Below are positions 1 through 64,000 of a stretch of 64,000 bases of DNA, piece after piece. A program made the position numbers and the translations under genes. Numbering within the stretch: the first letter of the stretch is position 1; each line of letters opens with the position of its first letter. The notes under the pieces were generated by a model. That model searched no databases. It saw nothing but the letters and a program-made list of their open reading frames with translations, and had not been told where the DNA came from. Source of the stretch: Thermoproteota archaeon (lineage in GTDB: Archaea; Korarchaeota; Korarchaeia; Korarchaeales; Korarchaeaceae); assembly GCA_026986575.1 (NCBI GenBank), contig JALSOH010000004.1, forward strand, positions 496,001 through 560,000, read 5' to 3'.

Positions 1-79
1 CATCCTCTAACCCCCGGGCGAAGACGCACAATCGCATGCTCTTTTTTAGACATCCCTACCAAACAACATTATCTAGAAA

Positions 80-116
80 CGGGATGATTTATTCAAGCGC
101 AAGCTCCATCATCCCG
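80..116. other. Perfect 9-bp inverted repeat upstream of the transporter gene
   Basis: CGGGATGAT at 80-88 is repeated in inverted form as ATCATCCCG at 108-116, with a 19-nt spacer. It ends 15 bases before the first codon of the MgtE-like gene. It could be a hairpin in the leader, a regulator site, or the end of a gene lying upstream of the window. There is no U-tract, so a classical terminator is not indicated. The rest of 1-130 holds nothing I recognise. Confidence 0.45.
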
Positions 117-130
117 CTAACTATCACAGG

Positions 131-1246
131 GTGAGACCATTGATGTGGAGTAGGGTAAAGAGGACAGCGCCGCAAGCGGTAATCTCTGCGTTCTATGGCC
201 TGGGAGACATCGTGGCAGGTCTAATACTCTGGCTCTACTTTCCTACAGACATCAGATGGGCCGCCCTGCTATATCCTCCCCTGATAGGAGCTAGAGGAGC
301 TATCTCCGGTTCCGTCGCGGGGAGATTAACCTCGGCTCTAAACTTGGGTACCGTAGACACTAACTTGAGGAGAGAGAACGAGAAACTCTGGGAAATACTA
401 TCAACGGGTGTATCCGCCTCCCTCCTCGCATCCGTAATGATTGTGTTCCCTTTCCACCTGATGGAGATCGATGTCGGGTATCTCGATCTGCTGGCCATAT
501 CGCTCATCACCGTGTGCGGCGTATCTCTCATTCTCCTCCCTCTCAAAATCGCTGTATCCTTCGAGTCCTTCAAGAGAGGGTTGGATCCCGATATAGTGGT
601 CTATCCTCTCATTTCCACGGCCGCAGATATAGTGGTCACGGTCCTCTACATATACTCAATTAAGACTGCTGGTACCTTCATCAGCTTAGCACTAGCTTCG
701 GCTGTAGCGGTGATCTCAGTCATACTGGTCCTGAAATGGTTTTCCAAGGAGTACCTGAGGATACTGGCCGAGGTACTGACTGCGACAGTCATAGTTATAG
801 CGATAGAGAGTATCGCCGGCATATTCCTCAACGAAGCAGTTTCTATATCAGACACCAGCCTCTTATTCGTTTATCCAGCGATGCTTACCGAGTTGGGAGA
901 TGCCAGCTCGATCTTAGGGTCTATTCTCACGACTAGGCTCTTCTTGGGCACCCTCAGGAGGAAGGTTCCCTTGGTAGATATACTTCCAGAACTCACAGGG
1001 GTGTTCGGGGTCTACTTGGGTTTCTTTTTCCTAATGGGTGGAATGCTCTGGGTCTTGGGAGGAAACCCTTGGGTGAGCGTTCTAACATTCCTGATCGCCT
1101 TCCCAATAATGCTGGTAGTGACCACATCCGTCGTCCTTCTTACTAGCAGGAAGCTGGATCCCGACAACTTCACGATCCCCATCGCCACATCTACCGCTGA
1201 TCTGGTAACCACCGCTACCGTAGCCCTAGTTCTCAGCCTACTATGA
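131..1246 (+). CDS. MgtE/SLC41-type divalent cation transporter, two membrane repeats
   Basis: This is an integral membrane protein of 371 residues that should move Mg2+ or another divalent cation. It is built from two homologous halves. Each half carries a conserved loop (PPLIGARGAISGSVAGRL near residue 50 and PAMLTELGDASSILGS near residue 250) and a closing motif beginning DPD (DPDIVVYPLISTAADIV and DPDNFTIPIATSTADLV), as in the MgtE/SLC41 membrane domain. The cytoplasmic N and CBS domains of bacterial MgtE are absent, which is usual for short archaeal members. The start shown is GTG; ATG at 143 is an alternative. The 3' end overlaps the convergent PH-like gene by 14 bases. The family is well supported by the repeated motifs; the ion is inferred. 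Confidence 0.8.
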   Translation: MRPLMWSRVKRTAPQAVISAFYGLGDIVAGLILWLYFPTDIRWAALLYPPLIGARGAISGSVAGRLTSALNLGTVDTNLRRENEKLWEILSTGVSASLLASVMIVFPFHLMEIDVGYLDLLAISLITVCGVSLILLPLKIAVSFESFKRGLDPDIVVYPLISTAADIVVTVLYIYSIKTAGTFISLALASAVAVISVILVLKWFSKEYLRILAEVLTATVIVIAIESIAGIFLNEAVSISDTSLLFVYPAMLTELGDASSILGSILTTRLFLGTLRRKVPLVDILPELTGVFGVYLGFFFLMGGMLWVLGGNPWVSVLTFLIAFPIMLVVTTSVVLLTSRKLDPDNFTIPIATSTADLVTTATVALVLSLL

Positions 1247-1955
1247 GGCTGGAGATCACGCTGGAAACCTTGTCCGGATCGGGTATACCGTAAAGGGCTA
1301 GGAACGTCCTCGCCCTTGGGACATTCACTCCCCTACCGCCGGCAACTCCAACCTCGAACCTGTTTACCTTCACTGAGGTCCCCGCTAGAGCCAAATCCTC
1401 ACCGATCCCCAGACCCGAGGCCGTAAGTGGGGTGACCGTTCCGAAGTTGAATATCCTCCCGAGCAAGGGGATCTCCACAACCACGTCATTTATCTTACTG
1501 ATCGGAAGCTCTCTCTTCCTAACTGATAGGAACCGCTTCTCCATGACTATCCTCCTACTAGTTATGTAGTACCTGTGCCCCCTCCTGTAGAAGTCCACGC
1601 TGAGAATTCCCACTAGGCCAAAGGCCACCTCTGGCACCCAAGGAGGATAACTGCTGTAGTTCATGTAAGTCGAGATGGCGGCCAGTAAAACTGAGATGAA
1701 GGCCCATCTCCATGATATCTTGATTATCGAGGCGATTACTAAGGGCACCACCAGCAAAAGCCAGAGCAGCAGTAACTCCCCCTCAATTGGGAAGACGTCG
1801 GGGGGCTGAATACTGAGGACCTTCGACCAAAGCAGCAAACCTACGACTAACACGTACCCGTAGATAAGGTATAATCCGGCGAAAGCGAGAGGATGCGGCC
1901 TAGCGTCGACTAGAAGTTCCTCTCCTCTGGCCAGCTTCATTTCCAATCTCGGCAT
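1233..1955 (-). CDS. Bacterial PH-like (bPH2/YdbS-type) membrane protein
   Basis: About 240 residues. After a short N-terminal stretch (GEELLVDARPHPLAFAG) there are hydrophobic segments, then a C-terminal domain opening with YYITSRRIVMEKRFLSVRKRELPISKINDV, the usual beginning of the bPH2 domain found in YdbS and related membrane proteins. Function unknown; such domains are assumed to act at the membrane. The reading frame is open further upstream, but that extension would run across the divergent HD gene and its promoter, so I start at ATG 1955; ATG 1940 is also possible. Confidence 0.65.
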   Translation of the reverse strand: MPRLEMKLARGEELLVDARPHPLAFAGLYLIYGYVLVVGLLLWSKVLSIQPPDVFPIEGELLLLWLLLVVPLVIASIIKISWRWAFISVLLAAISTYMNYSSYPPWVPEVAFGLVGILSVDFYRRGHRYYITSRRIVMEKRFLSVRKRELPISKINDVVVEIPLLGRIFNFGTVTPLTASGLGIGEDLALAGTSVKVNRFEVGVAGGRGVNVPRARTFLALYGIPDPDKVSSVISSLIVG

Positions 1956-1999
1956 TTCCCCAACCTGCGGATTTAAACATAGCTCGAGAAGACTCACTG

Positions 2000-2007
2000 T
2001 TATATTT
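2000..2007 (+). promoter_or_regulatory. TATA box of the HD-domain gene
   Basis: TTATATTT is centred 24.5 nt before ATG 2028. Archaeal transcription starts about 25 nt after the TATA centre, so the mRNA should begin at or next to the start codon (leaderless). The box may also serve the divergent PH-like gene. Confidence 0.55.
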
Positions 2008-2027
2008 CCCATCAACCATTCCCTACT

Positions 2028-2543
2028 ATGCTTGTGGACCTTGGTATCAGGGTCGCTTGGTTGGCGAGAACGGGATGGATGCAGTCGGGTATACCGCCTT
2101 CCTTGGCTGAAACTGTATCTCAACACACGTTCCTCGCCTCTCTAATCGCGTTGGATCTGATGAGGGAGCTCAAGAGAAGGGGAAAGACGTTCAGCGAGAA
2201 TAAAGTGCTGAAGATGGTCCTGATCCACGATATAGCTGAGGGTGTGGTGGGAGATCTGCCTAAATGGACCGGAGACCGTGTAAACAAGAGTAAGCTTGAG
2301 GAGGAGGCGCTCTCAATGGAGATCACCCAAGCTGACCTCTTGGACCTCTGGAGGGAGTACAGCGAGGGGAGGAGGATGGAGGCAAAGATAGCGAGGCTGG
2401 CCGATTTGATGGCCACTTGGAGGATGTCCATCTACTACAAGGAACTCGGGTTTCCCGTGGACGACATCATGAGATCTACAGAGAGGGAATCCTTGAAGCT
2501 AGCCGAGGAACTAGGACTTGTCATAGAAGGGGGAAGGGGATGA
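2028..2543 (+). CDS. HD-domain 5'-nucleotidase-like phosphohydrolase (YfbR/HDDC2 type)
   Basis: 171 residues, the usual length for this family. The metal-binding HD pattern is visible: ETVSQHTF supplies the first histidine, VLIHDIAEG the HD pair, and RLADLMATW the distal aspartate. YfbR and HDDC2 proteins remove phosphate from (deoxy)nucleoside 5'-monophosphates, so a nucleotide-pool role in the cytoplasm is likely; the exact substrate cannot be read from sequence. It is a single gene with its own TATA box, followed by the convergent moaA. Confidence 0.75.
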   Translation: MLVDLGIRVAWLARTGWMQSGIPPSLAETVSQHTFLASLIALDLMRELKRRGKTFSENKVLKMVLIHDIAEGVVGDLPKWTGDRVNKSKLEEEALSMEITQADLLDLWREYSEGRRMEAKIARLADLMATWRMSIYYKELGFPVDDIMRSTERESLKLAEELGLVIEGGRG

Positions 2544-2571
2544 GGTAAACGAAGGGGAAAGGAGACACAGT

Positions 2572-3516
2572 TCACAATTCGACTATATCGTCATACCTCG
2601 GACCGGCCCTAGGAGGCTTGTGGAACGGCTCTCTAAGTCTAACTGCCCTTTTGAAGGCCTCTAAGAGTTCCTCATCTGTCCCTCCGTTCCTCATTATAGA
2701 GAGGAAGTCGACGAGGTTGTCCTCCCTCCTTATGCATGTCTTAAAGAAGCCGTCGGATGTCACCCTTATCCTGTTGCATCGCATGCAGAAGAAGGGATTG
2801 CCTGTCCCCTTGACTATCTCCACAATGGCTCCACCGTCTAAATAGTAGAGAGGTCTACCGTGGAGCTCCCTTATCTCCTTTCTCAGAGACATCTTCTCCA
2901 GTTCCTTCTCAAATCCATCGAGGCTATAGTAGTATCTCCTGAGGCCAGGATCCACATCCAAGAGCTCTATGAATTGAATCCTTATCCCCTTGGATGAGGC
3001 GTACCTCACCAGTTCCCACAGCTCATCATCGTTGTATCCCCTGAGAACAGTCACATTAACCTTCACGGGGGTCAATCCGCACTCTAAGGCGGTATCAACT
3101 GCTTTTAACGCCCTATCCAAACCATCTACTCCGGTTATCCTCTCGTAAATGTCCCTCCTCAGCGAATGGAGGCTTATATTCACCCTATCCAGACCGGCCT
3201 CCTTTAGGGGACAAGCTCTCTCTGGGAGGAACCATCCGTTGGTCACCAAGCTTATCTCCTCAATTCCAGCCTCCCGAATGCCTCTCACTATCTCTTCCAA
3301 GTCACGCCTCATCAGGGGCTCTCCACCCGTGATCTTGACGGTCCTTATCCCGTGCTTTACTAGCAATTTCACCAAGCGGGTTATCTCGACGGGGGTCATC
3401 TCACCCCCTTCTATTCCATGTCCCTCCTTGTGGCAGAAGAAGCAGTTGTAATTACAGGCGTTAGTGACGGAGATCCTCAGATTGGTGATGGGCCTACCCC
3501 ACCTATCCAGTAGCAA
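2572..3516 (-). CDS. moaA: GTP 3',8-cyclase MoaA (molybdopterin step 1)
   Basis: A radical SAM enzyme that rearranges GTP to 3',8-cyclo-GTP in molybdenum/tungsten cofactor synthesis. The N-terminal cluster is C21-x3-C25-x2-C28 (TNACNYNCFFC). The second Fe-S site near the C-terminus is visible as NPFFCMRCNRIRVTSDGFFKTC. At 314 residues it is of normal length. The TGGEPLMRRDLEEIV segment is the usual SAM-binding GGEP region. It is the last gene of the minus-strand run and lies one base after moaC. Confidence 0.93.
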   Translation of the reverse strand: MLLDRWGRPITNLRISVTNACNYNCFFCHKEGHGIEGGEMTPVEITRLVKLLVKHGIRTVKITGGEPLMRRDLEEIVRGIREAGIEEISLVTNGWFLPERACPLKEAGLDRVNISLHSLRRDIYERITGVDGLDRALKAVDTALECGLTPVKVNVTVLRGYNDDELWELVRYASSKGIRIQFIELLDVDPGLRRYYYSLDGFEKELEKMSLRKEIRELHGRPLYYLDGGAIVEIVKGTGNPFFCMRCNRIRVTSDGFFKTCIRREDNLVDFLSIMRNGGTDEELLEAFKRAVRLREPFHKPPRAGPRYDDIVEL

Positions 3517-3517
3517 T

Positions 3518-3949
3518 TCAACCCTCTCCCTTCAACTTCCTGACCACCACCACATTCTCTATTCTCGTGGTCGGGTAATTCCCACTCTCATCCTTCTCCA
3601 AGTATTTCACCATATCCCAGACGGTCAAGAGCGCCGCCGATGCTCCTGTCAGGGCCTCCATCTCTACTCCCGTCTGGGAGGTGGTTCGAACTGTTACTTC
3701 CACCCATACTCTCTCCTCCTCTAGACTGAAACTGACGTCGACGGCTGTTATGGGGATCGGATGGCAGTACGGGATGATCCTCGGCGTGTCCTTGACTGCC
3801 TGCACGGCAGCTACCCTAGCCACGGTAAAGACATCACCCTTCTTCACTTCACCCGCTCTTATGGTCTCTATAGTCTCTTTCCGGAGCCTTATGCTTCCCC
3901 TAGCTACAGCCTCCCTGTAAACGTGAGGTTTGCTCGTTATATCGATCAT
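3518..3949 (-). CDS. moaC: Cyclic pyranopterin monophosphate synthase MoaC
   Basis: 143 residues. MoaC converts 3',8-cyclo-GTP, the MoaA product, to cyclic pyranopterin monophosphate. Diagnostic segments are IDITSKPHVYREAVARG at the N-terminus, IPYCHPIPIT in the middle, and TGVEMEALTGASAALLTVWDMVK with the conserved M-x-A-L-T-G-A region near the C-terminus. The start overlaps the end of moaE by 50 bases, so the two are translationally coupled and co-transcribed. Confidence 0.94.
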   Translation of the reverse strand: MIDITSKPHVYREAVARGSIRLRKETIETIRAGEVKKGDVFTVARVAAVQAVKDTPRIIPYCHPIPITAVDVSFSLEEERVWVEVTVRTTSQTGVEMEALTGASAALLTVWDMVKYLEKDESGNYPTTRIENVVVVRKLKGEG

Positions 3950-4394
3950 CTGAACCGCCTCCCCACCTCAATTGCACTTCCTCCACCCAGCGCTCCCCTC
4001 CACCGATGAAAACCTCCTTCTTCCAGATGGCGGCGCTCCTCTTCACCTCGTCTACCATCCACCTCGCGGCCTCAAAGGCAGCTTCCCTGTGCTCCGAGGC
4101 AGCGATGACGAGGAGGGCAGTTTCACCGACCGGGACCTCCCCCACTCTGTGGAGGATGGTGGCATCCACCAAGCCGAACTTCTCTATAGCCTTCCTCCTT
4201 ATCTCCTCCAACGCCCTGCCTGCCATTTCGGGGTAGAAATCGTAATAGAGAAATTTCACCCTTCCATGAAGAGACTTCTCCCGTATCACACCCCTAAACG
4301 TCACGATAGCCCCTACTTCAGTCCTACCCTCAGCTACCGATCTAATTTCGGCCTCCTCGTCTATAGGTCCCTCAACGATCCCAGATCTTCCCAT
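3900..4394 (-). CDS. moaE: Molybdopterin synthase catalytic subunit MoaE
   Basis: 164 residues. MoaE uses the thiocarboxylated C-terminus of MoaD to convert cyclic pyranopterin monophosphate to molybdopterin. Seen: VGAIVTFRGVIRE, HRVGEVPVGETALLV, ASEHREAAFEAARWMVDEVK, and the lysine-rich active segment AIWKKEVFIGGGERWV. About the last 17 residues after the conserved core are encoded in the overlap with moaC and look like an extension. Its ATG follows the moaD stop codon directly. Confidence 0.93.
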   Translation of the reverse strand: MGRSGIVEGPIDEEAEIRSVAEGRTEVGAIVTFRGVIREKSLHGRVKFLYYDFYPEMAGRALEEIRRKAIEKFGLVDATILHRVGEVPVGETALLVIAASEHREAAFEAARWMVDEVKRSAAIWKKEVFIGGGERWVEEVQLRWGGGSDDRYNEQTSRLQGGCS

Positions 4395-4631
4395 CTAACC
4401 ACCCGAAAATGTGGGTAGTATCGCTATAATATCCCCTCCTGATACCCTCTTGCTTAGATCCCTCTCTAAGGAGTGGTTGACTGCCACCATAACCCTGCCC
4501 TTCAAAATCAACTCCACGAGTTCGGGGTTCAGACCGTTGAGTAGATCCTCTATCGTACCCTCGAACTCTAGAGACTTTTCCCTCCATCCGAACCTCTCGG
4601 CTATCCATCCGTAGAGCCTCATCCTGACCAT
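4395..4631 (-). CDS. moaD: Molybdopterin synthase sulfur carrier MoaD
   Basis: 78 residues with the ubiquitin-like fold pattern and a C-terminal SGG. The Gly-Gly terminus is adenylated and thiocarboxylated before sulfur transfer to MoaE. It begins MVRMRLYGWIAERFG at ATG 4631; GTG 4634 also lies in frame beside the stop codon of the thiolase gene. Placed directly before moaE, which supports MoaD over ThiS. Confidence 0.87.
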   Translation of the reverse strand: MVRMRLYGWIAERFGWREKSLEFEGTIEDLLNGLNPELVELILKGRVMVAVNHSLERDLSKRVSGGDIIAILPTFSGG

Positions 4632-4634
4632 CAC

Positions 4635-5819
4635 TCACACCAGCTCTATAGCTATGCTCTGTCCCCCACCACCGCCGTGGCATATCGTAGCTAGGCCCTT
4701 CCGTCCACCCTTTATCTGCAGGGCGTTTATCAGTGTGATGACTATCCTAGCCCCGCTATCGCCTAGGGGATGGCCTATAGCCACGGCTCCACCAAACACA
4801 TTTAACCTGTCCATTGGTATGCTCAGACCCCTCGCCACGACGAGGCTGGCCAAGGCGAATGCCTCATTGTGCTCGTAGAGGTCAAAATCCTCTATCCTCA
4901 TGTTAAGTTTCTTGAGAAGCTTCTGGGTAGCCGGAATAGGGGCCTCAACGAAGTCCTTCGGCTCCACTCCCGCAGAGGCGAATCCGAGGATCCTAGCTAT
5001 GGGTTTAAGGCCCTTCTCCTCGACTACATCTCTGTGAGCCAGCACTAGGGCTGCAGCACCATCGCTGAGCTGGGAGGCGTTGGCGGCGGTTATGGTCCCG
5101 TCGGGCCTGAATACGGGCTTCAGCCTAGCTACCTTCTCTAGGCTTGTGTCCGGCCTTATGCCCTCATCTTTATCCAAGATCACCTCGTCGCCCTTCGTCA
5201 CGGGCTCTATCTCCTTAGCGAAGTATCCTTTCTCCGTCGCCTCTGCCGCCTTCATGTGGCTGCTAACTGCGAACTCGTCGGCTTCCTCCCTAGTTATGCC
5301 CCACTTCTTCCCTGTCTCCTCAGCCTCTTCCCCCATGAGGAGCCCGGTGTGGGGATCCGTCAGACCGTCGTGGACCATTATATCCATAAGCTTCTCCCCG
5401 GCGAAGGCGAACTTCACCCCCCATCTCCACTTCGAGGGCAGGGTGTAGGGCGCCATGCTCATGCTCTCCATTCCACCGGCCACCACAACCCTATTCTCCC
5501 CGAAGACTATGCTCTGGGCTGCAAGAGATACGGCCTTCATGCCCGAGGCGCACACCTTGTTGACCGTGAATCCGGGAACGGTGCTCGGTATGCCAGCAAG
5601 TATCGCCGCCTGCCTGGCCGGATTCTGGCCAACCATCGCTTGGAGGACGTTCCCCATTATCACTTCATCTACATCACTGGGATCGAGGCCTGATCGTCTG
5701 ACAGCGGCCTCTATTGCTACGGCCCCGAGCTTTGGGGCCGGCCAAGTCTTCAGACTCCCACCAAACTTGCCTATAGGTGTTCGAGCGATACTAACGATGA
5801 AGACATCCTCCAAACCCAT
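4635..5819 (-). CDS. Acetyl-CoA C-acyltransferase (thiolase)
   Basis: 394 residues, the normal length for thiolase. The catalytic residues are all present: nucleophilic C90 in VNKVCASGMKA, H350 in GGAVAIGHPLG, and C380 in ATICHGGGGGQ. The enzyme cleaves or forms beta-ketoacyl-CoA. The start is set at ATG 5819 because GGTGAT lies four bases before it; the upstream GTG and ATG codons overlap that site. It sits between fixC and the moa genes in one continuous run and beside an acyl-CoA dehydrogenase locus, which suggests fatty or amino-acid-derived acyl-CoA breakdown rather than isoprenoid synthesis. Confidence 0.92.
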   Translation of the reverse strand: MGLEDVFIVSIARTPIGKFGGSLKTWPAPKLGAVAIEAAVRRSGLDPSDVDEVIMGNVLQAMVGQNPARQAAILAGIPSTVPGFTVNKVCASGMKAVSLAAQSIVFGENRVVVAGGMESMSMAPYTLPSKWRWGVKFAFAGEKLMDIMVHDGLTDPHTGLLMGEEAEETGKKWGITREEADEFAVSSHMKAAEATEKGYFAKEIEPVTKGDEVILDKDEGIRPDTSLEKVARLKPVFRPDGTITAANASQLSDGAAALVLAHRDVVEEKGLKPIARILGFASAGVEPKDFVEAPIPATQKLLKKLNMRIEDFDLYEHNEAFALASLVVARGLSIPMDRLNVFGGAVAIGHPLGDSGARIVITLINALQIKGGRKGLATICHGGGGGQSIAIELV

Positions 5820-5842
5820 GGGCATCACCTATAACTCAAAAC

Positions 5843-7141
5843 TCACATACTTCTCAGGGCCTTCCATCCTAGCAGGAGGGCCGACAGGAGGGAGATCCCC
5901 TCCTCGGACAGCTCCTTCCTGAGGAAGGAGTAGAGGTTCTCCTTAGGCCTACCATCAACCAAGAAGAGGTGCTCCAGTGTTTCCACCGCTATCCTCGGTA
6001 TGGAGGAGTAGAGCCTTTCGTCCTCCATCAGATCAACCGCCTTCTTGGCGGCCTCTAACTCTCTAAGCATTCCCTTTGACAGGATCTCCTGATACCTGCT
6101 CAGAGATCTTGCCGAGGTATCCCCACTCTCTAGGGCGTGATGCACCGCCTCCGCTGCGGCTCTGGCGCTCTCGATGGCGAAGTCCATACCCCTGACTGTC
6201 ACGCCGTAGTTAACGCAGAAGCCAGCAGCATCGCCGACGACGACCATTCCATCGGTATAGAGCTTGACGCCCCGCATGAACTGGGTCTCGGGTATTATAT
6301 GGGCAGAGTATTCCACGAGCTTCCCTCCTTCCAAGTATCTCCTGATCATTGGGTGTGACTTAAACTTCTCTGTGATCTCCCACATGGCCGTTGATACCTC
6401 GGAGACTTTGGAGGCTAGGGAACCTATCCTCATCACCACGCCCAAGGAGATGCTCTCCTTATTGGTGTAGATGAACCCCCCGCCGACCACTCCCTCGGTC
6501 AGGTCTCCCACGTAGAGCTGAGCTGCTCCTTCATCCCCGGAAAGACAGAATCTGTCCTCTATAACCTCCTTAGGTAGTTCTATGACCTCCTTAGCACCGA
6601 CGGCGAAGTCCTCCTTGGATAGCCTCGGCCTGAGACCAGCCTTCTCCGCCATGAAGCTCAGAGCACCATCAGCTGCTATCACGACCTCAGCTTCCATCTC
6701 CTCTTCGCCCTCTGCCACTATCCCGACCACGCGGCCGTCCCTGATGAGGGGTCCCTCGACCTTGAATCTGGATATCACCTCAGCCCCGGCGTCCTCAGCC
6801 TTCTCAGCCAGCCACTGGTCGAACTTTGCCCTGAGCAGGGTGAAGCTCCTCCCCTCGGGCTTGGTGCTCAGTCTTATCTCCACACCCCTATCGCCATGAA
6901 GGAACCCTATGACCTCCTTCGTTACCTCTCTCTCTACAGGAGCCTCCTTCCAGAATTCCGGGAAGACCCTCTCTAACGACCAGGAGTAGAGCCGTCCTCC
7001 GAACATATTCTTGGCTCCAGGCCTCTTCCCTCTCTCCACGGTCAATACGGTGTACCCTCTCTTTGCTAAGAGGTAGGAGGCGACGGAACCAGCTGGTCCC
7101 GCTCCCACCACTATGACATCGAAGTCCGCCAACTCAGCCAC
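5843..7141 (-). CDS. fixC: FixC-type ETF:quinone oxidoreductase flavoprotein
   Basis: 432 residues. The N-terminus has the FAD dinucleotide-binding motif DVIVVGAGPAGSVASYLLAKRG, and VVGDAAGFCVNYG further on is the second FAD-contacting segment. In FixABCX complexes FixC takes electrons from the bifurcating FixAB flavoprotein and, with the ferredoxin-like FixX, passes them to a quinone. Its start overlaps the end of fixB by 8 bases. No nitrogenase gene is near, so a general metabolic role is more likely than nitrogen fixation. Confidence 0.9.
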   Translation of the reverse strand: MAELADFDVIVVGAGPAGSVASYLLAKRGYTVLTVERGKRPGAKNMFGGRLYSWSLERVFPEFWKEAPVEREVTKEVIGFLHGDRGVEIRLSTKPEGRSFTLLRAKFDQWLAEKAEDAGAEVISRFKVEGPLIRDGRVVGIVAEGEEEMEAEVVIAADGALSFMAEKAGLRPRLSKEDFAVGAKEVIELPKEVIEDRFCLSGDEGAAQLYVGDLTEGVVGGGFIYTNKESISLGVVMRIGSLASKVSEVSTAMWEITEKFKSHPMIRRYLEGGKLVEYSAHIIPETQFMRGVKLYTDGMVVVGDAAGFCVNYGVTVRGMDFAIESARAAAEAVHHALESGDTSARSLSRYQEILSKGMLRELEAAKKAVDLMEDERLYSSIPRIAVETLEHLFLVDGRPKENLYSFLRKELSEEGISLLSALLLGWKALRSM

Positions 7142-8048
7142 CCTTAATCTCCTTCAGCTTCTTAGTGAGGACGGGAAGGAACTCGTACAGGTCCATGACA
7201 ACCCCATAATCAGCCTGCTCGAATATGGGCGCCTTGGAATCCGTGTTAACCGCGACTACGACCTTGGAATCCATTATACCGGCGGCAAACTGCTGTTGCC
7301 CCGATGCCCCGACCACTATCAGGAGCTTAGGAGCTATCCGGACGCCGCTTATCCCTATCCAGACTTCCTCCTCCATCCACTTCAGGTCCGCAGCTAAGGG
7401 TCTGGTGGCGCCCACCACCCCTCCCAGCACGTCAGCCAGCTCGTAAGCTAATTTGAGGTCTTCCTTCTTCCTGAATCCCCTACCTACAGCTACGACGATC
7501 TCCGCCTTGTCGAGGGGGACACCGACTTTAGGCTTCTCTTTCCCCCCGATGACCTCAATCCTCCTCTCTACTGAGGGAGCGCCGACCTCCCTTACTGAGG
7601 GCTTACCCTCCTCTGGAGGCCTGAACTTACCTTTCTGAACTGATATCACAGCAGGAAGGCCCATCTCCTCCACGGCTATGGCCTTCCCTCCGAAGGTCAT
7701 CCTCTCGACTACGAGCTTCCCTTTCTCCACGGACAGGGAGGAGACATCTACTGCCGAGGAGGCTCCCAGCCTGTGGGCCACCTGACCCACTAACTCCCTG
7801 CCCCTTCTATCGCTGGCTAGGAGCACGACCTCGTAATCGCCCGCAAGCCCACTTATCAGCTCGACCAATCCCTCCTGATCCCCACTATCCATCTCCTTGC
7901 AGAGCAAGATCTCCTTGGCGCCCTTAACTTCGTTGATCCAGCCCTCCTGATCAGAGGTTACGAGAAGGGATACGTCTCCCAGTTCTCTACCGGCTGATAC
8001 AAGTTCGAGGGCTAGATCCATGGAATGAGAGAACGCTAGGACCTTCAT
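7134..8048 (-). CDS. fixB: Electron transfer flavoprotein alpha subunit (FixB)
   Basis: 304 residues. The C-terminal FAD-binding domain of ETF-alpha is clear: LIVVGASGQQQFAAGIMDSKVVVAVNTDSKAPIFEQADYGVV. A central segment IVVAVGRGFRKKEDLKLAYELADVLG is also typical. With FixA it forms the bifurcating ETF core that couples NADH oxidation to reduction of ferredoxin and quinone. The start is fixed by GGTGATGGGATG, the recurring ribosome site of this genome, 12 bases after fixA. Confidence 0.93.
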   Translation of the reverse strand: MKVLAFSHSMDLALELVSAGRELGDVSLLVTSDQEGWINEVKGAKEILLCKEMDSGDQEGLVELISGLAGDYEVVLLASDRRGRELVGQVAHRLGASSAVDVSSLSVEKGKLVVERMTFGGKAIAVEEMGLPAVISVQKGKFRPPEEGKPSVREVGAPSVERRIEVIGGKEKPKVGVPLDKAEIVVAVGRGFRKKEDLKLAYELADVLGGVVGATRPLAADLKWMEEEVWIGISGVRIAPKLLIVVGASGQQQFAAGIMDSKVVVAVNTDSKAPIFEQADYGVVMDLYEFLPVLTKKLKEIKGG

Positions 8049-8060
8049 CCCATCACCCCC

Positions 8061-8834
8061 TCACAGGACACCTTCTTCCTTCAGGGCCTGAATCAGCTTT
8101 TCTGCCGCCTCCTCAACATCTCCTTCTATCACTATTCGCTTTCTCTCGACTTTGGGGACCTTTAACTCCCTAATCGTGAGTTTGGGCTCAACAGGAGGAG
8201 AGAAGTCCTTTTGGTCCATGGGCTTCTTCTTAGCCTTGACTATCTCGACTAGTTTAGGTACCCTAGGCTTGTTTATCTCCTGAGTAACGCTTATCACGGC
8301 TGGTAGTTTGACCTTCACCACTTCCTCGAAGTCCTCCAAGCTCCGGGTCACTTTCACGTAATCCCCCTCAACCTCGATGGCGGTTGCATAGGCCACGTAA
8401 GGCCAGCCGAGCTCGGCAGCCAGCCTGGCCGGAAGAAGGCCTGAGAAATTGTCCTCACTACCCTCAGCTGCCAAGACCAGTCCGAACTTGTCCCTTATCT
8501 CCTGAGCTAGGGCCTTGGCTATCATGTATGTGTCGCCTCTCTCTGCGCCCTCTCCCGTGATCAGCATCGCTCCATCTAGCCCCATGGCCAATACCCTAGT
8601 GAGAGCCTCCCTAGCCTCCTTTTGCCTCTTCCCCGAGGCGCCCCAGGTAGATAGCATGAGGGCTATGGCCTTTCCACCGAACTTCTCCTTCAGTCTGACA
8701 GCCTCCTCCGTAGCATTGAGCTCTATATCCCCCGCCTTCGTGGGAGCATCCTCTATGTAGATCTTTCCGGTATCTTGATCTACTCTGAGCTCCTGAACGT
8801 CAAGGGACTGCTTAACGAGGACGGCTATATCCAT
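8061..8834 (-). CDS. fixA: Electron transfer flavoprotein beta subunit (FixA)
   Basis: About 257 residues. The N-terminus MDIAVLVKQSLDVQELRVD matches the ETF-beta start, so ATG 8834 is preferred over GTG 8843. The segment ATEEAVRLKEKFGGKAIALMLS and the AMP/FAD-binding region DGAMLITGEGAERGDTYMIAKAL are typical. It heads the fixABC-thiolase-moaDECA run. The 80-base gap to fixX contains AT-rich sequence on both strands that can hold both promoters. Confidence 0.91.
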   Translation of the reverse strand: MDIAVLVKQSLDVQELRVDQDTGKIYIEDAPTKAGDIELNATEEAVRLKEKFGGKAIALMLSTWGASGKRQKEAREALTRVLAMGLDGAMLITGEGAERGDTYMIAKALAQEIRDKFGLVLAAEGSEDNFSGLLPARLAAELGWPYVAYATAIEVEGDYVKVTRSLEDFEEVVKVKLPAVISVTQEINKPRVPKLVEIVKAKKKPMDQKDFSPPVEPKLTIRELKVPKVERKRIVIEGDVEEAAEKLIQALKEEGVL

Positions 8835-8915
8835 AATCGCCACCGCGCTGGCCCTAGACCGGAAATATCAAAAAGTTGATTAGTTAAACGGGAAGGCATG
8901 TTATGGTGCGGGACA

Positions 8916-9212
8916 ATGTCTAAGCTCTTCGGCCTCTCCATAGAGGACAAATTGGCCATGACTCACTTTGAGGTGGACGACAAGCCCCACATATGGATAA
9001 AGGACCAAGAAATCTGCAGAAAATGTTCTGAAAAGCCCTGTCAGGTAGCATGTCCGGCTAAACTGTATCAGTGGAATGAGGAGACTAAGGAGATGCTGTA
9101 TAACTATGAGGGCTGCCTAGAGTGCGGTACATGCCTCCTGATATGCCCTCATGATAACGTTCACTGGAGCTACCCTTCGGGAGGGATGGGGGTAGTCTAT
9201 AGATTCGGCTAG
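8916..9212 (+). CDS. fixX: FixX-type ferredoxin-like protein
   Basis: 98 residues from ATG 8916. Cysteine clusters CRKCSEKPCQVACP and CLECGTCLLICPHDNV give the ferredoxin fold seen in FixX; the C-terminal WSYPSGGMGVVYRFG is also typical of the family. FixX partners FixC in electron transfer to quinone. Unusually it is divergent from fixABC rather than at the end of the operon, and leads toward the acyl-CoA dehydrogenase gene. ATG 8898 is an upstream alternative but adds residues the family lacks. Confidence 0.9.
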   Translation: MSKLFGLSIEDKLAMTHFEVDDKPHIWIKDQEICRKCSEKPCQVACPAKLYQWNEETKEMLYNYEGCLECGTCLLICPHDNVHWSYPSGGMGVVYRFG

Positions 9213-9295
9213 GATATAACATACTGATATTTTACAAACAGGAGCTGTCATAATTTTTAAGCTTCCCAACACACCCTACGCTAGGGTGCAACCCT

Positions 9296-10498
9296 TTGGT
9301 CGATTTAGGTTTCACTGAGGAGGAGGAAGTATTTAGGGAGACTCTTAGAGAGCTTCTCTCTGAGGTATTAGCCCCTAGGGCTAGGGAAATAGACACGAAG
9401 TGCAGGATTCCCGACGAGGTGATAAAGACCCTCGCGGAGAACGGCATCCTCCTTCTAACGGTCAAGCCAGAATACGGTGGTCAGGGAGCTAGCTGGGTTA
9501 TGGGGACCATAGCCACTGAGGAACTGGCTCGAGCCGATCCCAGCGTGGCCACAGCAGTGTTCCATCTGGTCGAGGCCTCTTGGGGGAAGATCGTCGAGAG
9601 ATACGCGAAGCCCGAGCTGGCGAAGGAGGTCCTGAGCAGAGCTGCTAAGGGAGAGGGATTCGTGGGTATAAACTCCACTGAGCCCCAGAGCGGCAGTGAC
9701 GTAGCTGGGTTCAAGACACTAGCCAAGAAGGAAGACGGTTACTGGGTGCTCAACGGCGAGAAAACCTTCATAAGCGGGATAGTTGAGGCCAAGGAACTCG
9801 ATGGAGGCTACGTTACTTTAGTGAAGACCAAGCCGGAGGCCGGATCGAGGGGAATGAGCATAGTCTGGTTACCAATAAATCTGCCCGGCGTAGAGACAGG
9901 CCTCTTTGAAGACATGGGCAGGTGCGGTATAAGCACGGGATGGATGAGGCTGAACAATGTCAAGATACCTGGAGATTACATAATAGGGGAGGTCAATGAG
10001 GGCTTCGGCATAGCTATGGAGGGATTCAACAGAGCGAGAGTCTTTGTGGCCGCAGGATGCACTGGCTCAGCCATGGGCATGTTCGACTACACCAAGGAGT
10101 ATGTGAAGAATAGAGTTGTGTTCAATAGATCCTTAGCTTCCTTCGAGGGAATACAGTTCCCGCTAGTTGACTACTACTCCAAGCTAGAGGCCACCAGACT
10201 GGTTATATACAAGGCCGCGTGGATGATAGACCAGTTCGATCAGGGCAATGTGACCCTGAAGGAAGCTGGACTATGGGCGGCCATGGCCAAGCTGCTAGCT
10301 CCAGAGCTTTCCGTAGATGCCATTAAGGAGTTCATGAAGGCTACCGGCGCTTACGGCTACACGAAGGACACACCGCTCGAGATGGCCTTGAGGGGAGTAA
10401 TGAGCTACTACGTGGGAGCGGAAGGCGGTCAGAACATAATGAGGCTGATAGTTGGAAGGTTCCTATTCGGAAAGGAGCATCTTCCGTACAAGAAGTGA
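9296..10498 (+). CDS. Acyl-CoA dehydrogenase
   Basis: 400 residues beginning at TTG. The family pattern is complete: N-terminal helical domain, LTVKPEYGGQGASWVMG, the FAD/substrate segment INSTEPQSGSDVAGFKTLAKK and GYWVLNGEKTFISG, and the C-terminal AEGGQ with probable catalytic base E376. It oxidises an acyl-CoA to the enoyl-CoA and gives electrons to ETF. Placement beside the fixABCX genes makes the bifurcating ETF its likely acceptor. The chain-length preference is not readable. Confidence 0.9.
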   Translation: MVDLGFTEEEEVFRETLRELLSEVLAPRAREIDTKCRIPDEVIKTLAENGILLLTVKPEYGGQGASWVMGTIATEELARADPSVATAVFHLVEASWGKIVERYAKPELAKEVLSRAAKGEGFVGINSTEPQSGSDVAGFKTLAKKEDGYWVLNGEKTFISGIVEAKELDGGYVTLVKTKPEAGSRGMSIVWLPINLPGVETGLFEDMGRCGISTGWMRLNNVKIPGDYIIGEVNEGFGIAMEGFNRARVFVAAGCTGSAMGMFDYTKEYVKNRVVFNRSLASFEGIQFPLVDYYSKLEATRLVIYKAAWMIDQFDQGNVTLKEAGLWAAMAKLLAPELSVDAIKEFMKATGAYGYTKDTPLEMALRGVMSYYVGAEGGQNIMRLIVGRFLFGKEHLPYKK

Positions 10499-10589
10499 GC
10501 TTGAGCTGAGTCACAAGCCTACATCCCTCTTTCTTTTTAAGTTAATCAGCTCCAGCAGGTCTCCTCAAAGGTGATTCAAGCTGCTGAGG

Positions 10590-10880
10590 GTGGAGGAAAT
10601 CTCCTTAGATGGGGTTAAGCTGATCGGAATAGAGGTGGACCTGCCTAACTCTCCACCACTCATCCTGATAAAGGGGAATAGGAGCTTCGCTATGTGCGGC
10701 TTCCTGAATGTGGAGGCCGCGGATAGGGCGGGAGTAGCGGCGATCATGTCCAGCGGCGTCAACAGCGTGGAAGATCTCCTGAATGCCCCAGTTAAAGGGT
10801 GCACCTCCAAGGCGTTGGAGATGGGTGCTAAGATAGGTGAGAAGGTCTCCGAGTCCCTGAGGAGGATGGAGATGGAGTAG
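10590..10880 (+). CDS. DUF1805 family protein (YunC-like)
   Basis: 96 residues from GTG 10590. The pattern LILIKGNRSFAMCGFLNVEAADRAG is that of DUF1805, a small alpha/beta domain of unknown function found in many archaea and in Bacillus YunC. It is followed seven bases later by the threonine-synthase-like gene and then by a corrinoid protein, so the three are probably one transcript. Confidence 0.7.
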   Translation: MEEISLDGVKLIGIEVDLPNSPPLILIKGNRSFAMCGFLNVEAADRAGVAAIMSSGVNSVEDLLNAPVKGCTSKALEMGAKIGEKVSESLRRMEME

Positions 10881-10887
10881 GTGAGTG

Positions 10888-12003
10888 ATGAAGTACAGAT
10901 GCATCAGGTGCGGTTACACGACTTCAAGCTTCTCCGCTGAGTGCCCGAGATGCGGATCCCCAATGGAGATAGTCTTGAATCGGAGGGAATGGTCGCTGGA
11001 CGAGGAGGAACCGTCCATATGGAGGTATGGATCTCTACTTCCCGATCCCAAGAGGAGGGTTAGCTTGGGTGAGGGACTCACGCCCCTCAGGAGGATCGAG
11101 GGCATACTCGTGAAGGATGAGACTAGGAACCCCACAGGCTCGTATGTCGACAGGGGATCCTCAGTCCTAGTCAGCTGCTCAGATCTACCCGAGGAGCTGG
11201 AGCTCGACTTCTCTCAGGATATAACGGTCTCCCTCTCCACCTACCTTCTCGAGTCCGGCATTAAGGTCAGGATTAGGGTGGATCCCAGCAGAGTGGAGCT
11301 AACAGAGCTGCTTTACCTCTCGAACTTGGATGTGGATATATCCTTCGATGGGAGCGGAGGAAGGGCGTATGAGAGCCCCTTCATGATAGAGGGCTTCAAA
11401 ACTATAGCTTTCGAGATATACGAGGCAAAGGGAGGAGCTGATGGTCTAGTCATTCCAGCGGAGTCAGGGGTCTTGGCATACGGGGTATGGAAGGGATTCT
11501 CCGAGCTGGAGGAACTGGGTCTGTCGAGGATCCCACCCATATACCTAGCTTATCATGGGACCGTCAAGACGGGACTTCTCGAGACCTTGGAGAGCAGAGG
11601 TGTGAGATTGGTTGAAGTGGACGCGGCAAGTGCACTAGAATCGTTGGTCCAGCTGGCGAGAAAGGGAGTGTACATCAAGCCAGTAGCTGCCAAAGCGTAC
11701 TCCCTAGCTAAGGAACTCGGGAGCGATGTGATAGCCGTACTCACAGGAACAGGCCTCAGGAAGTGGGAACACGGGGTGGTTGCGAGACCCCTCACTGAAC
11801 TCCAAGCGAGAGTGCTGGAGGTCCTCAGGGAGGGTGGGGAGATGACCGCCTATCAGATTTGGAGGAGATTGGATGACGTCTCACTCCAAGGCGTTTACAA
11901 GGCGCTCTCGAAGCTGGTCGAATCGGGGATGGTTGATAGTAGGAGCGTGATGATGAAGCGGAGGAAGATAAGGCTATATAGAGTCATGGAATCCAGTCGA
12001 TGA
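10888..12003 (+). CDS. Catalytically dead threonine-synthase-like protein with C-terminal winged helix
   Basis: About 371 residues. The N-terminus is a threonine-synthase-type zinc ribbon (C5-x2-C8, C19-x2-C22), then WRYGSLLP, SLGEGLTPL and NPTGSYVDRGSS. In true threonine synthase the last motif is NPTGSFKDRG, and its lysine binds PLP; here that position is V87 (codon GTC). The SxGNT phosphate-binding loop is also gone. From about residue 300 the protein changes to a winged-helix pattern (LTELQARVLEVLREGGEMTAYQIWRRL, LSKLVESGMVDSR). I infer a DNA-binding regulator that reuses a PLP-enzyme fold as a sensor; the ligand is unknown. An intact threonine synthase lies at 62.4-63.6 kb. Confidence 0.72.
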   Translation: MKYRCIRCGYTTSSFSAECPRCGSPMEIVLNRREWSLDEEEPSIWRYGSLLPDPKRRVSLGEGLTPLRRIEGILVKDETRNPTGSYVDRGSSVLVSCSDLPEELELDFSQDITVSLSTYLLESGIKVRIRVDPSRVELTELLYLSNLDVDISFDGSGGRAYESPFMIEGFKTIAFEIYEAKGGADGLVIPAESGVLAYGVWKGFSELEELGLSRIPPIYLAYHGTVKTGLLETLESRGVRLVEVDAASALESLVQLARKGVYIKPVAAKAYSLAKELGSDVIAVLTGTGLRKWEHGVVARPLTELQARVLEVLREGGEMTAYQIWRRLDDVSLQGVYKALSKLVESGMVDSRSVMMKRRKIRLYRVMESSR

Positions 12004-12004
12004 G

Positions 12005-12649
12005 ATGGATCCCAAGGAGAAGCTCAAGGAATCCTTGGTGGACTTGGATGAAGATTCCTTCTTCGAAGCGCTCAAAGACCTATTAGCCCGGGGAGAGGAT
12101 CCTTGGGACATAATACTCGGTCCCATGAGCGAGGCCATGGATGAGATAGGAAAGCTCTACGAGGAGGGCGAGTATTTCATAGCGGAGATGCTCGTGGCGG
12201 CTGATATATTCAAGAAAGCCCTCAAGGAAATGGGTATCGAGGAATCAGATAGCGAGTCTTCCTTGGGAGTCGTGGTCATAGGTACAGTGAAGGGGGATGT
12301 CCACGACATAGGGAAGAGCCTAGTTGCCACGATGCTGAGGGCTTCAGGTTTCAAGGTAATAGATTTGGGGGTGGATGTGGACGCGGCAAGGTTCATCCAT
12401 GCTGTCAGGGAGCACGACGCAGATATAGTGGCAATGAGCTCCCTGCTAACGACTACTAGGAACTACATGAAGACCGTGATAGACAGATTGAAGGAGGAGG
12501 GTCTCAGAGACAGAGTGAAGGTGCTTATAGGAGGCCTGTCCACATCTAGGGAGTTTGCTGAGAAGATAGGAGCCGATGGATGGGGTAAAAACGCCATAGA
12601 AGGAGTAGAAGTAGCTAAGAGGCTTCTCGGCGTGCCAGCTAATGGATGA
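12005..12649 (+). CDS. Methyltransferase cognate corrinoid protein
   Basis: 214 residues. A helical N-terminal cap (EAMDEIGKLYEEGEYFIAEMLVAADIFKKAL) is followed by a B12-binding Rossmann domain with the cobalt-ligand motif D-V-H-D-I-G in GTVKGDVHDIGKSLVATML, then the S-x-L region AMSSLLTTTRNYMK and the GG region VLIGGLSTSREFAEKIGADGW. Such proteins carry a methyl group on cobalamin between two methyltransferases. No methyltransferase is adjacent. It starts one base after the stop of the threonine-synthase-like gene, so they share a transcript. Confidence 0.87.
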   Translation: MDPKEKLKESLVDLDEDSFFEALKDLLARGEDPWDIILGPMSEAMDEIGKLYEEGEYFIAEMLVAADIFKKALKEMGIEESDSESSLGVVVIGTVKGDVHDIGKSLVATMLRASGFKVIDLGVDVDAARFIHAVREHDADIVAMSSLLTTTRNYMKTVIDRLKEEGLRDRVKVLIGGLSTSREFAEKIGADGWGKNAIEGVEVAKRLLGVPANG

Positions 12650-12786
12650 AATGAACGAGAAGCGGCTTAACGTAACTCCCATTTTTCCGAATTACCTGAC
12701 TGATTCCTCCCACATCTCTCTATCCCGCATGGTATCGTGCGATGGAACGAGGGTCCATGGGGTCCGGTCATGGAACCGTAAACGAC

Positions 12787-12794
12787 TTTTATAG
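12787..12794 (+). promoter_or_regulatory. TATA box of the DMT transporter gene
   Basis: TTTTATAG is centred 26.5 nt before ATG 12817, so a leaderless transcript is predicted. Confidence 0.5.
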
Positions 12795-12816
12795 TCAGGC
12801 GTAAGTTCCGGTTGAC

Positions 12817-13659
12817 ATGCGAGCCAGGGGCAGCGCGGCCGGCACAATAGCTATACTCACCGTGGCGGCCCTGTGGGGAGGGACCTTCACTGCCATGAAG
12901 TCAGCATTCTACTCGGCGGACCCCCTGCCCTTCCTCCTCACTAGGTTCGCCTTGGCCCTCCTGATACTATCCCTACTCTACTTCATCAGAGGAATAAGGC
13001 CGAAGCTCTCTCAGATAGGCCTGCTAGCTGGTCTTATGGTGTTTCTAGGATTCGCCTTTCAAATGGAGGGCCTTACAGGGATCTCTGCCACTAAATCGGC
13101 TTTCATCACAGGATTGAACGCACCCCTCGTCCCTTTATTCGAGTTAATCCTTTTCCGGAGGAAACCTAAAGCTAGAGCTGTCCTTGCAATATTCTTGGGT
13201 GTCTTGGGACTGGCCCTCCTAACGGAGGTCGCTTACGGAATGCCGCTCGCTACGGGTGACCTACTAACACTCGGTTGCGCTGTGGCGTGGGCTCTCCAGA
13301 TAGTAGTAGTTGATAGAGCTTCAAAGGTACTCTCACCGGATGATGTAGCCTTCAACGAGTTCCTTGTTACTCTTACACTTGCCTTAGCATCCATTCCGGT
13401 GCTGGGAGAGTATAGCATGCCATTAGATCCTGTGGTAATCGCAGCAGTCCTATATTCTGGAATCTTGGCCACGGTGGTTGCGTTTTACCTCCAAGCATGG
13501 GCCCAAGAGAGGATCTCGCCCGAGTCAGCTGCCCTAGGCCTCATGGCGGAACCCGTATTCGCGTACGCATTTGCCTGGCTCCTGCTGGGTGAGTTTCTAT
13601 CTCCACTCCAGCTTATAGGAGCTTTGCTGATCCTCATGTCGATACCTCTAGCCAGTTAG
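12817..13659 (+). CDS. EamA/DMT-family transporter
   Basis: 280 residues, about ten membrane segments, arranged as two EamA repeats. Typical features are AALWGGTFTAMKSAFYSADPLPFLLTRFALALLIL at the start of repeat 1 and ILATVVAFYLQAWAQERISPESAALGLMAEPVFAYAFAWLLLGE at the end of repeat 2. Members export amino acids or other metabolites; the substrate cannot be told. Single gene with its own promoter. Confidence 0.85.
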   Translation: MRARGSAAGTIAILTVAALWGGTFTAMKSAFYSADPLPFLLTRFALALLILSLLYFIRGIRPKLSQIGLLAGLMVFLGFAFQMEGLTGISATKSAFITGLNAPLVPLFELILFRRKPKARAVLAIFLGVLGLALLTEVAYGMPLATGDLLTLGCAVAWALQIVVVDRASKVLSPDDVAFNEFLVTLTLALASIPVLGEYSMPLDPVVIAAVLYSGILATVVAFYLQAWAQERISPESAALGLMAEPVFAYAFAWLLLGEFLSPLQLIGALLILMSIPLAS

Positions 13660-13708
13660 CTCCCAACAGCATTTATAACGATCCTCACCAACCTGACATG
13701 GTGCAGTC

Positions 13709-15589
13709 ATGGGTCAGGCCGCGGGGCTATCCAAACTGCTCAGGAAGATAAGATGGGAAATGGACGCCTTCTCTTGGTCACAGCTGATCATAGTGCTGGC
13801 CTCATTCACCGCGTTCCTCATAGTTCCCCTAGGACTGGTAGTCGTGAGGTCTTTCTACTCTTCATCCGGCGGTTTCTCCTTCTACTGGCTCCAGACGATA
13901 CTAACGGACCCCTTTTACTTCCCTCTGAGACTGAAGCTGCTGAATCGATTTCCGTTCATCTCCTTGGAGGGGATAAGGGGAAGCCTCTACGAGGTGGTGA
14001 AGTACCAAACTGCCGGAGGAGAGGAGACGATCGTCCTGCTTACTGGCTGGGACATGGGGGTCATACCGAACTCCCTAGTGGTAGCCACCTTCACAACGCT
14101 CTTCTCCACAGTTTTGGGCTTCACACTGGCCTTCATATTCGCCAAGTACAGGTTCCCCGGATCGGAGGTTCTCAGGATAGTATCCTTGATCCCGCTGCTC
14201 TCCACACCCTTCGTGGGAGCTATAGGCCTTAAGAAGATGATAGTGGCCGATGGGGTCCTCAACGTCCTCTTCTACGACATGTTACACCTGCTCCCCTTCA
14301 AGATAGAGATCACCGGACTCCCTGCGGTTATACTGGTTCAGACTCTCCTGTTCTACCCTATAGTAATGCTGAACTCCTACACCGCCCTGATAAGCGTCGA
14401 TCCGACGCTGGAAGAACAGGCTATCAACATGGGGGCAAGCGGCTTTAGGCTCTTCAGGACCGTGACTCTACCGCTCGCCACTCCAGGGGTGGAGGCCGGT
14501 GCTCTCCTCGTTTTCATCCTCTCTCTTGAGGATTTGGGCACGCCCATAGTGTTCAAAGGGACGACGGCCGAAAAGGTCCTGACCTTTCAGATATTCAACA
14601 GGATCTTCACTCCAGCTGGTCTCATCTCCCAAGAGGCCACCACCTTGGCGATGATTCTCCTCGTTATCTCTGGCTTGGTCTTCGTGGGCGTGAGGAGATA
14701 TGTCAGCCTAAAAAAGTACGCGATGCTGAGCAAGGGAGGCACCTGGAGGCCCAAGAGGAGGAAGCTGTCCCCAGTAGTTACTCTACTGGTGTATATCTTC
14801 ATATTGGGGGTCCTCTTCTTCGCTACACTCCCTCACATAGGCGTGACTCTCCTCGCCTTCGCCAAGCAGTGGGGACCGACCCTCTTACCGTCCAGCTTTA
14901 CCCTAGACAACTTCATAGCGGTGCTGAGCGATGAAGAGGCCAGTAGGTGCATAATGAACAGCTTGGTCTACTCCTCGATAGCGACTCTCTTCATGGTTGT
15001 GCTGGGAGTCAGTGCAGCATACCTAGTCTCTAGGAAGAAGTCCCTCCCGGGAATAGGGGCCCTAGACCTCCTTGTGACTATACCCATAGCTGTCCCCGGA
15101 ATAGCAGTGGCTACTGGACTCTTCCTGACCTACTTGGGTACTCCCCTTAGCCCCACCATAAGCGGAGCTCCCCTGCTGATTGCCTCCTACACGGTCAGGA
15201 AGATTCCGTTCACAGTGAGGGCAGTATTCTCTGGATTGGAACAAACTGATAAGACGCTGGATGAGGTGGCCTGGACCGTAGGGGCCAGTAGAACTAGAAC
15301 ATTCTTCTCCATAGTCATGCCCATGATCCTCCTGAACGTCTTGGCCGGAGGGATGCTCTCATTCATCTACTCTATGTCGGAGGTCAGCACGGGCATAGTC
15401 GTCGGGGATGCGAACCACAGGGACGCTCCAATGACCTGGAAGATGTACGACATGCTCTTCCATGGACTGGCGGGTGGCACATTCCAGCCCGCTGCTCTGG
15501 GCTTCCTGCTCATGACCCTTCAGTTCATCTTCATAGTGGGAGCGAATCTGCTCCTGAGGAAGAGGGCTACAGCCCTGATAGGTGTGTGA
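13709..15589 (+). CDS. Fe(III)-type ABC transporter permease, fused two-domain (FbpB-like)
   Basis: 626 residues made of two BPD-type permease domains in one chain, as in FbpB/ThiP. Each half has an EAA loop: EEQAINMGASGFRLFRTVTLPLATPGVEAG and LDEVAWTVGASRTRTFFSIVMPMILLNVLAGG. About twelve membrane segments. The family imports ferric iron, thiamine or related solutes. The next gene encodes the matching ATPase. No substrate-binding protein gene lies nearby, so the solute stays open. Confidence 0.85.
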   Translation: MGQAAGLSKLLRKIRWEMDAFSWSQLIIVLASFTAFLIVPLGLVVVRSFYSSSGGFSFYWLQTILTDPFYFPLRLKLLNRFPFISLEGIRGSLYEVVKYQTAGGEETIVLLTGWDMGVIPNSLVVATFTTLFSTVLGFTLAFIFAKYRFPGSEVLRIVSLIPLLSTPFVGAIGLKKMIVADGVLNVLFYDMLHLLPFKIEITGLPAVILVQTLLFYPIVMLNSYTALISVDPTLEEQAINMGASGFRLFRTVTLPLATPGVEAGALLVFILSLEDLGTPIVFKGTTAEKVLTFQIFNRIFTPAGLISQEATTLAMILLVISGLVFVGVRRYVSLKKYAMLSKGGTWRPKRRKLSPVVTLLVYIFILGVLFFATLPHIGVTLLAFAKQWGPTLLPSSFTLDNFIAVLSDEEASRCIMNSLVYSSIATLFMVVLGVSAAYLVSRKKSLPGIGALDLLVTIPIAVPGIAVATGLFLTYLGTPLSPTISGAPLLIASYTVRKIPFTVRAVFSGLEQTDKTLDEVAWTVGASRTRTFFSIVMPMILLNVLAGGMLSFIYSMSEVSTGIVVGDANHRDAPMTWKMYDMLFHGLAGGTFQPAALGFLLMTLQFIFIVGANLLLRKRATALIGV

Positions 15590-15598
15590 GGTGGTCTT

Positions 15599-16660
15599 AT
15601 GGTATCGATAAGGACCGTGAACCTGACGAAGGTCTTCGGAGATGTTGTGGCCGTCGATCATGTCAGCTTGGAGATAAGGCACGGGGAGTTCTTCACCCTG
15701 CTCGGACCATCGGGCTGCGGCAAGACTACGTTCCTCAGAACTATAGCCGGGCTCGAAATGGCCGACGAGGGCAGGATCTACTTCGACGACCAGGACATAA
15801 CGGACATGCCCGCCCACCTGAGGGGGACGGGGATGGTGTTCCAGAATTACGCCCTGTGGCCCCACATGAACGTCTTCGACAACATCGCTTACGGACTGAA
15901 GATAAGGAAGGTCCCCAAGGAGGAGATCAGGAGGAGGGTCAAGGAAGTCCTCAAGCTGGTCAAGCTGGAGGGCATGGAGAACAGGACGCCGCATCAACTC
16001 TCCGGAGGCCAGCAGCAGAGGGTAGCCCTAGCTAGGGCGCTGGTGATAAATCCGAGGGTCCTCCTCTTTGACGAGCCGCTCAGCAACCTAGATGCTAAGC
16101 TGAGGGTAGAGATGAGGGCCGAACTCAGAAGATTGCAGAGGGAACTCGGGATCACGGCCATCTACGTCACCCACGACCAAGAGGAGGCAATGAGCATATC
16201 CGATCGAATAGCCGTGATGAATAGAGGCAGGATAATGCAGGTCGGCACGCCCAAGGAGATATACAAGAACCCGAAGAACGAGTTCGTCGCCAAGTTCATA
16301 GGTCAGGGGACCTTCATCCTAGGGGAGGTCGTCACATATGGTGAGGAGCTGGAGGTAAGACTAGAGAGCGGTAAGGTGGTTAAAGCAGTTCCTTCCCACC
16401 CTGACGTGAGATTGGAGGTTGGAGATAAGGCCCTAATCATGATAAGACCAGAGTCCTTCACTCTGGAGCCGGGTAAGGGGTATAACGAGTTCGAGGTGGA
16501 GGTCTACCACATATCCTTCTTGGGCGACTCTCAGATGCTTCAGGCCAGCAATGAGGTTGAGAACTTCATAATAGAGGTAGATCCCGATCTGGAGATAAAT
16601 GTGGGACAGAAGCTGAAGGTCTATGCCCCGCCGAAGCACACTCTCGCCGTCAAGCTTTGA
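15599..16660 (+). CDS. ABC transporter ATP-binding protein with TOBE domain
   Basis: 353 residues. Walker A GPSGCGKTT, Q-loop in VFQNYALWPHM, signature LSGGQQQRVALARAL, Walker B VLLFDEPLSNLDAKLR and the switch histidine in YVTHDQEEAM are all present. The C-terminal 100 or so residues form the TOBE-type regulatory region found in PotA/FbpC/MalK ATPases. It starts 9 bases after the permease and energises it. Confidence 0.92.
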   Translation: MVSIRTVNLTKVFGDVVAVDHVSLEIRHGEFFTLLGPSGCGKTTFLRTIAGLEMADEGRIYFDDQDITDMPAHLRGTGMVFQNYALWPHMNVFDNIAYGLKIRKVPKEEIRRRVKEVLKLVKLEGMENRTPHQLSGGQQQRVALARALVINPRVLLFDEPLSNLDAKLRVEMRAELRRLQRELGITAIYVTHDQEEAMSISDRIAVMNRGRIMQVGTPKEIYKNPKNEFVAKFIGQGTFILGEVVTYGEELEVRLESGKVVKAVPSHPDVRLEVGDKALIMIRPESFTLEPGKGYNEFEVEVYHISFLGDSQMLQASNEVENFIIEVDPDLEINVGQKLKVYAPPKHTLAVKL

Positions 16661-17798
16661 CCTTGAGGTCACTACCCTCCCCTTTTCTACCGTGCAGTCG
16701 TATCATCACCCCTGCAGCTAGGCTGAGGATCGAGCCAGCTATCATGGTCTCCGTCAATCCGAGGAGACCCATGAGGGTGCCCCCCATGTAGTTCCCTACC
16801 GCCTCCGATATGGAGCCAAGGGACGAGGGGACTGACACGGCCGAAGCCTTCTCTTCTGGGGCTAGCTCCATTGCCAACGCGTTTCTAGAGGAGTAGTGGA
16901 AGGGAAATATGAGGATCACCATGAGCAGGGCAAGTAGCGTGAGATCCTCAATAAAAGAGGCGATCGAGAAGTAGGCGGAGTATACGAGACATGAGATGAG
17001 GAAACTCCGCATTCCCCCGAGCCTGTCCGTTAACTTGCCGTAAACCGGTCCGGTCAACGTGCCGAAGAGACCGGCTGCTGCTATCAAGAGGCCCATGAGC
17101 GAGTTAGATCTTCCCGAGGCTTCAAAGACCTTTATCGAGAAGGCCATGTAGAATACTGATATGGAGAGGCTCGCGGTGAGGAATATGGGAACGTATTTCT
17201 TGGTCCCGCCGGGGAATTTCAATTGGATGGTCCTCTTCAGGGCATTCTTGATGTCCAGAGGCCTGTAAGGTCCATCCTCAGCCAGCATGAAGAGGGGCAA
17301 GGACGGTAAAGCTACGAGCGCGGCGATGATAAGGACATTCCTTATCCCCAAAGCGTCGGCGAGCATGCCGCCTCTAGCCGTCCCTAGGGTAAATCCAAGC
17401 TCCGAGGCGGCGTAATACTCCCCAGAGGCAGTCCCAGCTTCCATCTCCGCGCTGAGGTATGCTATCATCACTGGTTCGTAGGCAGAGAGGAAGTACCACA
17501 GGGATATCACGGGGATCCAGAGGTCTATGGGAAGAAAGGCCATCGCCAAGAGCGACGTAACGGTGGAAATACCGCCCAGAAGGAAGAAGGGCCTCCTCAT
17601 TCCGGAGGAATCACTGAGAAATCCCAGAAATCTACTCCCCAAGAAGTAGGCTAGGGAGGGCAGGCTCCTAATGAGGGCATACGCGTAGAATCCTGCTTGA
17701 GCATAGGTTTCGAATGCCATGAACATGTAGCTCATGCTCCAAGCCAGCTCCAAGAGCAGTGTTCCCGCTAAGACGGGCAGTTCTCTCTTGTTGGACAT
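16650..17798 (-). CDS. MFS transporter
   Basis: 382 residues with about twelve hydrophobic segments. The MFS loop motif appears as GSRFLGFLSDSSGMRRPFFLLG between segments 2 and 3 and again, degenerate, as GPVYGKLTDRLGGMRSFL in the second half. Substrate unknown. It converges with and overlaps the ABC ATPase gene by 11 bases. The 265 bases between this gene and the peroxiredoxin hold only a 12-bp palindrome TTCAATATTGAA at 17970-17981 that I cannot assign. Confidence 0.82.
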   Translation of the reverse strand: MSNKRELPVLAGTLLLELAWSMSYMFMAFETYAQAGFYAYALIRSLPSLAYFLGSRFLGFLSDSSGMRRPFFLLGGISTVTSLLAMAFLPIDLWIPVISLWYFLSAYEPVMIAYLSAEMEAGTASGEYYAASELGFTLGTARGGMLADALGIRNVLIIAALVALPSLPLFMLAEDGPYRPLDIKNALKRTIQLKFPGGTKKYVPIFLTASLSISVFYMAFSIKVFEASGRSNSLMGLLIAAAGLFGTLTGPVYGKLTDRLGGMRSFLISCLVYSAYFSIASFIEDLTLLALLMVILIFPFHYSSRNALAMELAPEEKASAVSVPSSLGSISEAVGNYMGGTLMGLLGLTETMIAGSILSLAAGVMIRLHGRKGEGSDLKVKA

Positions 17799-18063
17799 TC
17801 CCCTCTCCTCCCAGAGCTGAAGCCCTAAGCTGGTTACGGCCTTGGGAGGTTAATGCTTCCCCAATTTAACGCCATCGCCTAGAGAGGTGTTCGAGCGATC
17901 TCATAGGGTAATGCGCTCATCCTAAAACCCGGGCGTCACTTAATTAATCGAGGTAGCCTGCCCCAAGCCTTCAATATTGAATGTAAAATCTTCAACAAGA
18001 TATTCTCTAAGAAGGGAACCAAGTATCGGAGCGTGATTGGGAATAAAAGAAAAGAAGGGAAGT

Positions 18064-18726
18064 TTAGAGCTTCTTGTAGCAGAACCACCAGTCGTAGCAC
18101 TCGAACTCTCCGGCCTTGGCCTTCTCGAGCCTCTCCTTGGCGGTCTTCTCATCGCTGGCGGGGGGTATGATCACCTTGTCTCCTATGAGCTCGTTCTCGG
18201 GCCAGTTGGCCGGAGTGGCCACGCCGTTCTTGTCAGATGTCTGCAGAGCCTTCACGGCCCTGAGGATCTCGTCCATGTTCCTGCCTATCTCCTGCGGGTA
18301 GTAGAGTATCAGCCTGATCACGCCATTCGGGTCCACGACGAACACGGCCCTGACAGTGTTAGTGCCCTTACCCGGGTGTATGAGCCCGAGCTTGGCGGCG
18401 ACCTTCCCGAGATCGTCAGCTATTATCGGGAACTCTATCTTCACGCCCAGCTTCTCATCTATCCACTCGACCCACTTTATGTGGCTGAAGGTCTGGTCTA
18501 TGCTGAGGCCTATGAGTTCGACTCCGAGCTCCCTGAACTGATCGTACCTCTTCTGGAAGGCCACGAACTCGGTGGTGCAGACCGGGGTGAAGTCAGCAGG
18601 GTGGCTGAACAGGATGAACCACTTGCCCTTGTAGTGATCGGGGAGCTTTATCACGCCGTGAGTGGTCTTGACCTCCATCTCGGGGAACTTGTCGCCAAGC
18701 AGGGGCATCTTCGTTACCTCATCCAT
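18064..18726 (-). CDS. Peroxiredoxin, archaeal Prx6-like with C-terminal cysteines
   Basis: 220 residues. The peroxidatic site is P43-x3-T47-x2-C50 in [13 protein letters not shown]. Two further cysteines, C210 and C216 in [11 protein letters not shown], occur at the C-terminus, as in archaeal peroxiredoxins where they help resolve the sulfenic acid. It reduces hydrogen peroxide and organic peroxides in the cytoplasm. The start is ATG 18726, four bases after GGTGAT; ATG 18708 ([11 protein letters not shown]) is possible. Confidence 0.93.
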
Positions 18727-18897
18727 ATATATCACCTCATCGACCTAACTTAGGCCAGTCTAACATTCTATTAGATATTTAAAAGTTTTCTGTTCGTAGT
18801 TCTAACTCTAAATCTAGCGTTACTAAATCTTTAGTCTGCCTCCTATTGATACTTCCTTATCAGCACATACAAAGGAGGGAAAGCGGGGCATCAAGAG

Positions 18898-19221
18898 AGA
18901 CGAGATGAGGTTGAAGCGCTTAAACCATGGTGGTCCAATGCTTATAGTGAGGGACTTAACGATCTTCCACAACTTAATCCTCCTGATCCCAACAGGGCGA
19001 AGTTTCTCGTGGAGGAAATCGTTGTCCAAGGGTATTACAACGCTAAGGTGATCTCGAAGGCTGTTGAGATATGGAGGGACCTCAGGAAGGGTGGGGCTCC
19101 CATAGACGGCAAGGATCTGCTAATCGGGGCCACGGCGATAGCCAAGGAACTACCCTTGTGGACGTGTAATATCTGATATTTCGAGAGATTGGTCAAGTAT
19201 GAGTTAAGGTTGTGGAGATAG
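18898..19221 (+). pseudogene. Decayed vapBC copy (vapC with nonsense codon and deletion)
   Basis: The segment 18984-19221 is a clear DNA-level match to the intact vapC at 23648-23980, including the runs AAGTTTCTCGTGGAGGAAAT and CTGCTAATCGGGGCCACGGC. Codon AGA of the intact gene is TGA here (19174-19176). About 50-60 bases of the vapC N-terminal region are missing, and only a short antitoxin-like end (GAGATGAGGTTGAAG, encoding EMRLK as against EVRLK) remains near 18898. The relic ends at the same TAG position. It is not expected to make a functional toxin. Confidence 0.75.
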
Positions 19222-19307
19222 TACCCCGTTCAATACGGAGCCTCCCAAGTGGAGGACTGACCTCCTAATGAGTACCTCCAACTCAAGACTAGTTCCCTGC
19301 AATAACC
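19222..19307 (+). repeat. 3' flank shared with the intact vapBC module
   Basis: After the relic stop codon the similarity continues for about 80 bases: CCTCCCAAGTGGAGGACTGA here against CCTCCCAAGTGAGGGGCTGA after the intact vapC (23981-24061). Both copies can form a short hairpin (CCTCC...GGAGG or CCTC...GAGG). The duplicated unit was therefore larger than the two genes. Confidence 0.6.
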
Positions 19308-19354
19308 GGCATTAACACACGCTAGTCCATCGTTGACATTTAATTATCAAAAAG

Positions 19355-19363
19355 TATATAAAT
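19355..19363 (+). promoter_or_regulatory. TATA box of the DUF4143 ATPase gene
   Basis: TATATAAAT is centred about 25 nt before GTG 19384. The reading frame is open upstream to TTG 19333, but that longer start would place the box inside the gene, so the box decides the start. Confidence 0.65.
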
Positions 19364-19383
19364 ACTCGATATTAGAATATCAA

Positions 19384-20526
19384 GTGAAGCTCGAACCCTT
19401 CAATCCATGGTGGTACGACGACTCATGGGCTAGGCACGATCCTCATCTAGCTAAACTTTCCAGATCCAAATACAAGTGGAGACCCGATTGGTTAGACGGC
19501 ATCTCCTTGGAGCCCTTCTCCCTTAACTTCGTGCTGGGCCCGAGGCAGGTGGGGAAGACCACCGGACTGAAACTGCTAATAAAGGAGCTCATAGAACTAG
19601 GTAGGGAGCCGACCAAACTTGTCTACGTGAACTGCGATCTGATCGTTGATCTTAAGGAGTTGAGATCTGTCCTCTCCATCCTTCCGTCTAGGGAGAGTCT
19701 GGTAATACTAGATGAGGTCACGGGATTGGAGTACTGGTGGCGTGTGGTAAAGGGGCTCATTGATCAAGGCCTCTTCTCCAAGGGTGTCCTGATAGTGAGC
19801 GGATCCTCCTCCGTCAGGGTTCGTAGATACGCGGAGTCCTTCACGGGCAGGAGGGGGAAGGGCAGGAATGTCCAAGTCCTACCATTAAGCTTCAGGGAGT
19901 TCGTTGGCGTCAGGGGATACGGACTGAAGGAGTTAGAGAGGGCATTTGAAGACTACATCAGGCTGGGAGGTTTCCCCAGGTCCATAAATGAGGACTCAAC
20001 TTTCCTGCTGGAGCTCCCAGAGCAAGTAGATAAGGAATTGGCTAAGGTAGGGAGGAGCGCGAGGATAGCAGGGCAAATTATCCATCAGGTAATAGAGAAA
20101 GGACCCTCGGCCATGAGCTATAATTCGATAGCCAAGGAGATAGGTGTGTCCCATGTAACAGTAAGGGAGTACCTAGAGCTCCTCGAGGACCTCTTTATGG
20201 TGGGTGTGGCCTACTGGAGGCGGGGGAACAGGGTAGATTTCAAGAAAGAGAAGAAAATCTTCTTCAGAGATCCATCCATACCCAGAGCCTTCTATCAGAT
20301 CAGGGGTGAGGTGAAGAGAGAAGCTCTCTACGAGTGGGTGGTTCAGGAACACCTTTACAGGAAGTACGGAGAGATCTGCTACTACAGAGATGGTTATGAG
20401 ATAGATGCAATCTCAGGAGGGTTGAAGGTGGAAGTGAAAGCTGGGAAGAGCCATAGGAGGTATCCTAGGGGAATAATCGTGTTGGAGGCCGAGGACATAC
20501 CCTATTTCCTCTTCAAGATGGCATGA
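19384..20526 (+). CDS. AAA ATPase with DUF4143 C-terminal domain
   Basis: About 380 residues from GTG 19384. Near the N-terminus is NPWWYDDSWARHDPHL, then Walker A GPRQVGKTT, Walker B ESLVILDEVTG, sensor region VLIVSGSSS, and a C-terminal half with a winged-helix-like segment (SYNSIAKEIGVSHVTVREYLELLEDLFMV) and a nuclease-like fold end (EIDAISGGLKVEVKAGKSH). This architecture is common in archaeal accessory regions; its role is unknown. It sits directly downstream of the decayed vapBC copy. Confidence 0.8.
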   Translation: MKLEPFNPWWYDDSWARHDPHLAKLSRSKYKWRPDWLDGISLEPFSLNFVLGPRQVGKTTGLKLLIKELIELGREPTKLVYVNCDLIVDLKELRSVLSILPSRESLVILDEVTGLEYWWRVVKGLIDQGLFSKGVLIVSGSSSVRVRRYAESFTGRRGKGRNVQVLPLSFREFVGVRGYGLKELERAFEDYIRLGGFPRSINEDSTFLLELPEQVDKELAKVGRSARIAGQIIHQVIEKGPSAMSYNSIAKEIGVSHVTVREYLELLEDLFMVGVAYWRRGNRVDFKKEKKIFFRDPSIPRAFYQIRGEVKREALYEWVVQEHLYRKYGEICYYRDGYEIDAISGGLKVEVKAGKSHRRYPRGIIVLEAEDIPYFLFKMA

Positions 20527-20708
20527 GCGAATGTCAGTCCTAAGAACAAGCGATCTCCCCCCCGTCCCCCCGAGGCCTAATTAAATTGAAAACTAGCGAG
20601 TCAGATACGCTTCAAACGCAAATACTCCTATCATTTTCGCGTGATCAATGAAATGGAGCAGTACTGGGATCCATATAATATCATGTAATATAGCAAACTT
20701 TGGAGGGG

Positions 20709-22010
20709 TCATCCTCTCCCTAACACTTTATCCACTTTTATGACGGATCCCTGCTTCAATGCCTCACTAAGTATGCTGTTAAGGTCCTCCCTTAAATCAG
20801 GATCTATCTTGGCGACAAAGGCCCCATTTACCTGAGGTCCCTGCACGAGACCGCAAACATACAGAGTTTCATTCCACATATAGATATCTCCAACAGCATT
20901 GTTCTCTTGCATATTCAAGAAAGTCTCCTCAACTAGCGAGTCCTCTCTTAGCAAATCTAGGAAACCAACCATAGAGTACCAACCAAAGTGATATAATCTA
21001 CCACTAAAGCTCCTCAGCCCACCCAGACATCCAAAACTGGTGGGTAACCCCGCGTATACTGGATTCTTGATTCTAGCGATGACCTTACCGTCCTTATCCG
21101 CGAATACGAGGGAACAATTGAAACTCCACACAGATAACACAATTTTGTCGTCCAGCGTAATAGCGCTAATTCCCCTTCCAACACTTCGGTTGATCAACCC
21201 CTTAGTATACTCTAAGCTACCATTGGAGTAGAACTTGGCCATTTCGATGACTCCGCTCTCGTTGGCGTTTCTTGATGCATCTACATTCCCTAGAGCCCCT
21301 CCTTTCCTTAGATCATACCAAAAGGCGTAAAGGTAATGTCCATCAGTCAATAGAATAGGAGGGCTTCCTTTATACAGATACTTCAGTTTTTCCATGGCAT
21401 CTCGACTCATTTCCGCTACAAAGTTCCTCTCATGGATCTTCCCCTTAATATCTACTCTGGCTAAATAGAGTCTGCTATCAACGAATTCAAGGGCATATAT
21501 CCACCCATCTATCTCAACAGCATCAGTAAAATTACCCGCTAGATTCCATACAGAATTTCCATTCCTATCAATTAGAACTAATTGGCTCGGACCAACCAGA
21601 AGGAACCCTCTATGGACAGGCTTGATACGCTTAGGCGATTCCCAGGGGACTAGCGTTAAATTCTCTACATGCAAGGAGTGATCCAGCGTAGATAAAATTA
21701 GGGTCTTGTTCACTTTGGTAGGGGTCACTAACTCTAAGAAGATTATAAACTTACCATCGCTGACTAAAAGAGTTTTACAATCCAATATCTTCTTTTTCCA
21801 TGTAAAAAAAGTAGCATTAATCTCCTTTCTAGACATATTTTGCATGCTTCGGGTGGTTGAGCCAGTCTGAGCAGAATTAGTCCGAGTTAGAGGTATACTG
21901 CTTGATGTTATTACCCTCTCACCCGGAAACTGAGATAGGAGAACTATGAGTATCAGAAACAATGCCAATGCCATTAGACCCAACGAAAGAGCTAACGGCT
22001 TAACTCTCAT
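20709..22010 (-). CDS. Secreted or membrane-anchored protein of unknown function
   Basis: 433 residues. The N-terminus MRVKPLALSLGLMALALFLILIVLLS is a signal peptide or anchor, followed by a Ser/Thr-rich linker. The rest is beta-rich with repeated patterns of the type G-x-hydrophobic-V-L-I-D-x-x-G (for example FLLVGPSQLVLIDRNGNSVWNLAG, KIVLSVWSFNCSLVFADKDGKVIARI), which suggests a propeller-like extracellular domain. No family recognised. It is more AT-rich than the flanking core genes and divergent from another secreted protein. Confidence 0.6.
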   Translation of the reverse strand: MRVKPLALSLGLMALALFLILIVLLSQFPGERVITSSSIPLTRTNSAQTGSTTRSMQNMSRKEINATFFTWKKKILDCKTLLVSDGKFIIFLELVTPTKVNKTLILSTLDHSLHVENLTLVPWESPKRIKPVHRGFLLVGPSQLVLIDRNGNSVWNLAGNFTDAVEIDGWIYALEFVDSRLYLARVDIKGKIHERNFVAEMSRDAMEKLKYLYKGSPPILLTDGHYLYAFWYDLRKGGALGNVDASRNANESGVIEMAKFYSNGSLEYTKGLINRSVGRGISAITLDDKIVLSVWSFNCSLVFADKDGKVIARIKNPVYAGLPTSFGCLGGLRSFSGRLYHFGWYSMVGFLDLLREDSLVEETFLNMQENNAVGDIYMWNETLYVCGLVQGPQVNGAFVAKIDPDLREDLNSILSEALKQGSVIKVDKVLGRG

Positions 22011-22145
22011 ATCTATAACCCCATAACTCTCTGAACTTCCCAGAAATGTTATTGAAATACATAATTAATAAATGCAATTTACGCTAATCCTAAAAAAAAG
22101 GACGACTTATATCGTAAAATCTTTATAACAAGCATTCCAGCAAGT

Positions 22146-23105
22146 ATGAATCAAATATTCAACTATAGAGGCGATAATATGATCCATATGAGGCGAGTAA
22201 GTGGAATCTATAAGTACATTGTCGCCACAATCTTGGTTCTCCTAGTGCTCCCTCCAATACTTAGCATAACTGCGCAACCCAGTAACAAAGCTGATCAGGC
22301 GAGCAAGGGTCCTACACCAGAGGAAATGAAGAAAATGGACGAAATACTGAAGAAATTAGAGGAGGAAGACAGGGAGCGACCTCCGATATTCATCCCAGAG
22401 CCCAACGTATATGTGGGTACAGTTCATGAGGATCCTGAAGGGAATATACACTTAGGAAAAGGGAGGAAAATTACCGATGAAAATGGTAACTTCTTAACCT
22501 TGAGTAGCCATTCCACAGGCAAGGAATGTAATGTAGAATCCGATCATTATTGGGACTTTGACGGTAACGATATGTATGTGATAAATGGAAACCATATAGT
22601 ATTCAGAAAGGTAATGTCTGCTAACTTTGCCGGGACGTACTTTTCAGTCTTCGATGGGAAACGCTGCCTCAACTGCGACTCGGGGATACAAACCGTAAGT
22701 GATTACTGGTCCCCTGATACAGTTAAAGAATATGTTGAATCTCACTATCCAGAATATACTTGATTTCATATAAAGTACTTCATAAACTCTAGACTTGATG
22801 ACTACGTGTATAAGAACATAAAATATGTAAATATATACAAGCTCCATGGAGAGCTGTGGAGTGAGGCGAATTACTACAGAAGTGACAACAGATGGTACAA
22901 ATACGGTTATCCAGATATGTGGGGTGGAGGGGCATCGTACATTGTCGGCAAAAGGTTATTCGTCTCTGTAGGTTGCTACTACTACAACGACTTCTGGCCC
23001 TACTACTGGGACTACTATTACAGGAAATTTGGCCACCCATACATAATATATCTCTTCTCAAATTTTGGACACCAGTTCCTTATAAGGTACGTCACTAGAT
23101 GGTAA
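22146..23105 (+). pseudogene. Secreted aromatic-rich protein interrupted by an in-frame TGA
   Basis: The first 205 codons encode a protein with a membrane segment (YIVATILVLLVLPPILS), a charged linker (EEMKKMDEILKKLEEEDRE) and a beta-rich part. Codon 206 is TGA (22761-22763). The same frame then stays open for 113 more codons to TAA at 23103, including a Tyr/Trp-rich segment (CYYYNDFWPYYWDYYY). I read this as one gene of about 319 codons broken by a single nonsense codon. No selenocysteine signal is evident. A TATA-like TTTATAAC lies at 22122-22129. Unknown family. Confidence 0.6.
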
Positions 23106-23206
23106 TTTTATGAAAGATATCTCTGCCTATCTCTCTTATTTTTTCTGAATATCTCCGGCTCTACTATCATTTAATCTCTCTTAACTCACTAATTGAAGGG
23201 GCGAAG

Positions 23207-23407
23207 ATGGGCTTAGATTCAATCAGGGTAATGGCCCTAATTGATAACACCACGCACTATGAGGTACCTATATTGGCGGAGAATGGAATCTCCCTCCTGC
23301 TGTAGATCCCGGAGTTGGATGTTACCGTGCTCGTTGATACCGATATCACAGGAGAAGCCTTGTTGAACAATGCTGCGCGCGAATGCAATTCCTCCCAAGA
23401 ATTATAA
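23207..23407 (+). pseudogene. N-terminal relic of a metallo-beta-lactamase-fold hydrolase
   Basis: Reading from ATG 23207 gives MGLDSIRVMALIDNTTHYEV, then PILAENGISLLL, a TAG at 23303-23305, and IPELDVTVLVDTDITGEALL. This is the usual N-terminal pattern of the family annotated as dihydropterin-ribofuranosyl-aminobenzene phosphate synthase-like MBL hydrolases (xLxDNTxx, AExGxSLLI, DTGxxxxxLxxNA). The segment that should follow, with the metal-binding HxHxDH motif, is missing; the vapBC module comes instead. The matching C-terminal part lies at 24239-24852. Confidence 0.65.
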
Positions 23408-23409
23408 AT
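23402..23409 (+). promoter_or_regulatory. TATA box of vapBC
   Basis: TTATAAAT is centred 24.5 nt before GTG 23430 and predicts a leaderless vapB message. The ORF is open upstream to ATG 23370, but that start would contain the box. Confidence 0.55.
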
Positions 23410-23429
23410 TAGTAATTGGTAATTGTACC

Positions 23430-23636
23430 GTGCCAACCACCATTACCATCAGTAGGAGAACGAAGGATCTGCTGGCTAGATTGAAGAGGGATAAGACATG
23501 GGATGAATTCCTTACGGAGCTCGCTCATAACTACAGGAAGACGAAGGCCCGTAAGGCCCTAGAACAGCTGAGGAAGATAGAATTTGACTCTACTTACGAG
23601 GAGGTGAGGCTCAAATTACGATTGATGGAGTCCTGA
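23430..23636 (+). CDS. vapB: VapB-type antitoxin
   Basis: 68 residues from GTG 23430. N-terminal PTTITISRRTKDLLARLK is a ribbon-helix-helix type DNA-binding segment, followed by KTWDEFLTELAHNY, typical of archaeal VapB antitoxins, and a charged C-terminal tail that should mask the toxin. It represses its own operon in known systems. Its stop codon overlaps the beginning of the vapC reading frame. Confidence 0.8.
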   Translation: MPTTITISRRTKDLLARLKRDKTWDEFLTELAHNYRKTKARKALEQLRKIEFDSTYEEVRLKLRLMES

Positions 23637-23647
23637 TCGACACGGAC

Positions 23648-23980
23648 ATGCTCATCGAGGTCGACAGGGAGAGGGAGGACCTGCCTGATGCTCCATGTTT
23701 CATCTCTGTTGTGAGCTTATACGAGTTCGTGAGAGGCAAGGTGGATCCTTATAGGGCAAAGTTTCTCGTGGAGGAAATTTGCGGCGTGGTGCCCTTGGAT
23801 AACGAGGTGATCTCGAAAGCAGTTGAGATATGGAGAAGTCTCAGAAGTAGTGGGGTCCTTATAGATGACAGGGATCTGCTAATCGGGGCCACGGCAATAG
23901 CCAAGGGGCTGCCCCTGTGGACAGGAAATGCCAGACATTTCGAGAGGCTGGTCAGGTACGGGTTGAGGCTGTGGAGGTAG
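23648..23980 (+). CDS. vapC: VapC toxin (PIN-domain ribonuclease)
   Basis: PIN domain RNase that cleaves RNA when freed from VapB. Seen: SVVSLYEFVRG with the conserved Glu, and the acidic cluster DDRDLLIGATAIAKGLPLWTGNARHFERL. The first standard start codon is ATG 23648 (110 residues), but the PIN N-terminal catalytic Asp lies upstream in the same frame (IDGVLIDTDMLIE). That stretch has no ATG, GTG or TTG, only ATT 23621 or CTG 23633, both overlapping the end of vapB. The true start is thus probably non-standard and upstream, or the toxin lacks its first Asp. Confidence 0.8.
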   Translation: MLIEVDREREDLPDAPCFISVVSLYEFVRGKVDPYRAKFLVEEICGVVPLDNEVISKAVEIWRSLRSSGVLIDDRDLLIGATAIAKGLPLWTGNARHFERLVRYGLRLWR

Positions 23981-24061
23981 GACCCCGCGCAATGCAGAAC
24001 CTCCCAAGTGAGGGGCTGAACCTCTCATAGGTACCGCCTAAGACCACCTCCTTACAATAGC
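23981..24061 (+). repeat. 3' flank of vapBC, homologous to 19222-19307
   Basis: This is the intact-module counterpart of the flank after the decayed vapC. Conserved words include CCCCG, CAATGC/CAATAC, CCTCCCAAGTG and the final CAATA. It may mark the end of the duplicated unit or hold a conserved transcript end. Confidence 0.55.
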
Positions 24062-24223
24062 AGCTTTTTTCAGCCACTCGGGGCCTGAGAGTAGCTGTTC
24101 AAGCTCCTCTTGAGTAGTGGTACTAAGGAGTTGTAAAATGCCATGAAGCCGTGAGGCCTTCCCAGCCGTGTTGAGCAGGTAGTGTCTGCTGTGAATAGAC
24201 GTCGGACCCCTTAAGCCTGTCCT
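24038..24223 (-). other. Possible decayed coding fragment
   Basis: The minus strand is open from 24223 to TAG at 24038-24040 and reads, in its second half, RHYLLNTAGKASRLHGILQL and EELEQLLSGPEWLKKAAIVR, a plausible helical protein end. A protein-like start (EKLKDRLKGSDVY) lies just upstream in another frame, as if joined by a frameshift. No start codon and no family recognised. It lies between the vapBC flank and the MBL remnant. Confidence 0.25.
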
Positions 24224-24238
24224 TTAATTTCTCCTGTC

Positions 24239-24852
24239 CTCGCTAAACTCATCAACTCAAATCCCCTTATAATCGCCCATCCAGAGTTTTCTCGCCAAAA
24301 TACGCGATACTACAGTCCCTTGATCTTAATGAACTCACTTACACGGGTCCACAATACTCATTGAGTGATCTGGAGAGACATACTAGGGCCATCCTATCGA
24401 GGGATCCCATCCCCTTGGCGAAGGACATCATGACCGCAGGTGAGGTCCCTAGGGAGAACGACTTCGAGTTGGTGACGGGATTCTATAAGGTAGAGGATGG
24501 GAAGTTCGTGACAGACGACCTCCAAGATGATCAAGCCCTAGTGGTTAAGATGAGGGACGGGCTGGTGATCCTGCTGGGTTGTGGCCATAGTGGAGTGGTG
24601 AACACGATAGCGAGGGCCATCTCCCTCACGGGGGAGGATAGGATAAAGGCTATCATAGGAGGATTCCACCTGATCGACGCCAGTGACGAGAGGATAGAGA
24701 GGACAGTCGAGGCTTTGAGAGAGTACAATCCGGAGATACTCGTTCCAATGCACTGCACCAGTTTCAGGGCCAAATCCAAACTTGCGTCTCAGCTGAGGGA
24801 CAGTTTCAGGGAGTTGTACGCTGGGGAGAGCTTAGAGATATCCTCCCACTGA
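24239..24852 (+). pseudogene. C-terminal relic of the metallo-beta-lactamase-fold hydrolase
   Basis: The frame from about 24239 reads LAKLINSNPLIIAHPEFSRQ and NTRYYSPL, typical of the region after the metal site (P-I-x-A-H-P). It then needs a frameshift near 24310-24320 to join LTYTGPQYSLSDLERHTRAI. From TTG 24361, 163 codons are intact: TAGEVPRENDFELVTGFY, then DDQALVVKMRDGLVILLGCGHSGVVNT with the metal-ligand region, IIGGFHLIDA, and LVPMHCTSFRAKSKLA. The N-terminal HxHxDH motif is absent, so no hydrolase activity is expected. Automatic annotation would call only 24361-24852. Confidence 0.7.
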
Positions 24853-24909
24853 CTCGAACCCACCGACAGCTAGTTTAATATCTGTCCTGATACGGCGCTC
24901 GGGGGTAGC

Positions 24910-26436
24910 TTGACCCGGATATCGGACGGGGAACCTCTCGTGAGGATGGAAGGGATAGTGAAGAGGTTCCCCGGCGTCTTAGCGAACGATCATGTCGATT
25001 TTGAGCTACTTCCCGGGGAAATGCATGCTCTCTTGGGTGAGAATGGAGCCGGGAAGACGACTCTCATGAACATACTCTACGGCATATACCAGCCGGATGA
25101 GGGACAAATTTTCGTTAAGGGGAAGGGAGTTAGGATACGAAGCCCCAAGGATGCGATAAGGCTGGGAATAGGGATGGTGCACCAGCACTTCCTCTTGGTG
25201 GACAAGCACACCGTGGCCGAGAACCTAGCCATGGGCTATGCTAGGAGCTTCCTCAATCCCCTGAAAGAGGTAAAGGCTAGGATAAGGGATTTCGCAGAGA
25301 AATACGGAATACAGGTGGATCCCGATGCCTACATTTGGCAACTCTCGGTGGGGGAGCAACAAAGAGTGGAGATAGTGAAGGCCCTCTATGCAGGGGCGGA
25401 CATCCTCATCTTGGATGAGCCCACCTCGGTTCTCACGCCCCAAGAGGCTAGAGACCTATTCAATGTGCTCAGGAGGATGAAGGAAGACGGAAAGGGCATA
25501 GTCTTCATCACACACAAGCTCTCAGAGGTCTTCGAGGTAGCGGACAGGGTTACGGTCATGAGGAAAGGGAGAGTAGTCGGCACGCTCAGGGTGGAGGAGG
25601 CGACCAAGGAATCGCTGGCTAGGATGATGGTAGGGAGGGATGTGGTCTTCGAGCTGGAGAAAGTCCCTGGCAAGCTAGGGAGACCTGTCCTCGAGGTTAA
25701 GGACCTCGTCGTCCTAGGTGATAGGGGAAGAGAGGCCGTCAAGGGTGTCAGCTTCGATGTGAGAGAGGGCGAGATATTCGGCATCGCTGGAGTGGCAGGT
25801 AACGGGCAGAGAGAGCTGGTACAGGCCATAGTGGGATTGAGGAGGGTGAAATCCGGATCTGTGAGGGTGATGGAGGTGGATGCTACCAATAAGTCGCCTC
25901 GAGAGATCGCCGAGCTGGGCATCGGACACATTCCAGAGGAGAGGCTCAAGTTCGGCATAGTCCCTGACATGAGCGTCGCGGAGAACTCCGTGCTGAAGAG
26001 CTACTACAAGCCACCATACAGGAGAGGTCCGTTACTTGACTACGGCGAGATAAGGAAGACTGCCGAGTCTCTCATAAACGAGTACAAGATAGCCGTCCCT
26101 TCACCGGACACGCAGGCCAGGCTCCTCTCAGGAGGTAACATGCAGAAGCTCATAGTGGGGAGAGAGATAAGGAGGGACCCCAAACTCATCGTGGCCTCCA
26201 ACCCGACCTTCGGCTTAGATGTAGGAGCCACAGAATACATAAGAAAACTCCTTATCAGGAAGAGGGATGAGGGAAGAGCTATTCTCCTAATATCGGGCGA
26301 CTTGGACGAGATATTTCAGCTCAGCGATCGAATAGCCGTGATGTTCGAGGGAAGGTTCGTGGGAGTAGTCAGGCCGGAAGAGGTGACGAGGGAGGAGGTC
26401 GGTCTCATGATGTCCGGATCGGAGGTGCTCTCATGA
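24910..26436 (+). CDS. BMP-type nucleoside/simple-sugar ABC transporter ATPase, two NBDs
   Basis: 508 residues with two ATP-binding domains, as in YufO/NupA. First domain: Walker A GENGAGKTT, signature LSVGEQQRVEIVKAL, Walker B ILILDEPTSVLTPQE. Second domain: GVAGNGQRELVQA, LSGGNMQKLIVGREI, and the degenerate Walker B LIVASNPTFGLDVGAT, as is normal in this family. Start is TTG 24910; GTG 24940 and ATG 24946 follow in frame. It overlaps the first permease by 4 bases. The system imports nucleosides or related compounds. Confidence 0.9.
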   Translation: MTRISDGEPLVRMEGIVKRFPGVLANDHVDFELLPGEMHALLGENGAGKTTLMNILYGIYQPDEGQIFVKGKGVRIRSPKDAIRLGIGMVHQHFLLVDKHTVAENLAMGYARSFLNPLKEVKARIRDFAEKYGIQVDPDAYIWQLSVGEQQRVEIVKALYAGADILILDEPTSVLTPQEARDLFNVLRRMKEDGKGIVFITHKLSEVFEVADRVTVMRKGRVVGTLRVEEATKESLARMMVGRDVVFELEKVPGKLGRPVLEVKDLVVLGDRGREAVKGVSFDVREGEIFGIAGVAGNGQRELVQAIVGLRRVKSGSVRVMEVDATNKSPREIAELGIGHIPEERLKFGIVPDMSVAENSVLKSYYKPPYRRGPLLDYGEIRKTAESLINEYKIAVPSPDTQARLLSGGNMQKLIVGREIRRDPKLIVASNPTFGLDVGATEYIRKLLIRKRDEGRAILLISGDLDEIFQLSDRIAVMFEGRFVGVVRPEEVTREEVGLMMSGSEVLS

Positions 26437-27506
26437 GGTTGAGAGTGATCAAGAGGATCGAAACGAGCAGAAAGACCGTGATACTTGTGAGGATACTATC
26501 TGTTTTCGCTGCCCTGACGACGGCCTCGATCGTCTTCCTAGTTTACGGCCTAGATCCAGTGGACGTATACTCCTCCATATTCTATAACGCGTTCGCGACC
26601 CGCATAGGCGTGACTGAATCGGTTGTTAGAATGATCCCCCTACTCTTGGTGAGCTCTGGCCTCGCCCTAGTGTTCAGGACCGGGTTCTGGAATATAGGAG
26701 CTGAGGGCCAGCTGCTGGCGGGGGCGATGGCCGCTTACGTGATAGCAGTGAATTACGGATCCCTCCCGTCAGCGTTGCTCATCCCCATACTCTTCTCCGT
26801 CGGGTTTGCCGCTGGAGCTGCTTGGGGTATACCACCAGCGATCCTGAAGGCCAAGCTCAACGTGAACGAGGTCATCTCCACCCTCATGCTGTACTATGTC
26901 CTGTATTGGGTGTTCCAGCACCTCATCCATGGACCTTGGAAGGCCAAGGAGAAGGTCGGACAGCTAACTTACGGCGGCTTCGCTCACACAGAAGTGATAC
27001 CGGAAGCATCCCATCTCCCCCTGATAGATGGCACGAGGATCCACTGGCCCACCCTCATGATAGCCGTGATCACCTCCATCTTGGCCTACCTGCTCCTGAC
27101 GAAGACCCCTTGGGGGTTCGAGATGAGGGCCATGGGAAGTAATCCCGATGCCGCCGCGGCGGCTGGCATGAGCTACATGAGGACCGTGGTTCTGGCCATG
27201 GTGGTGAGCGGTGGCTTGGCAGGGATCGCGGGAGTGGGAGAGCTTTGCGGCGTACAGAAGAGGTTCACCCCAGAGTTCCTCTCCGGATACGGGTTTTCCG
27301 GAATAATAACCGCCTGGCTGGGGGGTAACAATCCTCTAAGCCTGATCGTGACGAATTTCCTCTATGGAGGCCTTTTAGTCGGTGGAGAATACATAATGAT
27401 AACGTACAGGCTTCCCATAGGGGTAGTGGACCTCTTCAATGGGATAATACTGTTCTTCGTCCTCGCTGGCGAGTTTCTGGTGAGGTACAGGGTGGTGAGG
27501 GGATGA
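26433..27506 (+). CDS. BMP-type ABC transporter permease 1 (YufP-like)
   Basis: 357 residues, about nine membrane segments. Family marks: FRTGFWNIGAEGQLLAGAMAAY, PAILKAKLNVNEVISTLMLYYV and RAMGSNPDAAAAAGMSYMRTVVLAM. It forms half of the membrane channel with the following permease, whose start it overlaps by 4 bases. Confidence 0.9.
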   Translation: MRLRVIKRIETSRKTVILVRILSVFAALTTASIVFLVYGLDPVDVYSSIFYNAFATRIGVTESVVRMIPLLLVSSGLALVFRTGFWNIGAEGQLLAGAMAAYVIAVNYGSLPSALLIPILFSVGFAAGAAWGIPPAILKAKLNVNEVISTLMLYYVLYWVFQHLIHGPWKAKEKVGQLTYGGFAHTEVIPEASHLPLIDGTRIHWPTLMIAVITSILAYLLLTKTPWGFEMRAMGSNPDAAAAAGMSYMRTVVLAMVVSGGLAGIAGVGELCGVQKRFTPEFLSGYGFSGIITAWLGGNNPLSLIVTNFLYGGLLVGGEYIMITYRLPIGVVDLFNGIILFFVLAGEFLVRYRVVRG

Positions 27507-28438
27507 TCGAGGTCAAGCTAACCGAGAATATCCTCTGGATAGGCCTGAGATCAGCGACGCCCCTCCTCCTCGCAGCATTAGGTGAGATATACGCGGAGAG
27601 ATCCGGAATTCTGAACTTGGGTGTCGAGGGAATGATGGCAGTGGGCGCTCTGAGCTCCTTCGCGACCGCCCTAGTCACTGGGAACCCGTGGTTAGGAGTT
27701 CTGGTAGGAATGCTCTCCGGAGGCTTGCTAGCGATGATACATGGAGCCATAAGCATTGGACTCAAGGGAAATCAGGTGGTTTCGGGGCTTGCCCTGACCA
27801 TGTTTGGCCTAGGACTCAGCAGCGTCCTCGGAAGGGTTTATGTGGGGAACCAGCTACCGGTGGAGGCGAGGTTCCTTCCGAAACCCGTGGAACCACTATC
27901 GTCCATTCCGGTACTGGGGAAGGTGCTCTTCGACCAAGATCCCCTCTTCTATATCTCCCTGCTTCTGGCCCTGATCATGTGGTTCCTCCTCTACAGGACG
28001 AAGTACGGGATAGTCATAAGGTCCACCGGGGAGAACCCGGCTGCAGTTGACGCGATGGGCATAAATGTGAACAGAGTCAGGTACTTAAGCACCCTAATTG
28101 GGGGGATACTCGCAGGTCTCGCCGGCGCCTACCTATCGGTCGCGTATAATCCAGCTTGGATAGAGAACATGACTGCAGGGAGGGGGTGGATAGCTCTGGC
28201 ACTCGTGATATTCTCACTTTGGGATCCTCTTAGAGCCCTCTTGGGCTCTTATCTGTTTGGCGTCGTGGAGGCGAGTGGTTACACGCTGCAGGCCTATGGT
28301 TACAGCCAATGGCTTCTAAACGGACTTCCCTACCTTCTGACTGTAATAATACTGACTCTGGGAGCTACTGAATCCGTGAGGAGGAGAATGGGGGCTCCTG
28401 CAGCATTGGGCAAACCGTACGAAAGAGAAGAGAGGTAA
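27503..28438 (+). CDS. BMP-type ABC transporter permease 2 (YufQ-like)
   Basis: 311 residues, about nine membrane segments. Family marks: ATPLLLAALGEIYAERSGILNLGVEGMMAVGA, NQVVSGLALTMFGLGLSS and RSTGENPAAVDAMGINVNRVRYLSTL. It pairs with the preceding permease. A strong hairpin follows its stop codon, before the binding-protein gene. Confidence 0.9.
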   Translation: MIEVKLTENILWIGLRSATPLLLAALGEIYAERSGILNLGVEGMMAVGALSSFATALVTGNPWLGVLVGMLSGGLLAMIHGAISIGLKGNQVVSGLALTMFGLGLSSVLGRVYVGNQLPVEARFLPKPVEPLSSIPVLGKVLFDQDPLFYISLLLALIMWFLLYRTKYGIVIRSTGENPAAVDAMGINVNRVRYLSTLIGGILAGLAGAYLSVAYNPAWIENMTAGRGWIALALVIFSLWDPLRALLGSYLFGVVEASGYTLQAYGYSQWLLNGLPYLLTVIILTLGATESVRRRMGAPAALGKPYEREER

Positions 28439-28439
28439 A

Positions 28440-28498
28440 TAGGAGAGGCTCGCGACCCCCCCATGAGGTTCAAGCCCTCTACCCGCGGGCCTCTCCTA
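28440..28498 (+). promoter_or_regulatory. Long stem-loop between the permease and binding-protein genes
   Basis: TAGGAGAGGC TCGCG at 28440-28454 pairs with CGCGGGCCTCTCCTA at 28484-28498: ten Watson-Crick pairs, one T-G pair and four more pairs, enclosing a 29-nt loop. It begins two bases after the permease stop codon. It could protect or process the message so that the binding protein is made in excess, or it could be a terminator followed by a separate promoter for the binding protein. Confidence 0.55.
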
Positions 28499-28632
28499 GG
28501 CCACCGCCCACGGCAGCCTCCTACTCCATTCACCTCTTATTTGAAAACTTTTCGGTGCAGGTGAAACGGCTGGGTCATCTTTATGTAATGCCAGCTGGCC
28601 TCAGCCACAACACCCCCCATGAGGTAGTTAGT

Positions 28633-29958
28633 ATGACCTCTACCCAGTGGGCCGCGATAGCGGTAATACTCCTTATTCTGGGCCTGATCGCGGGTTATTT
28701 TGCTGCTCCGAGTCGGGTCACCACGGTCACCAAGACCGTGACTGTGGGGGCCACGGGAGCGCCCGCCAAGACGGTCACGGTAACCCAGACCAAGACCGTC
28801 TCGCCAGAGGGCAGGAAGATAAGGGCCGCTTGGATATACGTGGGGCCGATAGGTGACATAGGCTGGACCTACGCCCACCATCAGGCGAAGGAGATGGTGG
28901 ACAAGAAGTACGACTGGCTTGAAACGACTCATGTGGAGTCAGTAGCTCCTGCCGATGCCGCTGGCGTGATAGAACAGCTCATCTCTCAGGGTTACGATGT
29001 CATCTTCACTACGAGCTTCGACTTCATGGATCCGACACTGGAAGAGGCCCAGAAGCATCCGGATAAGATATTCTGGCACTGCTCTGGGTACAAGAGAGCC
29101 CCCAACATGGGTACTTACTTCGCGGACTTCTACCAAGTCTACTACCTGAACGGTCTCATGGCCGGAGCCCTGACCAAGACCAAGAAGATAGGTTATGTTG
29201 CGGCGCACCTGATACCCGAGGTCGTCAGGCACATAAACGCCTTCTCCTTAGGAGTTAAAGAGGTCTGCGGGGACTGCAAGGTATACGTCAGGGAGATAGG
29301 AGCTTGGTACGATCCCACAAAGGCCAGACAGGCAGCGGAGTCCCTGATATCTGAAGGCGTGGACGTGCTCGCGTTCACGGAAGACTCACCGACTGTCGTT
29401 CAGGTGGCTGAGGAACACTTCCAGAGGGGAGAGCGCGTTCTCGCCTTCGGTCACTACAGCCCCATGGAGAAGTTCGGGAAGGATGTTTGCGTCAGCGGTC
29501 AGCTCGTCCATTGGGAGGTGATATACGATGACATCCTGAGCAAGATTTACGCTGGCTCCTACACACCCAAGAACCTCCAAGATATCGATTACTGGTGGAA
29601 GCTGAAGGAAGGAGCTGTAGAGCTCGGCTGTGCCTACAACCAACCGGTCAATCCCAAGTTCATTGACGAGTTGAGGTCCATTAAGGTGAATGAGAAGATC
29701 CAGCTTCCGAACGGTACAGTGATAGAGAATCCAGACGTTTACACGCTCGTCATGGCGAGGCTCGTGCAGATGGGTGCCGTTTGGACCGGTAAGAAGTGGG
29801 TGTTCGTTAACGACGAGACATTCGACCCGTTTACCGGACCGATATACGATAACGAGGGCAAGTTGAGGGTGCTCCCCGGGCAGAGGATAGGCCACGATGA
29901 GCTCTGGTCCATGCAGTGGTGGGTGGATAATATAGTAGGTCCATCGTTGGGAGGCTAA
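28633..29958 (+). CDS. BMP-family substrate-binding protein, membrane anchored
   Basis: About 441 residues from ATG 28633. One N-terminal membrane segment (WAAIAVILLILGLIAGYFAA) is followed by a Thr/Val-rich spacer (VTTVTKTVTVGATGAPAKTV), a common anchor style for archaeal binding proteins. The BMP domain then begins KIRAAWIYVGPIGDIGWTYAHHQ and includes EQLISQGYDVIFTTSFDFMDPTL and LISEGVDVLAFTEDSPTVVQVAEE. It captures the solute for the preceding transporter outside the cell. The longer frame to 28555 would add an unrelated leader, and a GAGGTAGT sequence precedes 28633. Confidence 0.9.
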   Translation: MTSTQWAAIAVILLILGLIAGYFAAPSRVTTVTKTVTVGATGAPAKTVTVTQTKTVSPEGRKIRAAWIYVGPIGDIGWTYAHHQAKEMVDKKYDWLETTHVESVAPADAAGVIEQLISQGYDVIFTTSFDFMDPTLEEAQKHPDKIFWHCSGYKRAPNMGTYFADFYQVYYLNGLMAGALTKTKKIGYVAAHLIPEVVRHINAFSLGVKEVCGDCKVYVREIGAWYDPTKARQAAESLISEGVDVLAFTEDSPTVVQVAEEHFQRGERVLAFGHYSPMEKFGKDVCVSGQLVHWEVIYDDILSKIYAGSYTPKNLQDIDYWWKLKEGAVELGCAYNQPVNPKFIDELRSIKVNEKIQLPNGTVIENPDVYTLVMARLVQMGAVWTGKKWVFVNDETFDPFTGPIYDNEGKLRVLPGQRIGHDELWSMQWWVDNIVGPSLGG

Positions 29959-30008
29959 GCACTTTCTCCCCTCTTTCCTCTCCCCTTTTCTTCCTCTTTT
30001 TGAAGGGA

Positions 30009-30881
30009 TTAGATCTCCTTCCTCATCCACTTGTACCTGCTTACCGGCTCGAAGCCAGCGGCCTCGAATGCCGCCCTGTACCTGCACCAAGTCTGCGTAA
30101 CTACCTTGGGCACACCCATTTCATTGGCGAGGGTAACCGCCATCTCAGCAGAGTCAAATATCTGACCGAGACTGGCCCTCTTCGGTCCCCATATCAAGGC
30201 ATAAAGGTGATCATCATCCCTAGTAGGCTGGAACATCGCGAGGATGAGTTGCCACAGTCCCACCCTGACCTTCACGACTCTCGGCGAGGGGAGACCCACA
30301 CTCTCCCTGTCCCACAGTAGCTCCCAAAGGAGGGATGATGGCCTCGTCTGTCCAGCGATCATCTGGGCGGCAGCGGGGAACTCCTCCCTTGTAGCGTTCT
30401 CTAACTTGGGCTGCTCGGGTGCAGGTCTCGCTGGCGCTTCCATGAGCACCTGAGAATCGATCTCCCTGAATCCTAGATTTTCGAAGAAGGGAAGGGCCTC
30501 GGCGGTCGGTATCGTGTCCAAGTGACGCATTCCCATTTCCCTAGCTAGATCCACACACCTCTCAACGAGCTTCCTTCCTACGCCAGTCCTCCTCGCCTCC
30601 TCCTTGACCCAGACCATCTGCAGATATGCGTGCTCTCCTACTGGTGTGAGGAACCTCTCCGGTACGACCTCAGCTTCACCGAGTACCTTTTCATCGGATA
30701 AGGCGACCACTGCCTTGCCACCGGACGAGTAGAGGGCCTCCAAGTACCACCCAAATACTTGGGGATCACCCCAGTACCCGCACTCCTTGATCCGGAGATC
30801 GAAGGTCATATCCTCCCAGTTAGGGCAGTGAATCGAGACGACTTCATCCAACAAATCGTGACTGAGCTCAACTATCTCCAA
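30009..30881 (-). CDS. GNAT-family N-acetyltransferase
   Basis: 290 residues. The first half is a GNAT domain with the acetyl-CoA loop VKEEARRTGVGRKLVERCVDLAREMG and LPFFENLGFREIDSQVLM. The second half resembles a second, degenerate GNAT unit ending RAAFEAAGFEPVSRYKWM. Substrate unknown; it may acetylate a protein or small molecule. Its start lies within the last codons of the Sir2 gene (10-base overlap), so an acetylase and a deacylase are translationally coupled. It is the last gene of the four-gene operon. Confidence 0.8.
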   Translation of the reverse strand: MEIVELSHDLLDEVVSIHCPNWEDMTFDLRIKECGYWGDPQVFGWYLEALYSSGGKAVVALSDEKVLGEAEVVPERFLTPVGEHAYLQMVWVKEEARRTGVGRKLVERCVDLAREMGMRHLDTIPTAEALPFFENLGFREIDSQVLMEAPARPAPEQPKLENATREEFPAAAQMIAGQTRPSSLLWELLWDRESVGLPSPRVVKVRVGLWQLILAMFQPTRDDDHLYALIWGPKRASLGQIFDSAEMAVTLANEMGVPKVVTQTWCRYRAAFEAAGFEPVSRYKWMRKEI

Positions 30882-31642
30882 GAGGGATCCTCCTCCACCA
30901 GCCAGGCGAGCTCCCTGAAGATCTCTCCCGCCGGCCCTCTCAACCTGATGTTCGCTAAGCTACTTAAATTAGTTTCCTCAGGATTCACTTCCACCAGTAT
31001 CTTCCCTTGCCTCGCCGCGTTGATGGGTAACAGGGCTGCGGGCATGACCATACCACTAGTTCCTACGATGAGGATGACTTCTGCCTCAAGGAAGAGCCTC
31101 TCTGCTCTCTCGAACTGGTCCATCGGGACGGGCTCCTCGAACCACACCACATCAGGCCTAAGAAGTCCCCCACACTCTCTACACCTCGGTAGATCCTCTT
31201 CCGGTGTGTTTCCAAATCCTAGATCGTACCGTCTGCCGCATACAGTACACCTAGTCCTCCATATCGAACCGTGAAGCTCAATGACCAGCTTGGAGCCGGC
31301 TCTCTTGTGGAGCCCGTCCACGTTCTGGGTAACCACGCCGATGAGTATACCCTTCCTCTCCCAGTCAGCCATTACCTTGTGGGCCCAAGTTGGCTCGGCC
31401 CTCGCGATTATGGACATCCTCCACTTGTACCACTCCCAGACCCTCTTGGGGTTGGACTCGAACGCCTGGGGTGTAGCCAACTCCTCGGGCCTGTACCTGT
31501 TCCAGAGCCCGTCCTTACCCCTGAAGGTCGGGATGGCTGCCTCAGCTGAGGTCCCTGCACCGGTGAACGCTAGCACCTTTCCGGAGTGCTCCTTGATAAG
31601 GCGGGCCGCTGAAGACAGGTCCTCAGGAGCTACCTCACTCAC
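30872..31642 (-). CDS. Sir2-family NAD-dependent protein deacylase
   Basis: 256 residues, normal for archaeal and bacterial sirtuins. Seen: GAGTSAEAAIPTFRG (NAD site, residues 28-42), TQNVDGLHKRAG with the catalytic histidine following in VIELHGS, four zinc cysteines CTVCGRRY and CRECGGLLRPDVVWFEE, and GTSGMVMPAALLP. It removes acetyl or other acyl groups from lysines using NAD+. It overlaps the radical SAM gene upstream and the acetyltransferase gene downstream, so its target may be a product of this operon. Confidence 0.93.
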   Translation of the reverse strand: MSEVAPEDLSSAARLIKEHSGKVLAFTGAGTSAEAAIPTFRGKDGLWNRYRPEELATPQAFESNPKRVWEWYKWRMSIIARAEPTWAHKVMADWERKGILIGVVTQNVDGLHKRAGSKLVIELHGSIWRTRCTVCGRRYDLGFGNTPEEDLPRCRECGGLLRPDVVWFEEPVPMDQFERAERLFLEAEVILIVGTSGMVMPAALLPINAARQGKILVEVNPEETNLSSLANIRLRGPAGEIFRELAWLVEEDPSWR

Positions 31643-32945
31643 CTAACCTCACCTCCGGCGGGGAGCTGGGGTACGGTCTCACCTCTGCCTCAAGGGGACA
31701 CCCTCCCCTGCAGACTTGGAGCAGAGGGCAGGAGAGACACACATCCCCCACGAAGCGGAGCTCCCTGATCTTCAGGCACTCATCGTGATACCAGATCCTA
31801 TCCCAAGGATCCCTCAGGATGTGTCCCAGAACCTTGTAATGGCTCTGGCAAGGTATCACGGATCCATCGGGCTCCACCGCTAGGGTTATGCTGCATGCCG
31901 AGCAGAACTTCGGTCCCAGACCCTCGCTCATTGGATCCAGCTCACAGTACCGGGTCACCCCGTACCACCTGAAGTCCAAGTCCAGCTCCGTGGTGAGCTC
32001 CTTAGCCTCCGCCAACACCCCCCTCATCTCATCAAAGGAGGGCTCCAGATCTCTCAGGTCCCTACCCCTCCCACTGTATATCAGCCTGTTCAGCGAGAAT
32101 CCATCAACACCCAGATCCGCGACGAACCGGATCAGCGATTCCACCGTTTTCATGTTCCTCCTCAGGAGGGTCGCATTAACGCTCACGTAGATATTGAACT
32201 TCAGCAGGTTCTTGAGCCCCTCGACCGTCTCCTTCCAGCTCCCCTTCACTTGGGTTATAGAATCGTGAATCTCTGGATCGCTGGACTCCAAGGTCACCTG
32301 AGCGAAATCCAGTCCGGCCTCGACCAATCTCTCAACCAGCTCTCGGGTCAAGAGCCTCCCATTCGTCACTATTCCCGAGACCATCCCGAGCCTCTGAGCT
32401 TCAGCCACCAGCTCCGGGAGGTCTCTCCTGAGGGTGGGCTCTCCACCGGTGAAAGTGACTTGGGGAACCCCCAGCTCGTGGAACTTCCTTATCACGGCCT
32501 TCCACTCATCCGTGTTCAATTCCTCCCGCTCGTCGGGACTGGAGGAGTAGCAATGGATGCAGGCGTTATTGCACCTGTATGTGAGGGCCAAGTCGACCCT
32601 GAAAGGGGCACCAAGGGTTGATGGATCTGGGAAGGCCGGTTTGAACCCCAGATCGGTTACGGGATCCTCGTACCCCTCAATGAATCTCCTGAGCTTGCTA
32701 ATCACCTCCTCATAGTGCCTCCTCACCTCGTCCCTCCTCATGCCCCTGTAAATCCTCTTCAACTCCCGGTAAGCCTCATCCCATCCCTTACCTGAGAGGA
32801 AGGCCTTCGCGAAGACCGCTGCCGTGTAGTTAAGGTAAGCGACCCTCTGAGCATCTACCACGAGGGCGCCCATGGCTAGGGGATCTATGCGGAGCTGGAT
32901 CCTCCTACCATTCAATTTGAATGTCAGGGATTCCCTCTCAATCAA
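31635..32945 (-). CDS. Radical SAM/SPASM protein with PqqD-like N-terminal domain
   Basis: 436 residues if started at TTG 32945, which overlaps the TGA of the preceding gene (TTGA). Residues about 15-95 (RIDPLAMGALVVDAQRVAYLN, then LSGKGWDEAYRELKRIYRG and VRRHYEEVISKLRRFIEG) match the PqqD/RRE pattern that binds substrate peptides. The radical SAM core follows with C125-x3-C129-x2-C132 (TYRCNNACIHCYS) and TFTGGEPTLRRDL. The C-terminal SPASM region has CSACS, IPCQSHYK and CLSCPLLQVCRGGCPLE, giving auxiliary Fe-S clusters. These domains are typical of peptide-modifying enzymes. The likely substrate is the Cys-Ala tail of the preceding gene; this is inference. Confidence 0.85.
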   Translation of the reverse strand: MIERESLTFKLNGRRIQLRIDPLAMGALVVDAQRVAYLNYTAAVFAKAFLSGKGWDEAYRELKRIYRGMRRDEVRRHYEEVISKLRRFIEGYEDPVTDLGFKPAFPDPSTLGAPFRVDLALTYRCNNACIHCYSSSPDEREELNTDEWKAVIRKFHELGVPQVTFTGGEPTLRRDLPELVAEAQRLGMVSGIVTNGRLLTRELVERLVEAGLDFAQVTLESSDPEIHDSITQVKGSWKETVEGLKNLLKFNIYVSVNATLLRRNMKTVESLIRFVADLGVDGFSLNRLIYSGRGRDLRDLEPSFDEMRGVLAEAKELTTELDLDFRWYGVTRYCELDPMSEGLGPKFCSACSITLAVEPDGSVIPCQSHYKVLGHILRDPWDRIWYHDECLKIRELRFVGDVCLSCPLLQVCRGGCPLEAEVRPYPSSPPEVRLGE

Positions 32946-34606
32946 CCAACCCCACCTCCGGCACAGGCACAAGCGCAACTCACACATGCGCAGGCACAAG
33001 CGCAGCTGACGCAGGCGCAGCTGACTGACGCCGTCCTCCTAGCTCGAGGTTTGGGGGGGACGATGACCCTAGCCACCCTGTCGGCGAAATCCTCGATATT
33101 CCTGACGACATTGGAGGAGACCTCCTCGACCGATCTGGCGATGGTATCGGCGGCTTTCTCTATGTCGGGGATGACCGGGACATCCACCTTGCCACCAGGC
33201 GTCCCGGACGTATCGGGAGCTCTGGGCACCCTTGGAGCGGGCGGGATTGAGGTCCATCTACCCCTAGGCCACCATATCCACACATCGTCCAGCGGGTAGG
33301 GATAGGAGGTAACGACTACCTCCCCCTTAGGCCTCCTCAATGCCCTTCTCAGGTTTCTCTCGAAATCAGGATCGGTCAACAGCCATGCCAGATTACTCCT
33401 GACGAGATCGAGCTTCTCATCGAGGGGAGCATCCTCGATCATCTCCCATATCGATCTTACCTTGCTATCGTAGAAGGCGAGGGTCTCCCTCCTTGAGTAC
33501 CCGGATAACTCCCTCTCCACCCTCCTGTGTAAGAGCTTGATTACCTTAACCAAGCAATCTTGGTCTAGAGATCCGCCCTCAGTCAAACAGTCCAAGAACC
33601 TCTTCTCATAGATCCTCAGGTTCCTTCTCGAACCTTCCAGCTTCCTCAATTTGAGCGGATCCAAGCTCTCCACTGCCAAGAACCCTTTCTCCACTAGGCT
33701 GGCTATGAGAACCGCTAAAATTCGCCCGTAACTGAGCTTGGCCCCCTCTAACTTGCGGAGGTAGGCCACTTCCGTTGGAGCCATGTTCTTGTTCGGTCCC
33801 AAACTCTCGGCGAAGATCTCGGGGGCCTGGTAGGGTAGCTTCTCTATCCATGACTTGAATAACTTGACTATGGCCACGATGGAGATTATTACCGCTCCCA
33901 GAAACACGATTCCTATAATGAAGCTGAGATAGTTCGGGATCCCGCCACCCGCAGGTACCACCCTCTCGACGTAGTCCCTCGGAAAGGACACCCCTATCTC
34001 GAACTTGTAGTTAGGGGGAAGGTCCCTCCTCTCCCAGTAGAGGTATATCCTGCCGTCATCCAGCACTTGCAAGTTGTCGTAATCGGGCTGGTTCTTCACC
34101 TCTCCCTTGGAGACCCCAGGAGGTAGTATCACAAAGACTTGGAGCAGCTTGATGGGAGCATTGAACCACGAGGGTGTGAACATGAGGCCTGCATTGCCCG
34201 GGTTGGTCTCATCCTCGTAGATGAAGTCCCTGAGCTCGACCTCCACTACGTAGGTCCTGCTTTCCCCCGGGTCTATAGGCTCGCTGGGTCTCATCTTTAC
34301 CGCGTAATACGAGCCCTCTCTGATCTCCTCAGCATCGATCTCAACGATTCTACCGTCCGGGAAGACCTCCTTAGCCTCTAGCACGCTGAAAGATGGGGAG
34401 GGCATCCCTATCGATACGTACCGGGCTATAGTTCCAGACTTCACCTTTAGAGTGAGGTTGTACCTCAAGTACACCGTTCCCGAACGCTGTATATCGAGGA
34501 TGACCTTTTCCCTCTCTATCTCATACAATATCTGGCTGCTCGTGTTTATTAGAGGAATTAGGAGCGCGGAAATGACAAGAAATAGTAGAATTAGCCTGAA
34601 CCTCAT
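32942..34606 (-). CDS. DUF2207-like membrane protein with a Cys-Ala repeat tail
   Basis: 554 residues from ATG 34606, fixed by a TATA box 25 nt upstream. A signal peptide (RFRLILLFLVISALLIPLI) leads to an extracytoplasmic beta domain (residues 25-220), one membrane helix at 226-250, then KSWIEK and a cytosolic part with P-T-E-V-A-Y-L near 277-283, as in DUF2207-type proteins. After an amphipathic helix and a basic Pro/Arg hinge, the last 28 residues hold nine cysteines at 530, 532, 535, 537, 539, 541, 544, 546 and 548, separated only by Ala or Val-Ser, ending AGGGVG. The tail resembles a substrate for the coupled radical SAM enzyme or a metal-binding site. Function unknown. Confidence 0.78.
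   Translation of the reverse strand: MRFRLILLFLVISALLIPLINTSSQILYEIEREKVILDIQRSGTVYLRYNLTLKVKSGTIARYVSIGMPSPSFSVLEAKEVFPDGRIVEIDAEEIREGSYYAVKMRPSEPIDPGESRTYVVEVELRDFIYEDETNPGNAGLMFTPSWFNAPIKLLQVFVILPPGVSKGEVKNQPDYDNLQVLDDGRIYLYWERRDLPPNYKFEIGVSFPRDYVERVVPAGGGIPNYLSFIIGIVFLGAVIISIVAIVKLFKSWIEKLPYQAPEIFAESLGPNKNMAPTEVAYLRKLEGAKLSYGRILAVLIASLVEKGFLAVESLDPLKLRKLEGSRRNLRIYEKRFLDCLTEGGSLDQDCLVKVIKLLHRRVERELSGYSRRETLAFYDSKVRSIWEMIEDAPLDEKLDLVRSNLAWLLTDPDFERNLRRALRRPKGEVVVTSYPYPLDDVWIWWPRGRWTSIPPAPRVPRAPDTSGTPGGKVDVPVIPDIEKAADTIARSVEEVSSNVVRNIEDFADRVARVIVPPKPRARRTASVSCACVSCACACACVSCACACAGGGVG
32963..33025 (-). repeat. Tandem repeat encoding the Val-Ser-Cys-Ala-Cys tail
   Basis: Three related units encode V-S-C-A-C, V-S-C-A-C-A-C-A-C and V-S-C-A-C-A-C. 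The DNA units (GTCAGCTGCGCCTGC, GTCAGCTGCGCTTGTGCC..., GTGAGTTGCGCTTGTGCC...) differ by synonymous changes, which suggests that the protein pattern has been kept by selection rather than being a fresh slippage product. Confidence 0.75.
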
Positions 34607-34627
34607 CTTGACTCCGGGAGGGTCCGG

Positions 34628-34635
34628 AATATTAA
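34628..34635. promoter_or_regulatory. Shared AT-rich box between the DUF2207-like and isomerase genes
   Basis: AATATTAA is centred 25.5 nt from ATG 34606 on the minus strand, predicting a leaderless message for the Cys-Ala protein operon, and about 36 nt from ATG 34668 on the plus strand. The geometry is nearly identical to the thrC/glyA divergent promoter. Confidence 0.5.
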
Positions 34636-34667
34636 CTTGGCTTAGGTCCATATTCTTGGGAGCGCGT

Positions 34668-35393
34668 ATGATGATAGCCCCCGGCGTCGAGTACAGAGAA
34701 GAAAAGAGAGAGCTCTTGGTCCAAGGTGAGAGGGTCATCCCCAGCGTGAGGAGGTTCTTCGATCTCCTCACAGTCTTAGAGGATCCAGATGCTCTCAAGG
34801 AGGACGGCAACGCGTACTTCATGTATAGGGATCTCCCCCCGCTGAGAGGGAGCTGGGCCCGTTTCGACGTAACGATAATCCCGCCTTGGATGGTTGGAAG
34901 GGAGTATGCTAAGACAAAGGGCCACTATCATAGACCTCCCTCGGCGGGCAAGCCCTCCTACCCTGAGGTCTATCAGGTACACTCCGGAAATGCAATTTAC
35001 CTCCTCCAAAGAGCAGGTTCCTCACCCACGGAGATAGTGGATTTCATAGTGGTGAGGGCATCACCGGGAGATGTAGTGGTCATACCACCTAACTATGGAC
35101 ATGTAACAGTTAACCCGGGCGAAGAGACGCTCATCATGAGCAATCTGATCTACAGGGAGGTTAAATCGGATTATGGGCCGTATGAGAGGCTCAGAGGAGC
35201 TGCCTACTACTACACGGTCGAAGGATTTGTCAGGAACGGACGTTACTCCTCAATACCGGAGATAAGAGAGGGTAAACCACTCTGGAGGTCCCAATCCATC
35301 GCGATCGATTTCTTGGAGGACGAGAATTCCTACTCATGGTTGAAGGACGTTGACAGGGCGTGCGAGGAGGGATTCCTCGGTGTTAGGTGTTAA
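34668..35393 (+). CDS. pgi: Cupin-type glucose-6-phosphate isomerase
   Basis: About 241 residues. The cupin metal site is seen as TKGHYHRPPS, PEVYQVHSGNAIYLLQ and PPNYGHVTVNPG, that is H-x-H, E and H ligands as in the archaeal cupin phosphoglucose isomerase of Pyrococcus. It interconverts glucose 6-phosphate and fructose 6-phosphate. The C-terminus is longer than in the 189-residue Pyrococcus enzyme. Start is ATG 34668 (ATG 34671 follows). The end overlaps the zinc-ribbon gene by 14 bases. Confidence 0.8.
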   Translation: MMIAPGVEYREEKRELLVQGERVIPSVRRFFDLLTVLEDPDALKEDGNAYFMYRDLPPLRGSWARFDVTIIPPWMVGREYAKTKGHYHRPPSAGKPSYPEVYQVHSGNAIYLLQRAGSSPTEIVDFIVVRASPGDVVVIPPNYGHVTVNPGEETLIMSNLIYREVKSDYGPYERLRGAAYYYTVEGFVRNGRYSSIPEIREGKPLWRSQSIAIDFLEDENSYSWLKDVDRACEEGFLGVRC

Positions 35394-36015
35394 TCTCCGT
35401 GGAGAGGATCTAGTAACCTTCATTTGGAACTTTCTAAACAGGGAAGAGGTGATCACGGGAAAAAACGATGTCTTGGAGAGGGTGGCTGCTAAGGGACTCT
35501 TGACATCTCAGAGAGTGACTACTTTCTCCTGCGATGGACCCACCTATGCCGTCTTGAAGTGCCCTTCCTGCGGTGCCAGCGACTTGGAAGTGATGGAGGC
35601 CTGGATCCACGTCCCCTGTGGATCAGTGACTTATGAAAGAAGTGCATGCCCTAAATGCGGCTCCGTCACGAGCGAGGAGCTGGTCCCAATAGGTCCTGTG
35701 TACAGGTGCAGATCCTGCGGAGCGATAGTCACTTATCCCACCGTGGAGACCCCCTGCGGGCACCTCACCATAGGCAGTTTCGTCATGTACAGATTGACCG
35801 AGGAAGGAAAGGACCTCATAAGGAAAGTCAGAGGAGAGTTGGAGAGACTACCCGATCCTAAGATAATCTTGGCCGATCTGAAGGTGACGAGAGTAGAGGC
35901 CCTTCTACTAGACGGATCCATTGGCGTAATCTTGGGAACTAATGACGAATATCAGAGGAGTAGGGAGGGGAAACTCTCCGAGCTTGGACTGAAGATCAAA
36001 ATCTTGGAAATTTAA
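35380..36015 (+). CDS. Multi-zinc-ribbon protein of unknown function
   Basis: About 211 residues from GTG 35380, which follows GAGGAGGG at good ribosome spacing. Three cysteine pairs form zinc ribbons, CPSCGAS, CPKCGSVTSEE and CRSCGAIV, with further single cysteines (HVPCGS, ETPCGHL). The C-terminal third is an alpha/beta segment without recognisable family. It may bind nucleic acid or protein. It is translationally coupled to the isomerase gene, and no functional link is obvious. Confidence 0.6.
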   Translation: MLGVNLRGEDLVTFIWNFLNREEVITGKNDVLERVAAKGLLTSQRVTTFSCDGPTYAVLKCPSCGASDLEVMEAWIHVPCGSVTYERSACPKCGSVTSEELVPIGPVYRCRSCGAIVTYPTVETPCGHLTIGSFVMYRLTEEGKDLIRKVRGELERLPDPKIILADLKVTRVEALLLDGSIGVILGTNDEYQRSREGKLSELGLKIKILEI

Positions 36016-37283
36016 GAGGGTGGTCTGTACTCCTTCCCACCTCTAATATGCCCGTACCCTATGAGTCTCCACCTGTTGCCTATCCTAGACGAGATGGCAA
36101 CCCTCTGGTTGAGCTCAGCTGTGGCGGGTATCCTCAGTAGGAGGGTCATCTCATCCTCGGGAGTCATGTCCCTAAGCACGGCCGGCACGGTGGCCGTGCC
36201 GACGTTCAACTGTATGAACTCACCCTTGCTGGGTTTCTTGACCTCCATCTCCTCCTTAGTACCTACTATCTTCTCGAAGAACTTGGCCTCTACATCCAGC
36301 TCAACCCAAGTGGGCGGCAGCTCCCCAGGCATTCCAACTACGTTGCCCACCATGTTGTCGGCTTTGGTGAGTGCTGGGTCTAGGAGGGTCCCCACACCTA
36401 TGAGCCCTCCTGGATAGGCCTCGTCTAGAGGAGTGTTCTCGCTCCTCAGGCTCACTATCTTTGTCGTGAGCGGGATGAACTTACCGGCCCTATAGGCTCC
36501 GGGCCTTATCTCTATCTCATCGTTCACTCTGAACCTTCCTTGGATGATAGTGCCTCCGAGCACGCCACCCACGAGCTTGTCTGGCCTCGTTCCCGGCTTG
36601 TTTACATCGAAGGACCTGGCCACGTACATTCTAGGGGACCTGGTGGGATCCCTAGGCGGAGGAGCGAATCTCCTCACCATCTCCCTGATTAGATAGCCGA
36701 TATTCACCCCATGTAGGGCGGAAACGGGGATTATAGGCGGGATCTCATCCAGATAGCTCCTCAGAAACTCCACAATCTGCTCGTAATTCTTCAGAGCTTC
36801 CTCATCACTGACAAGCTCTATCTTGGTCTGAACCACTATGATCTGCTTGACATCCATTATCTTCAGGGCGACTAAGTGCTCCCTAGTTTGGGGCTGAGGG
36901 GCTGGCTCGTTGGCTGCGATGACCAGTAAAGCTGCATCCATTAACGTGGATCCTGCTAGCATAGTGGCCATTAAGGTGTCATGACCGGGACAGTCCACGA
37001 AGGAGACCTTCCTGAGGAGGACAGTCTCCCCTCCGTCTATGGGACATCTCTCCATGGTGGTGTAGCACTTGGCATCGTCTCCTCCGCATGACTTGCACTT
37101 TCTCAAATCGGCGTTTGCGTATCCTAGCTTTATGGTGATACCCCTCCTTAGCTCCTCGCTGTGCCTCTCGGGCCATATACCCGTCAAAGCTTGGACTAGG
37201 GTGGACTTGCCGTGGTCTACGTGGCCAGCTGTCCCTATGTTCATCTCGGGCTGTAAGACTATCCTGTCAACTTCATTTCCCAT
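36012..37283 (-). CDS. Translation initiation factor aIF2 subunit gamma
   Basis: 423 residues. GTPase motifs GTAGHVDHGKSTL, FVDCPGHDTLMATML and VVQTKIELV, plus the zinc knuckle CKSCGGDDAKC...CP within the G domain that marks aIF2-gamma. It brings initiator Met-tRNA to the ribosome with the alpha and beta subunits. The start is fixed by GGTGATCCAATG. It ends the translation gene cluster. Confidence 0.95.
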   Translation of the reverse strand: MGNEVDRIVLQPEMNIGTAGHVDHGKSTLVQALTGIWPERHSEELRRGITIKLGYANADLRKCKSCGGDDAKCYTTMERCPIDGGETVLLRKVSFVDCPGHDTLMATMLAGSTLMDAALLVIAANEPAPQPQTREHLVALKIMDVKQIIVVQTKIELVSDEEALKNYEQIVEFLRSYLDEIPPIIPVSALHGVNIGYLIREMVRRFAPPPRDPTRSPRMYVARSFDVNKPGTRPDKLVGGVLGGTIIQGRFRVNDEIEIRPGAYRAGKFIPLTTKIVSLRSENTPLDEAYPGGLIGVGTLLDPALTKADNMVGNVVGMPGELPPTWVELDVEAKFFEKIVGTKEEMEVKKPSKGEFIQLNVGTATVPAVLRDMTPEDEMTLLLRIPATAELNQRVAISSRIGNRWRLIGYGHIRGGKEYRPPS

Positions 37284-37293
37284 TGGATCACCT

Positions 37294-37728
37294 TCAGGAG
37301 GCCTCGGCTTCCGCCTCCTCCTTTTTCAGCAATTCCTCTAAAGTTTTCTCCCCGACCTTAACGACTCTTAGGTTTATCTGCTTTATAGCATCGGATATTA
37401 TGGCACCCCTTACGGTCTTAGCCCTCCTCTCTCCCTTCTTCCTCGGGTGAAACCCTGGTGGTGATGACAAGAGGACCTTCTTCTTCCCCGGTATCTGGAG
37501 AGAGGGGTGCATTGGGAAGCCATCCTTGTCGGTCCCACCAGTTATCTTGAATGTATATCCCGCTAGGCCGAAGGCATCTCCACTGATCTCCTCTCCTATC
37601 CTCCTCCCCACGAAGAACTTGATGTTATCTTTGGGCAGCTTAACGTGGAAGGTCTTACCAGTATTGGGATCGCCGATGTCGAGCACGAGGAACTCTTCCT
37701 CTACTCTTCTCCTCCTTCTCATCGCCAT
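37294..37728 (-). CDS. Ribosomal protein S6e
   Basis: 144 residues. Family marks are VLDIGDPNTGKTFHVKL, GRRIGEEISGDAFGLAGYTFKITGGTDKDGFPM and HPRKKGERRAKTVRGAIISDAI. A structural protein of the archaeal small subunit. It lies between aIF5B and aIF2-gamma, an arrangement seen in many archaea. Confidence 0.95.
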   Translation of the reverse strand: MAMRRRRRVEEEFLVLDIGDPNTGKTFHVKLPKDNIKFFVGRRIGEEISGDAFGLAGYTFKITGGTDKDGFPMHPSLQIPGKKKVLLSSPPGFHPRKKGERRAKTVRGAIISDAIKQINLRVVKVGEKTLEELLKKEEAEAEAS

Positions 37729-37778
37729 GGGATGGAATCACCTTCCCGAAACTGACCACTTCAGTTATATAAGTTGAA

Positions 37779-39599
37779 CTACTCAGGAGAGCTGGCTCCC
37801 CGGGAGTACCTGATCCAGAGGATCTGTCTGTACAGCTCCTTTTCGTCATCGCTCATCTTGCTGAAGTATATGGAGCGGGCCTTATCTTCCTCGAACTCGG
37901 ACACCTCAGTGTAAAGCTTCCTGCCCTCCCTAACGTTCCTCCCTACTACGCCGCCCTTTATTGAGATCGCTACCCTCTGCCCAGCCTTAGCCTCGGGTAT
38001 CCTGTTCCCCTCGTACTGGATGTCTAGTATAGTTCCGACCCTCCTCCCGCTCTCGTTCATCAGAGGATAGCCAGGCCTTATTCTACCCCTGAGGACCTCG
38101 ACTCCCACGATGGCGGGGTCGCTCCTCCTGAAAATGAAGTCCGGTAAAACCAAGATTTCAGCCGGGAATACGGCCTGTGAAAGTACTCTCTCCTCCTCTC
38201 TCCTCTTCAGCTCCTCCAAGTACTCTTTGAATCTCTCAATCAGCCTGTAAATGATAACATCGGTGAATATGGGGATCTTCCTGTCCTTTGCCTCTCTCTT
38301 TGCGTCCTCTTTCACCTTCACGTTGAACGCCAGTATCACTGCGAACTTCTCCTCTTTCTGCTTTATCACAGCCGCCTCAAACACATCCACTTTGGAGACA
38401 TCGCCTATATCGGCCCTCCTTATCGGTATGCCTTCCTTCTGGAGCTGAGCTATCAGGGCCTCCAGCGTGCCTAACGTGTCTGCCTTGACTATCACGCCAA
38501 CCTTATCCGTCTTTATGATGATACGCTCTACCTCCTCCTGAACCTCCTTCCTGACCTCCTCTATTCTCTCCCTATCTCTAACTACATATAGGGGAGATCC
38601 GGCGAGCACCTCATCCAAATTAGGTGCGGAGATCATCACTCCAGCAGCTGCTGAGACTTCATCAACTCTCCTGAACTTCTTCGTCGCCCTCATCTCCTGC
38701 AGGGGTTCTGGAACTAGTAGCGCCCTCACCTTCGTCACGACCGGTCCGTTGACGCCAGCCACCACTATGGTGTCGTCTTTCCTTAGGACCCCGTCGTAGA
38801 TTATGGCTGTCAGCACCGTACCCAGTCCCTGCTGCTGCTTGACCTCGAGCACTGTACCCCTTCCTTCTTCGGTGGTTATCTCCAACCTGTCGAGCATGAA
38901 CCTCTGCACGAGTCCTATGAGCATCGTTAAAAGGTCCGGAATGCCCTCCCCCGTCACCGCGCTGGTCGGTACGATGGCGAAGGTCTTGGTGAAGTCTTGG
39001 ACCCTATCGTACCTGTCGGCGTAGATTCCTAGGGTGGCCAGCTGATCCACCACCCTGTAGAGCCTCTTCTCCAACTCAGCCAGAACGGAAGGTGGCTGCT
39101 CTTTCTCAGCCAAGATGAAAGGTCTGCCCTCCTCAGACTTCCAGCCGTAGAGGGTGTCTATCTTGTTGAGCGCTATGACGAAGGGAACTCTCCTCTCCTT
39201 GAGTATGTTTATGGACTCGATGGTCTGGGGCTGCACTCCCCCATTTATGTCTATCACTAAGATAGCTATGTCCGCTACAGAACCACCCCTCCTCCTCAGG
39301 TTGGAGAATACCTCGTGTCCGGGCAGATCTATAAAGAGCAAACCTCCAGTCTTTATCTCGAACTTGAGGTTGAGGACTCTCATCACAGGCTCGCATATCT
39401 CGTAGATCACATCAGTAGGTATCTCGGAAGCCCCCACGTGTTGGGTTATCGAGCCTGGCTCCTTAGCTGCTACCCTAGTCCTCCTGATGTAGTCCAGAAG
39501 GGTAGTCTTACCTGAGTCCACGTGGCCCAAAACAGATACTAGGGGCTGTCTGTACCTCTTATCCTTATCTCCCTTGTCCTTACCGTCCTTCTTGGGCAA
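37779..39599 (-). CDS. infB: Translation initiation factor aIF5B
   Basis: 606 residues from TTG 39599, preceded by GGTGAC. G1 motif GHVDSGKTTLLDYIRRT, G3 DLPGHEVFSNLRRRG, G4 ALNKID. The remaining domains II-IV are complete and of archaeal length. It promotes ribosomal subunit joining at initiation. Confidence 0.95.
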   Translation of the reverse strand: MPKKDGKDKGDKDKRYRQPLVSVLGHVDSGKTTLLDYIRRTRVAAKEPGSITQHVGASEIPTDVIYEICEPVMRVLNLKFEIKTGGLLFIDLPGHEVFSNLRRRGGSVADIAILVIDINGGVQPQTIESINILKERRVPFVIALNKIDTLYGWKSEEGRPFILAEKEQPPSVLAELEKRLYRVVDQLATLGIYADRYDRVQDFTKTFAIVPTSAVTGEGIPDLLTMLIGLVQRFMLDRLEITTEEGRGTVLEVKQQQGLGTVLTAIIYDGVLRKDDTIVVAGVNGPVVTKVRALLVPEPLQEMRATKKFRRVDEVSAAAGVMISAPNLDEVLAGSPLYVVRDRERIEEVRKEVQEEVERIIIKTDKVGVIVKADTLGTLEALIAQLQKEGIPIRRADIGDVSKVDVFEAAVIKQKEEKFAVILAFNVKVKEDAKREAKDRKIPIFTDVIIYRLIERFKEYLEELKRREEERVLSQAVFPAEILVLPDFIFRRSDPAIVGVEVLRGRIRPGYPLMNESGRRVGTILDIQYEGNRIPEAKAGQRVAISIKGGVVGRNVREGRKLYTEVSEFEEDKARSIYFSKMSDDEKELYRQILWIRYSRGASSPE

Positions 39600-39629
39600 T
39601 TAGAGTCACCGTGAGATAAAAGGAGGGTT

Positions 39630-39824
39630 CTACTTTCCCTCCTTCTTGGGCTTCTTCCTGACCCACTTAACCTTCTTGGGGTTCCTACCCAGTTTGAGGT
39701 AGTTCTTGGCGCACTTGGAGGAACAGAAATACAAGATGGTACCATCGGCCTTCACGTACATCCAGCCGTGTCCGGGCTCGACATCGCTACCGCAGAACGC
39801 ACACTTCTTTAGCAATATGGACAT
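39630..39824 (-). CDS. Ribosomal protein L24e
   Basis: 64 residues with the four zinc cysteines CAFCG and [10 protein letters not shown] and the basic tail [12 protein letters not shown]. Large-subunit protein. Ribosome site GGTGATTGAATG fixes the start, five bases after S28e. Confidence 0.95.
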
Positions 39825-39828
39825 TCAA

Positions 39829-40047
39829 TCACCTCGGCTTCAGCTTCCTAGCCTCCATCTCGGTCTCTCTAAGGATTAGTATGTCCCCTATCCTCACTGG
39901 CCCCTTGACGTTCCTAGTCAGTACCCTTCCCCTGTCCTTCCCGACGAGGATCTTGGCTCTGACCTGTATGACATCTCCAGCTACGCCCGTGCGGCCTATT
40001 ATCTCGACTACCTCGGCCGGGTATCCCTTGTCCGCCTCTTGGGACAT
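39829..40047 (-). CDS. Ribosomal protein S28e
   Basis: 72 residues. [42 protein letters not shown] and the terminal [11 protein letters not shown] are the family signature. Small-subunit protein. Start fixed by GGTGATTGAATG. Confidence 0.96.
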
Positions 40048-40091
40048 TCAATCACCTTCAGAAAGGATAGGGGATGAGCATGTTTTTTAAA

Positions 40092-40490
40092 CTACTCGGT
40101 CCCTTCAGTTCCCCTGACCTCCTTTATCTTCTCTATAAGGGCCTCCAAGAGGCTCTTGGCCTGCCCGGCATCCACCACAGCGACTGAGGATGCGGGAACT
40201 TCTATACCAGCGGCCTTCCCCAAGTCCTCCTTGCTCGGGACGTAAGCATAGGGGACACCCTTGTCGTCGCATAGCAGCGGCAAGTGAGCCACTATCTCTG
40301 GGGGATTCACATCCTCCGCTATGATTACGAAGAGGGCCTCACCCCTCTCCACAGCCTTCGTGGTCTCGTTGACGCCCTTCCTGACCTTGCCACCGGTCTC
40401 CCGGGCGGTCTGGACTAACTCAAGTATCTTGGGAACGAGGTCATCAGGGACCTCAAACTTCACATAGAAGGGTTTGTCCTGAGCCGTCAT
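40092..40490 (-). CDS. Ribosomal protein L7Ae
   Basis: 132 residues. L7Ae binds kink-turns in 23S rRNA and, in archaea, in box C/D and H/ACA guide RNAs and RNase P. Seen: [39 protein letters not shown] and [11 protein letters not shown]. First ribosomal gene of the L7Ae-S28e-L24e-aIF5B run. Confidence 0.96.
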
Positions 40491-40520
40491 CCTTCATTCC
40501 CCGGAGGGGGCCGGGGAGTG

Positions 40521-41603
40521 TCATATAAAAATATGCCTCTCATTCGCGAGGGTCTTCAATGGACCCGTCAGCAGGTATTTCTTGGTCAATCGGAGCTGGT
40601 TTACTGTGAGAGATCCAGTGAGGAACGCGGCGAGTTTCATCTCGAAAATAAATTTATTTAACTCGTCCCTGACGCCGTCGCTCCCCTCCTCCACCGCGCG
40701 TATGAAGAAGGGACGGGCGGCACCAGCCATGTGGGCGCCCAAAGCCAAGCATTTAGCAGCATCCAGGCCGGATCTGACCCCTCCAGAGCCTATGACTTTG
40801 ATGCCAAGGGTGGAGACCTCCATTACCGCAAGAGGTGTGGGTAACCCCCAGTCGGCGAACCTCCTCGAGGCAACCCATCTAACGGATCCCTCAGGGGATC
40901 TCTCTCCCTCTATTAGGGACCAACTCGTCCCCCCCTGCCCGGCCACATCTATTATCCTAACACCGGCCCTCTTCAGGACTAGCGCGGCCTCTTTGGATAC
41001 CCCCGCACCCACCTCTTTCACTATCACCGGGACATCTAGCTCCCTTACCACATCCCTTATCGCCACCAAGGATCCCGTGAAATCAACCGATCCCTCGGGT
41101 TGTATTACCTCCTGTAGGGGATTGAGGTGAATCGCTAGGGCATCGGCATCTATCATATCAACCGCTCTCTTCGCGTTGTCTGGTCCCTCATCTCCTATGA
41201 CGTGAGATATGCCCAAGTTGGCTATGACTGGAACCTCCGTGGCCATCTCTCTTACTATAGAGTAGGTCCTTACGAGATTCTCATTCCTCAAAGCTGCTCT
41301 CTGGCTGCCAACCCCTATAGCAACTCCCTCTGCTTGGGCTGCCTCAGCTAGAGCCCTATTTATGGATAAAGTCGCCTCATGGCCGCCAGTCATTCCCTCT
41401 ATCAGGAGAGGAGCCTTAAGCTCGTATCCCAAGAACTTCCATGAGAGATCTACATCGTCAAAGGAGGCATCCGGCAGGGGATTGTGGAGCAGTCTCACAT
41501 GCTCGAACCAAGAGAGGGTGGTGCTGAGGTCTACATCGTCCCTCTTAGCTATCATTATGTGCTCGATTTTACGCTGAGAGGTTTCCTCGGGATCCTCAAT
41601 CAT
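40521..41603 (-). CDS. fni: Type 2 isopentenyl-diphosphate isomerase
   Basis: 360 residues, FMN-dependent. It interconverts isopentenyl and dimethylallyl diphosphate for archaeal lipid synthesis. Seen: RKIEHIMIAKRDDV at the N-terminus, LLIEGMTGGHEA, IGVGSQRAAL, HLNPLQEVIQPEG (substrate-binding Asn/Gln), VIVKEVGAGVSKEAA and the FMN phosphate region IGSGGVRSGLDAAKCLALGA. It overlaps the MEMO gene by ATGA. Confidence 0.94.
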   Translation of the reverse strand: MIEDPEETSQRKIEHIMIAKRDDVDLSTTLSWFEHVRLLHNPLPDASFDDVDLSWKFLGYELKAPLLIEGMTGGHEATLSINRALAEAAQAEGVAIGVGSQRAALRNENLVRTYSIVREMATEVPVIANLGISHVIGDEGPDNAKRAVDMIDADALAIHLNPLQEVIQPEGSVDFTGSLVAIRDVVRELDVPVIVKEVGAGVSKEAALVLKRAGVRIIDVAGQGGTSWSLIEGERSPEGSVRWVASRRFADWGLPTPLAVMEVSTLGIKVIGSGGVRSGLDAAKCLALGAHMAGAARPFFIRAVEEGSDGVRDELNKFIFEMKLAAFLTGSLTVNQLRLTKKYLLTGPLKTLANERHIFI

Positions 41604-42457
41604 CTCGCGAACACCACCGAAGCGTAGCCCACCACGAAGGACCTGTCGCCACTCGCCTCAGCGCTGGTGGAGTACCTCACGAGCTCGCCCCTGTCAACAC
41701 CCTTCAACTTCGCGAAAGTTATGGCCACTGAGGCAGGTCCAGGACCACACATGGAAACATCCAGCTCGAACAGGGTCCTGAATAATCTCTCCACATCCAT
41801 GTCTAAGATCGCTTCCAATGCAGCCGTGTCCCTCCTCCTCGCCTCCTCTTCCGGCAGATAATGAGACATATCTGATGAGGCTATCACCACGACATCCTTC
41901 TTCAGAAATTCGGAGGCGAGGCTTATGGCCTTCCCTAGAGATGTAGCTGAGGAAGGATCCTGAACGCCCATGGCAATGGGGACTATCTTGGGCGAACCGT
42001 ATATTGCCTGTAAGAACGGTATCTGGACCTCTATGGAGTGCTCCGACATGTGAGCTAGGTCATCGAACTCCAAATCCTCGAAGTACTCTTTAATGGATAG
42101 GGCGAACTCCCTATCAACTTCAACCATGCCCAAAGGCGTTTCCCAGTAATCCGCATTAGAAACGGAGAACGCGGCACCAAGTCCCGTGTGATTCGGGCCT
42201 AAAATGACGAATGTTTCAGGGATCCCGTCTCTAGCCAAGACCGAGTAACCAGCAGCTGCCGTCCTCCCCGAGTATACATATCCGGCGTGGGGCGATATCA
42301 GAGAGGCTATCTTCCTCTCCCCAGATGGATTCGGTGAGGGGATCCCGCTCTCTCCAATGCTTAGGAACAACTCCCTCATCATGGAAAGGAGGTCGTCCGG
42401 ATCGGAGGGGTAAAAAGAGCCAGCGACGGCTGGCCTTCTGACCTCCAATAGTTTCAC
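41600..42457 (-). CDS. MEMO family protein (AmmeMemoRadiSam protein B)
   Basis: 285 residues. [63 protein letters not shown] and ASSDMSHYL are the MEMO signature; the His/Asp/Glu residues resemble those of LigB-type dioxygenases. Biochemical role unsettled. The start is GTG overlapping the stop of S2. Its place between S2 and the isomerase is common in archaea. Confidence 0.9.
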
Positions 42458-43107
42458 CTGAGACCCATTATCCTAGTGGCGAAGTCCTCGTAGCTCTCCT
42501 CGAGATCGCCGTCGGGAGGTATGTCTCCCCTGTTTCTGAGGACCTCCCTTGTCAGAAGCCAGTAGACTAGGGCTAATGCCCTCCTTCCCTTATTGTTGGC
42601 GGGTATCGCCAAGTCTATGTTCTCCAGCGTGTTGTCAGCATCCACTAAGGCCACCACGGGTATGCCCAGCTTGACGGATTCGACATGAATCTGTCTGTCC
42701 ACCCTGGGATCGGACAGGAGCACGACATCGGGCTCCAAGTGGAGGGGCGCTTGGGGGTTGGTTAGGGTACCTGGAAGTATCCTCCCGGTTATGTAAGTGG
42801 CACCGGTGTATTCAGCGAACTTTCTCACGGGCTTGAATCCATAGATCCTAGCTGAAACGGCAAGTATTTTTTCTGGCTCGAACCTAGCCAAGAACTTCCC
42901 TGCAACCCTGATCCTCTCGTCCAGCTTTTTTATATCTATCATGCACAGACCGTCTGGTCTCACCTTGTAGATGAACTTCTCCATGTCCTTCGTCCGTATC
43001 CTAGTGCCCACGTGGACACCTGCTGACAGGTACTTCTGCTTCGGTATCAGCAGATCCTTATCCTCCACTGGAGGTACATTAGAGAGACTCATATCGTCAT
43101 ATCCCAT
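42454..43107 (-). CDS. Ribosomal protein S2
   Basis: 217 residues. [64 protein letters not shown] and [17 protein letters not shown] are archaeal S2 hallmarks. Small-subunit protein. Start fixed by GGTGATTAAATG. Confidence 0.96.
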
Positions 43108-43111
43108 TTAA

Positions 43112-43315
43112 TCACCTCTCCATAACTGGAGTGAAGGACAGCTCCAGCTCGGCAAGATCTATGTGGCTTATGAACATCCTCCGGCAGCAGTATCGGGTCA
43201 CACCTAGGGAGTCCAGCACCTTACTTGGATCCTCCCCGGACATGACCCTCCGAGAGAACTCTTCCCACTTATCCCCTATCACGCTGCCGCAGGTGAAGCA
43301 CCTCACCGGGAACAT
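43112..43315 (-). CDS. rpoN: RNA polymerase subunit N (RpoN/Rpb10)
   Basis: 67 residues. The zinc site CFTCGS plus [13 protein letters not shown] is diagnostic. A small assembly subunit of archaeal RNA polymerase. First gene of the large minus-strand run down to aIF2-gamma. Confidence 0.96.
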
Positions 43316-43410
43316 ATCCTGACCTCGGCTGGGTATGACCTACCGAGGTTATTAAATTATGCCGTTGGGAGAGCTCCTGAAGGGAATGTTTCTAGGGAGG
43401 TTGATGGGAA

Positions 43411-44397
43411 ATGGCGTTCGAGCTCTGGATAGAGAAGTACAGGCCGAGGACCTTGGATGACATAGTGGACCAGGAGGATGTCATCCGGGCCCTTAAAGGT
43501 TTTGTGGAGAAGAGGTCCATGCCACACCTTCTCTTCGCAGGTCCTGCCGGGACTGGAAAAACCACTACTGCCTTAGCCCTAGCTCACGACATCTACGGTT
43601 CAGAAGAGCTCCTGAGGGCCAACTACATGGAGCTCAACGCCAGCGATGAGAGGGGCATCGACACCATAAGGACGAAGATAAAGGATTTCGCCAAGACGGC
43701 GCCCTTTGGTGACGTCCCATTCAAAATAATACACCTCGATGAGGCAGACAGCCTCACGGCTGACGCTCAGCACGCCCTCAGGAGGATAATGGAGATGTAC
43801 TCCGCCACCACGAGATTCATTCTGGCCTGCAACTACTCCTCCAAGATAATAGAGCCGATTCAGTCGAGGTGCGCGGTCTTCAGATTCGGTCCTATACCAG
43901 AGGAGGCCGTCAGGGAGAGGCTCGTAATGATAGCTGAGAAGGAGGGTGTGAAGTACACGGAGGAGGGCATATCAGCCATAGTATACGTGGCTGAGGGGGA
44001 TCTTAGGAGGGCCATCAACCTGCTGCAGACCGCCTCTGCCATGGCGGACGAAGTTGATGCCAAGGTCGTGTACAGGGTAGCGGGACTCGCCCACCCCGAG
44101 GAGGTGAGAGGGATGATAAACGCCGCACTGAAGGGGAGATTCGTCGCCGCTAGGGACATGCTCAGAAACCTCATGATAAACTACGGGATGTCCGCTCAGG
44201 ACGTTATCAAGCAGCTAAACAGGGAGATCATAGCCAGCAAGTCCATTCCAGATAAGATGAAGGCTCAGCTTATGGTATTCCTCAGTGAAGTCGACTTTAG
44301 GGTGACCGAAGGCGCCCACGGGGATGTCCAGCTTGCGGCCATGTTAGCCAAACTTGTTGAGCTAGGTGAGTCCAATGGCGGACCTTCCTTGGACTGA
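43411..44397 (+). CDS. rfcS: Replication factor C small subunit
   Basis: 328 residues. WIEKYRPRTLDDIVDQ, Walker A GPAGTGKTTTALA, ELNASDERGID, Walker B IIHLDEADSLT, and the arginine finger region NYSSKIIEPIQSRCAVF. With the large subunit it loads PCNA onto primed DNA. The large subunit gene begins inside its last codons. Confidence 0.96.
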   Translation: MAFELWIEKYRPRTLDDIVDQEDVIRALKGFVEKRSMPHLLFAGPAGTGKTTTALALAHDIYGSEELLRANYMELNASDERGIDTIRTKIKDFAKTAPFGDVPFKIIHLDEADSLTADAQHALRRIMEMYSATTRFILACNYSSKIIEPIQSRCAVFRFGPIPEEAVRERLVMIAEKEGVKYTEEGISAIVYVAEGDLRRAINLLQTASAMADEVDAKVVYRVAGLAHPEEVRGMINAALKGRFVAARDMLRNLMINYGMSAQDVIKQLNREIIASKSIPDKMKAQLMVFLSEVDFRVTEGAHGDVQLAAMLAKLVELGESNGGPSLD

Positions 44398-45619
44398 GAA
44401 GTACCGTCCTAAAAGCTTGGATGAGATAAAAGGGCAGAATAAGGCCGTTAGTGAGATAAGAGAGTGGATGAGGAGCGTCAGGGCTGGCAAGGTGAGCAAG
44501 GCCCTGCTATTGGTAGGTCCACCCGGATCAGGTAAGACCTCGGCAGCTTACGCGATAGCGTACGAGCTGGGATACGATCCAGTGGAGGTCAATGCTAGCG
44601 ATCTCAGGGACAGGACCCATCTCAAGTACGTGGTAGAGAGCGCCAAGGCCGTCAGTCTGCTTACCCTTAGCAGGAGACTGATAATCTTGGATGAGGTAGA
44701 CGCTCTTCCCAGCGAGGGAGGAGCTTTGGTGTCCTTGGTGAAGGAATTGATAACGAAAGAAGGGGTTCCCGTTGTGATGACGGCAAACGATCCCTATGAG
44801 AGACACCTGTACGAGATAAGATCGCTGTCAAAGGTAGTTAGATTTTACAGGCTCAGGTGGACCACTGTCCTCTCCGTACTTAAGGAGATATGCAGGAAAG
44901 AGGGCGTTAAGGTACCCGATAACATCCTGAGACAGATAGCTGTCAATTCACATGGAGATCTCAGAGCAGCCATTAACGACCTCGAAAGCCTCGTTAAGGG
45001 TAGTCACAAATTATCTGAGGTTATAGGAAAGAAGTTCGGCAAGAGAGATGTCGAGGCTGATGTATTCAAGGTACTCACAGCCGTGTTTTATGGAGAGAAC
45101 TGTTATTCCGCCTATCTTACGTCTCTCAATACAGACGTGGATCCTGATATGCTCTTCAGATGGGTAGAGGAAAACTTACCCTACGTTTACAAGGGAAGAG
45201 CCCTCTCTAGGGCCTATGACTATCTATCCTACGCCGATATCGTGAGGAGCCGCATAATAAGGACGAATAACTGGAAGCTTTTAGTTTACTACACTCAATT
45301 AACTACCTATGCGGTATGCACGGCCAAGGAGGCCAAGCCTCAAGGAGTGAAGATGAAGTTCCCTGAGATAATCAGAAAGCTCGCTACGACAAAGGAACTC
45401 AGGGTTAAGACGAGAGAATTCTTGTCTAGGCTTGCCAAGGAACTTCACATACCGACGAAGACTGTGAGGATGGAGATAGTCCCCATACTCATCGCTGATA
45501 GCAAGAGGGAGGGCAAGATCATAAAGAGACTGGAGAGGGATCTGGGGCTGAGGGAAGAAGACATAAGGGAAATACTGGAGGACCTAGAGGAGCACTACAA
45601 GTTAGAGATTAGAGGCTAG
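44375..45619 (+). CDS. rfcL: Replication factor C large subunit
   Basis: About 414 residues from ATG 44375 (MADLPWTEKYRPKSLDEIKGQ). Walker A GPPGSGKTSAAYA, VNASDLRDR, Walker B LIILDEVDALPS. The C-terminal extension typical of archaeal RfcL is present but lacks an obvious PIP box at the end. It overlaps rfcS by 23 bases and converges with cdc6 with an 18-base overlap. Confidence 0.94.
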   Translation: MADLPWTEKYRPKSLDEIKGQNKAVSEIREWMRSVRAGKVSKALLLVGPPGSGKTSAAYAIAYELGYDPVEVNASDLRDRTHLKYVVESAKAVSLLTLSRRLIILDEVDALPSEGGALVSLVKELITKEGVPVVMTANDPYERHLYEIRSLSKVVRFYRLRWTTVLSVLKEICRKEGVKVPDNILRQIAVNSHGDLRAAINDLESLVKGSHKLSEVIGKKFGKRDVEADVFKVLTAVFYGENCYSAYLTSLNTDVDPDMLFRWVEENLPYVYKGRALSRAYDYLSYADIVRSRIIRTNNWKLLVYYTQLTTYAVCTAKEAKPQGVKMKFPEIIRKLATTKELRVKTREFLSRLAKELHIPTKTVRMEIVPILIADSKREGKIIKRLERDLGLREEDIREILEDLEEHYKLEIRG

Positions 45620-46757
45620 AGGGCTCAATTCCTCTCTCAATATCTCCTTTAGCTTCTCTTGTAGCTTGTCCGCTGGTATTGAGCCGAGAGATATCAGGGT
45701 GGTCTGTCCCTTCATACCCTCGCCCGACTTCTTTGCCTCCAAGAACCCCATGTTCTTGAGGTTCCTTACCCTCTTCCAGATGGCCGTGTACTTGTAGGGG
45801 AGAACTCCTACCTCTTCACAAAGGAGCCTATACTCCTCCAATAGATCACCCATCTTTATCCAAGACCTCCCAGATGAAGCTAGCCTCTTAGACACCGCTA
45901 GGAGCAGTATCTTGTCATGAAGATCCAAGGGAGTCAGCGAGTCCTCCGTTATCCCAATGACCCCGATCCTCGAGGCCGCCTCACTGACCATGTCCGGAGT
46001 TATCTTAGACAGATCAGCCTCTTCTGAGAGCCTAGCCGCTAAATACAGTATCTTCAGGGCCACTCTAGCATTACCCATGTGTTCCGATAGTTCTACAACC
46101 TTTCCCACGATCTCATCGTCAAAACTTCCCTCTTCCAAGGCTTCCTCAGCCCTGTACCTCACTATAGCCTCCAGCTGCTCCGAGGTGTACTTCTCTAAGG
46201 GGAGCCTAGTCACCATGAAGGACCTTATCGAGTCATCCATCATATACGGCGGATCCCACCTAGCGATCACCACGAGGGTCGGTGATTTGGGCGCATCTCC
46301 CTCATGAAGCCTCAGGAGGGTGTAAACTAGGGTATCTCCATCCCTGAGGTAGTCTACCTCGTCCAGAACTATTAGTAGATCCCTGTCCTCTCCAGATAGC
46401 ACCTTCTCAAGTATCAACACGACCTCCTCGTACGAGAGCCCCCTATCTGGTACTCCGGGGAGGAGGGAAGAGACCACCCTTTGGACGACGGAAGTCGGCG
46501 TCCTGTAGGTCCTGCAGTTGATGTGAACTACATCTAGGGAATTCAGCTTCTCCTTCAATCTTGCAGATGATAACTTGGCTACCGATGTCTTACCCACCCC
46601 CGGCTCTCCTCGGATGAGTATGAGTCCCTCGGTCAGGCCATATCCGCTGGCCAGTGTATTAACTAAGATGTCAACCTCTTTCTCCCTATGTGGCAGCTTG
46701 GGTGGAGTATAAGACTCCGAAAACTTGTGGGGATCCTTTATTATCGGTATTTCACAT
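45602..46757 (-). CDS. cdc6: Orc1/Cdc6 replication initiator with apparent one-base frameshift after the start
   Basis: Origin-binding AAA+ protein. Walker A GEPGVGKTSVAKL, Walker B DLLIVLDEVDYL, sensor ARWDPPY, and a C-terminal winged helix. The conserved N-terminal part (KDPHKFSESYTPPKLPHREK) is encoded upstream of the first standard codon, GTG 46597, which lies inside the Walker motif. That part has no ATG, GTG or TTG after an in-frame TGA at 46759-46757. ATG at 46757-46755 followed by skipping T46754 would read MEIPIIKDPHKFSES. An AT-rich box (AAATTATTT) is centred 28 nt upstream of that ATG. So the gene is full length (about 384 residues) but needs one frame correction. Confidence 0.82.
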
Positions 46758-46830
46758 CACCGAGTGTTACGTCGCGATGGGAAATAATTTCATTGCGGTC
46801 CCCCATAGAGAGGGGGGTTAGGTGAAAGTA

Positions 46831-47841
46831 TTACTTCCTCCTCAGGGACCTCCTATAGAGGAGATAGCCAGCTATCTCGAGCATCACGATCCCTAGGGAC
46901 ACGCCTGCCACAATTACATCGGGACTCACGGGGTAGATAGGTATCTCGTTGGCCAGCTTGAGGGCATAGGTCAGGTTGGAGCCCACCCTCCTAGGGGCTA
47001 ATGTGGAGAACTTGTAATAGAGGTCGAAGAGCTCCTTGGCCTTCTTGGCAGCTTCCTCGTTTAACGAGAGAGTGGGGGATCTTCTGATATCTGCTATCTT
47101 ACGCCTTATTTGCTCCAACGTTCGAACCTCCTCCTGAGTGTGGTTGACTATCCCTAAGAAGAACCACCCGCTGTATCCAGACGATTCTCTAGTGTCCACG
47201 GTAGGACTCTTCAACACCCATGAGACTATGACTCTGAGCTCCTTGGACACATTAGCTAGGTAGATAGCGTTTGGAGAAGGTCTGGAAATACTTACCACAT
47301 AATTCTTCGGCAAGATGACCGTTAAGTTGAGAAGATCTAAATCTTTCACGAACAACTTCGTTATGTTGCTGTAATCCTCTCTAGTCGTGTATATTATACC
47401 TTTTCTCCCCTCTGACTCTTTAGGGGCTCCTCTCTTGGCTTCTAGATCTATCGTGAGCAGTAGATCTATTCTCTTAGACTTATTGTGGTATATGCTTTTA
47501 TGGATCTCCGCTTTCATGTCGGTAGGATAGAATTCTATGTCACCTCCTATGTAGGGGCCCTTCACCGTCTCCTTCACGGACTTCAGGAAGCTCCCTGTGT
47601 AGTTCTGTTCGCCAGTCTTATTAAGCAACCTCTCAAAGTCGTTAGCCCAGAGCCCGTACCAAGTGTAATTGACCACTACCCTAGCTGTAAACTCATCCTT
47701 GAAGAAGAAGGTGGCTTGAGTGCTCACATAATGGGGTTTCTCTGAGAGGATCTCTGCTCTCGATATCTGAGCCATAGAAACGAAAGTCATAAGTGTTAGA
47801 ACTGCAACGAGCGCGCCTTTGCCTATTTTTGTGCCATTCAT
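46831..47841 (-). CDS. Secreted, C-terminally anchored protein of unknown function
   Basis: About 336 residues from ATG 47841. N-terminal signal peptide (GKGALVAVLTLMTFVSMAQIS), a beta-rich ectodomain with several N-x-S/T sites, a helical stretch (LEQIRRKIADIRRSPTLSLNEEAAKKAKELFDLY), a C-terminal membrane helix (DVIVAGVSLGIVMLEIAGYLL) and a basic tail RRSLRRK. The body should face outside the cell. No family recognised. Confidence 0.65.
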   Translation of the reverse strand: MNGTKIGKGALVAVLTLMTFVSMAQISRAEILSEKPHYVSTQATFFFKDEFTARVVVNYTWYGLWANDFERLLNKTGEQNYTGSFLKSVKETVKGPYIGGDIEFYPTDMKAEIHKSIYHNKSKRIDLLLTIDLEAKRGAPKESEGRKGIIYTTREDYSNITKLFVKDLDLLNLTVILPKNYVVSISRPSPNAIYLANVSKELRVIVSWVLKSPTVDTRESSGYSGWFFLGIVNHTQEEVRTLEQIRRKIADIRRSPTLSLNEEAAKKAKELFDLYYKFSTLAPRRVGSNLTYALKLANEIPIYPVSPDVIVAGVSLGIVMLEIAGYLLYRRSLRRK

Positions 47842-47945
47842 CGAACACACCTTAGTCTGGAGATATGCAACACTTTTTCATTGGGCGAGATTATATAAAC
47901 GTAGTTGGGGCTTAGACGTAGCCTAGAAAAGTGAGGGTCCTATGA

Positions 47946-49082
47946 ATGCCGGATGAAAGCGATGTCAGGGTAGTAGAAGCTGGTTACATGCGCTGGATGC
48001 TCAGAGCCAACCCCTTCGCCTACCTGAGCAGTGAGAGCTTGGAAGAAGTGAGGACTCTACATGTCGACACTGATGTGGACGAAAGACTAGCTCAACTGCT
48101 TGATGAGGTCATAAAGGGTAAGAAGAAGCATCTTGTTTTTCTGGTCGGCGAATTTGGAACGGGTAAGACCCATAGGCTCAGGCTGATCAGCGAGATTCTC
48201 CTTGATGTGCCGACCTTCTACGTGAAGATAGATGTGGACGACTATGAAGCGTCTCTCTACAGAATAGCTACTACCGTCAAGAAGATGCCTCCTCTGAAAC
48301 CTCTTCGAAGGAAGTTTCCGAGGGATCCGGACTCTCTCCTCTCTATAATAAAGGAAGAGCTCAACAAGTACGATGTTGCAATACTCATGCTGGACGAGGT
48401 GGAGAACATTGTGATCTCAGGGACCCGAAAAGATGCTGAACTATTCTCCGAGTTCATAAACCGACTGTACAAGGGAATGGAGCCAGGCCGAATGCTGATA
48501 ATAGCCTGCATCCCCCCGGCCTACGATATAATGAAGAGGCTTCTTGGCAATATACCCCACGATAAGATCGAAATGAGGACCATCAGTCCCGAAGAGGCTA
48601 GTAAAATACTGAAGAAGAGAATACAGCACTATAGGGACATATTAAACGAAGAAGCTAAGGGTCTCAACTTAGGTGAGCCTTTTACGGAAGATCTGGTCAG
48701 GAAGATGAATGAGCTAGCTGGAGGAAATCCGAGGAGGTTGATGAAACTGGCTAGAAATCTACTAGCCATGCTAACTAGGGAACTCAAGGAAAGCGGGAAA
48801 CTCAGCCAGGACAAGATACTCAACCTGATTTCCGAAGCCAGCGAGGAAAAGGAGACTCCTAGAGAGAAGGAAGAAGAGGAAGAGGAGGTGATTCCCGAGG
48901 ATATAAGGCCAGAGATAGCTATACTGCGTAAGAAGTTCCCACCAGGAACTACTTTCTCGCTCATAGAGGCTTCTAAGGCCTTGGAGATGAAGCTGACTCA
49001 GACGAGAGAGCTACTGCAAGAGCTCATGGAGGAGGGGCTTATAGAAAAGGCTCCTGGAGGGAGGTTCCTTCTCAGGAGCTAG
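47946..49082 (+). CDS. AAA ATPase with C-terminal winged helix (Orc/Cdc6-like)
   Basis: 378 residues. Walker A GEFGTGKTHRLRLI, Walker B VAILMLDEVENI, then the lid-type segment ELAGGNPRRLMKLARNLL seen in Orc/Cdc6 and related ATPases. A charged linker (EEEEEE region near residue 310) leads to a winged helix (IAILRKKFPPGTTFSLIEASKAL ... LMEEGLIEKAP). It differs from the true Cdc6 gene next door and may regulate DNA or act as a switch. TATA-like TTATATAAAC is at 47891-47900. Confidence 0.7.
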   Translation: MPDESDVRVVEAGYMRWMLRANPFAYLSSESLEEVRTLHVDTDVDERLAQLLDEVIKGKKKHLVFLVGEFGTGKTHRLRLISEILLDVPTFYVKIDVDDYEASLYRIATTVKKMPPLKPLRRKFPRDPDSLLSIIKEELNKYDVAILMLDEVENIVISGTRKDAELFSEFINRLYKGMEPGRMLIIACIPPAYDIMKRLLGNIPHDKIEMRTISPEEASKILKKRIQHYRDILNEEAKGLNLGEPFTEDLVRKMNELAGGNPRRLMKLARNLLAMLTRELKESGKLSQDKILNLISEASEEKETPREKEEEEEEVIPEDIRPEIAILRKKFPPGTTFSLIEASKALEMKLTQTRELLQELMEEGLIEKAPGGRFLLRS

Positions 49083-49461
49083 TTTCTCCATATGCTTCAG
49101 TATCGAGCTCCTCTAAAACCCTCTCGAGTGATTCTCTCCATAGCTGCAGGATGTCCTTAGTTTCCATCTCCTTGAACGGTTCCTCCCCAAGGAACCTGTC
49201 GATCGAATGGACGATCATGAGTAACTCGTCCTTGTCCATCCTGATGCTTTTCCCCAACAGGCTCCTCTCTTCGAAGTTGCCCTCTCTTAAGCTCTTCACT
49301 ACCACCTGTAGATGCTCACGTAGGGCCGAGCCCTCGTCATAGCTCGAGAGCGCGCTAGAGATCCTCTTCAAGAGATCATCCTCGACTGAGCCTTTTTTCC
49401 TGTACTCCAGAAGCGCCTTTGACAGTAGTTCCGGCAATCCATCCAATACAGAGCTGTCCAT
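49072..49461 (-). CDS. Small acidic helical protein, unknown function
   Basis: 129 residues from ATG 49461, preceded by GGAGGTG. Predicted largely helical and acidic (ELLSKALLEYRKKGSVEDDLLKRISSAL, ERVLEELDTEAYGE). No domain recognised. It converges on the AAA ATPase gene with an 11-base overlap. It could be a partner of that ATPase, but this is only from position. Confidence 0.5.
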   Translation of the reverse strand: MDSSVLDGLPELLSKALLEYRKKGSVEDDLLKRISSALSSYDEGSALREHLQVVVKSLREGNFEERSLLGKSIRMDKDELLMIVHSIDRFLGEEPFKEMETKDILQLWRESLERVLEELDTEAYGETSS

Positions 49462-49668
49462 ACCCACACCTCCTAGAGGGAGGAGGAGGCATTAATAATA
49501 TCATCCTCCTCACGTATAAGCTGGGGGGATGATGTAAAAGGACCCTCTGATTCGTGAAGACGATCTTGAGTCCTGACCCCCCCAGAGAAATCCTCTATCG
49601 TTCTTAAACGTCACCCCGTCTGTGGGAGGGATGAAAAACTTTATTTAAGGGACCTCCTACACCACAAG

Positions 49669-49741
49669 GGGCCGGTGGTCTAGCGGCTATGACGCCGCCT
49701 TGACGAGGCGGAGGTCGGGGGTTCGAGTCCCCCCCGGCCCA
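49669..49741 (+). tRNA. tRNA-Val (GAC)
   Basis: A complete cloverleaf. Acceptor GGGCCGG pairs with CCGGCCC, the anticodon stem CCGCC/GGCGG encloses TTGACGA with anticodon GAC, and the T arm is GGGGGTTCGAGTCCCCC. Discriminator A is followed by an encoded CCA (49742-49744). No intron. A TATA-like TTTATTTAA is centred 25 nt upstream. Its body is almost the same as the tRNA-Val (CAC) at 57483-57555. Confidence 0.95.
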
Positions 49742-49766
49742 CCAATGAGAAAAGAGGGACAAGAAT

Positions 49767-50048
49767 ATGGCCAGGTACTCGGTTTCTAGGCTCGCTGGTA
49801 AACCCATAATAACGGACAAGGGGCTCATGCTCGGAGAGGTTACTGATTTAGTTGTTGACGAGATAACTGGTAAGATGATCTCCCTAGTGGTGAGGAGTAG
49901 CAGAGGAGCTGCTGATGCTTTGCTGCAGAAGTTGAAAAAGGACAGGAAGGGTAACGTCCTAATTCCATACTCCACAGTTAAGTACATAAGGGAAATGATC
50001 GTTGTGGATGAGCGCCTCCTGAAGGTATACATAGCCACTAAAGGTTAG
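49767..50048 (+). CDS. PRC-barrel domain protein
   Basis: 93 residues. VSRLAGKPIITDKGLMLGEVTDLVVDEITGKMISLVV is the PRC-barrel pattern. In archaea small PRC-barrel proteins are common; some (CdpB) act in cell division. It lies 25 bases after the tRNA and may share its promoter region. Confidence 0.8.
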   Translation: MARYSVSRLAGKPIITDKGLMLGEVTDLVVDEITGKMISLVVRSSRGAADALLQKLKKDRKGNVLIPYSTVKYIREMIVVDERLLKVYIATKG

Positions 50049-50302
50049 TCAAAGGCAGCTTCTACTGTAAAGGACCTTAACTCTTCCGTTAAGAGGATAA
50101 GTATCGTCTTAACCCTCAGGACGTTGGGAACATCTTTCTCGCTACAATAGAACGGTGCACTCTCCTTACCCATTAGATTCAGCATCTCCTTTGCCCTCTC
50201 AATCAGGTCCTCTACTTCCAAGGGGCTAGGATCTGGAAGCGATCTCCTAGCGAACCTCCTTATCTCCACATTCTTCTCTAGTATTAGGGTGAGCGACACC
50301 AT
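50045..50302 (-). CDS. Small protein of unknown function
   Basis: 85 residues from ATG 50302 (ATG 50314-side starts are possible). Sequence begins MVSLTLILEKNVEIRRFARR and includes EVEDLIERAKEMLNLMG and LRVKTILILLTEELRSF. Length and pattern suggest a compact alpha/beta fold. It converges with the PRC-barrel gene with a 4-base overlap. I do not recognise it. Confidence 0.5.
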   Translation of the reverse strand: MVSLTLILEKNVEIRRFARRSLPDPSPLEVEDLIERAKEMLNLMGKESAPFYCSEKDVPNVLRVKTILILLTEELRSFTVEAAFD

Positions 50303-50372
50303 TCCCTCCCCCACAAGGTGAGGGAAGATGTTTTATTACGGAGGGGCGCGGCAATGAAGAGGTGAAAGTTTG

Positions 50373-50708
50373 ATGGGGATAGAGGCCACTCTAGAGGCCT
50401 TGGAAAGAGATCCCGTGTTTGACATAGAGGTGGCTAAGTTCAAATCCAAGGACGGATCTATTGTCTTCTCACTGGAGCTACCTAAAGATCTAATAAACTT
50501 GAAAAAAGGATCTAAGGTTCTGATAGATCTGGGTGAGGAGGCTGATGGAGATCTGGTCATGAAGGGGATAGTTTACAAGGTAGATGAAGGAGAAAAGAAG
50601 ATCGAAGTGTCTTTTCACGGTCTCTGGATGAGGGTGTCTTATAGGAGGAATCCGTTCGACTTGGAGGAGGGAAAGGAGGTATACCTGGTGATGAAACTCC
50701 TCAAGTAA
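50373..50708 (+). CDS. Probable Rpb8-type RNA polymerase subunit RpoG
   Basis: 111 residues from ATG 50373, with GAGGTGA upstream. FDIEVAKFKSKDGSIVFSLELPKDLINLKKG followed by DLVMKGIVYKVDEGEKKIEVSFHGLWMRVSY resembles the two halves of the Rpb8 OB-fold, where the C-terminal pattern is D-x-x-M-x-G-x-V-Y ... S-x-x-G-L-x-M. Archaeal Rpb8 is known from Crenarchaeota and Korarchaeota. The next gene is a TFB-like factor, which fits. Assignment is by pattern only. Confidence 0.5.
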   Translation: MGIEATLEALERDPVFDIEVAKFKSKDGSIVFSLELPKDLINLKKGSKVLIDLGEEADGDLVMKGIVYKVDEGEKKIEVSFHGLWMRVSYRRNPFDLEEGKEVYLVMKLLK

Positions 50709-50793
50709 ATAAGGTTTCTTCAAATTTATGAAAATTTTATTTGATTTATACGCAAGAAATGATTATATCTATGAGAAATTAATGCTATAATGT

Positions 50794-51525
50794 ATGAGGA
50801 GATGTCCGTTATGCGGATCTCCCCTCTATGATGAGGGAGGATTGCTAGTCTGTAGGAATTGTGGATTCATAGCCGACGAAGATCTAGTGCCCAGCATGTT
50901 TGACCGCAATGATTCTCCGATGACGATTAGAAGCAGATCATTGGAGCACATAGGAAGGGAACTGGATCTCTCAGAGGAGGTCATTAAGCTAGCTGAAGAA
51001 CTCGTAAGGGCATATAACTCCTTACATGGCAGGATCCACACACCTTCGATACTCTTAGCGGCCTTAATAGTGGCTAGCAGGCTGCAAGGATCACCTATAC
51101 CCATAAAAGAGGCGATAAGACGTCTCTCTATTGGAGTATCGCCTTCGAGAGTGGCTTTCTACGTGGGAAAGATCGAGGAGCTGATACCTAGGAAGGGGAT
51201 CCCTTGGGAGGGTTACATCAACTATCTGATAGCTAAGATGTCCAGAGATGAAGAATTCATGAGGAGACTGGGAAGAGCTTCAGGTAAAGTGGATCCAAGA
51301 CTCCTCTTGGAGAGGCTCAGAATGAGAGCGCTGAAGGAAATGAAGGAACTGAGAAACAGAAAGAGATCCATCTTGGTAGGGAGGAACCCCGTGTATGTCG
51401 CTGCCGCAGTTGTGTATATGGCCGGAAGGAAGATAGGGATGAGATATCTTTCACAAGGAATGATCGCTGATCTGCTAGGAGCCAACAGATCGACAATCTC
51501 CAAGGTCTTAGGCTTGGTGAAATAA
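50794..51525 (+). CDS. Short TFB-like transcription factor
   Basis: 243 residues against about 300 for normal TFB. N-terminal zinc ribbon C-P-L-C-G ... C-R-N-C-G, then two divergent cyclin-like repeats (LAEELVRAYNSLHGRIHTPSILLAALIVASRL and RNPVYVAAAVVYMAGRKIGMRYLSQGMIADLLGANRSTISKVLGL, the latter with the TFB helix-turn-helix end). The B-reader/B-linker segment between ribbon and core is short. It may be an alternative TFB for a subset of promoters. AT-rich promoter sequence fills 50709-50793. Confidence 0.75.
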   Translation: MRRCPLCGSPLYDEGGLLVCRNCGFIADEDLVPSMFDRNDSPMTIRSRSLEHIGRELDLSEEVIKLAEELVRAYNSLHGRIHTPSILLAALIVASRLQGSPIPIKEAIRRLSIGVSPSRVAFYVGKIEELIPRKGIPWEGYINYLIAKMSRDEEFMRRLGRASGKVDPRLLLERLRMRALKEMKELRNRKRSILVGRNPVYVAAAVVYMAGRKIGMRYLSQGMIADLLGANRSTISKVLGLVK

Positions 51526-51526
51526 A

Positions 51527-51667
51527 ATGGAGGAGAAACTGGAACTCGAGTCCATAGAGCATCAGATAGAATACTTGTTCTTCAAGTTAGATGACATAAT
51601 CTCTAGGATACGTGAAATTGAATCTAGGCTAGAACAGCTGGAGAGGAAGGTCCTCCATGAGGGCTGA
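51527..51667 (+). CDS. Small coiled-coil protein
   Basis: 46 residues, starting one base after the TFB-like gene ends and overlapping the HerA-like gene by 11 bases. Sequence MEEKLELESIEHQIEYLFFK continues with DDIISRIREIESRLEQLERK, heptad-patterned with Leu/Ile at a and d positions. The tight overlaps on both sides argue that it is real. It may form a dimer or tether one of its operon partners. Confidence 0.6.
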   Translation: MEEKLELESIEHQIEYLFFKLDDIISRIREIESRLEQLERKVLHEG

Positions 51668-53363
51668 TAGAGGAGATATGCTTGTCATAATGACTCTAAT
51701 CCTGTTAGCGGGCTTTTGGGTGTACAAAAAAGGACAGCTTCTATCTCCTCTGGACTTGCTATCTGTCGCCAGATATTTAATCCCTCTGACGTTGGTCCTC
51801 TCTCTCATAATCGTCGCTCTCAAGCTCAGGAGAGGTAAGAAAGGAAACCTATCCATCAACGCCGCTCTCGTGAGCACAGACAGAGGGACATTCCTAGCAG
51901 CACCTCTGAGGATCGAGGTCAAGGGAAGCGAGTCCCAGCTAGATTTCAATTCACTAAGCAGTATGCTCGATGATTTGGGCGTGGGAATAACAGTTATCAT
52001 CAACAGGTGGCCTGGGAGGACTTTCCTTTCGTGGAAACAGGAGGGCAGCTTGTTCCTAAGTGGGCTGATATGGAGGAAGCTGGATAACTTGGAGGAGACG
52101 CAAAGCATGATAAAAGCGGCGATATCTGCCTTGAACAGTTCTATGGATGGAATAAAGGTAGAGGTCGATCAGAGAACTAGGTTGGATCCTGAGCTATTCT
52201 CCGAGATAATGCGTACGGGTTATGAGGGTGAGGAACTATCTATCAGGGTGGAGAGGGAGGAGAGGAGCGACATCTCCGTAATTGAGCTGGGAGAGAGTAT
52301 GGGCAGGACATTCGGTATATCCCTCAAAGACCTCACTAGACATGTCCTCATAGTCGGCCAAACTGGTTCTGGTAAGACCACTACCGCTAAAAGAATTGTT
52401 TATGAAGCTTGGAACCTCGGTATACCCTCACTGATTCTCGATATCCACTGGGAATACAAGGGGTTTGTGTTCCAGCTAGGAGGCAGGATCTTCTCGACCA
52501 AGGAGGGAATGCCCCTCGCATGCATAAATCCACTATCGGACATACATGAGGTAGGAGCAACGTTCTTGATATCAGAAACCCTCTCTTCCATAATGGATCT
52601 GTCTCCTTCTCAGTTTTACCTTTTGAATCAGGCGCTCAAGAGGCTGAGAGATCTATCTATGGGCGGCGCGGTACCTAACCTCAAAGACCTCGTCGAGATG
52701 GTGCGGACCTTAGAACCGGCATCTCACGCCGAAGAAGAGAGTAAAGCATCACTTCTGAGGAAAATGGAGCCGATAGTTAGCTCGTTTGGTGCAAGGATCT
52801 TTGACTGCGATAACCTCAACGAGAGAGTATTGGGGGAGACTATATCCCTCATGGAGATGGGAGATGTGGAGAGCGATATCTTGAAACAGATAGCCACCTT
52901 TTTCATCCTGAAGAGGTTAAAGGACCTGTTCACTAAGGAAGAGAGGAAATCTACCTATCCCAAATTGATCGTGGTAATTGAGGAGGCTGAGAAGCTCCTC
53001 CCCAGCTACAAGGATGTCACAGGCATGGATATTGTAGACAGGTTGTTCTCAGAGCTCAGGAAGTTCGGCGTGTCCTTGGTGCTGGTATCCCAGAATATCT
53101 CCGAGATACCCGAAGGGGTCGTGAGGAACGCTGGCACTAAGATATTTCACAGGATAGACTCACCATCCGATGTGAAGGGGATCAGATCCTTGATAAGCGA
53201 CAGGGAAATTGCTGATAGGATAACTAGGCTGTCTACTGGGGAGTGCATCGTCTCAACTCCAAAGTACATTAAGACGGTGAAGATCTCACCGCCAGAGGAG
53301 GAGGCACTCGATCCTAGGTCCATAGAAGGGGTAGTATCGAGGGAGAGTTTCTACTTCCCTTGA
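51657..53363 (+). CDS. Membrane-anchored HerA/FtsK-like ATPase
   Basis: 568 residues. Two N-terminal membrane segments (VIMTLILLAGFWVY; LIPLTLVLSLIIVAL) precede a middle domain and a HerA-type ATPase: Walker A HVLIVGQTGSGKTTTAKRI, then LILDIHWEYKG, Walker B LIVVIEEAEKLLP, and the sensor segment SLVLVSQNISEIPEGVVRNAGTKIFHRIDS. Related ATPases translocate DNA or remodel complexes. The membrane anchor recalls FtsK. It follows the TFB-like and coiled-coil genes with no gap. It converges with the AK6-type gene. Confidence 0.8.
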   Translation: MRADRGDMLVIMTLILLAGFWVYKKGQLLSPLDLLSVARYLIPLTLVLSLIIVALKLRRGKKGNLSINAALVSTDRGTFLAAPLRIEVKGSESQLDFNSLSSMLDDLGVGITVIINRWPGRTFLSWKQEGSLFLSGLIWRKLDNLEETQSMIKAAISALNSSMDGIKVEVDQRTRLDPELFSEIMRTGYEGEELSIRVEREERSDISVIELGESMGRTFGISLKDLTRHVLIVGQTGSGKTTTAKRIVYEAWNLGIPSLILDIHWEYKGFVFQLGGRIFSTKEGMPLACINPLSDIHEVGATFLISETLSSIMDLSPSQFYLLNQALKRLRDLSMGGAVPNLKDLVEMVRTLEPASHAEEESKASLLRKMEPIVSSFGARIFDCDNLNERVLGETISLMEMGDVESDILKQIATFFILKRLKDLFTKEERKSTYPKLIVVIEEAEKLLPSYKDVTGMDIVDRLFSELRKFGVSLVLVSQNISEIPEGVVRNAGTKIFHRIDSPSDVKGIRSLISDREIADRITRLSTGECIVSTPKYIKTVKISPPEEEALDPRSIEGVVSRESFYFP

Positions 53364-53962
53364 CCCTCGCGGGCGAAGCTTTCCAGCAGAGACATGAAGT
53401 CGTTAGTCCAATTGAATCGTCTACCCACACTTTTACCCTCTAGCTTCATTAGGATGTTCTCAATCTCATTGTCGAGATCGCTTCTACAACCATCAACTTG
53501 TATTATCCTATCCCACTCAGCGATCTCCAGTGCGTCCTGCAAAGGGCCATCTATAGCCTCGTACTCTAAATTCTCTCTGATCTTAAGGGAACTGTATCTC
53601 CTCGACTTCAGCCTCTCCAAAAGGACGGAGGGTTTGCACCTGACGACCACAACTAAAATCACATTCTCCTGAGGAATAGCATAAGGAGAGATGGTCTCGA
53701 TGACTAAGCATTTCTCTACCCTTAGAATCCTAGAAATTTCTTCTCGGATATTGTCCTCATCTAGGATCAGAGTATCTCTCTCCTCATCTCTTCCTAGGGT
53801 GTATCCCCTATCCTTGGCTATGTCGCCCACATTTATGTGGCGACATCCCAACACTTCGGCTAATCTCCGGCACAGGGTACTCTTGCCGGAAGCAGGAGCT
53901 CCTATAACTACTATTAGGCCCGATGGTCCGGAGCGAGGGCCAGAAACATTTATATTTCCCAT
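53351..53962 (-). CDS. AK6/Fap7-type adenylate kinase
   Basis: About 203 residues. P-loop VVIGAPASGKSTLCRRLAEVLG followed by INVGDIAKDRGY, DEERDTLILDEDNI and VVVVRCKPSVLLERLKSR is the AK6/Fap7 pattern (adenylate kinase/ATPase with a role in small-subunit maturation). The start is uncertain. ATG 53962 is used, but the AT-rich box TTTATATT at 53949-53956 lies just inside and would favour a start near 53926, where no standard start codon exists. The upstream sequence is the divergent tRNA-Glu gene. Confidence 0.72.
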   Translation of the reverse strand: MGNINVSGPRSGPSGLIVVIGAPASGKSTLCRRLAEVLGCRHINVGDIAKDRGYTLGRDEERDTLILDEDNIREEISRILRVEKCLVIETISPYAIPQENVILVVVVRCKPSVLLERLKSRRYSSLKIRENLEYEAIDGPLQDALEIAEWDRIIQVDGCRSDLDNEIENILMKLEGKSVGRRFNWTNDFMSLLESFAREGQGK

Positions 53963-53981
53963 ATACATCCCTTGGCCATGG

Positions 53982-54056
53982 GCTCCGGTGGTGTAGCCCG
54001 GTCAAGCATAGGGGCCTCTCGAGCCCCAGACCCGGGTTCAAATCCCGGCCGGAGCA
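53982..54056 (+). tRNA. tRNA-Glu (CTC)
   Basis: Acceptor GCTCCGG pairs with CCGGAGC. The anticodon stem GGGGC/GCCCC encloses CTCTCGA with anticodon CTC, and the T arm is CCGGGTTCAAATCCCGG. Discriminator A is followed by an encoded CCA (54057-54059). No intron. TATA-like TTTATATT is centred about 29 nt upstream. Confidence 0.95.
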
Positions 54057-54078
54057 CCATTCTTCCTATTTCGTTGGT

Positions 54079-54468
54079 TCAGTAAGGGAGTTCTCCAAAC
54101 ATGGAAGTTATCGGATGGAACTCCGCGATACCTACTAGGATGGACCATATTACGTAAGCTGTGAGGGCCGCCACAATCAGACGTACAGGCTGCTTATTGT
54201 AGGCAGGTATCAGCAGGAAAAGCGCTTGGATCATTACCAACACCAAGTAGAAGTTCCCCATTATGACATCGTAAGGTTGCATCCAAACTATCATTACCCA
54301 CACTCCTAACTCCGCTATGAAGAGCGCGACTGGAAAAGTGAACACTGCGAAGAGAACGCCGTATACTGCCTCCACTAATGTCTTCTTTAAGGCGGGAGGT
54401 AGTCCCCTCCTCCTTCTCCTAGAGATAGCTGTTCTACCCCTTCTCCAACTTCTAGAAGATCTTAACAT
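54079..54468 (-). CDS. Small membrane protein of unknown function
   Basis: 129 residues. A basic N-terminus (SSRSWRRGRTAISRRRRRG) is followed by about four hydrophobic helices (AVYGVLFAVFTFPVALFI, LGVWVMIVWM, FYLVLVMIQALFLLIPAY, LIVAALTAYVIWSILVG). Start fixed by GGTGATCTCATG, four bases after the UMP kinase gene. No family recognised. Confidence 0.6.
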   Translation of the reverse strand: MLRSSRSWRRGRTAISRRRRRGLPPALKKTLVEAVYGVLFAVFTFPVALFIAELGVWVMIVWMQPYDVIMGNFYLVLVMIQALFLLIPAYNKQPVRLIVAALTAYVIWSILVGIAEFHPITSMFGELPY

Positions 54469-54472
54469 GAGA

Positions 54473-55162
54473 TCACCTCGGTTTGACTAGGCTCCCCGTC
54501 CTCTTACCACTCACCAGGTCAAGTAGAGCCTCAGGTTCATCCCCACTTAAAATTATCGTTGAAATAGACGATCTCTTCAGTATCTTGATTGACAATGCGT
54601 CGAGAAGCTCGTACCTACCTGGATGATACAGTTTATCCCTCAAAATACGCTCCAAATCGTCATAGGATAACTCCTCTATCTTTCTGGCGTCTGGATAATG
54701 GTTGGGATCCTTATCATAAACTCCATCCACTCCCGTCATCTTCACTAGGAGGTTCAAGCCAAGCCTCTCGGCCATTAGCGCTGCAACAGCGTCCGTGGAC
54801 TGCCCGGGCTGCATACCTCCAGATACAGGTATCTTGCCCGATTGGAATGCGAGAACAGCTTCATCGTAATCCCCGATCACTCTGGGGAAGGCACTCTCTC
54901 CCAGTGCCGCTATCATGACTAGGGCATGTAGCCTCGTGGCGAGTATCCCAGCCTGATCCTGCAGGAACTTACTCCCACCTAACGATCCGACGGCCTCTAT
55001 GTACCTTCTAGCGGTATCGCTTCCGCCCGTGACTACAGCCAATTTTCTGTCCTTGGAGAGGTCCCTAACAATTTTAGCCGTTCTCTCTAGCAGGGTGAAG
55101 TCCCCGTAAGTGATGCCCCTGAACACGTACCCTCCTAGAAGTAAGACGAATCCTTCAGTCAT
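54473..55162 (-). CDS. pyrH: Uridylate kinase, archaeal type
   Basis: 229 residues of the amino-acid-kinase fold. Seen: LLLGGYVFRG at the N-terminus, LAVVTGGSDTARRYI, SGGMQPGQSTDAVAALMAERLG and the ATP-site segment LLVKMTGVDGVYDKDPNHYPDARKIEELSY. It phosphorylates UMP to UDP. Start fixed by GGTGATCTAATG. It follows Taw1 by nine bases. Confidence 0.87.
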   Translation of the reverse strand: MTEGFVLLLGGYVFRGITYGDFTLLERTAKIVRDLSKDRKLAVVTGGSDTARRYIEAVGSLGGSKFLQDQAGILATRLHALVMIAALGESAFPRVIGDYDEAVLAFQSGKIPVSGGMQPGQSTDAVAALMAERLGLNLLVKMTGVDGVYDKDPNHYPDARKIEELSYDDLERILRDKLYHPGRYELLDALSIKILKRSSISTIILSGDEPEALLDLVSGKRTGSLVKPR

Positions 55163-55171
55163 TAGATCACC

Positions 55172-56158
55172 TTAGTAGAATCTTATTGCCCTCTCCAGCC
55201 TCGATAGGAGCACTATCCTACTCTCAGGAGACTCATCTATGATATTATAACCCGTCAGCTCCGCTATTTTAGATGCGAAAGCCCTAACCTCCTCATGGGT
55301 TGGCATGCTCTCCCTCCCTAGCCTCCTTCTAGAGTAGCCTACCCACATGTAGGCCTTGGGCTCCACGTATGTGGGCTGAGATTCCTTTATCATCCGAGAG
55401 AATTCTTCTATCACCTTATTATCCATGTTAAATCCCTTTATCAATGGTATCCTCATGACAGTTGGGGAGGAGAAGGACTGGAGCATCTCTAGGGTCTTCT
55501 GAAGCCTAGACCATGCATCAGGCCACAATGGGCGGGTTATTTCCATGTAGAGCCTCTCATTTGGGGCGGGGACCGTGACATACAGTTGAGTAGGCTCTCT
55601 TTCCAAGTTCTCCAGCCTCTCCGGGAGGGTACCATTAGTGACGATGAAGGTGGTCATCCCCCTCTTCGCGTAAGCTTCCACGAGTCCACCTATGTGCGGG
55701 TAAAGTGTGGGCTCTCCCGTCAGGGAGATAGCTGCATGCTTTGGCTCCTCTGCCTCGTACACCCATTCCTTCCTAAACACCTTCACTCCCTTGTAGCCCT
55801 GTACTATCATCTTCTGCAATCTGATACTCTCTTCAGCTATTTCTTCTGGATCGTCCCACTTTGCCCCCTCCTCAGGCACCTCCTTCCACCTGAACTCGGC
55901 CGGTACATCGCTCACATTCAACCTCCAGCAGTAGAGGCACTGTAAGTTGCAGAAGGACGCGGTGGGGGTCATCTGAAGGCATCTCCATGAGGGAATGCCG
56001 TAGAACTTGTGCTTGTAGCAGGTTCTTCCCTCCATTAGGGCCTTTCTAAACCAGTAGCATGGTTTCATGGCTGAATGATTTAGAATAATTTTGTACCCCT
56101 GCTTCTCCATGAGTTTCCTCACGCGATCGGGTATCCTCACGAGACCGGTGGATAACAT
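55172..56158 (-). CDS. taw1: tRNA 4-demethylwyosine synthase Taw1
   Basis: 328 residues from ATG 56158. A radical SAM enzyme that builds the tricyclic base of wyosine from m1G37 of tRNA-Phe with pyruvate. The radical SAM cluster is C70-x3-C74-x2-C77 (ASFCNLQCLYCWR), and the second Fe-S cluster cysteines are at C34, C47 and C60 (KPCYWF, RTCYKHKFYG, WRCLQ). AISLTGEPTLYPHIGGLV is the SAM site. The longer start at GTG 56176 would crowd the promoter. Confidence 0.93.
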   Translation of the reverse strand: MLSTGLVRIPDRVRKLMEKQGYKIILNHSAMKPCYWFRKALMEGRTCYKHKFYGIPSWRCLQMTPTASFCNLQCLYCWRLNVSDVPAEFRWKEVPEEGAKWDDPEEIAEESIRLQKMIVQGYKGVKVFRKEWVYEAEEPKHAAISLTGEPTLYPHIGGLVEAYAKRGMTTFIVTNGTLPERLENLEREPTQLYVTVPAPNERLYMEITRPLWPDAWSRLQKTLEMLQSFSSPTVMRIPLIKGFNMDNKVIEEFSRMIKESQPTYVEPKAYMWVGYSRRRLGRESMPTHEEVRAFASKIAELTGYNIIDESPESRIVLLSRLERAIRFY

Positions 56159-56185
56159 CTTTATCCATGCTGACACCGAGTTCCC

Positions 56186-56195
56186 GATAAATAAT
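56186..56195. promoter_or_regulatory. Shared AT-rich box between taw1 and the translin gene
   Basis: GATAAATAAT lies about 32 nt before taw1 ATG 56158 and about 22 nt before TTG 56212 of the translin gene. It overlaps the ATG at 56194 that would otherwise start the translin gene, so TTG 56212 is preferred. Confidence 0.4.
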
Positions 56196-56211
56196 GATTC
56201 GCCCGAATAAG

Positions 56212-56808
56212 TTGACCGAACAGCTGAGGAAATCTCGACTCGAACTGGAGAGACTGAATATCCTCAGAGAGAAGGCCATATCTCTCTCTAGAGGCTGGCT
56301 CACCAGGTGCAGGGAGCTTATATCGAGGGCGAGGGGCATGGAGGATCTAGACCAAGTCGAGAGGGAACTGACGGGCATCCTAAAAGAGATAAAAGAATTT
56401 CTCACGGAGTGCAAGGAGGAGCTGGGATACTTAGATCCCACTCTGAGGAACATCGTCTCCGATCCAATGCAAGAGGCGGTCGAGGGGATAGTTCTGGCGA
56501 GGTTACTTGCTGGAAAAGAAGTTCCGTCCCATGAGGATCTGGGAGTTGGCCCCAGAGAGTACGTGCTGGGCATTGGTGATTCGGTGGGGGAGCTCAGGAG
56601 GGTAGCCCTACATTTACTCTCGAAGGGGAGGGTCGCCGAGGCTGAACACCTCGCCGAGATGATGGAGGAGCTATATGAGGGACTGAACCTCATGGTACTT
56701 CCTGACTCACTAGTCCCAGTCAGGAGGAAGGCGGATGTGGCCAGATCCTTGGTCGAGAAGACCTTCTCTGAGATCCTCATGCTCAAGTCAACGGGTGGTG
56801 GAGGATGA
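56212..56808 (+). CDS. Translin family protein
   Basis: About 198 residues, nearly all helical. LRKSRLELERLNILREKAISLSRGWLTRC, then the translin core PMQEAVEGIVLARLLAGKEVPSHEDLGVGPREYVLGIGDSVGELRRVALHLL. Archaeal translins form ring-shaped RNA/DNA-binding complexes with possible RNase activity. ATG 56194 is an alternative start. It overlaps ribK by 4 bases. Confidence 0.82.
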   Translation: MTEQLRKSRLELERLNILREKAISLSRGWLTRCRELISRARGMEDLDQVERELTGILKEIKEFLTECKEELGYLDPTLRNIVSDPMQEAVEGIVLARLLAGKEVPSHEDLGVGPREYVLGIGDSVGELRRVALHLLSKGRVAEAEHLAEMMEELYEGLNLMVLPDSLVPVRRKADVARSLVEKTFSEILMLKSTGGGG

Positions 56809-57482
56809 GCAGGGACTTCAAAGAGCTGGATCCTTACACATCACACCTGCTGCTGGCCGTTATCCTCTTGGGGGGATCGAAAAAACCAGTACGAGCCTCC
56901 GATTTATGCGAATATCTCAACACATCTAGAGCTACGATATCCAGGTGGATTTCTAGGGCGGAGGACTTGGGCTTCCTCAGGTCGACCATGGCTAGAAGAG
57001 TCCAATACGTGATGGCCACTCAGAAGGCATTGGAACTCGTCAGAACTCTCTATGAGATGACTCAAGGTATAAGCTGGGACGAAGAGGTACTTATGGCCGA
57101 AGTATTCTCGGGGATGAAGGAAGGAGCCTACTACATGTCCAGACCGGGCTATGTGATGGGCTTCAAGGAAGTTCTAGGATATATACCCTTCCCAGGCACG
57201 CTAAACCTCAGAGTGAGGGGAGGAGACATCTCCAAGATAAGGGAGTGGAGGAGAAGGGTGAGGCCCAAGGTGGTGCCTGGATTCGTGGAGGCGGGCAGGA
57301 CATTCGGGGATGTAGAGGTTCTACCCGTAGCTCTCAATGGGTCCTTAGAGGCTCACGCGATTTTCCCTCTCAGAAGACATTACGGCGATGATGTACTGGA
57401 GATAATACACCCCGAAAGCCTGAGAATCAAGTTGAACGTTAAAGATGGAGATATAGTAGCCATCACTTTGAAGAAGTGGTAG
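56805..57482 (+). CDS. ribK: CTP-dependent riboflavin kinase with winged-helix N-terminus
   Basis: 225 residues. Residues 1-90 form a winged helix (LCEYLNTSRATISRWISRAEDLGFLRS). The kinase domain follows: VFSGMKEGAYYMSRPGYVMGFKEVLGYIPFPGTLNLRV, with the archaeal RibK signature G-x-F-x-G-x-P-G-T-L-N. It makes FMN from riboflavin using CTP. The fused helix-turn-helix suggests regulation of flavin genes (RbkR type). A tRNA-Val lies directly after it on the other strand. Confidence 0.92.
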   Translation: MSRDFKELDPYTSHLLLAVILLGGSKKPVRASDLCEYLNTSRATISRWISRAEDLGFLRSTMARRVQYVMATQKALELVRTLYEMTQGISWDEEVLMAEVFSGMKEGAYYMSRPGYVMGFKEVLGYIPFPGTLNLRVRGGDISKIREWRRRVRPKVVPGFVEAGRTFGDVEVLPVALNGSLEAHAIFPLRRHYGDDVLEIIHPESLRIKLNVKDGDIVAITLKKW

Positions 57483-57555
57483 TGGGCCGGGGGGGACTCG
57501 AACCCCCGACCTCCGCCGTGTGAGGGCGGCGTCATAGCCGCTAGACCACCGGCCC
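57483..57555 (-). tRNA. tRNA-Val (CAC)
   Basis: Reads on the minus strand with acceptor GGGCCGG/CCGGCCC, the anticodon stem CCGCC/GGCGG enclosing CTCACAC (anticodon CAC), and a T arm identical to that of tRNA-Val (GAC). Discriminator is A. CCA is not encoded (the next bases on the minus strand are CTA). No intron. The end touches the ribK stop codon. The 218 bases beyond it to the MFS gene are AT-rich and hold no other gene. Confidence 0.94.
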
Positions 57556-57773
57556 TTGAGTCCGGTCAATCGCTCGATTTTAATCTTTATGTGGGTGTGG
57601 ACCTTCCCCTTGGATGGATGTACCATCGATTTTTTCAGGTAATTAAAATGATGATTAAGGCGATATCAGAAATTTAACGAAAGTGACCTACGTTTTTTCA
57701 TATCATTAGATGGTAATGTCAAAGAGATAAGGTAGCTATTTTAATTAACAAGAGCGGGTAGTAGACAGATGAA

Positions 57774-59060
57774 ATGATTAACGGAATAAGGGAGCTCGAA
57801 AGGGATCTGAAACTACTGCTCATAGCAAGCATACCTACGGGGCTCTCTGGCGGAATGTTCTACGCCGTCTGGGGTTTGTATTTCGAAACAGAAGGTATAA
57901 ATGTTAGTCTGCTAGGACTCTACAGCTTCCTAGAAGGTTTATTGATGGCAGCGGTCTTCATTCCGGCTGGTCTCATCACCGACAAGATGGGAAGGAAGAA
58001 ACCCGTCCTGATAGGGTACATGTTTTCCGCCGTGTCTCTAGCCATAGTATCGCTCTGGGGTCTCAATCTACCAGCAATAATCTTGAGTGGGATCTTGGGA
58101 GGCTGCAGCTCCCTCGCCCTACCCGCTTTCCAAGCTTGGCTAGCCGACCTCGCCGGCAGCAGAATGGAAGAGGCCTCGAGCATCCAGATGTTCCTTTACA
58201 ACGTCAGCTTCTCAGCTGGAAGTCTGATGGGATGGGTCCCTGAACTGATGGTCTTGTCGTCGCAAGACATGAGCTACTCTCAAGCCTACCGAATGATGAT
58301 ACTCCTCTCTACGCTCGCGACGCTGATCGCCATACCATTCTTCTTGACCATTAAAGACAAGGAGATGGCACATTTAACGGGCCCCCACTCGATAGCTTTC
58401 AAAGACATTATGAGACCCCTTAACGCCTCCATGATACGCAGACTCACCTTCCTCCTAGTACTATCCAGCCTAGCCACCGGGTTCTTCTATCCCCTGACCA
58501 GCTACTATCTCGGGGAGAAGTACGGAGTTGAGTCCGGGCCGGTTGGAACTGTCCTCTCCCTGATATACCTTATATCCTCATTCAGTTATTTAATAGCCCC
58601 CGTGTTCTCCAAGCTCTTGGGGCTCGTGAAGTTTGTCGTACTATCACAGGGCTTCGCTATACTAATGATGGCCCTGATTCCCTTCACCCACGACTTCCTA
58701 CTCGCTTCCACGTTACTCATCCTTCAGGTGATGGGAACCTACGCACCTTTCCCGCTGATATGGGCGCTTTTCATGGAGTACTCACCTCCCGACGAAAGAG
58801 GAATGGTTAACTCCCTCTATAACTTGTCGGTAGTGGGTCCTAGAGCTATTTCCTCACTGGCAGGTGGAAATCTGATGAGCATGTCACTGGAGTACCCGAT
58901 ATTCGCTTTCATTCTTCTATACTCCCTCTATAACTTCCTATTCGCTGTTCTGGTGAGGAGTCCTCATTCTAGGAAGAGTTATCTGGCAAGGGTGGCAGAG
59001 AACGCGGGGAATGACGATGGATTTGAGGGGCAGGATAGATGCAACACTTCTGAAGCATGA
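57774..59060 (+). CDS. MFS transporter
   Basis: 428 residues, about twelve membrane segments. The MFS loop is clear: GLITDKMGRKKPVLIGYMFSA. Also EYSPPDERGMVNSLYNLSVVGPRAISSLAGG in the second half. Substrate unknown. The C-terminal tail ENAGNDDGFEGQDRCNTSEA is encoded over the start of deoC (44-base overlap), so the two are coupled; a nucleoside-related substrate is possible. Confidence 0.82.
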   Translation: MINGIRELERDLKLLLIASIPTGLSGGMFYAVWGLYFETEGINVSLLGLYSFLEGLLMAAVFIPAGLITDKMGRKKPVLIGYMFSAVSLAIVSLWGLNLPAIILSGILGGCSSLALPAFQAWLADLAGSRMEEASSIQMFLYNVSFSAGSLMGWVPELMVLSSQDMSYSQAYRMMILLSTLATLIAIPFFLTIKDKEMAHLTGPHSIAFKDIMRPLNASMIRRLTFLLVLSSLATGFFYPLTSYYLGEKYGVESGPVGTVLSLIYLISSFSYLIAPVFSKLLGLVKFVVLSQGFAILMMALIPFTHDFLLASTLLILQVMGTYAPFPLIWALFMEYSPPDERGMVNSLYNLSVVGPRAISSLAGGNLMSMSLEYPIFAFILLYSLYNFLFAVLVRSPHSRKSYLARVAENAGNDDGFEGQDRCNTSEA

Positions 59061-59634
59061 TGTCCCTCTGTCAGAGGTCGTGGAATTCGCGAAAAGGGCG
59101 GCGAGAGAGGGGATGAGGTCCGTCGTGGTTTACCCTTTTTATGCCCAGCGTCTTACGGCGCTAGGTATGGAGATATCGATATGCACGGTAGTAGGCTTTC
59201 CTCACGGCTCTCAACTCAAGGAAGCGAAGGTGGGGGAGGCGAAGCTGGCTCGAGAGATTGGCGTCTCCGAAATAGACTATGTGATCAGTATACCTGCGGT
59301 TAAGAACGGACTGTTCGATTATCTGAAGGAAGAAGCTGATCTCATAACTGCTGCCTTCTCAGGAACGGTTAAGGCCATTATTGAGGTACCTCTTCTTTCT
59401 GAAAATGAGCTCAAGAGCACATTAAAGGCCCTAGAGTCCACTGACGTGGAGTATGTGAAGACATCCACTGGACTGTACAGGCCTGTGGCACCCGGCGATG
59501 TCAGGAGGATGAAGGAGCTCACTGACAAGAAGATAAAAGCCTCCGGAGGAATAAGGACCAAGGAACAGGCTATTGAGCTGATTAAGTCGGGAGCTGATGT
59601 GTTAGGGACTAGTAAGCCTTTTGATATTCTGTAG
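59017..59634 (+). CDS. deoC: Deoxyribose-phosphate aldolase
   Basis: About 205 residues. It splits 2-deoxyribose 5-phosphate into glyceraldehyde 3-phosphate and acetaldehyde. Seen: RIDATLLKHDVPLSEVVEF, CTVVGFPHGSQLKEAKVGEA, VEYVKTSTGLY with the Schiff-base lysine, and KIKASGGIRTKEQAIELIKSGADVLGTS. ATG 59011 lies six bases upstream in the same frame. Confidence 0.92.
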   Translation: MDLRGRIDATLLKHDVPLSEVVEFAKRAAREGMRSVVVYPFYAQRLTALGMEISICTVVGFPHGSQLKEAKVGEAKLAREIGVSEIDYVISIPAVKNGLFDYLKEEADLITAAFSGTVKAIIEVPLLSENELKSTLKALESTDVEYVKTSTGLYRPVAPGDVRRMKELTDKKIKASGGIRTKEQAIELIKSGADVLGTSKPFDIL

Positions 59635-59639
59635 CGGGA

Positions 59640-60764
59640 TCAGGCTCCTATCACCCAGCGGGCAATGTAGCTCCTAGGGCACTGGACGGTACCCCTGTAA
59701 TAGGGGCAGAAGGAGCAGGTCGGACTGTTACCCCAACAATCGAACTCGTTGCTATTGGCTATGTGACAGCCATCCCAGAGGAGGCAGTCGTTGCATGATG
59801 GAAAGTCAGCGATCTTCACCTTAGCCCTGAAAGACACATACTCAGGGGACCACCATATCTCCCTCAAGCTCTTCTCTTTCAGATCACCGAAAACTAGCTG
59901 CTTTACCTCGACCTCCCTTCCATCGATCCAAGCCCTGTAGTCGTGGAGGGTGAAGAGGCACGGGACGACCTTCCCATCAAATGTAATGGCGAAAGCCCTC
60001 TCCTCGATGAAGGGACACCTCCTCTCAGTCTTGTAATAGAAGAAGGGCTCTATCACTCTGACATGGTGGAGCATCGAGAGGGTCCTGACCTTCCCCATGA
60101 TCTCTGAGATGTTATCGGGCTGCACCTTATCGTGTATCTGCTCATTAGCGAGAGCTGGATGGGTAGCTATCAGATTGGACAGAAGAACACCTCTGGCCCC
60201 TATTTCAGCTGCCCACTCTATTAGATCAGGGAGCTTACTCACCGTGCTCTTAAGGAGAACCGTGGAGATCCACAGTTCCACTCCATCCCTGTTGGCTAGC
60301 TCCCTGATCCCCTCCTCAACTACGTGAAAGCTCGATCCCACTCTGATCTTCCTGTAAATCTCCGGATCTGTGACATCCACGCTGACGAAAACCCAAGAGA
60401 AACAGCGACCTATAACATCAGATTTCCTTAGGAGGGTGGTTCCGTTGGTAATCATTCCCAGATCGAATCTCTCCGCCGCCTTCTCCGCGAACTCCTCGAA
60501 CCTCGGGTGAATCGTGGGTTCTCCCCATCCACTGAACCACAGATCTTGGACACCCATGTCTTCGAGCTCCTCGAGCACGCGATCGAACAGTTCCTCACTC
60601 ATGAGCCCTATCCTCTCGCTCCAGCTCTGCCTGTAGCAGAATTTACAGTTAAGGTTGCAAGAGGTCGTGAGCTCCACATGAGCCTCCCTAGGAGGATCTG
60701 GATCCGACAGATAAAAGCCTCCGTGCACCCTTATCTTCTCCAATGGTCCTCGACCGCCCCTCAC
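59640..60764 (-). CDS. Radical SAM/SPASM protein, likely tungsten-cofactor oxidoreductase maturase
   Basis: 374 residues. Radical SAM site C36-x3-C40-x2-C43 (TTSCNLNCKFCYRQ), then LWFSGWGEPTIHPRF. C-terminal cluster region: CPFIEERAFAITFDGKVVPCL, FPSCNDCLLWDGCHIANSNE, FDCWGNSPTCSFCPYYRGTVQCP. The last pattern (D-C-W-G-N-S-P-x-C) matches what I recall of the maturase found beside tungsten-dependent aldehyde oxidoreductases in Thermococcales. No such oxidoreductase gene is in this window. Specific function is moderately supported; the radical SAM/SPASM class is certain. Confidence 0.72.
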   Translation of the reverse strand: MRGGRGPLEKIRVHGGFYLSDPDPPREAHVELTTSCNLNCKFCYRQSWSERIGLMSEELFDRVLEELEDMGVQDLWFSGWGEPTIHPRFEEFAEKAAERFDLGMITNGTTLLRKSDVIGRCFSWVFVSVDVTDPEIYRKIRVGSSFHVVEEGIRELANRDGVELWISTVLLKSTVSKLPDLIEWAAEIGARGVLLSNLIATHPALANEQIHDKVQPDNISEIMGKVRTLSMLHHVRVIEPFFYYKTERRCPFIEERAFAITFDGKVVPCLFTLHDYRAWIDGREVEVKQLVFGDLKEKSLREIWWSPEYVSFRAKVKIADFPSCNDCLLWDGCHIANSNEFDCWGNSPTCSFCPYYRGTVQCPRSYIARWVIGA

Positions 60765-60814
60765 CTGACCTGTATTAAACGATTGCTATAACGCAGTATT
60801 TAAGAAAAGAAACA

Positions 60815-61537
60815 TCAACCGAGGAATGTATCCGCTGCTCCTTTGGGGGACCTACTCCATACCTTTTCGACTTCCTCCATAGGCAGGTCCAGCTGCTTGG
60901 CTAATAGCTCCATGGAAATTTCCGGATTCGTCCTCTTTATATCATCCACGGCATGGGCCAAGTAATCCTCGTAAGGAAGAGCTTCCTCCCATAACCTGTC
61001 GAATCTCTCCTTGAAAATCTTCGCCAGACTCTCCGACTCCACCTTTATACCAGTTCTCGTGGGTTGCTCCACACCTATCTTCTCAGGAAATCCCATAACC
61101 ACGATCCTGTCGTCCACCACCATGTGCCTGAGATCGTACACAACGAGTCCTCCGTGGTACTTCACCTCAGCTCCAGCCTTCGAATACCTGTACCCCACGT
61201 AGAGCTTCTCCCTTCCCTTGGGCATCATATACCTTATTCTCACACCCCTTGATGCGGCCGCTTCTATCTCCTTGACGATCTTGTCGAAGAATTCGGTGGA
61301 GTCCTTGGGCTTAGCGCCCGTTACCGATCCGAAGATCTCCTTAGTAGCTCCCCTCATGGCCTCCAGCACCGCATTGAAGTACTGAGTTCTAGTGAGCATC
61401 TTAGTCACTTCCATGAGGTGCTCCACGAGTCTCTTCCTTCCCTCGAGTTCGTGCCTACTGAGGTAGAGCAGAAGTATAGTAGCTATCAGCAGGGTGAGCT
61501 CCACTATCAGGAGAGCTAAGGCCACTAAGTCCCCCAT
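60815..61537 (-). CDS. Membrane-anchored PLD-like domain protein
   Basis: About 240 residues from ATG 61537, preceded by GAGGGA. One N-terminal membrane helix (LVALALLIVELTLLIATILLLYL) precedes a domain like the phospholipase-D fold of TrmB-type regulators: GVRIRYMMPKG, VKYHGGLVVYDLRHMVVDDRIVVMGFPE. The catalytic HxKxxxxD is not kept (H-M-V-V-D-D), so it is probably a binding domain. A helical C-terminal segment ends it. It overlaps the end of thrB, so it is co-expressed with threonine synthesis genes. Confidence 0.6.
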   Translation of the reverse strand: MGDLVALALLIVELTLLIATILLLYLSRHELEGRKRLVEHLMEVTKMLTRTQYFNAVLEAMRGATKEIFGSVTGAKPKDSTEFFDKIVKEIEAAASRGVRIRYMMPKGREKLYVGYRYSKAGAEVKYHGGLVVYDLRHMVVDDRIVVMGFPEKIGVEQPTRTGIKVESESLAKIFKERFDRLWEEALPYEDYLAHAVDDIKRTNPEISMELLAKQLDLPMEEVEKVWSRSPKGAADTFLG

Positions 61538-61547
61538 AGGAGATCCC

Positions 61548-62447
61548 TCATATCTCATCGGCGCCGCCAGCCGGCGCCACCTTCATCACCGTTGCAGGTA
61601 TACCTAACCCCTTATAAGCCCGCCTCACCCCCTCGACAACTCGGTCGCACTCCTCGCAGAGGAATAGCATACTCGGTCCAGCTCCACTGATAGACACACC
61701 TAGAGCCCCGGATCTCGTGGCCATCTCTTTGACCTCCCTGTATCCCGGAATGAGTCTAGATCGAGACTCATCCACTAGGGAGTAGGACATTCCTTCACCA
61801 GCTAGCTTCAGATCACCCGTCGCAAGTCCAAGCAACAAAGAAGCGAGGTGAGAGTAGTGTCTGACCATCTCTTCAATACCCACGTTTCTAGGAACCAATA
61901 ATCTCATTTTCTCAGTCTTCCTCTCGGGGATAGGCGTCCAAGGAACAGATAGAACGAACCTCACATCCGGATCGAGCTTCACGATTCTCCTCCCTATTAC
62001 GACCAACCCCCCAAACAGGGAGGGAGCGACGTTATCTGGGTGAGGAGAGCCCGATGCCTCCCTCTCCCCTTCAGCCGCTGCTCTCACGAGATCCTCCTCC
62101 GATAGCACACCACCCAGCTCCAAGTCCACTGCCCTCACCGCTGCCGCCGAAGATGCGCCACTACTTCCTAGACCTCTACCTGGTGGAACTCCCTTCCAAA
62201 GCTTTATCCTAGCGGTTAAATGCTGCTCCGCAGCTTTCAATGCGGCTCTCGCGGCAGCGGCAGCGCTGTTTCTCCTTCCGAGGGGTACGGACTTCGCATA
62301 GGGGCCCTTGACCTCAGTGACTACAGCGTCCGGCCCCCCATTCACGAGCTCGATCTCGACCACGTCGGAGAACGCATCGATCGCTATCCCCATTATGTCA
62401 TAACCCGGCCCCAAGTTGGCACTAGTGCTCCAAGCCCTGACCCTCAT
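61548..62447 (-). CDS. thrB: Homoserine kinase
   Basis: 299 residues, GHMP kinase fold. Seen: STSANLGPGYDIMGIAIDAF at the N-terminus, the ATP loop PPGRGLGSSGASSAAAVRAV, and the C-terminal GALGVSISGAGPSMLFL. It makes O-phosphohomoserine for threonine synthase. It overlaps thrC by ATGA. Confidence 0.94.
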   Translation of the reverse strand: MRVRAWSTSANLGPGYDIMGIAIDAFSDVVEIELVNGGPDAVVTEVKGPYAKSVPLGRRNSAAAAARAALKAAEQHLTARIKLWKGVPPGRGLGSSGASSAAAVRAVDLELGGVLSEEDLVRAAAEGEREASGSPHPDNVAPSLFGGLVVIGRRIVKLDPDVRFVLSVPWTPIPERKTEKMRLLVPRNVGIEEMVRHYSHLASLLLGLATGDLKLAGEGMSYSLVDESRSRLIPGYREVKEMATRSGALGVSISGAGPSMLFLCEECDRVVEGVRRAYKGLGIPATVMKVAPAGGADEI

Positions 62448-63625
62448 AGGGCCAGCCCCCTTATCTTCTCCACGGCCTCATCAACACTGGAGGCCCTCAC
62501 CGGCTCTGGGAATGGGAAGGCGTCTGGATCCTTCAGGGCGTGGCCGGTGGCCACTAGCACAACTCTGTCGTCTGGGGAAATCTCCCTTCCTAATAACTTC
62601 AGGTAACCCGCGTACGATGCAGCTGAAGCTGGTTCCACCCCCACACCCATCTTTCCTAATTTCCTCTGAGCCTCCAAGATCTCTCCATCGGTCACGATCT
62701 CGACGACGCCTCTGCTCTCACTTAGGGCCTTGAAGGCCTTTGGCCAGTTCACGGGCCTCCCTATTCTTATTGCGGTGGCCACGGTTTCGGGATTATCAGT
62801 AAAGATAGGCTCACTAAGCCCCTCCTTGAGAGCTCTAGCTATTGGAGAGGCGCCCGCTGCCTGTATGCCCGCCAACCTAGGCATCTTGTCGATAAGACCC
62901 AGCTCTCTCATTTCTTTGAATCCCTTCCATATCGCTGATATGTTGCCAGCGTTTCCCACGGGCAGCACGACCCAATCCGGCACGCCTATCTCGTCGACTA
63001 TCTCGAATGCGAGTGTCTTCTGACCCTCCAACCTCCAAGGATTGATTGAATTGAGGGGATAAAGTCCGCTCTCCCTCCCAGATACTTTCATCACCACATC
63101 CAGTGCGGCATCGAAGGGACCGTCTATCTCCACGATGGTAGCACCGTGAAGCACCGCCTGAGCCAGCTTTCCCCTAGCTACCTTTTTCCTTGGCAGTACG
63201 ACGAAGCTCCTCATGCCCGCTCTGGAGGCATAGGCAGCGACGGAGGCAGAGGTATTCCCGGTGGAGGCGCATATGACGCTCTTCACATTGGCCTCCTTGG
63301 CTAAGGATACTGCTACGGTCATTCCCCTATCTTTGAAGGATCCTGTTGGGTTACTCCCCTCATATTTTACCCAGAGCCTCTCGCCTATCTTTATGAGGGG
63401 GGTGCCTCCCTCGCCCATTGAGATGGGCCTCACTCTGGGTAGGAGTTCCTTATACCTCCACACCCCGAACTTCCTCGTCCTGAAAAGAGCCCAAGATACG
63501 CCGAGGGGCTTCCTCCTGAAGACGGGCTCCAGCAGACCTCCGCAATGAGGGCAAACTATAGTCCAAGGGTCAGCCCTATAGGTCCTGCCGCATTTGACGC
63601 AGCGAAGCTCGTACTCCCCGAGCAT
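62444..63625 (-). CDS. thrC: Threonine synthase
   Basis: 393 residues from ATG 63625, with a TATA box 25 nt upstream. N-terminal zinc ribbon (C9-x2-C12, C25-x2-C28), the PLP lysine K98 in SNPTGSFKDRGMT, and CASTGNTSASVAAYASRAG for the PLP phosphate. It converts O-phosphohomoserine to threonine. The frame is open upstream to 63754, but that extension overlaps glyA and the promoter. Contrast with the dead paralogue at 10.9-12.0 kb. Confidence 0.95.
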   Translation of the reverse strand: MLGEYELRCVKCGRTYRADPWTIVCPHCGGLLEPVFRRKPLGVSWALFRTRKFGVWRYKELLPRVRPISMGEGGTPLIKIGERLWVKYEGSNPTGSFKDRGMTVAVSLAKEANVKSVICASTGNTSASVAAYASRAGMRSFVVLPRKKVARGKLAQAVLHGATIVEIDGPFDAALDVVMKVSGRESGLYPLNSINPWRLEGQKTLAFEIVDEIGVPDWVVLPVGNAGNISAIWKGFKEMRELGLIDKMPRLAGIQAAGASPIARALKEGLSEPIFTDNPETVATAIRIGRPVNWPKAFKALSESRGVVEIVTDGEILEAQRKLGKMGVGVEPASAASYAGYLKLLGREISPDDRVVLVATGHALKDPDAFPFPEPVRASSVDEAVEKIRGLAL

Positions 63626-63645
63626 CTCGGCTCCCTTCGACACAC

Positions 63646-63655
63646 AGTTATAACT
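63646..63655. promoter_or_regulatory. Palindromic bidirectional TATA box between thrC and glyA
   Basis: AGTTATAACT is a perfect palindrome. Its centre is 25.5 nt from thrC ATG 63625 and 34.5 nt from glyA TTG 63685, so one box can serve both directions. Confidence 0.6.
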
Positions 63656-63684
63656 TCTCCCCTCGGTGGAAACTGGGTGGGTGT

Positions 63685-64000
63685 TTGGATCCGGAGGATG
63701 CTTACAGGAGAGTCCTATCCTCAATTGAGGAGCATCATAGGTGGTTCGACTCATCTTTACCCATGATAGCCAGCGAGAATGTTACCAGTCCCGCGGTGAG
63801 GAGGGCGATGACCAGCGATTTCGGTCACCGGTACGCCGAGGGATGGGTGGGAGAGAGGGTCTACGCCGGGACCAAGTACATCGACGATGTGGAATCACTG
63901 GCGATGGAGCTCATAAAGAAGCTGTACGGGGTGAAGTTCGCTGATGTACGTCCAATAAGTGGAGTGGTCGCCAACCTGTCCGTATATACGGCCCTCACAC
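63685..64000 (+). CDS. glyA: Serine hydroxymethyltransferase, 5' part (runs off the window)
   Basis: Starting at TTG 63685 the frame reads MDPEDAYRRVLSSIEEHHRW, then SSLPMIASENVTSPAVRRAM, SDFGHRYAEGWVGERVYAGT and DVRPISGVVANLSVY, the N-terminal quarter of archaeal SHMT. The enzyme links serine and glycine with a one-carbon unit on a pterin carrier and needs PLP. The gene continues past base 64000. Confidence 0.92.
   Translation, partial: MDPEDAYRRVLSSIEEHHRWFDSSLPMIASENVTSPAVRRAMTSDFGHRYAEGWVGERVYAGTKYIDDVESLAMELIKKLYGVKFADVRPISGVVANLSVYTALT

Follow-up and report, generated by a model that had tools for sequence, protein, structure and literature searches.

A conserved Cys-Ala tail on an archaeal membrane protein and its pairing with a radical SAM/SPASM enzyme: a candidate protein-modification system

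In three archaeal phyla, a membrane protein (MP) that ends in an almost unvarying cysteine-alanine tail is almost always encoded together with a radical SAM/SPASM enzyme of one family, and the two look like an undescribed protein-modification system. In the 64,000-nucleotide stretch of archaeal DNA analysed here (the window) they are the first two of four overlapping genes, all on the minus strand, in the order MP, radical SAM enzyme, sirtuin and GNAT acetyltransferase (Table 1). The overlaps given in a preliminary description of the locus (TTGA, 8 bases and 10 bases) agree with the ORF coordinates, and its assignments of radical SAM/SPASM, Sir2 and GNAT functions hold (Radical_SAM 5e-32, SPASM 2e-6, SIR2 3e-53, GNAT 4e-13). 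A candidate TATA box, TTAATATT, is visible 22-29 bases upstream of the MP start. Genome comparisons nevertheless indicate that the conserved system is the first two genes only.

Table 1. Coordinates of the genes, motifs and segments discussed in the text (window positions, except for the genus g3 loci)
Feature	Location	Strand	Details
MP	32942..34606	-	554 aa, ATG start; ORF reading
Radical SAM/SPASM enzyme	31635..32945	-	436 aa, TTG start inside TTGA; Pfam, SkfB is the closest solved structure
Sirtuin (Sir2 deacylase)	30872..31642	-	PF02146 2.5e-53; 8-base overlap with enzyme gene
GNAT acetyltransferase	30009..30881	-	PF00583 3.7e-13; 10-base overlap with sirtuin gene
MP tail, SCACVSCACACACVSCACACAGGGVG	32945..33022	-	Residues 529-554 (26 residues), C-terminal end of MP
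MP transmembrane helix	33842..33946	-	Hydropathy >1.6 over residues 221-255, then K/R-rich stretch
Helix directly before tail	33047..33163	-	Residues 482-520; predicted, low confidence
CxxxCxxC, SAM [4Fe-4S] cluster	32550..32573	-	C125, C129, C132; invariant in 54/54 enzymes
SPASM region	31698..31946	-	C334, C348, C366, C403, C406, C412, C416
PqqD-like/RRE domain	32670..32933	-	About residues 5-92 of enzyme
Genus g3 loci	L049:211-4597, L050:2-3784		Enzyme, 405-aa coiled-coil-like protein between, MP

The tail of MP is as first described, and its residues prove to be invariant across the three phyla: nine core Cys, five Ala and one Val-Ser pair are the same in all 46 aligned tails, and synonymous codons differ at 61% of identical residues, which shows that it is the protein sequence that selection maintains, the small residues no less than the Cys. 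The mean majority fraction in these 46 sequences is 0.90 for the tail versus 0.52 for the whole of MP, and in a comparison of 18 relatives with identities as low as 32% no part of the protein is as well conserved as the tail. One strict tail pattern fits 50 of 52 MPs in a set that includes the third phylum and genus g3, the exceptions being L066 (genome G002), from which one CACVS unit of the tail has been lost, and the g3 protein. Within the home genome the pattern is unique to the MP gene and, given this uniqueness and the invariance of the residues in three phyla with synonymous codons saturated, the tail is not a chance occurrence; the same saturation rules out a DNA-level repeat as its origin. 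A search of viral contigs did not find the tail.

Every one of the 52 intact MPs that adjoin the enzyme has a Cys tail, of the CACACAC type in 51 and built from a different Cys repeat in one, and none is tail-less. This is in line with the earlier proposal that a peptide-modifying radical SAM/SPASM enzyme is paired with a Cys-tailed membrane protein (52/52), against which tail-less homologues beside the enzyme in most genomes were to have counted. The two genes usually overlap or abut. Among 29 genomes of the home phylum the enzyme is present in 24, all 24 with MP, and four have neither gene; put the other way, 24 of the 25 MP genomes carry the enzyme, the exception (G025) having its MP on a 4.6-kb contig. 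In a 398-genome sample of the second phylum both genes occur in 26 of 31 carriers (G196, in which both are broken, being counted among the 26), the enzyme only in three and MP only in two, both of the latter being MP fragments cut at contig ends. Enzyme scores in this phylum are bimodal, with 28 genomes at E < 1e-110 and the next at 1e-64, and MP was found in 25 of those 28; the co-occurrence gives a Fisher p of 3e-35 with genomes treated as independent, a figure that their relatedness makes optimistic. The third phylum has the enzyme in six of 115 genomes, each with an adjoining MP that carries the same tail (6/6). Neither MP nor enzyme was found in four further archaeal phyla (152, 5, 23 and 29 genomes), which were searched without a positive control there. 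MP and enzyme distances are correlated (r = 0.96, reached by 0 of 2000 permutations), which we take to show joint inheritance, not contact.

The pairing has exceptions. Two incomplete genomes of one genus, G443 and G586, carry the enzyme at E about 1e-200 with no detectable MP, and a search for the tail pattern elsewhere in both did not find it; these two cases count against reading the pair as a maturation system. At both loci (L100 and L101) a second radical SAM gene adjoins or lies near the enzyme relative. In G511 the enzyme is at a contig end, and in G026 the two genes are about 31 kb apart. Frameshifts or stops disrupt both genes of G196 (L127, G196:C55:43000-58000), where the Cys tail can still be read, and this double breakage is either joint decay or an assembly error. 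Genus g3 (L049 and L050), which belongs to the same family, carries a divergent form: its enzyme is about 36% identical and its MP 23%, and its tail, the end of which is sequenced in L049 only, consists of ACHSACHSAC-type Cys repeats. That enzyme, MP and tail have all changed together in this genus suggests that the enzyme reads the MP tail.

The sirtuin and the acetyltransferase follow a different pattern. They adjoin the pair in the home genus only, with the exception of one GNAT-like neighbour outside it (L057, a weak match at 27% identity); even within the home genus the sirtuin is missing beside the pair in G002 (L066), and in the other families examined no sirtuin was seen beside it. The two genes are thus best regarded, on present comparisons, as operon neighbours outside the core system. 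The preliminary description had treated the four genes as one system, of which the pairing of MP with the enzyme stands (52/52 Cys-tailed) and the part assigned to sirtuin and GNAT does not, being confined to the home genus; its suggestion that lysine acylation controls the state of the tail is unsupported for the same reason. That the whole operon is a single unit in which sirtuin and GNAT exert such control is, we believe, very improbable, even though the genes overlap in the home genus, because the other families examined have neither gene next to the pair and lysine is missing from the tail itself. We reject acylation control as a core part of the system on the strength of this distribution.

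MP is predicted to consist of an N-terminal signal or transmembrane segment, a beta-rich ectodomain, one transmembrane helix, a cytosolic helical domain, a linker, an amphipathic helix and the Cys-Ala tail. By hydropathy and the positive-inside rule, its C-terminal half and its tail should both be cytosolic, in the compartment expected of the enzyme. The predicted helix that precedes the tail has a conservation of 0.53/0.46 versus 0.29 for the linker that precedes it, and is a possible recognition segment for the enzyme; the AF2 model has no confident structure beyond residue 407, tail included. No Pfam or NCBIfam family reaches the window MP, and no member of its family that was tested exceeds the Pfam cut-off for DUF2207. 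Profile-profile comparison nonetheless suggests a remote relationship to DUF2207: hhalign matches the domain order of DUF2207 proteins L171, L172 and L067 with 98.6% probability over 294 columns that span ectodomain, transmembrane helix and the start of the cytosolic domain, at an E-value (7.9e-16) that comes from a pairwise comparison and is not that of a database search. The order of ectodomain, transmembrane helix and cytosolic domain is thus common to MP and to the DUF2207 (YciQ-like) and TIGR04222 near-uncomplex proteins, of which the latter model also gives a weak match (2.5e-4) to the g3 MP; a DUF2207 relative, moreover, ends in a Gly-rich low-complexity tail. The MP family differs from these proteins in lying below Pfam detection, in the invariance of its Cys-Ala tail and in having an enzyme dedicated to it. 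The relatives L171 and L172 have a Gly-rich tail or none, with no such enzyme adjoining; they are represented by tandem paralogues (L171:3538-7146 and L172:3760-7371), one with the Gly-rich tail and one without. We also note that the model of the MP ectodomain (window 33980-34530) has a Foldseek match to ribophorin I, an oligosaccharyltransferase subunit (E 1e-12), and matches to the N-terminal domain of M1 aminopeptidases, and that some MP members give weak Pfam Ribophorin_I matches.

The enzyme is a clear radical SAM protein (PF04055, 5.3e-32 in the window copy and clear in 18 of 18 members), and SPASM (PF13186) was found in all 18 members as well. Of its ten invariant Cys, three belong to the SAM cluster and seven to the SPASM region, and the seven are unchanged in each of the 53 enzymes whose sequence spans those columns. 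The SPASM spacings CX12GX4C and CX2CX5CX3C are present; the window enzyme is without the final C-terminal Cys of the canonical set and has an extra upstream one, C334, which is invariant. PqqD (PF05402) reaches E <= 1 in nine of the 18 members (best 8.2e-11) and is not significant in the window copy alone, where the AF2 model (pLDDT 67) has a PqqD-like N-terminal domain, strand-rich and followed by three helices. Among solved structures SkfB gives the best profile match (4e-39; 137 bits), with YydG far weaker (32 bits), and it also comes first by fold, using the same predicted model (pLDDT 67), followed by SuiB and PqqE. Among the best 25 NCBIfam matches listed the enzyme passes no equivalog cut-off: it scores 114.8 bits with the SkfB model (cut-off 300), 82.9 with AlbA (cut-off 850) and 82 with HxsC (cut-off 267.9). 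Identity between the window enzyme and its nearest characterised relatives is only about 20%, so the reaction type is not readable from homology. The window contains three more radical SAM genes (3001-3474, 55418-55960 and 60213-60674 (-)), for which no tie to the pair was seen.

We consider it probable that the pair is a two-component maturation system in which the enzyme modifies the MP tail, most likely with thioether cross-links, and the tail stays attached. The PqqD-like domain would bind the cytosolic end of MP, perhaps at the helix before the tail, and the SAM-derived radical chemistry of the enzyme would then modify the invariant Cys-Ala tail. The most likely product would be a set of intramolecular cross-links of the sactionine type (Cys sulfur to backbone alpha-carbon), although ranthionine-type links on the tail are also possible, and the modified tail would remain as a folded, stapled cytosolic end, with no release of a peptide; the invariant Ala could be acceptor sites, or simply the sole side chains that fit. 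Action of the enzyme on the tail is supported by the finding that Ala and Val-Ser are as invariant as Cys with synonymous sites saturated, and by the Gly tail, or absence of a tail, in DUF2207 relatives without the enzyme. Given the relationship to SkfB, the RRE-like domain and the Cys, thioether cross-linking is the chemistry to be expected first. To our knowledge, known sactipeptides do not usually show so strict an alternation of Cys and Ala, and we have counted this against the thioether reading.

That alternation, together with the invariant Ala, would suit modification of every other residue, as in one of the two main rival explanations, in which the enzyme acts on the tail without forming thioethers, by alternate-residue epimerisation (for example L-Ala to D-Ala) or some other residue-level change. 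Radical SAM epimerases act on other repeats, and YydG is among the weak structural relatives of the enzyme; its match of 32 bits is, however, set against 137 bits for SkfB, and the nearly all-Cys alternate register favours thiol chemistry, so that we regard this explanation as unlikely. The other main rival is an unmodified tail that binds metal or an Fe-S cluster in the manner of metallothionein, the enzyme having some other target, such as a cofactor carried along with MP. A stretch of about 27 residues with ten Cys would bind metal, and in some relatives an additional zinc-ribbon gene lies upstream of MP, but metal binding has no need of invariant Ala, Val and Ser, and an enzyme that has an RRE-like domain and tracks the tail makes this, too, an improbable account. 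The favoured maturation by the enzyme can be extended, more tentatively and as a plausible rather than a probable proposal, to an undescribed post-translational system, spread over three or more archaeal phyla, whose dedicated enzyme would knit the MP tail into a cytosolic module that carries several thioethers or some other radical-derived modification and is not detached from MP. Such a module would be a new kind of RiPP-like structure anchored to a protein, with metal binding or redox sensing as possible roles.

The known targets of radical SAM maturases are for the most part short secreted peptides. The window enzyme resembles the sactipeptide synthases SkfB and AlbA in its combination of radical SAM, SPASM and N-terminal PqqD-like domains and in having the gene of a Cys-rich substrate, here a candidate one, adjoining, but is far below both equivalog cut-offs, and the candidate substrate is not a short secreted peptide but the C-terminal tail of a 550-aa membrane protein. 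The HxsA/HxsB/HxsC system likewise combines a repeat-bearing protein with radical SAM maturases, a pairing entered in NCBIfam and reportedly described by Haft and Basu; its repeat is His-Xaa-Ser, with two radical SAM partners, whereas the MP tail contains no His. In the ACGX system (TIGR04340 rSAM_ACGX with the TIGR04341 repeat peptide) a radical SAM/SPASM enzyme is also accompanied by Cys-containing repeats, and these resemble the ACHS repeats found in g3. Scored with TIGR04340, the enzyme of that genus reaches 89.5 bits (cut-off 400), a model absent from the best 25 NCBIfam matches listed for the window enzyme, and we know of no DUF2207-like membrane carrier in the ACGX system. Thioethers are introduced into a functional protein by QhpD, a radical SAM/SPASM enzyme that acts on a quinohemoprotein amine dehydrogenase subunit (PMC11002830), although the links there are Cys-Asp/Glu in an enzyme subunit and the target here is a Cys-Ala tail. 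A 2025 survey of archaeal RiPPs names ranthipeptides and sactipeptides only as classes (PMC12144867), and no description of the tail or the pair was found in the literature on DUF2207, ACGX, archaeal radical SAM RiPPs and His-Xaa-Ser. Systems that combine a radical SAM maturase and a repeat-bearing protein are known; new, as far as we have found, are the target, the degree to which it is conserved and the range of lineages that have it. One enzyme family is apparently devoted to the terminal part of a large membrane protein, the target is kept almost letter for letter in three phyla, and its 26 residues are a directly testable candidate substrate. The pair may also give a first function to one branch of the widespread and poorly understood DUF2207 proteins.

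Some pairs have further neighbours. In many genomes of the second phylum a protein of 115-124 aa with a zinc-ribbon-like C-terminal stretch overlaps the MP start (L105:5149-5496, L116:5260-5613, L117:5455-5829); the home genus has no such gene next to MP. The gene after that of the enzyme encodes, in one family of the second phylum, a HAD-family (SerB-like) protein of about 414 aa (L116:8626-9870; also L117 and L118).
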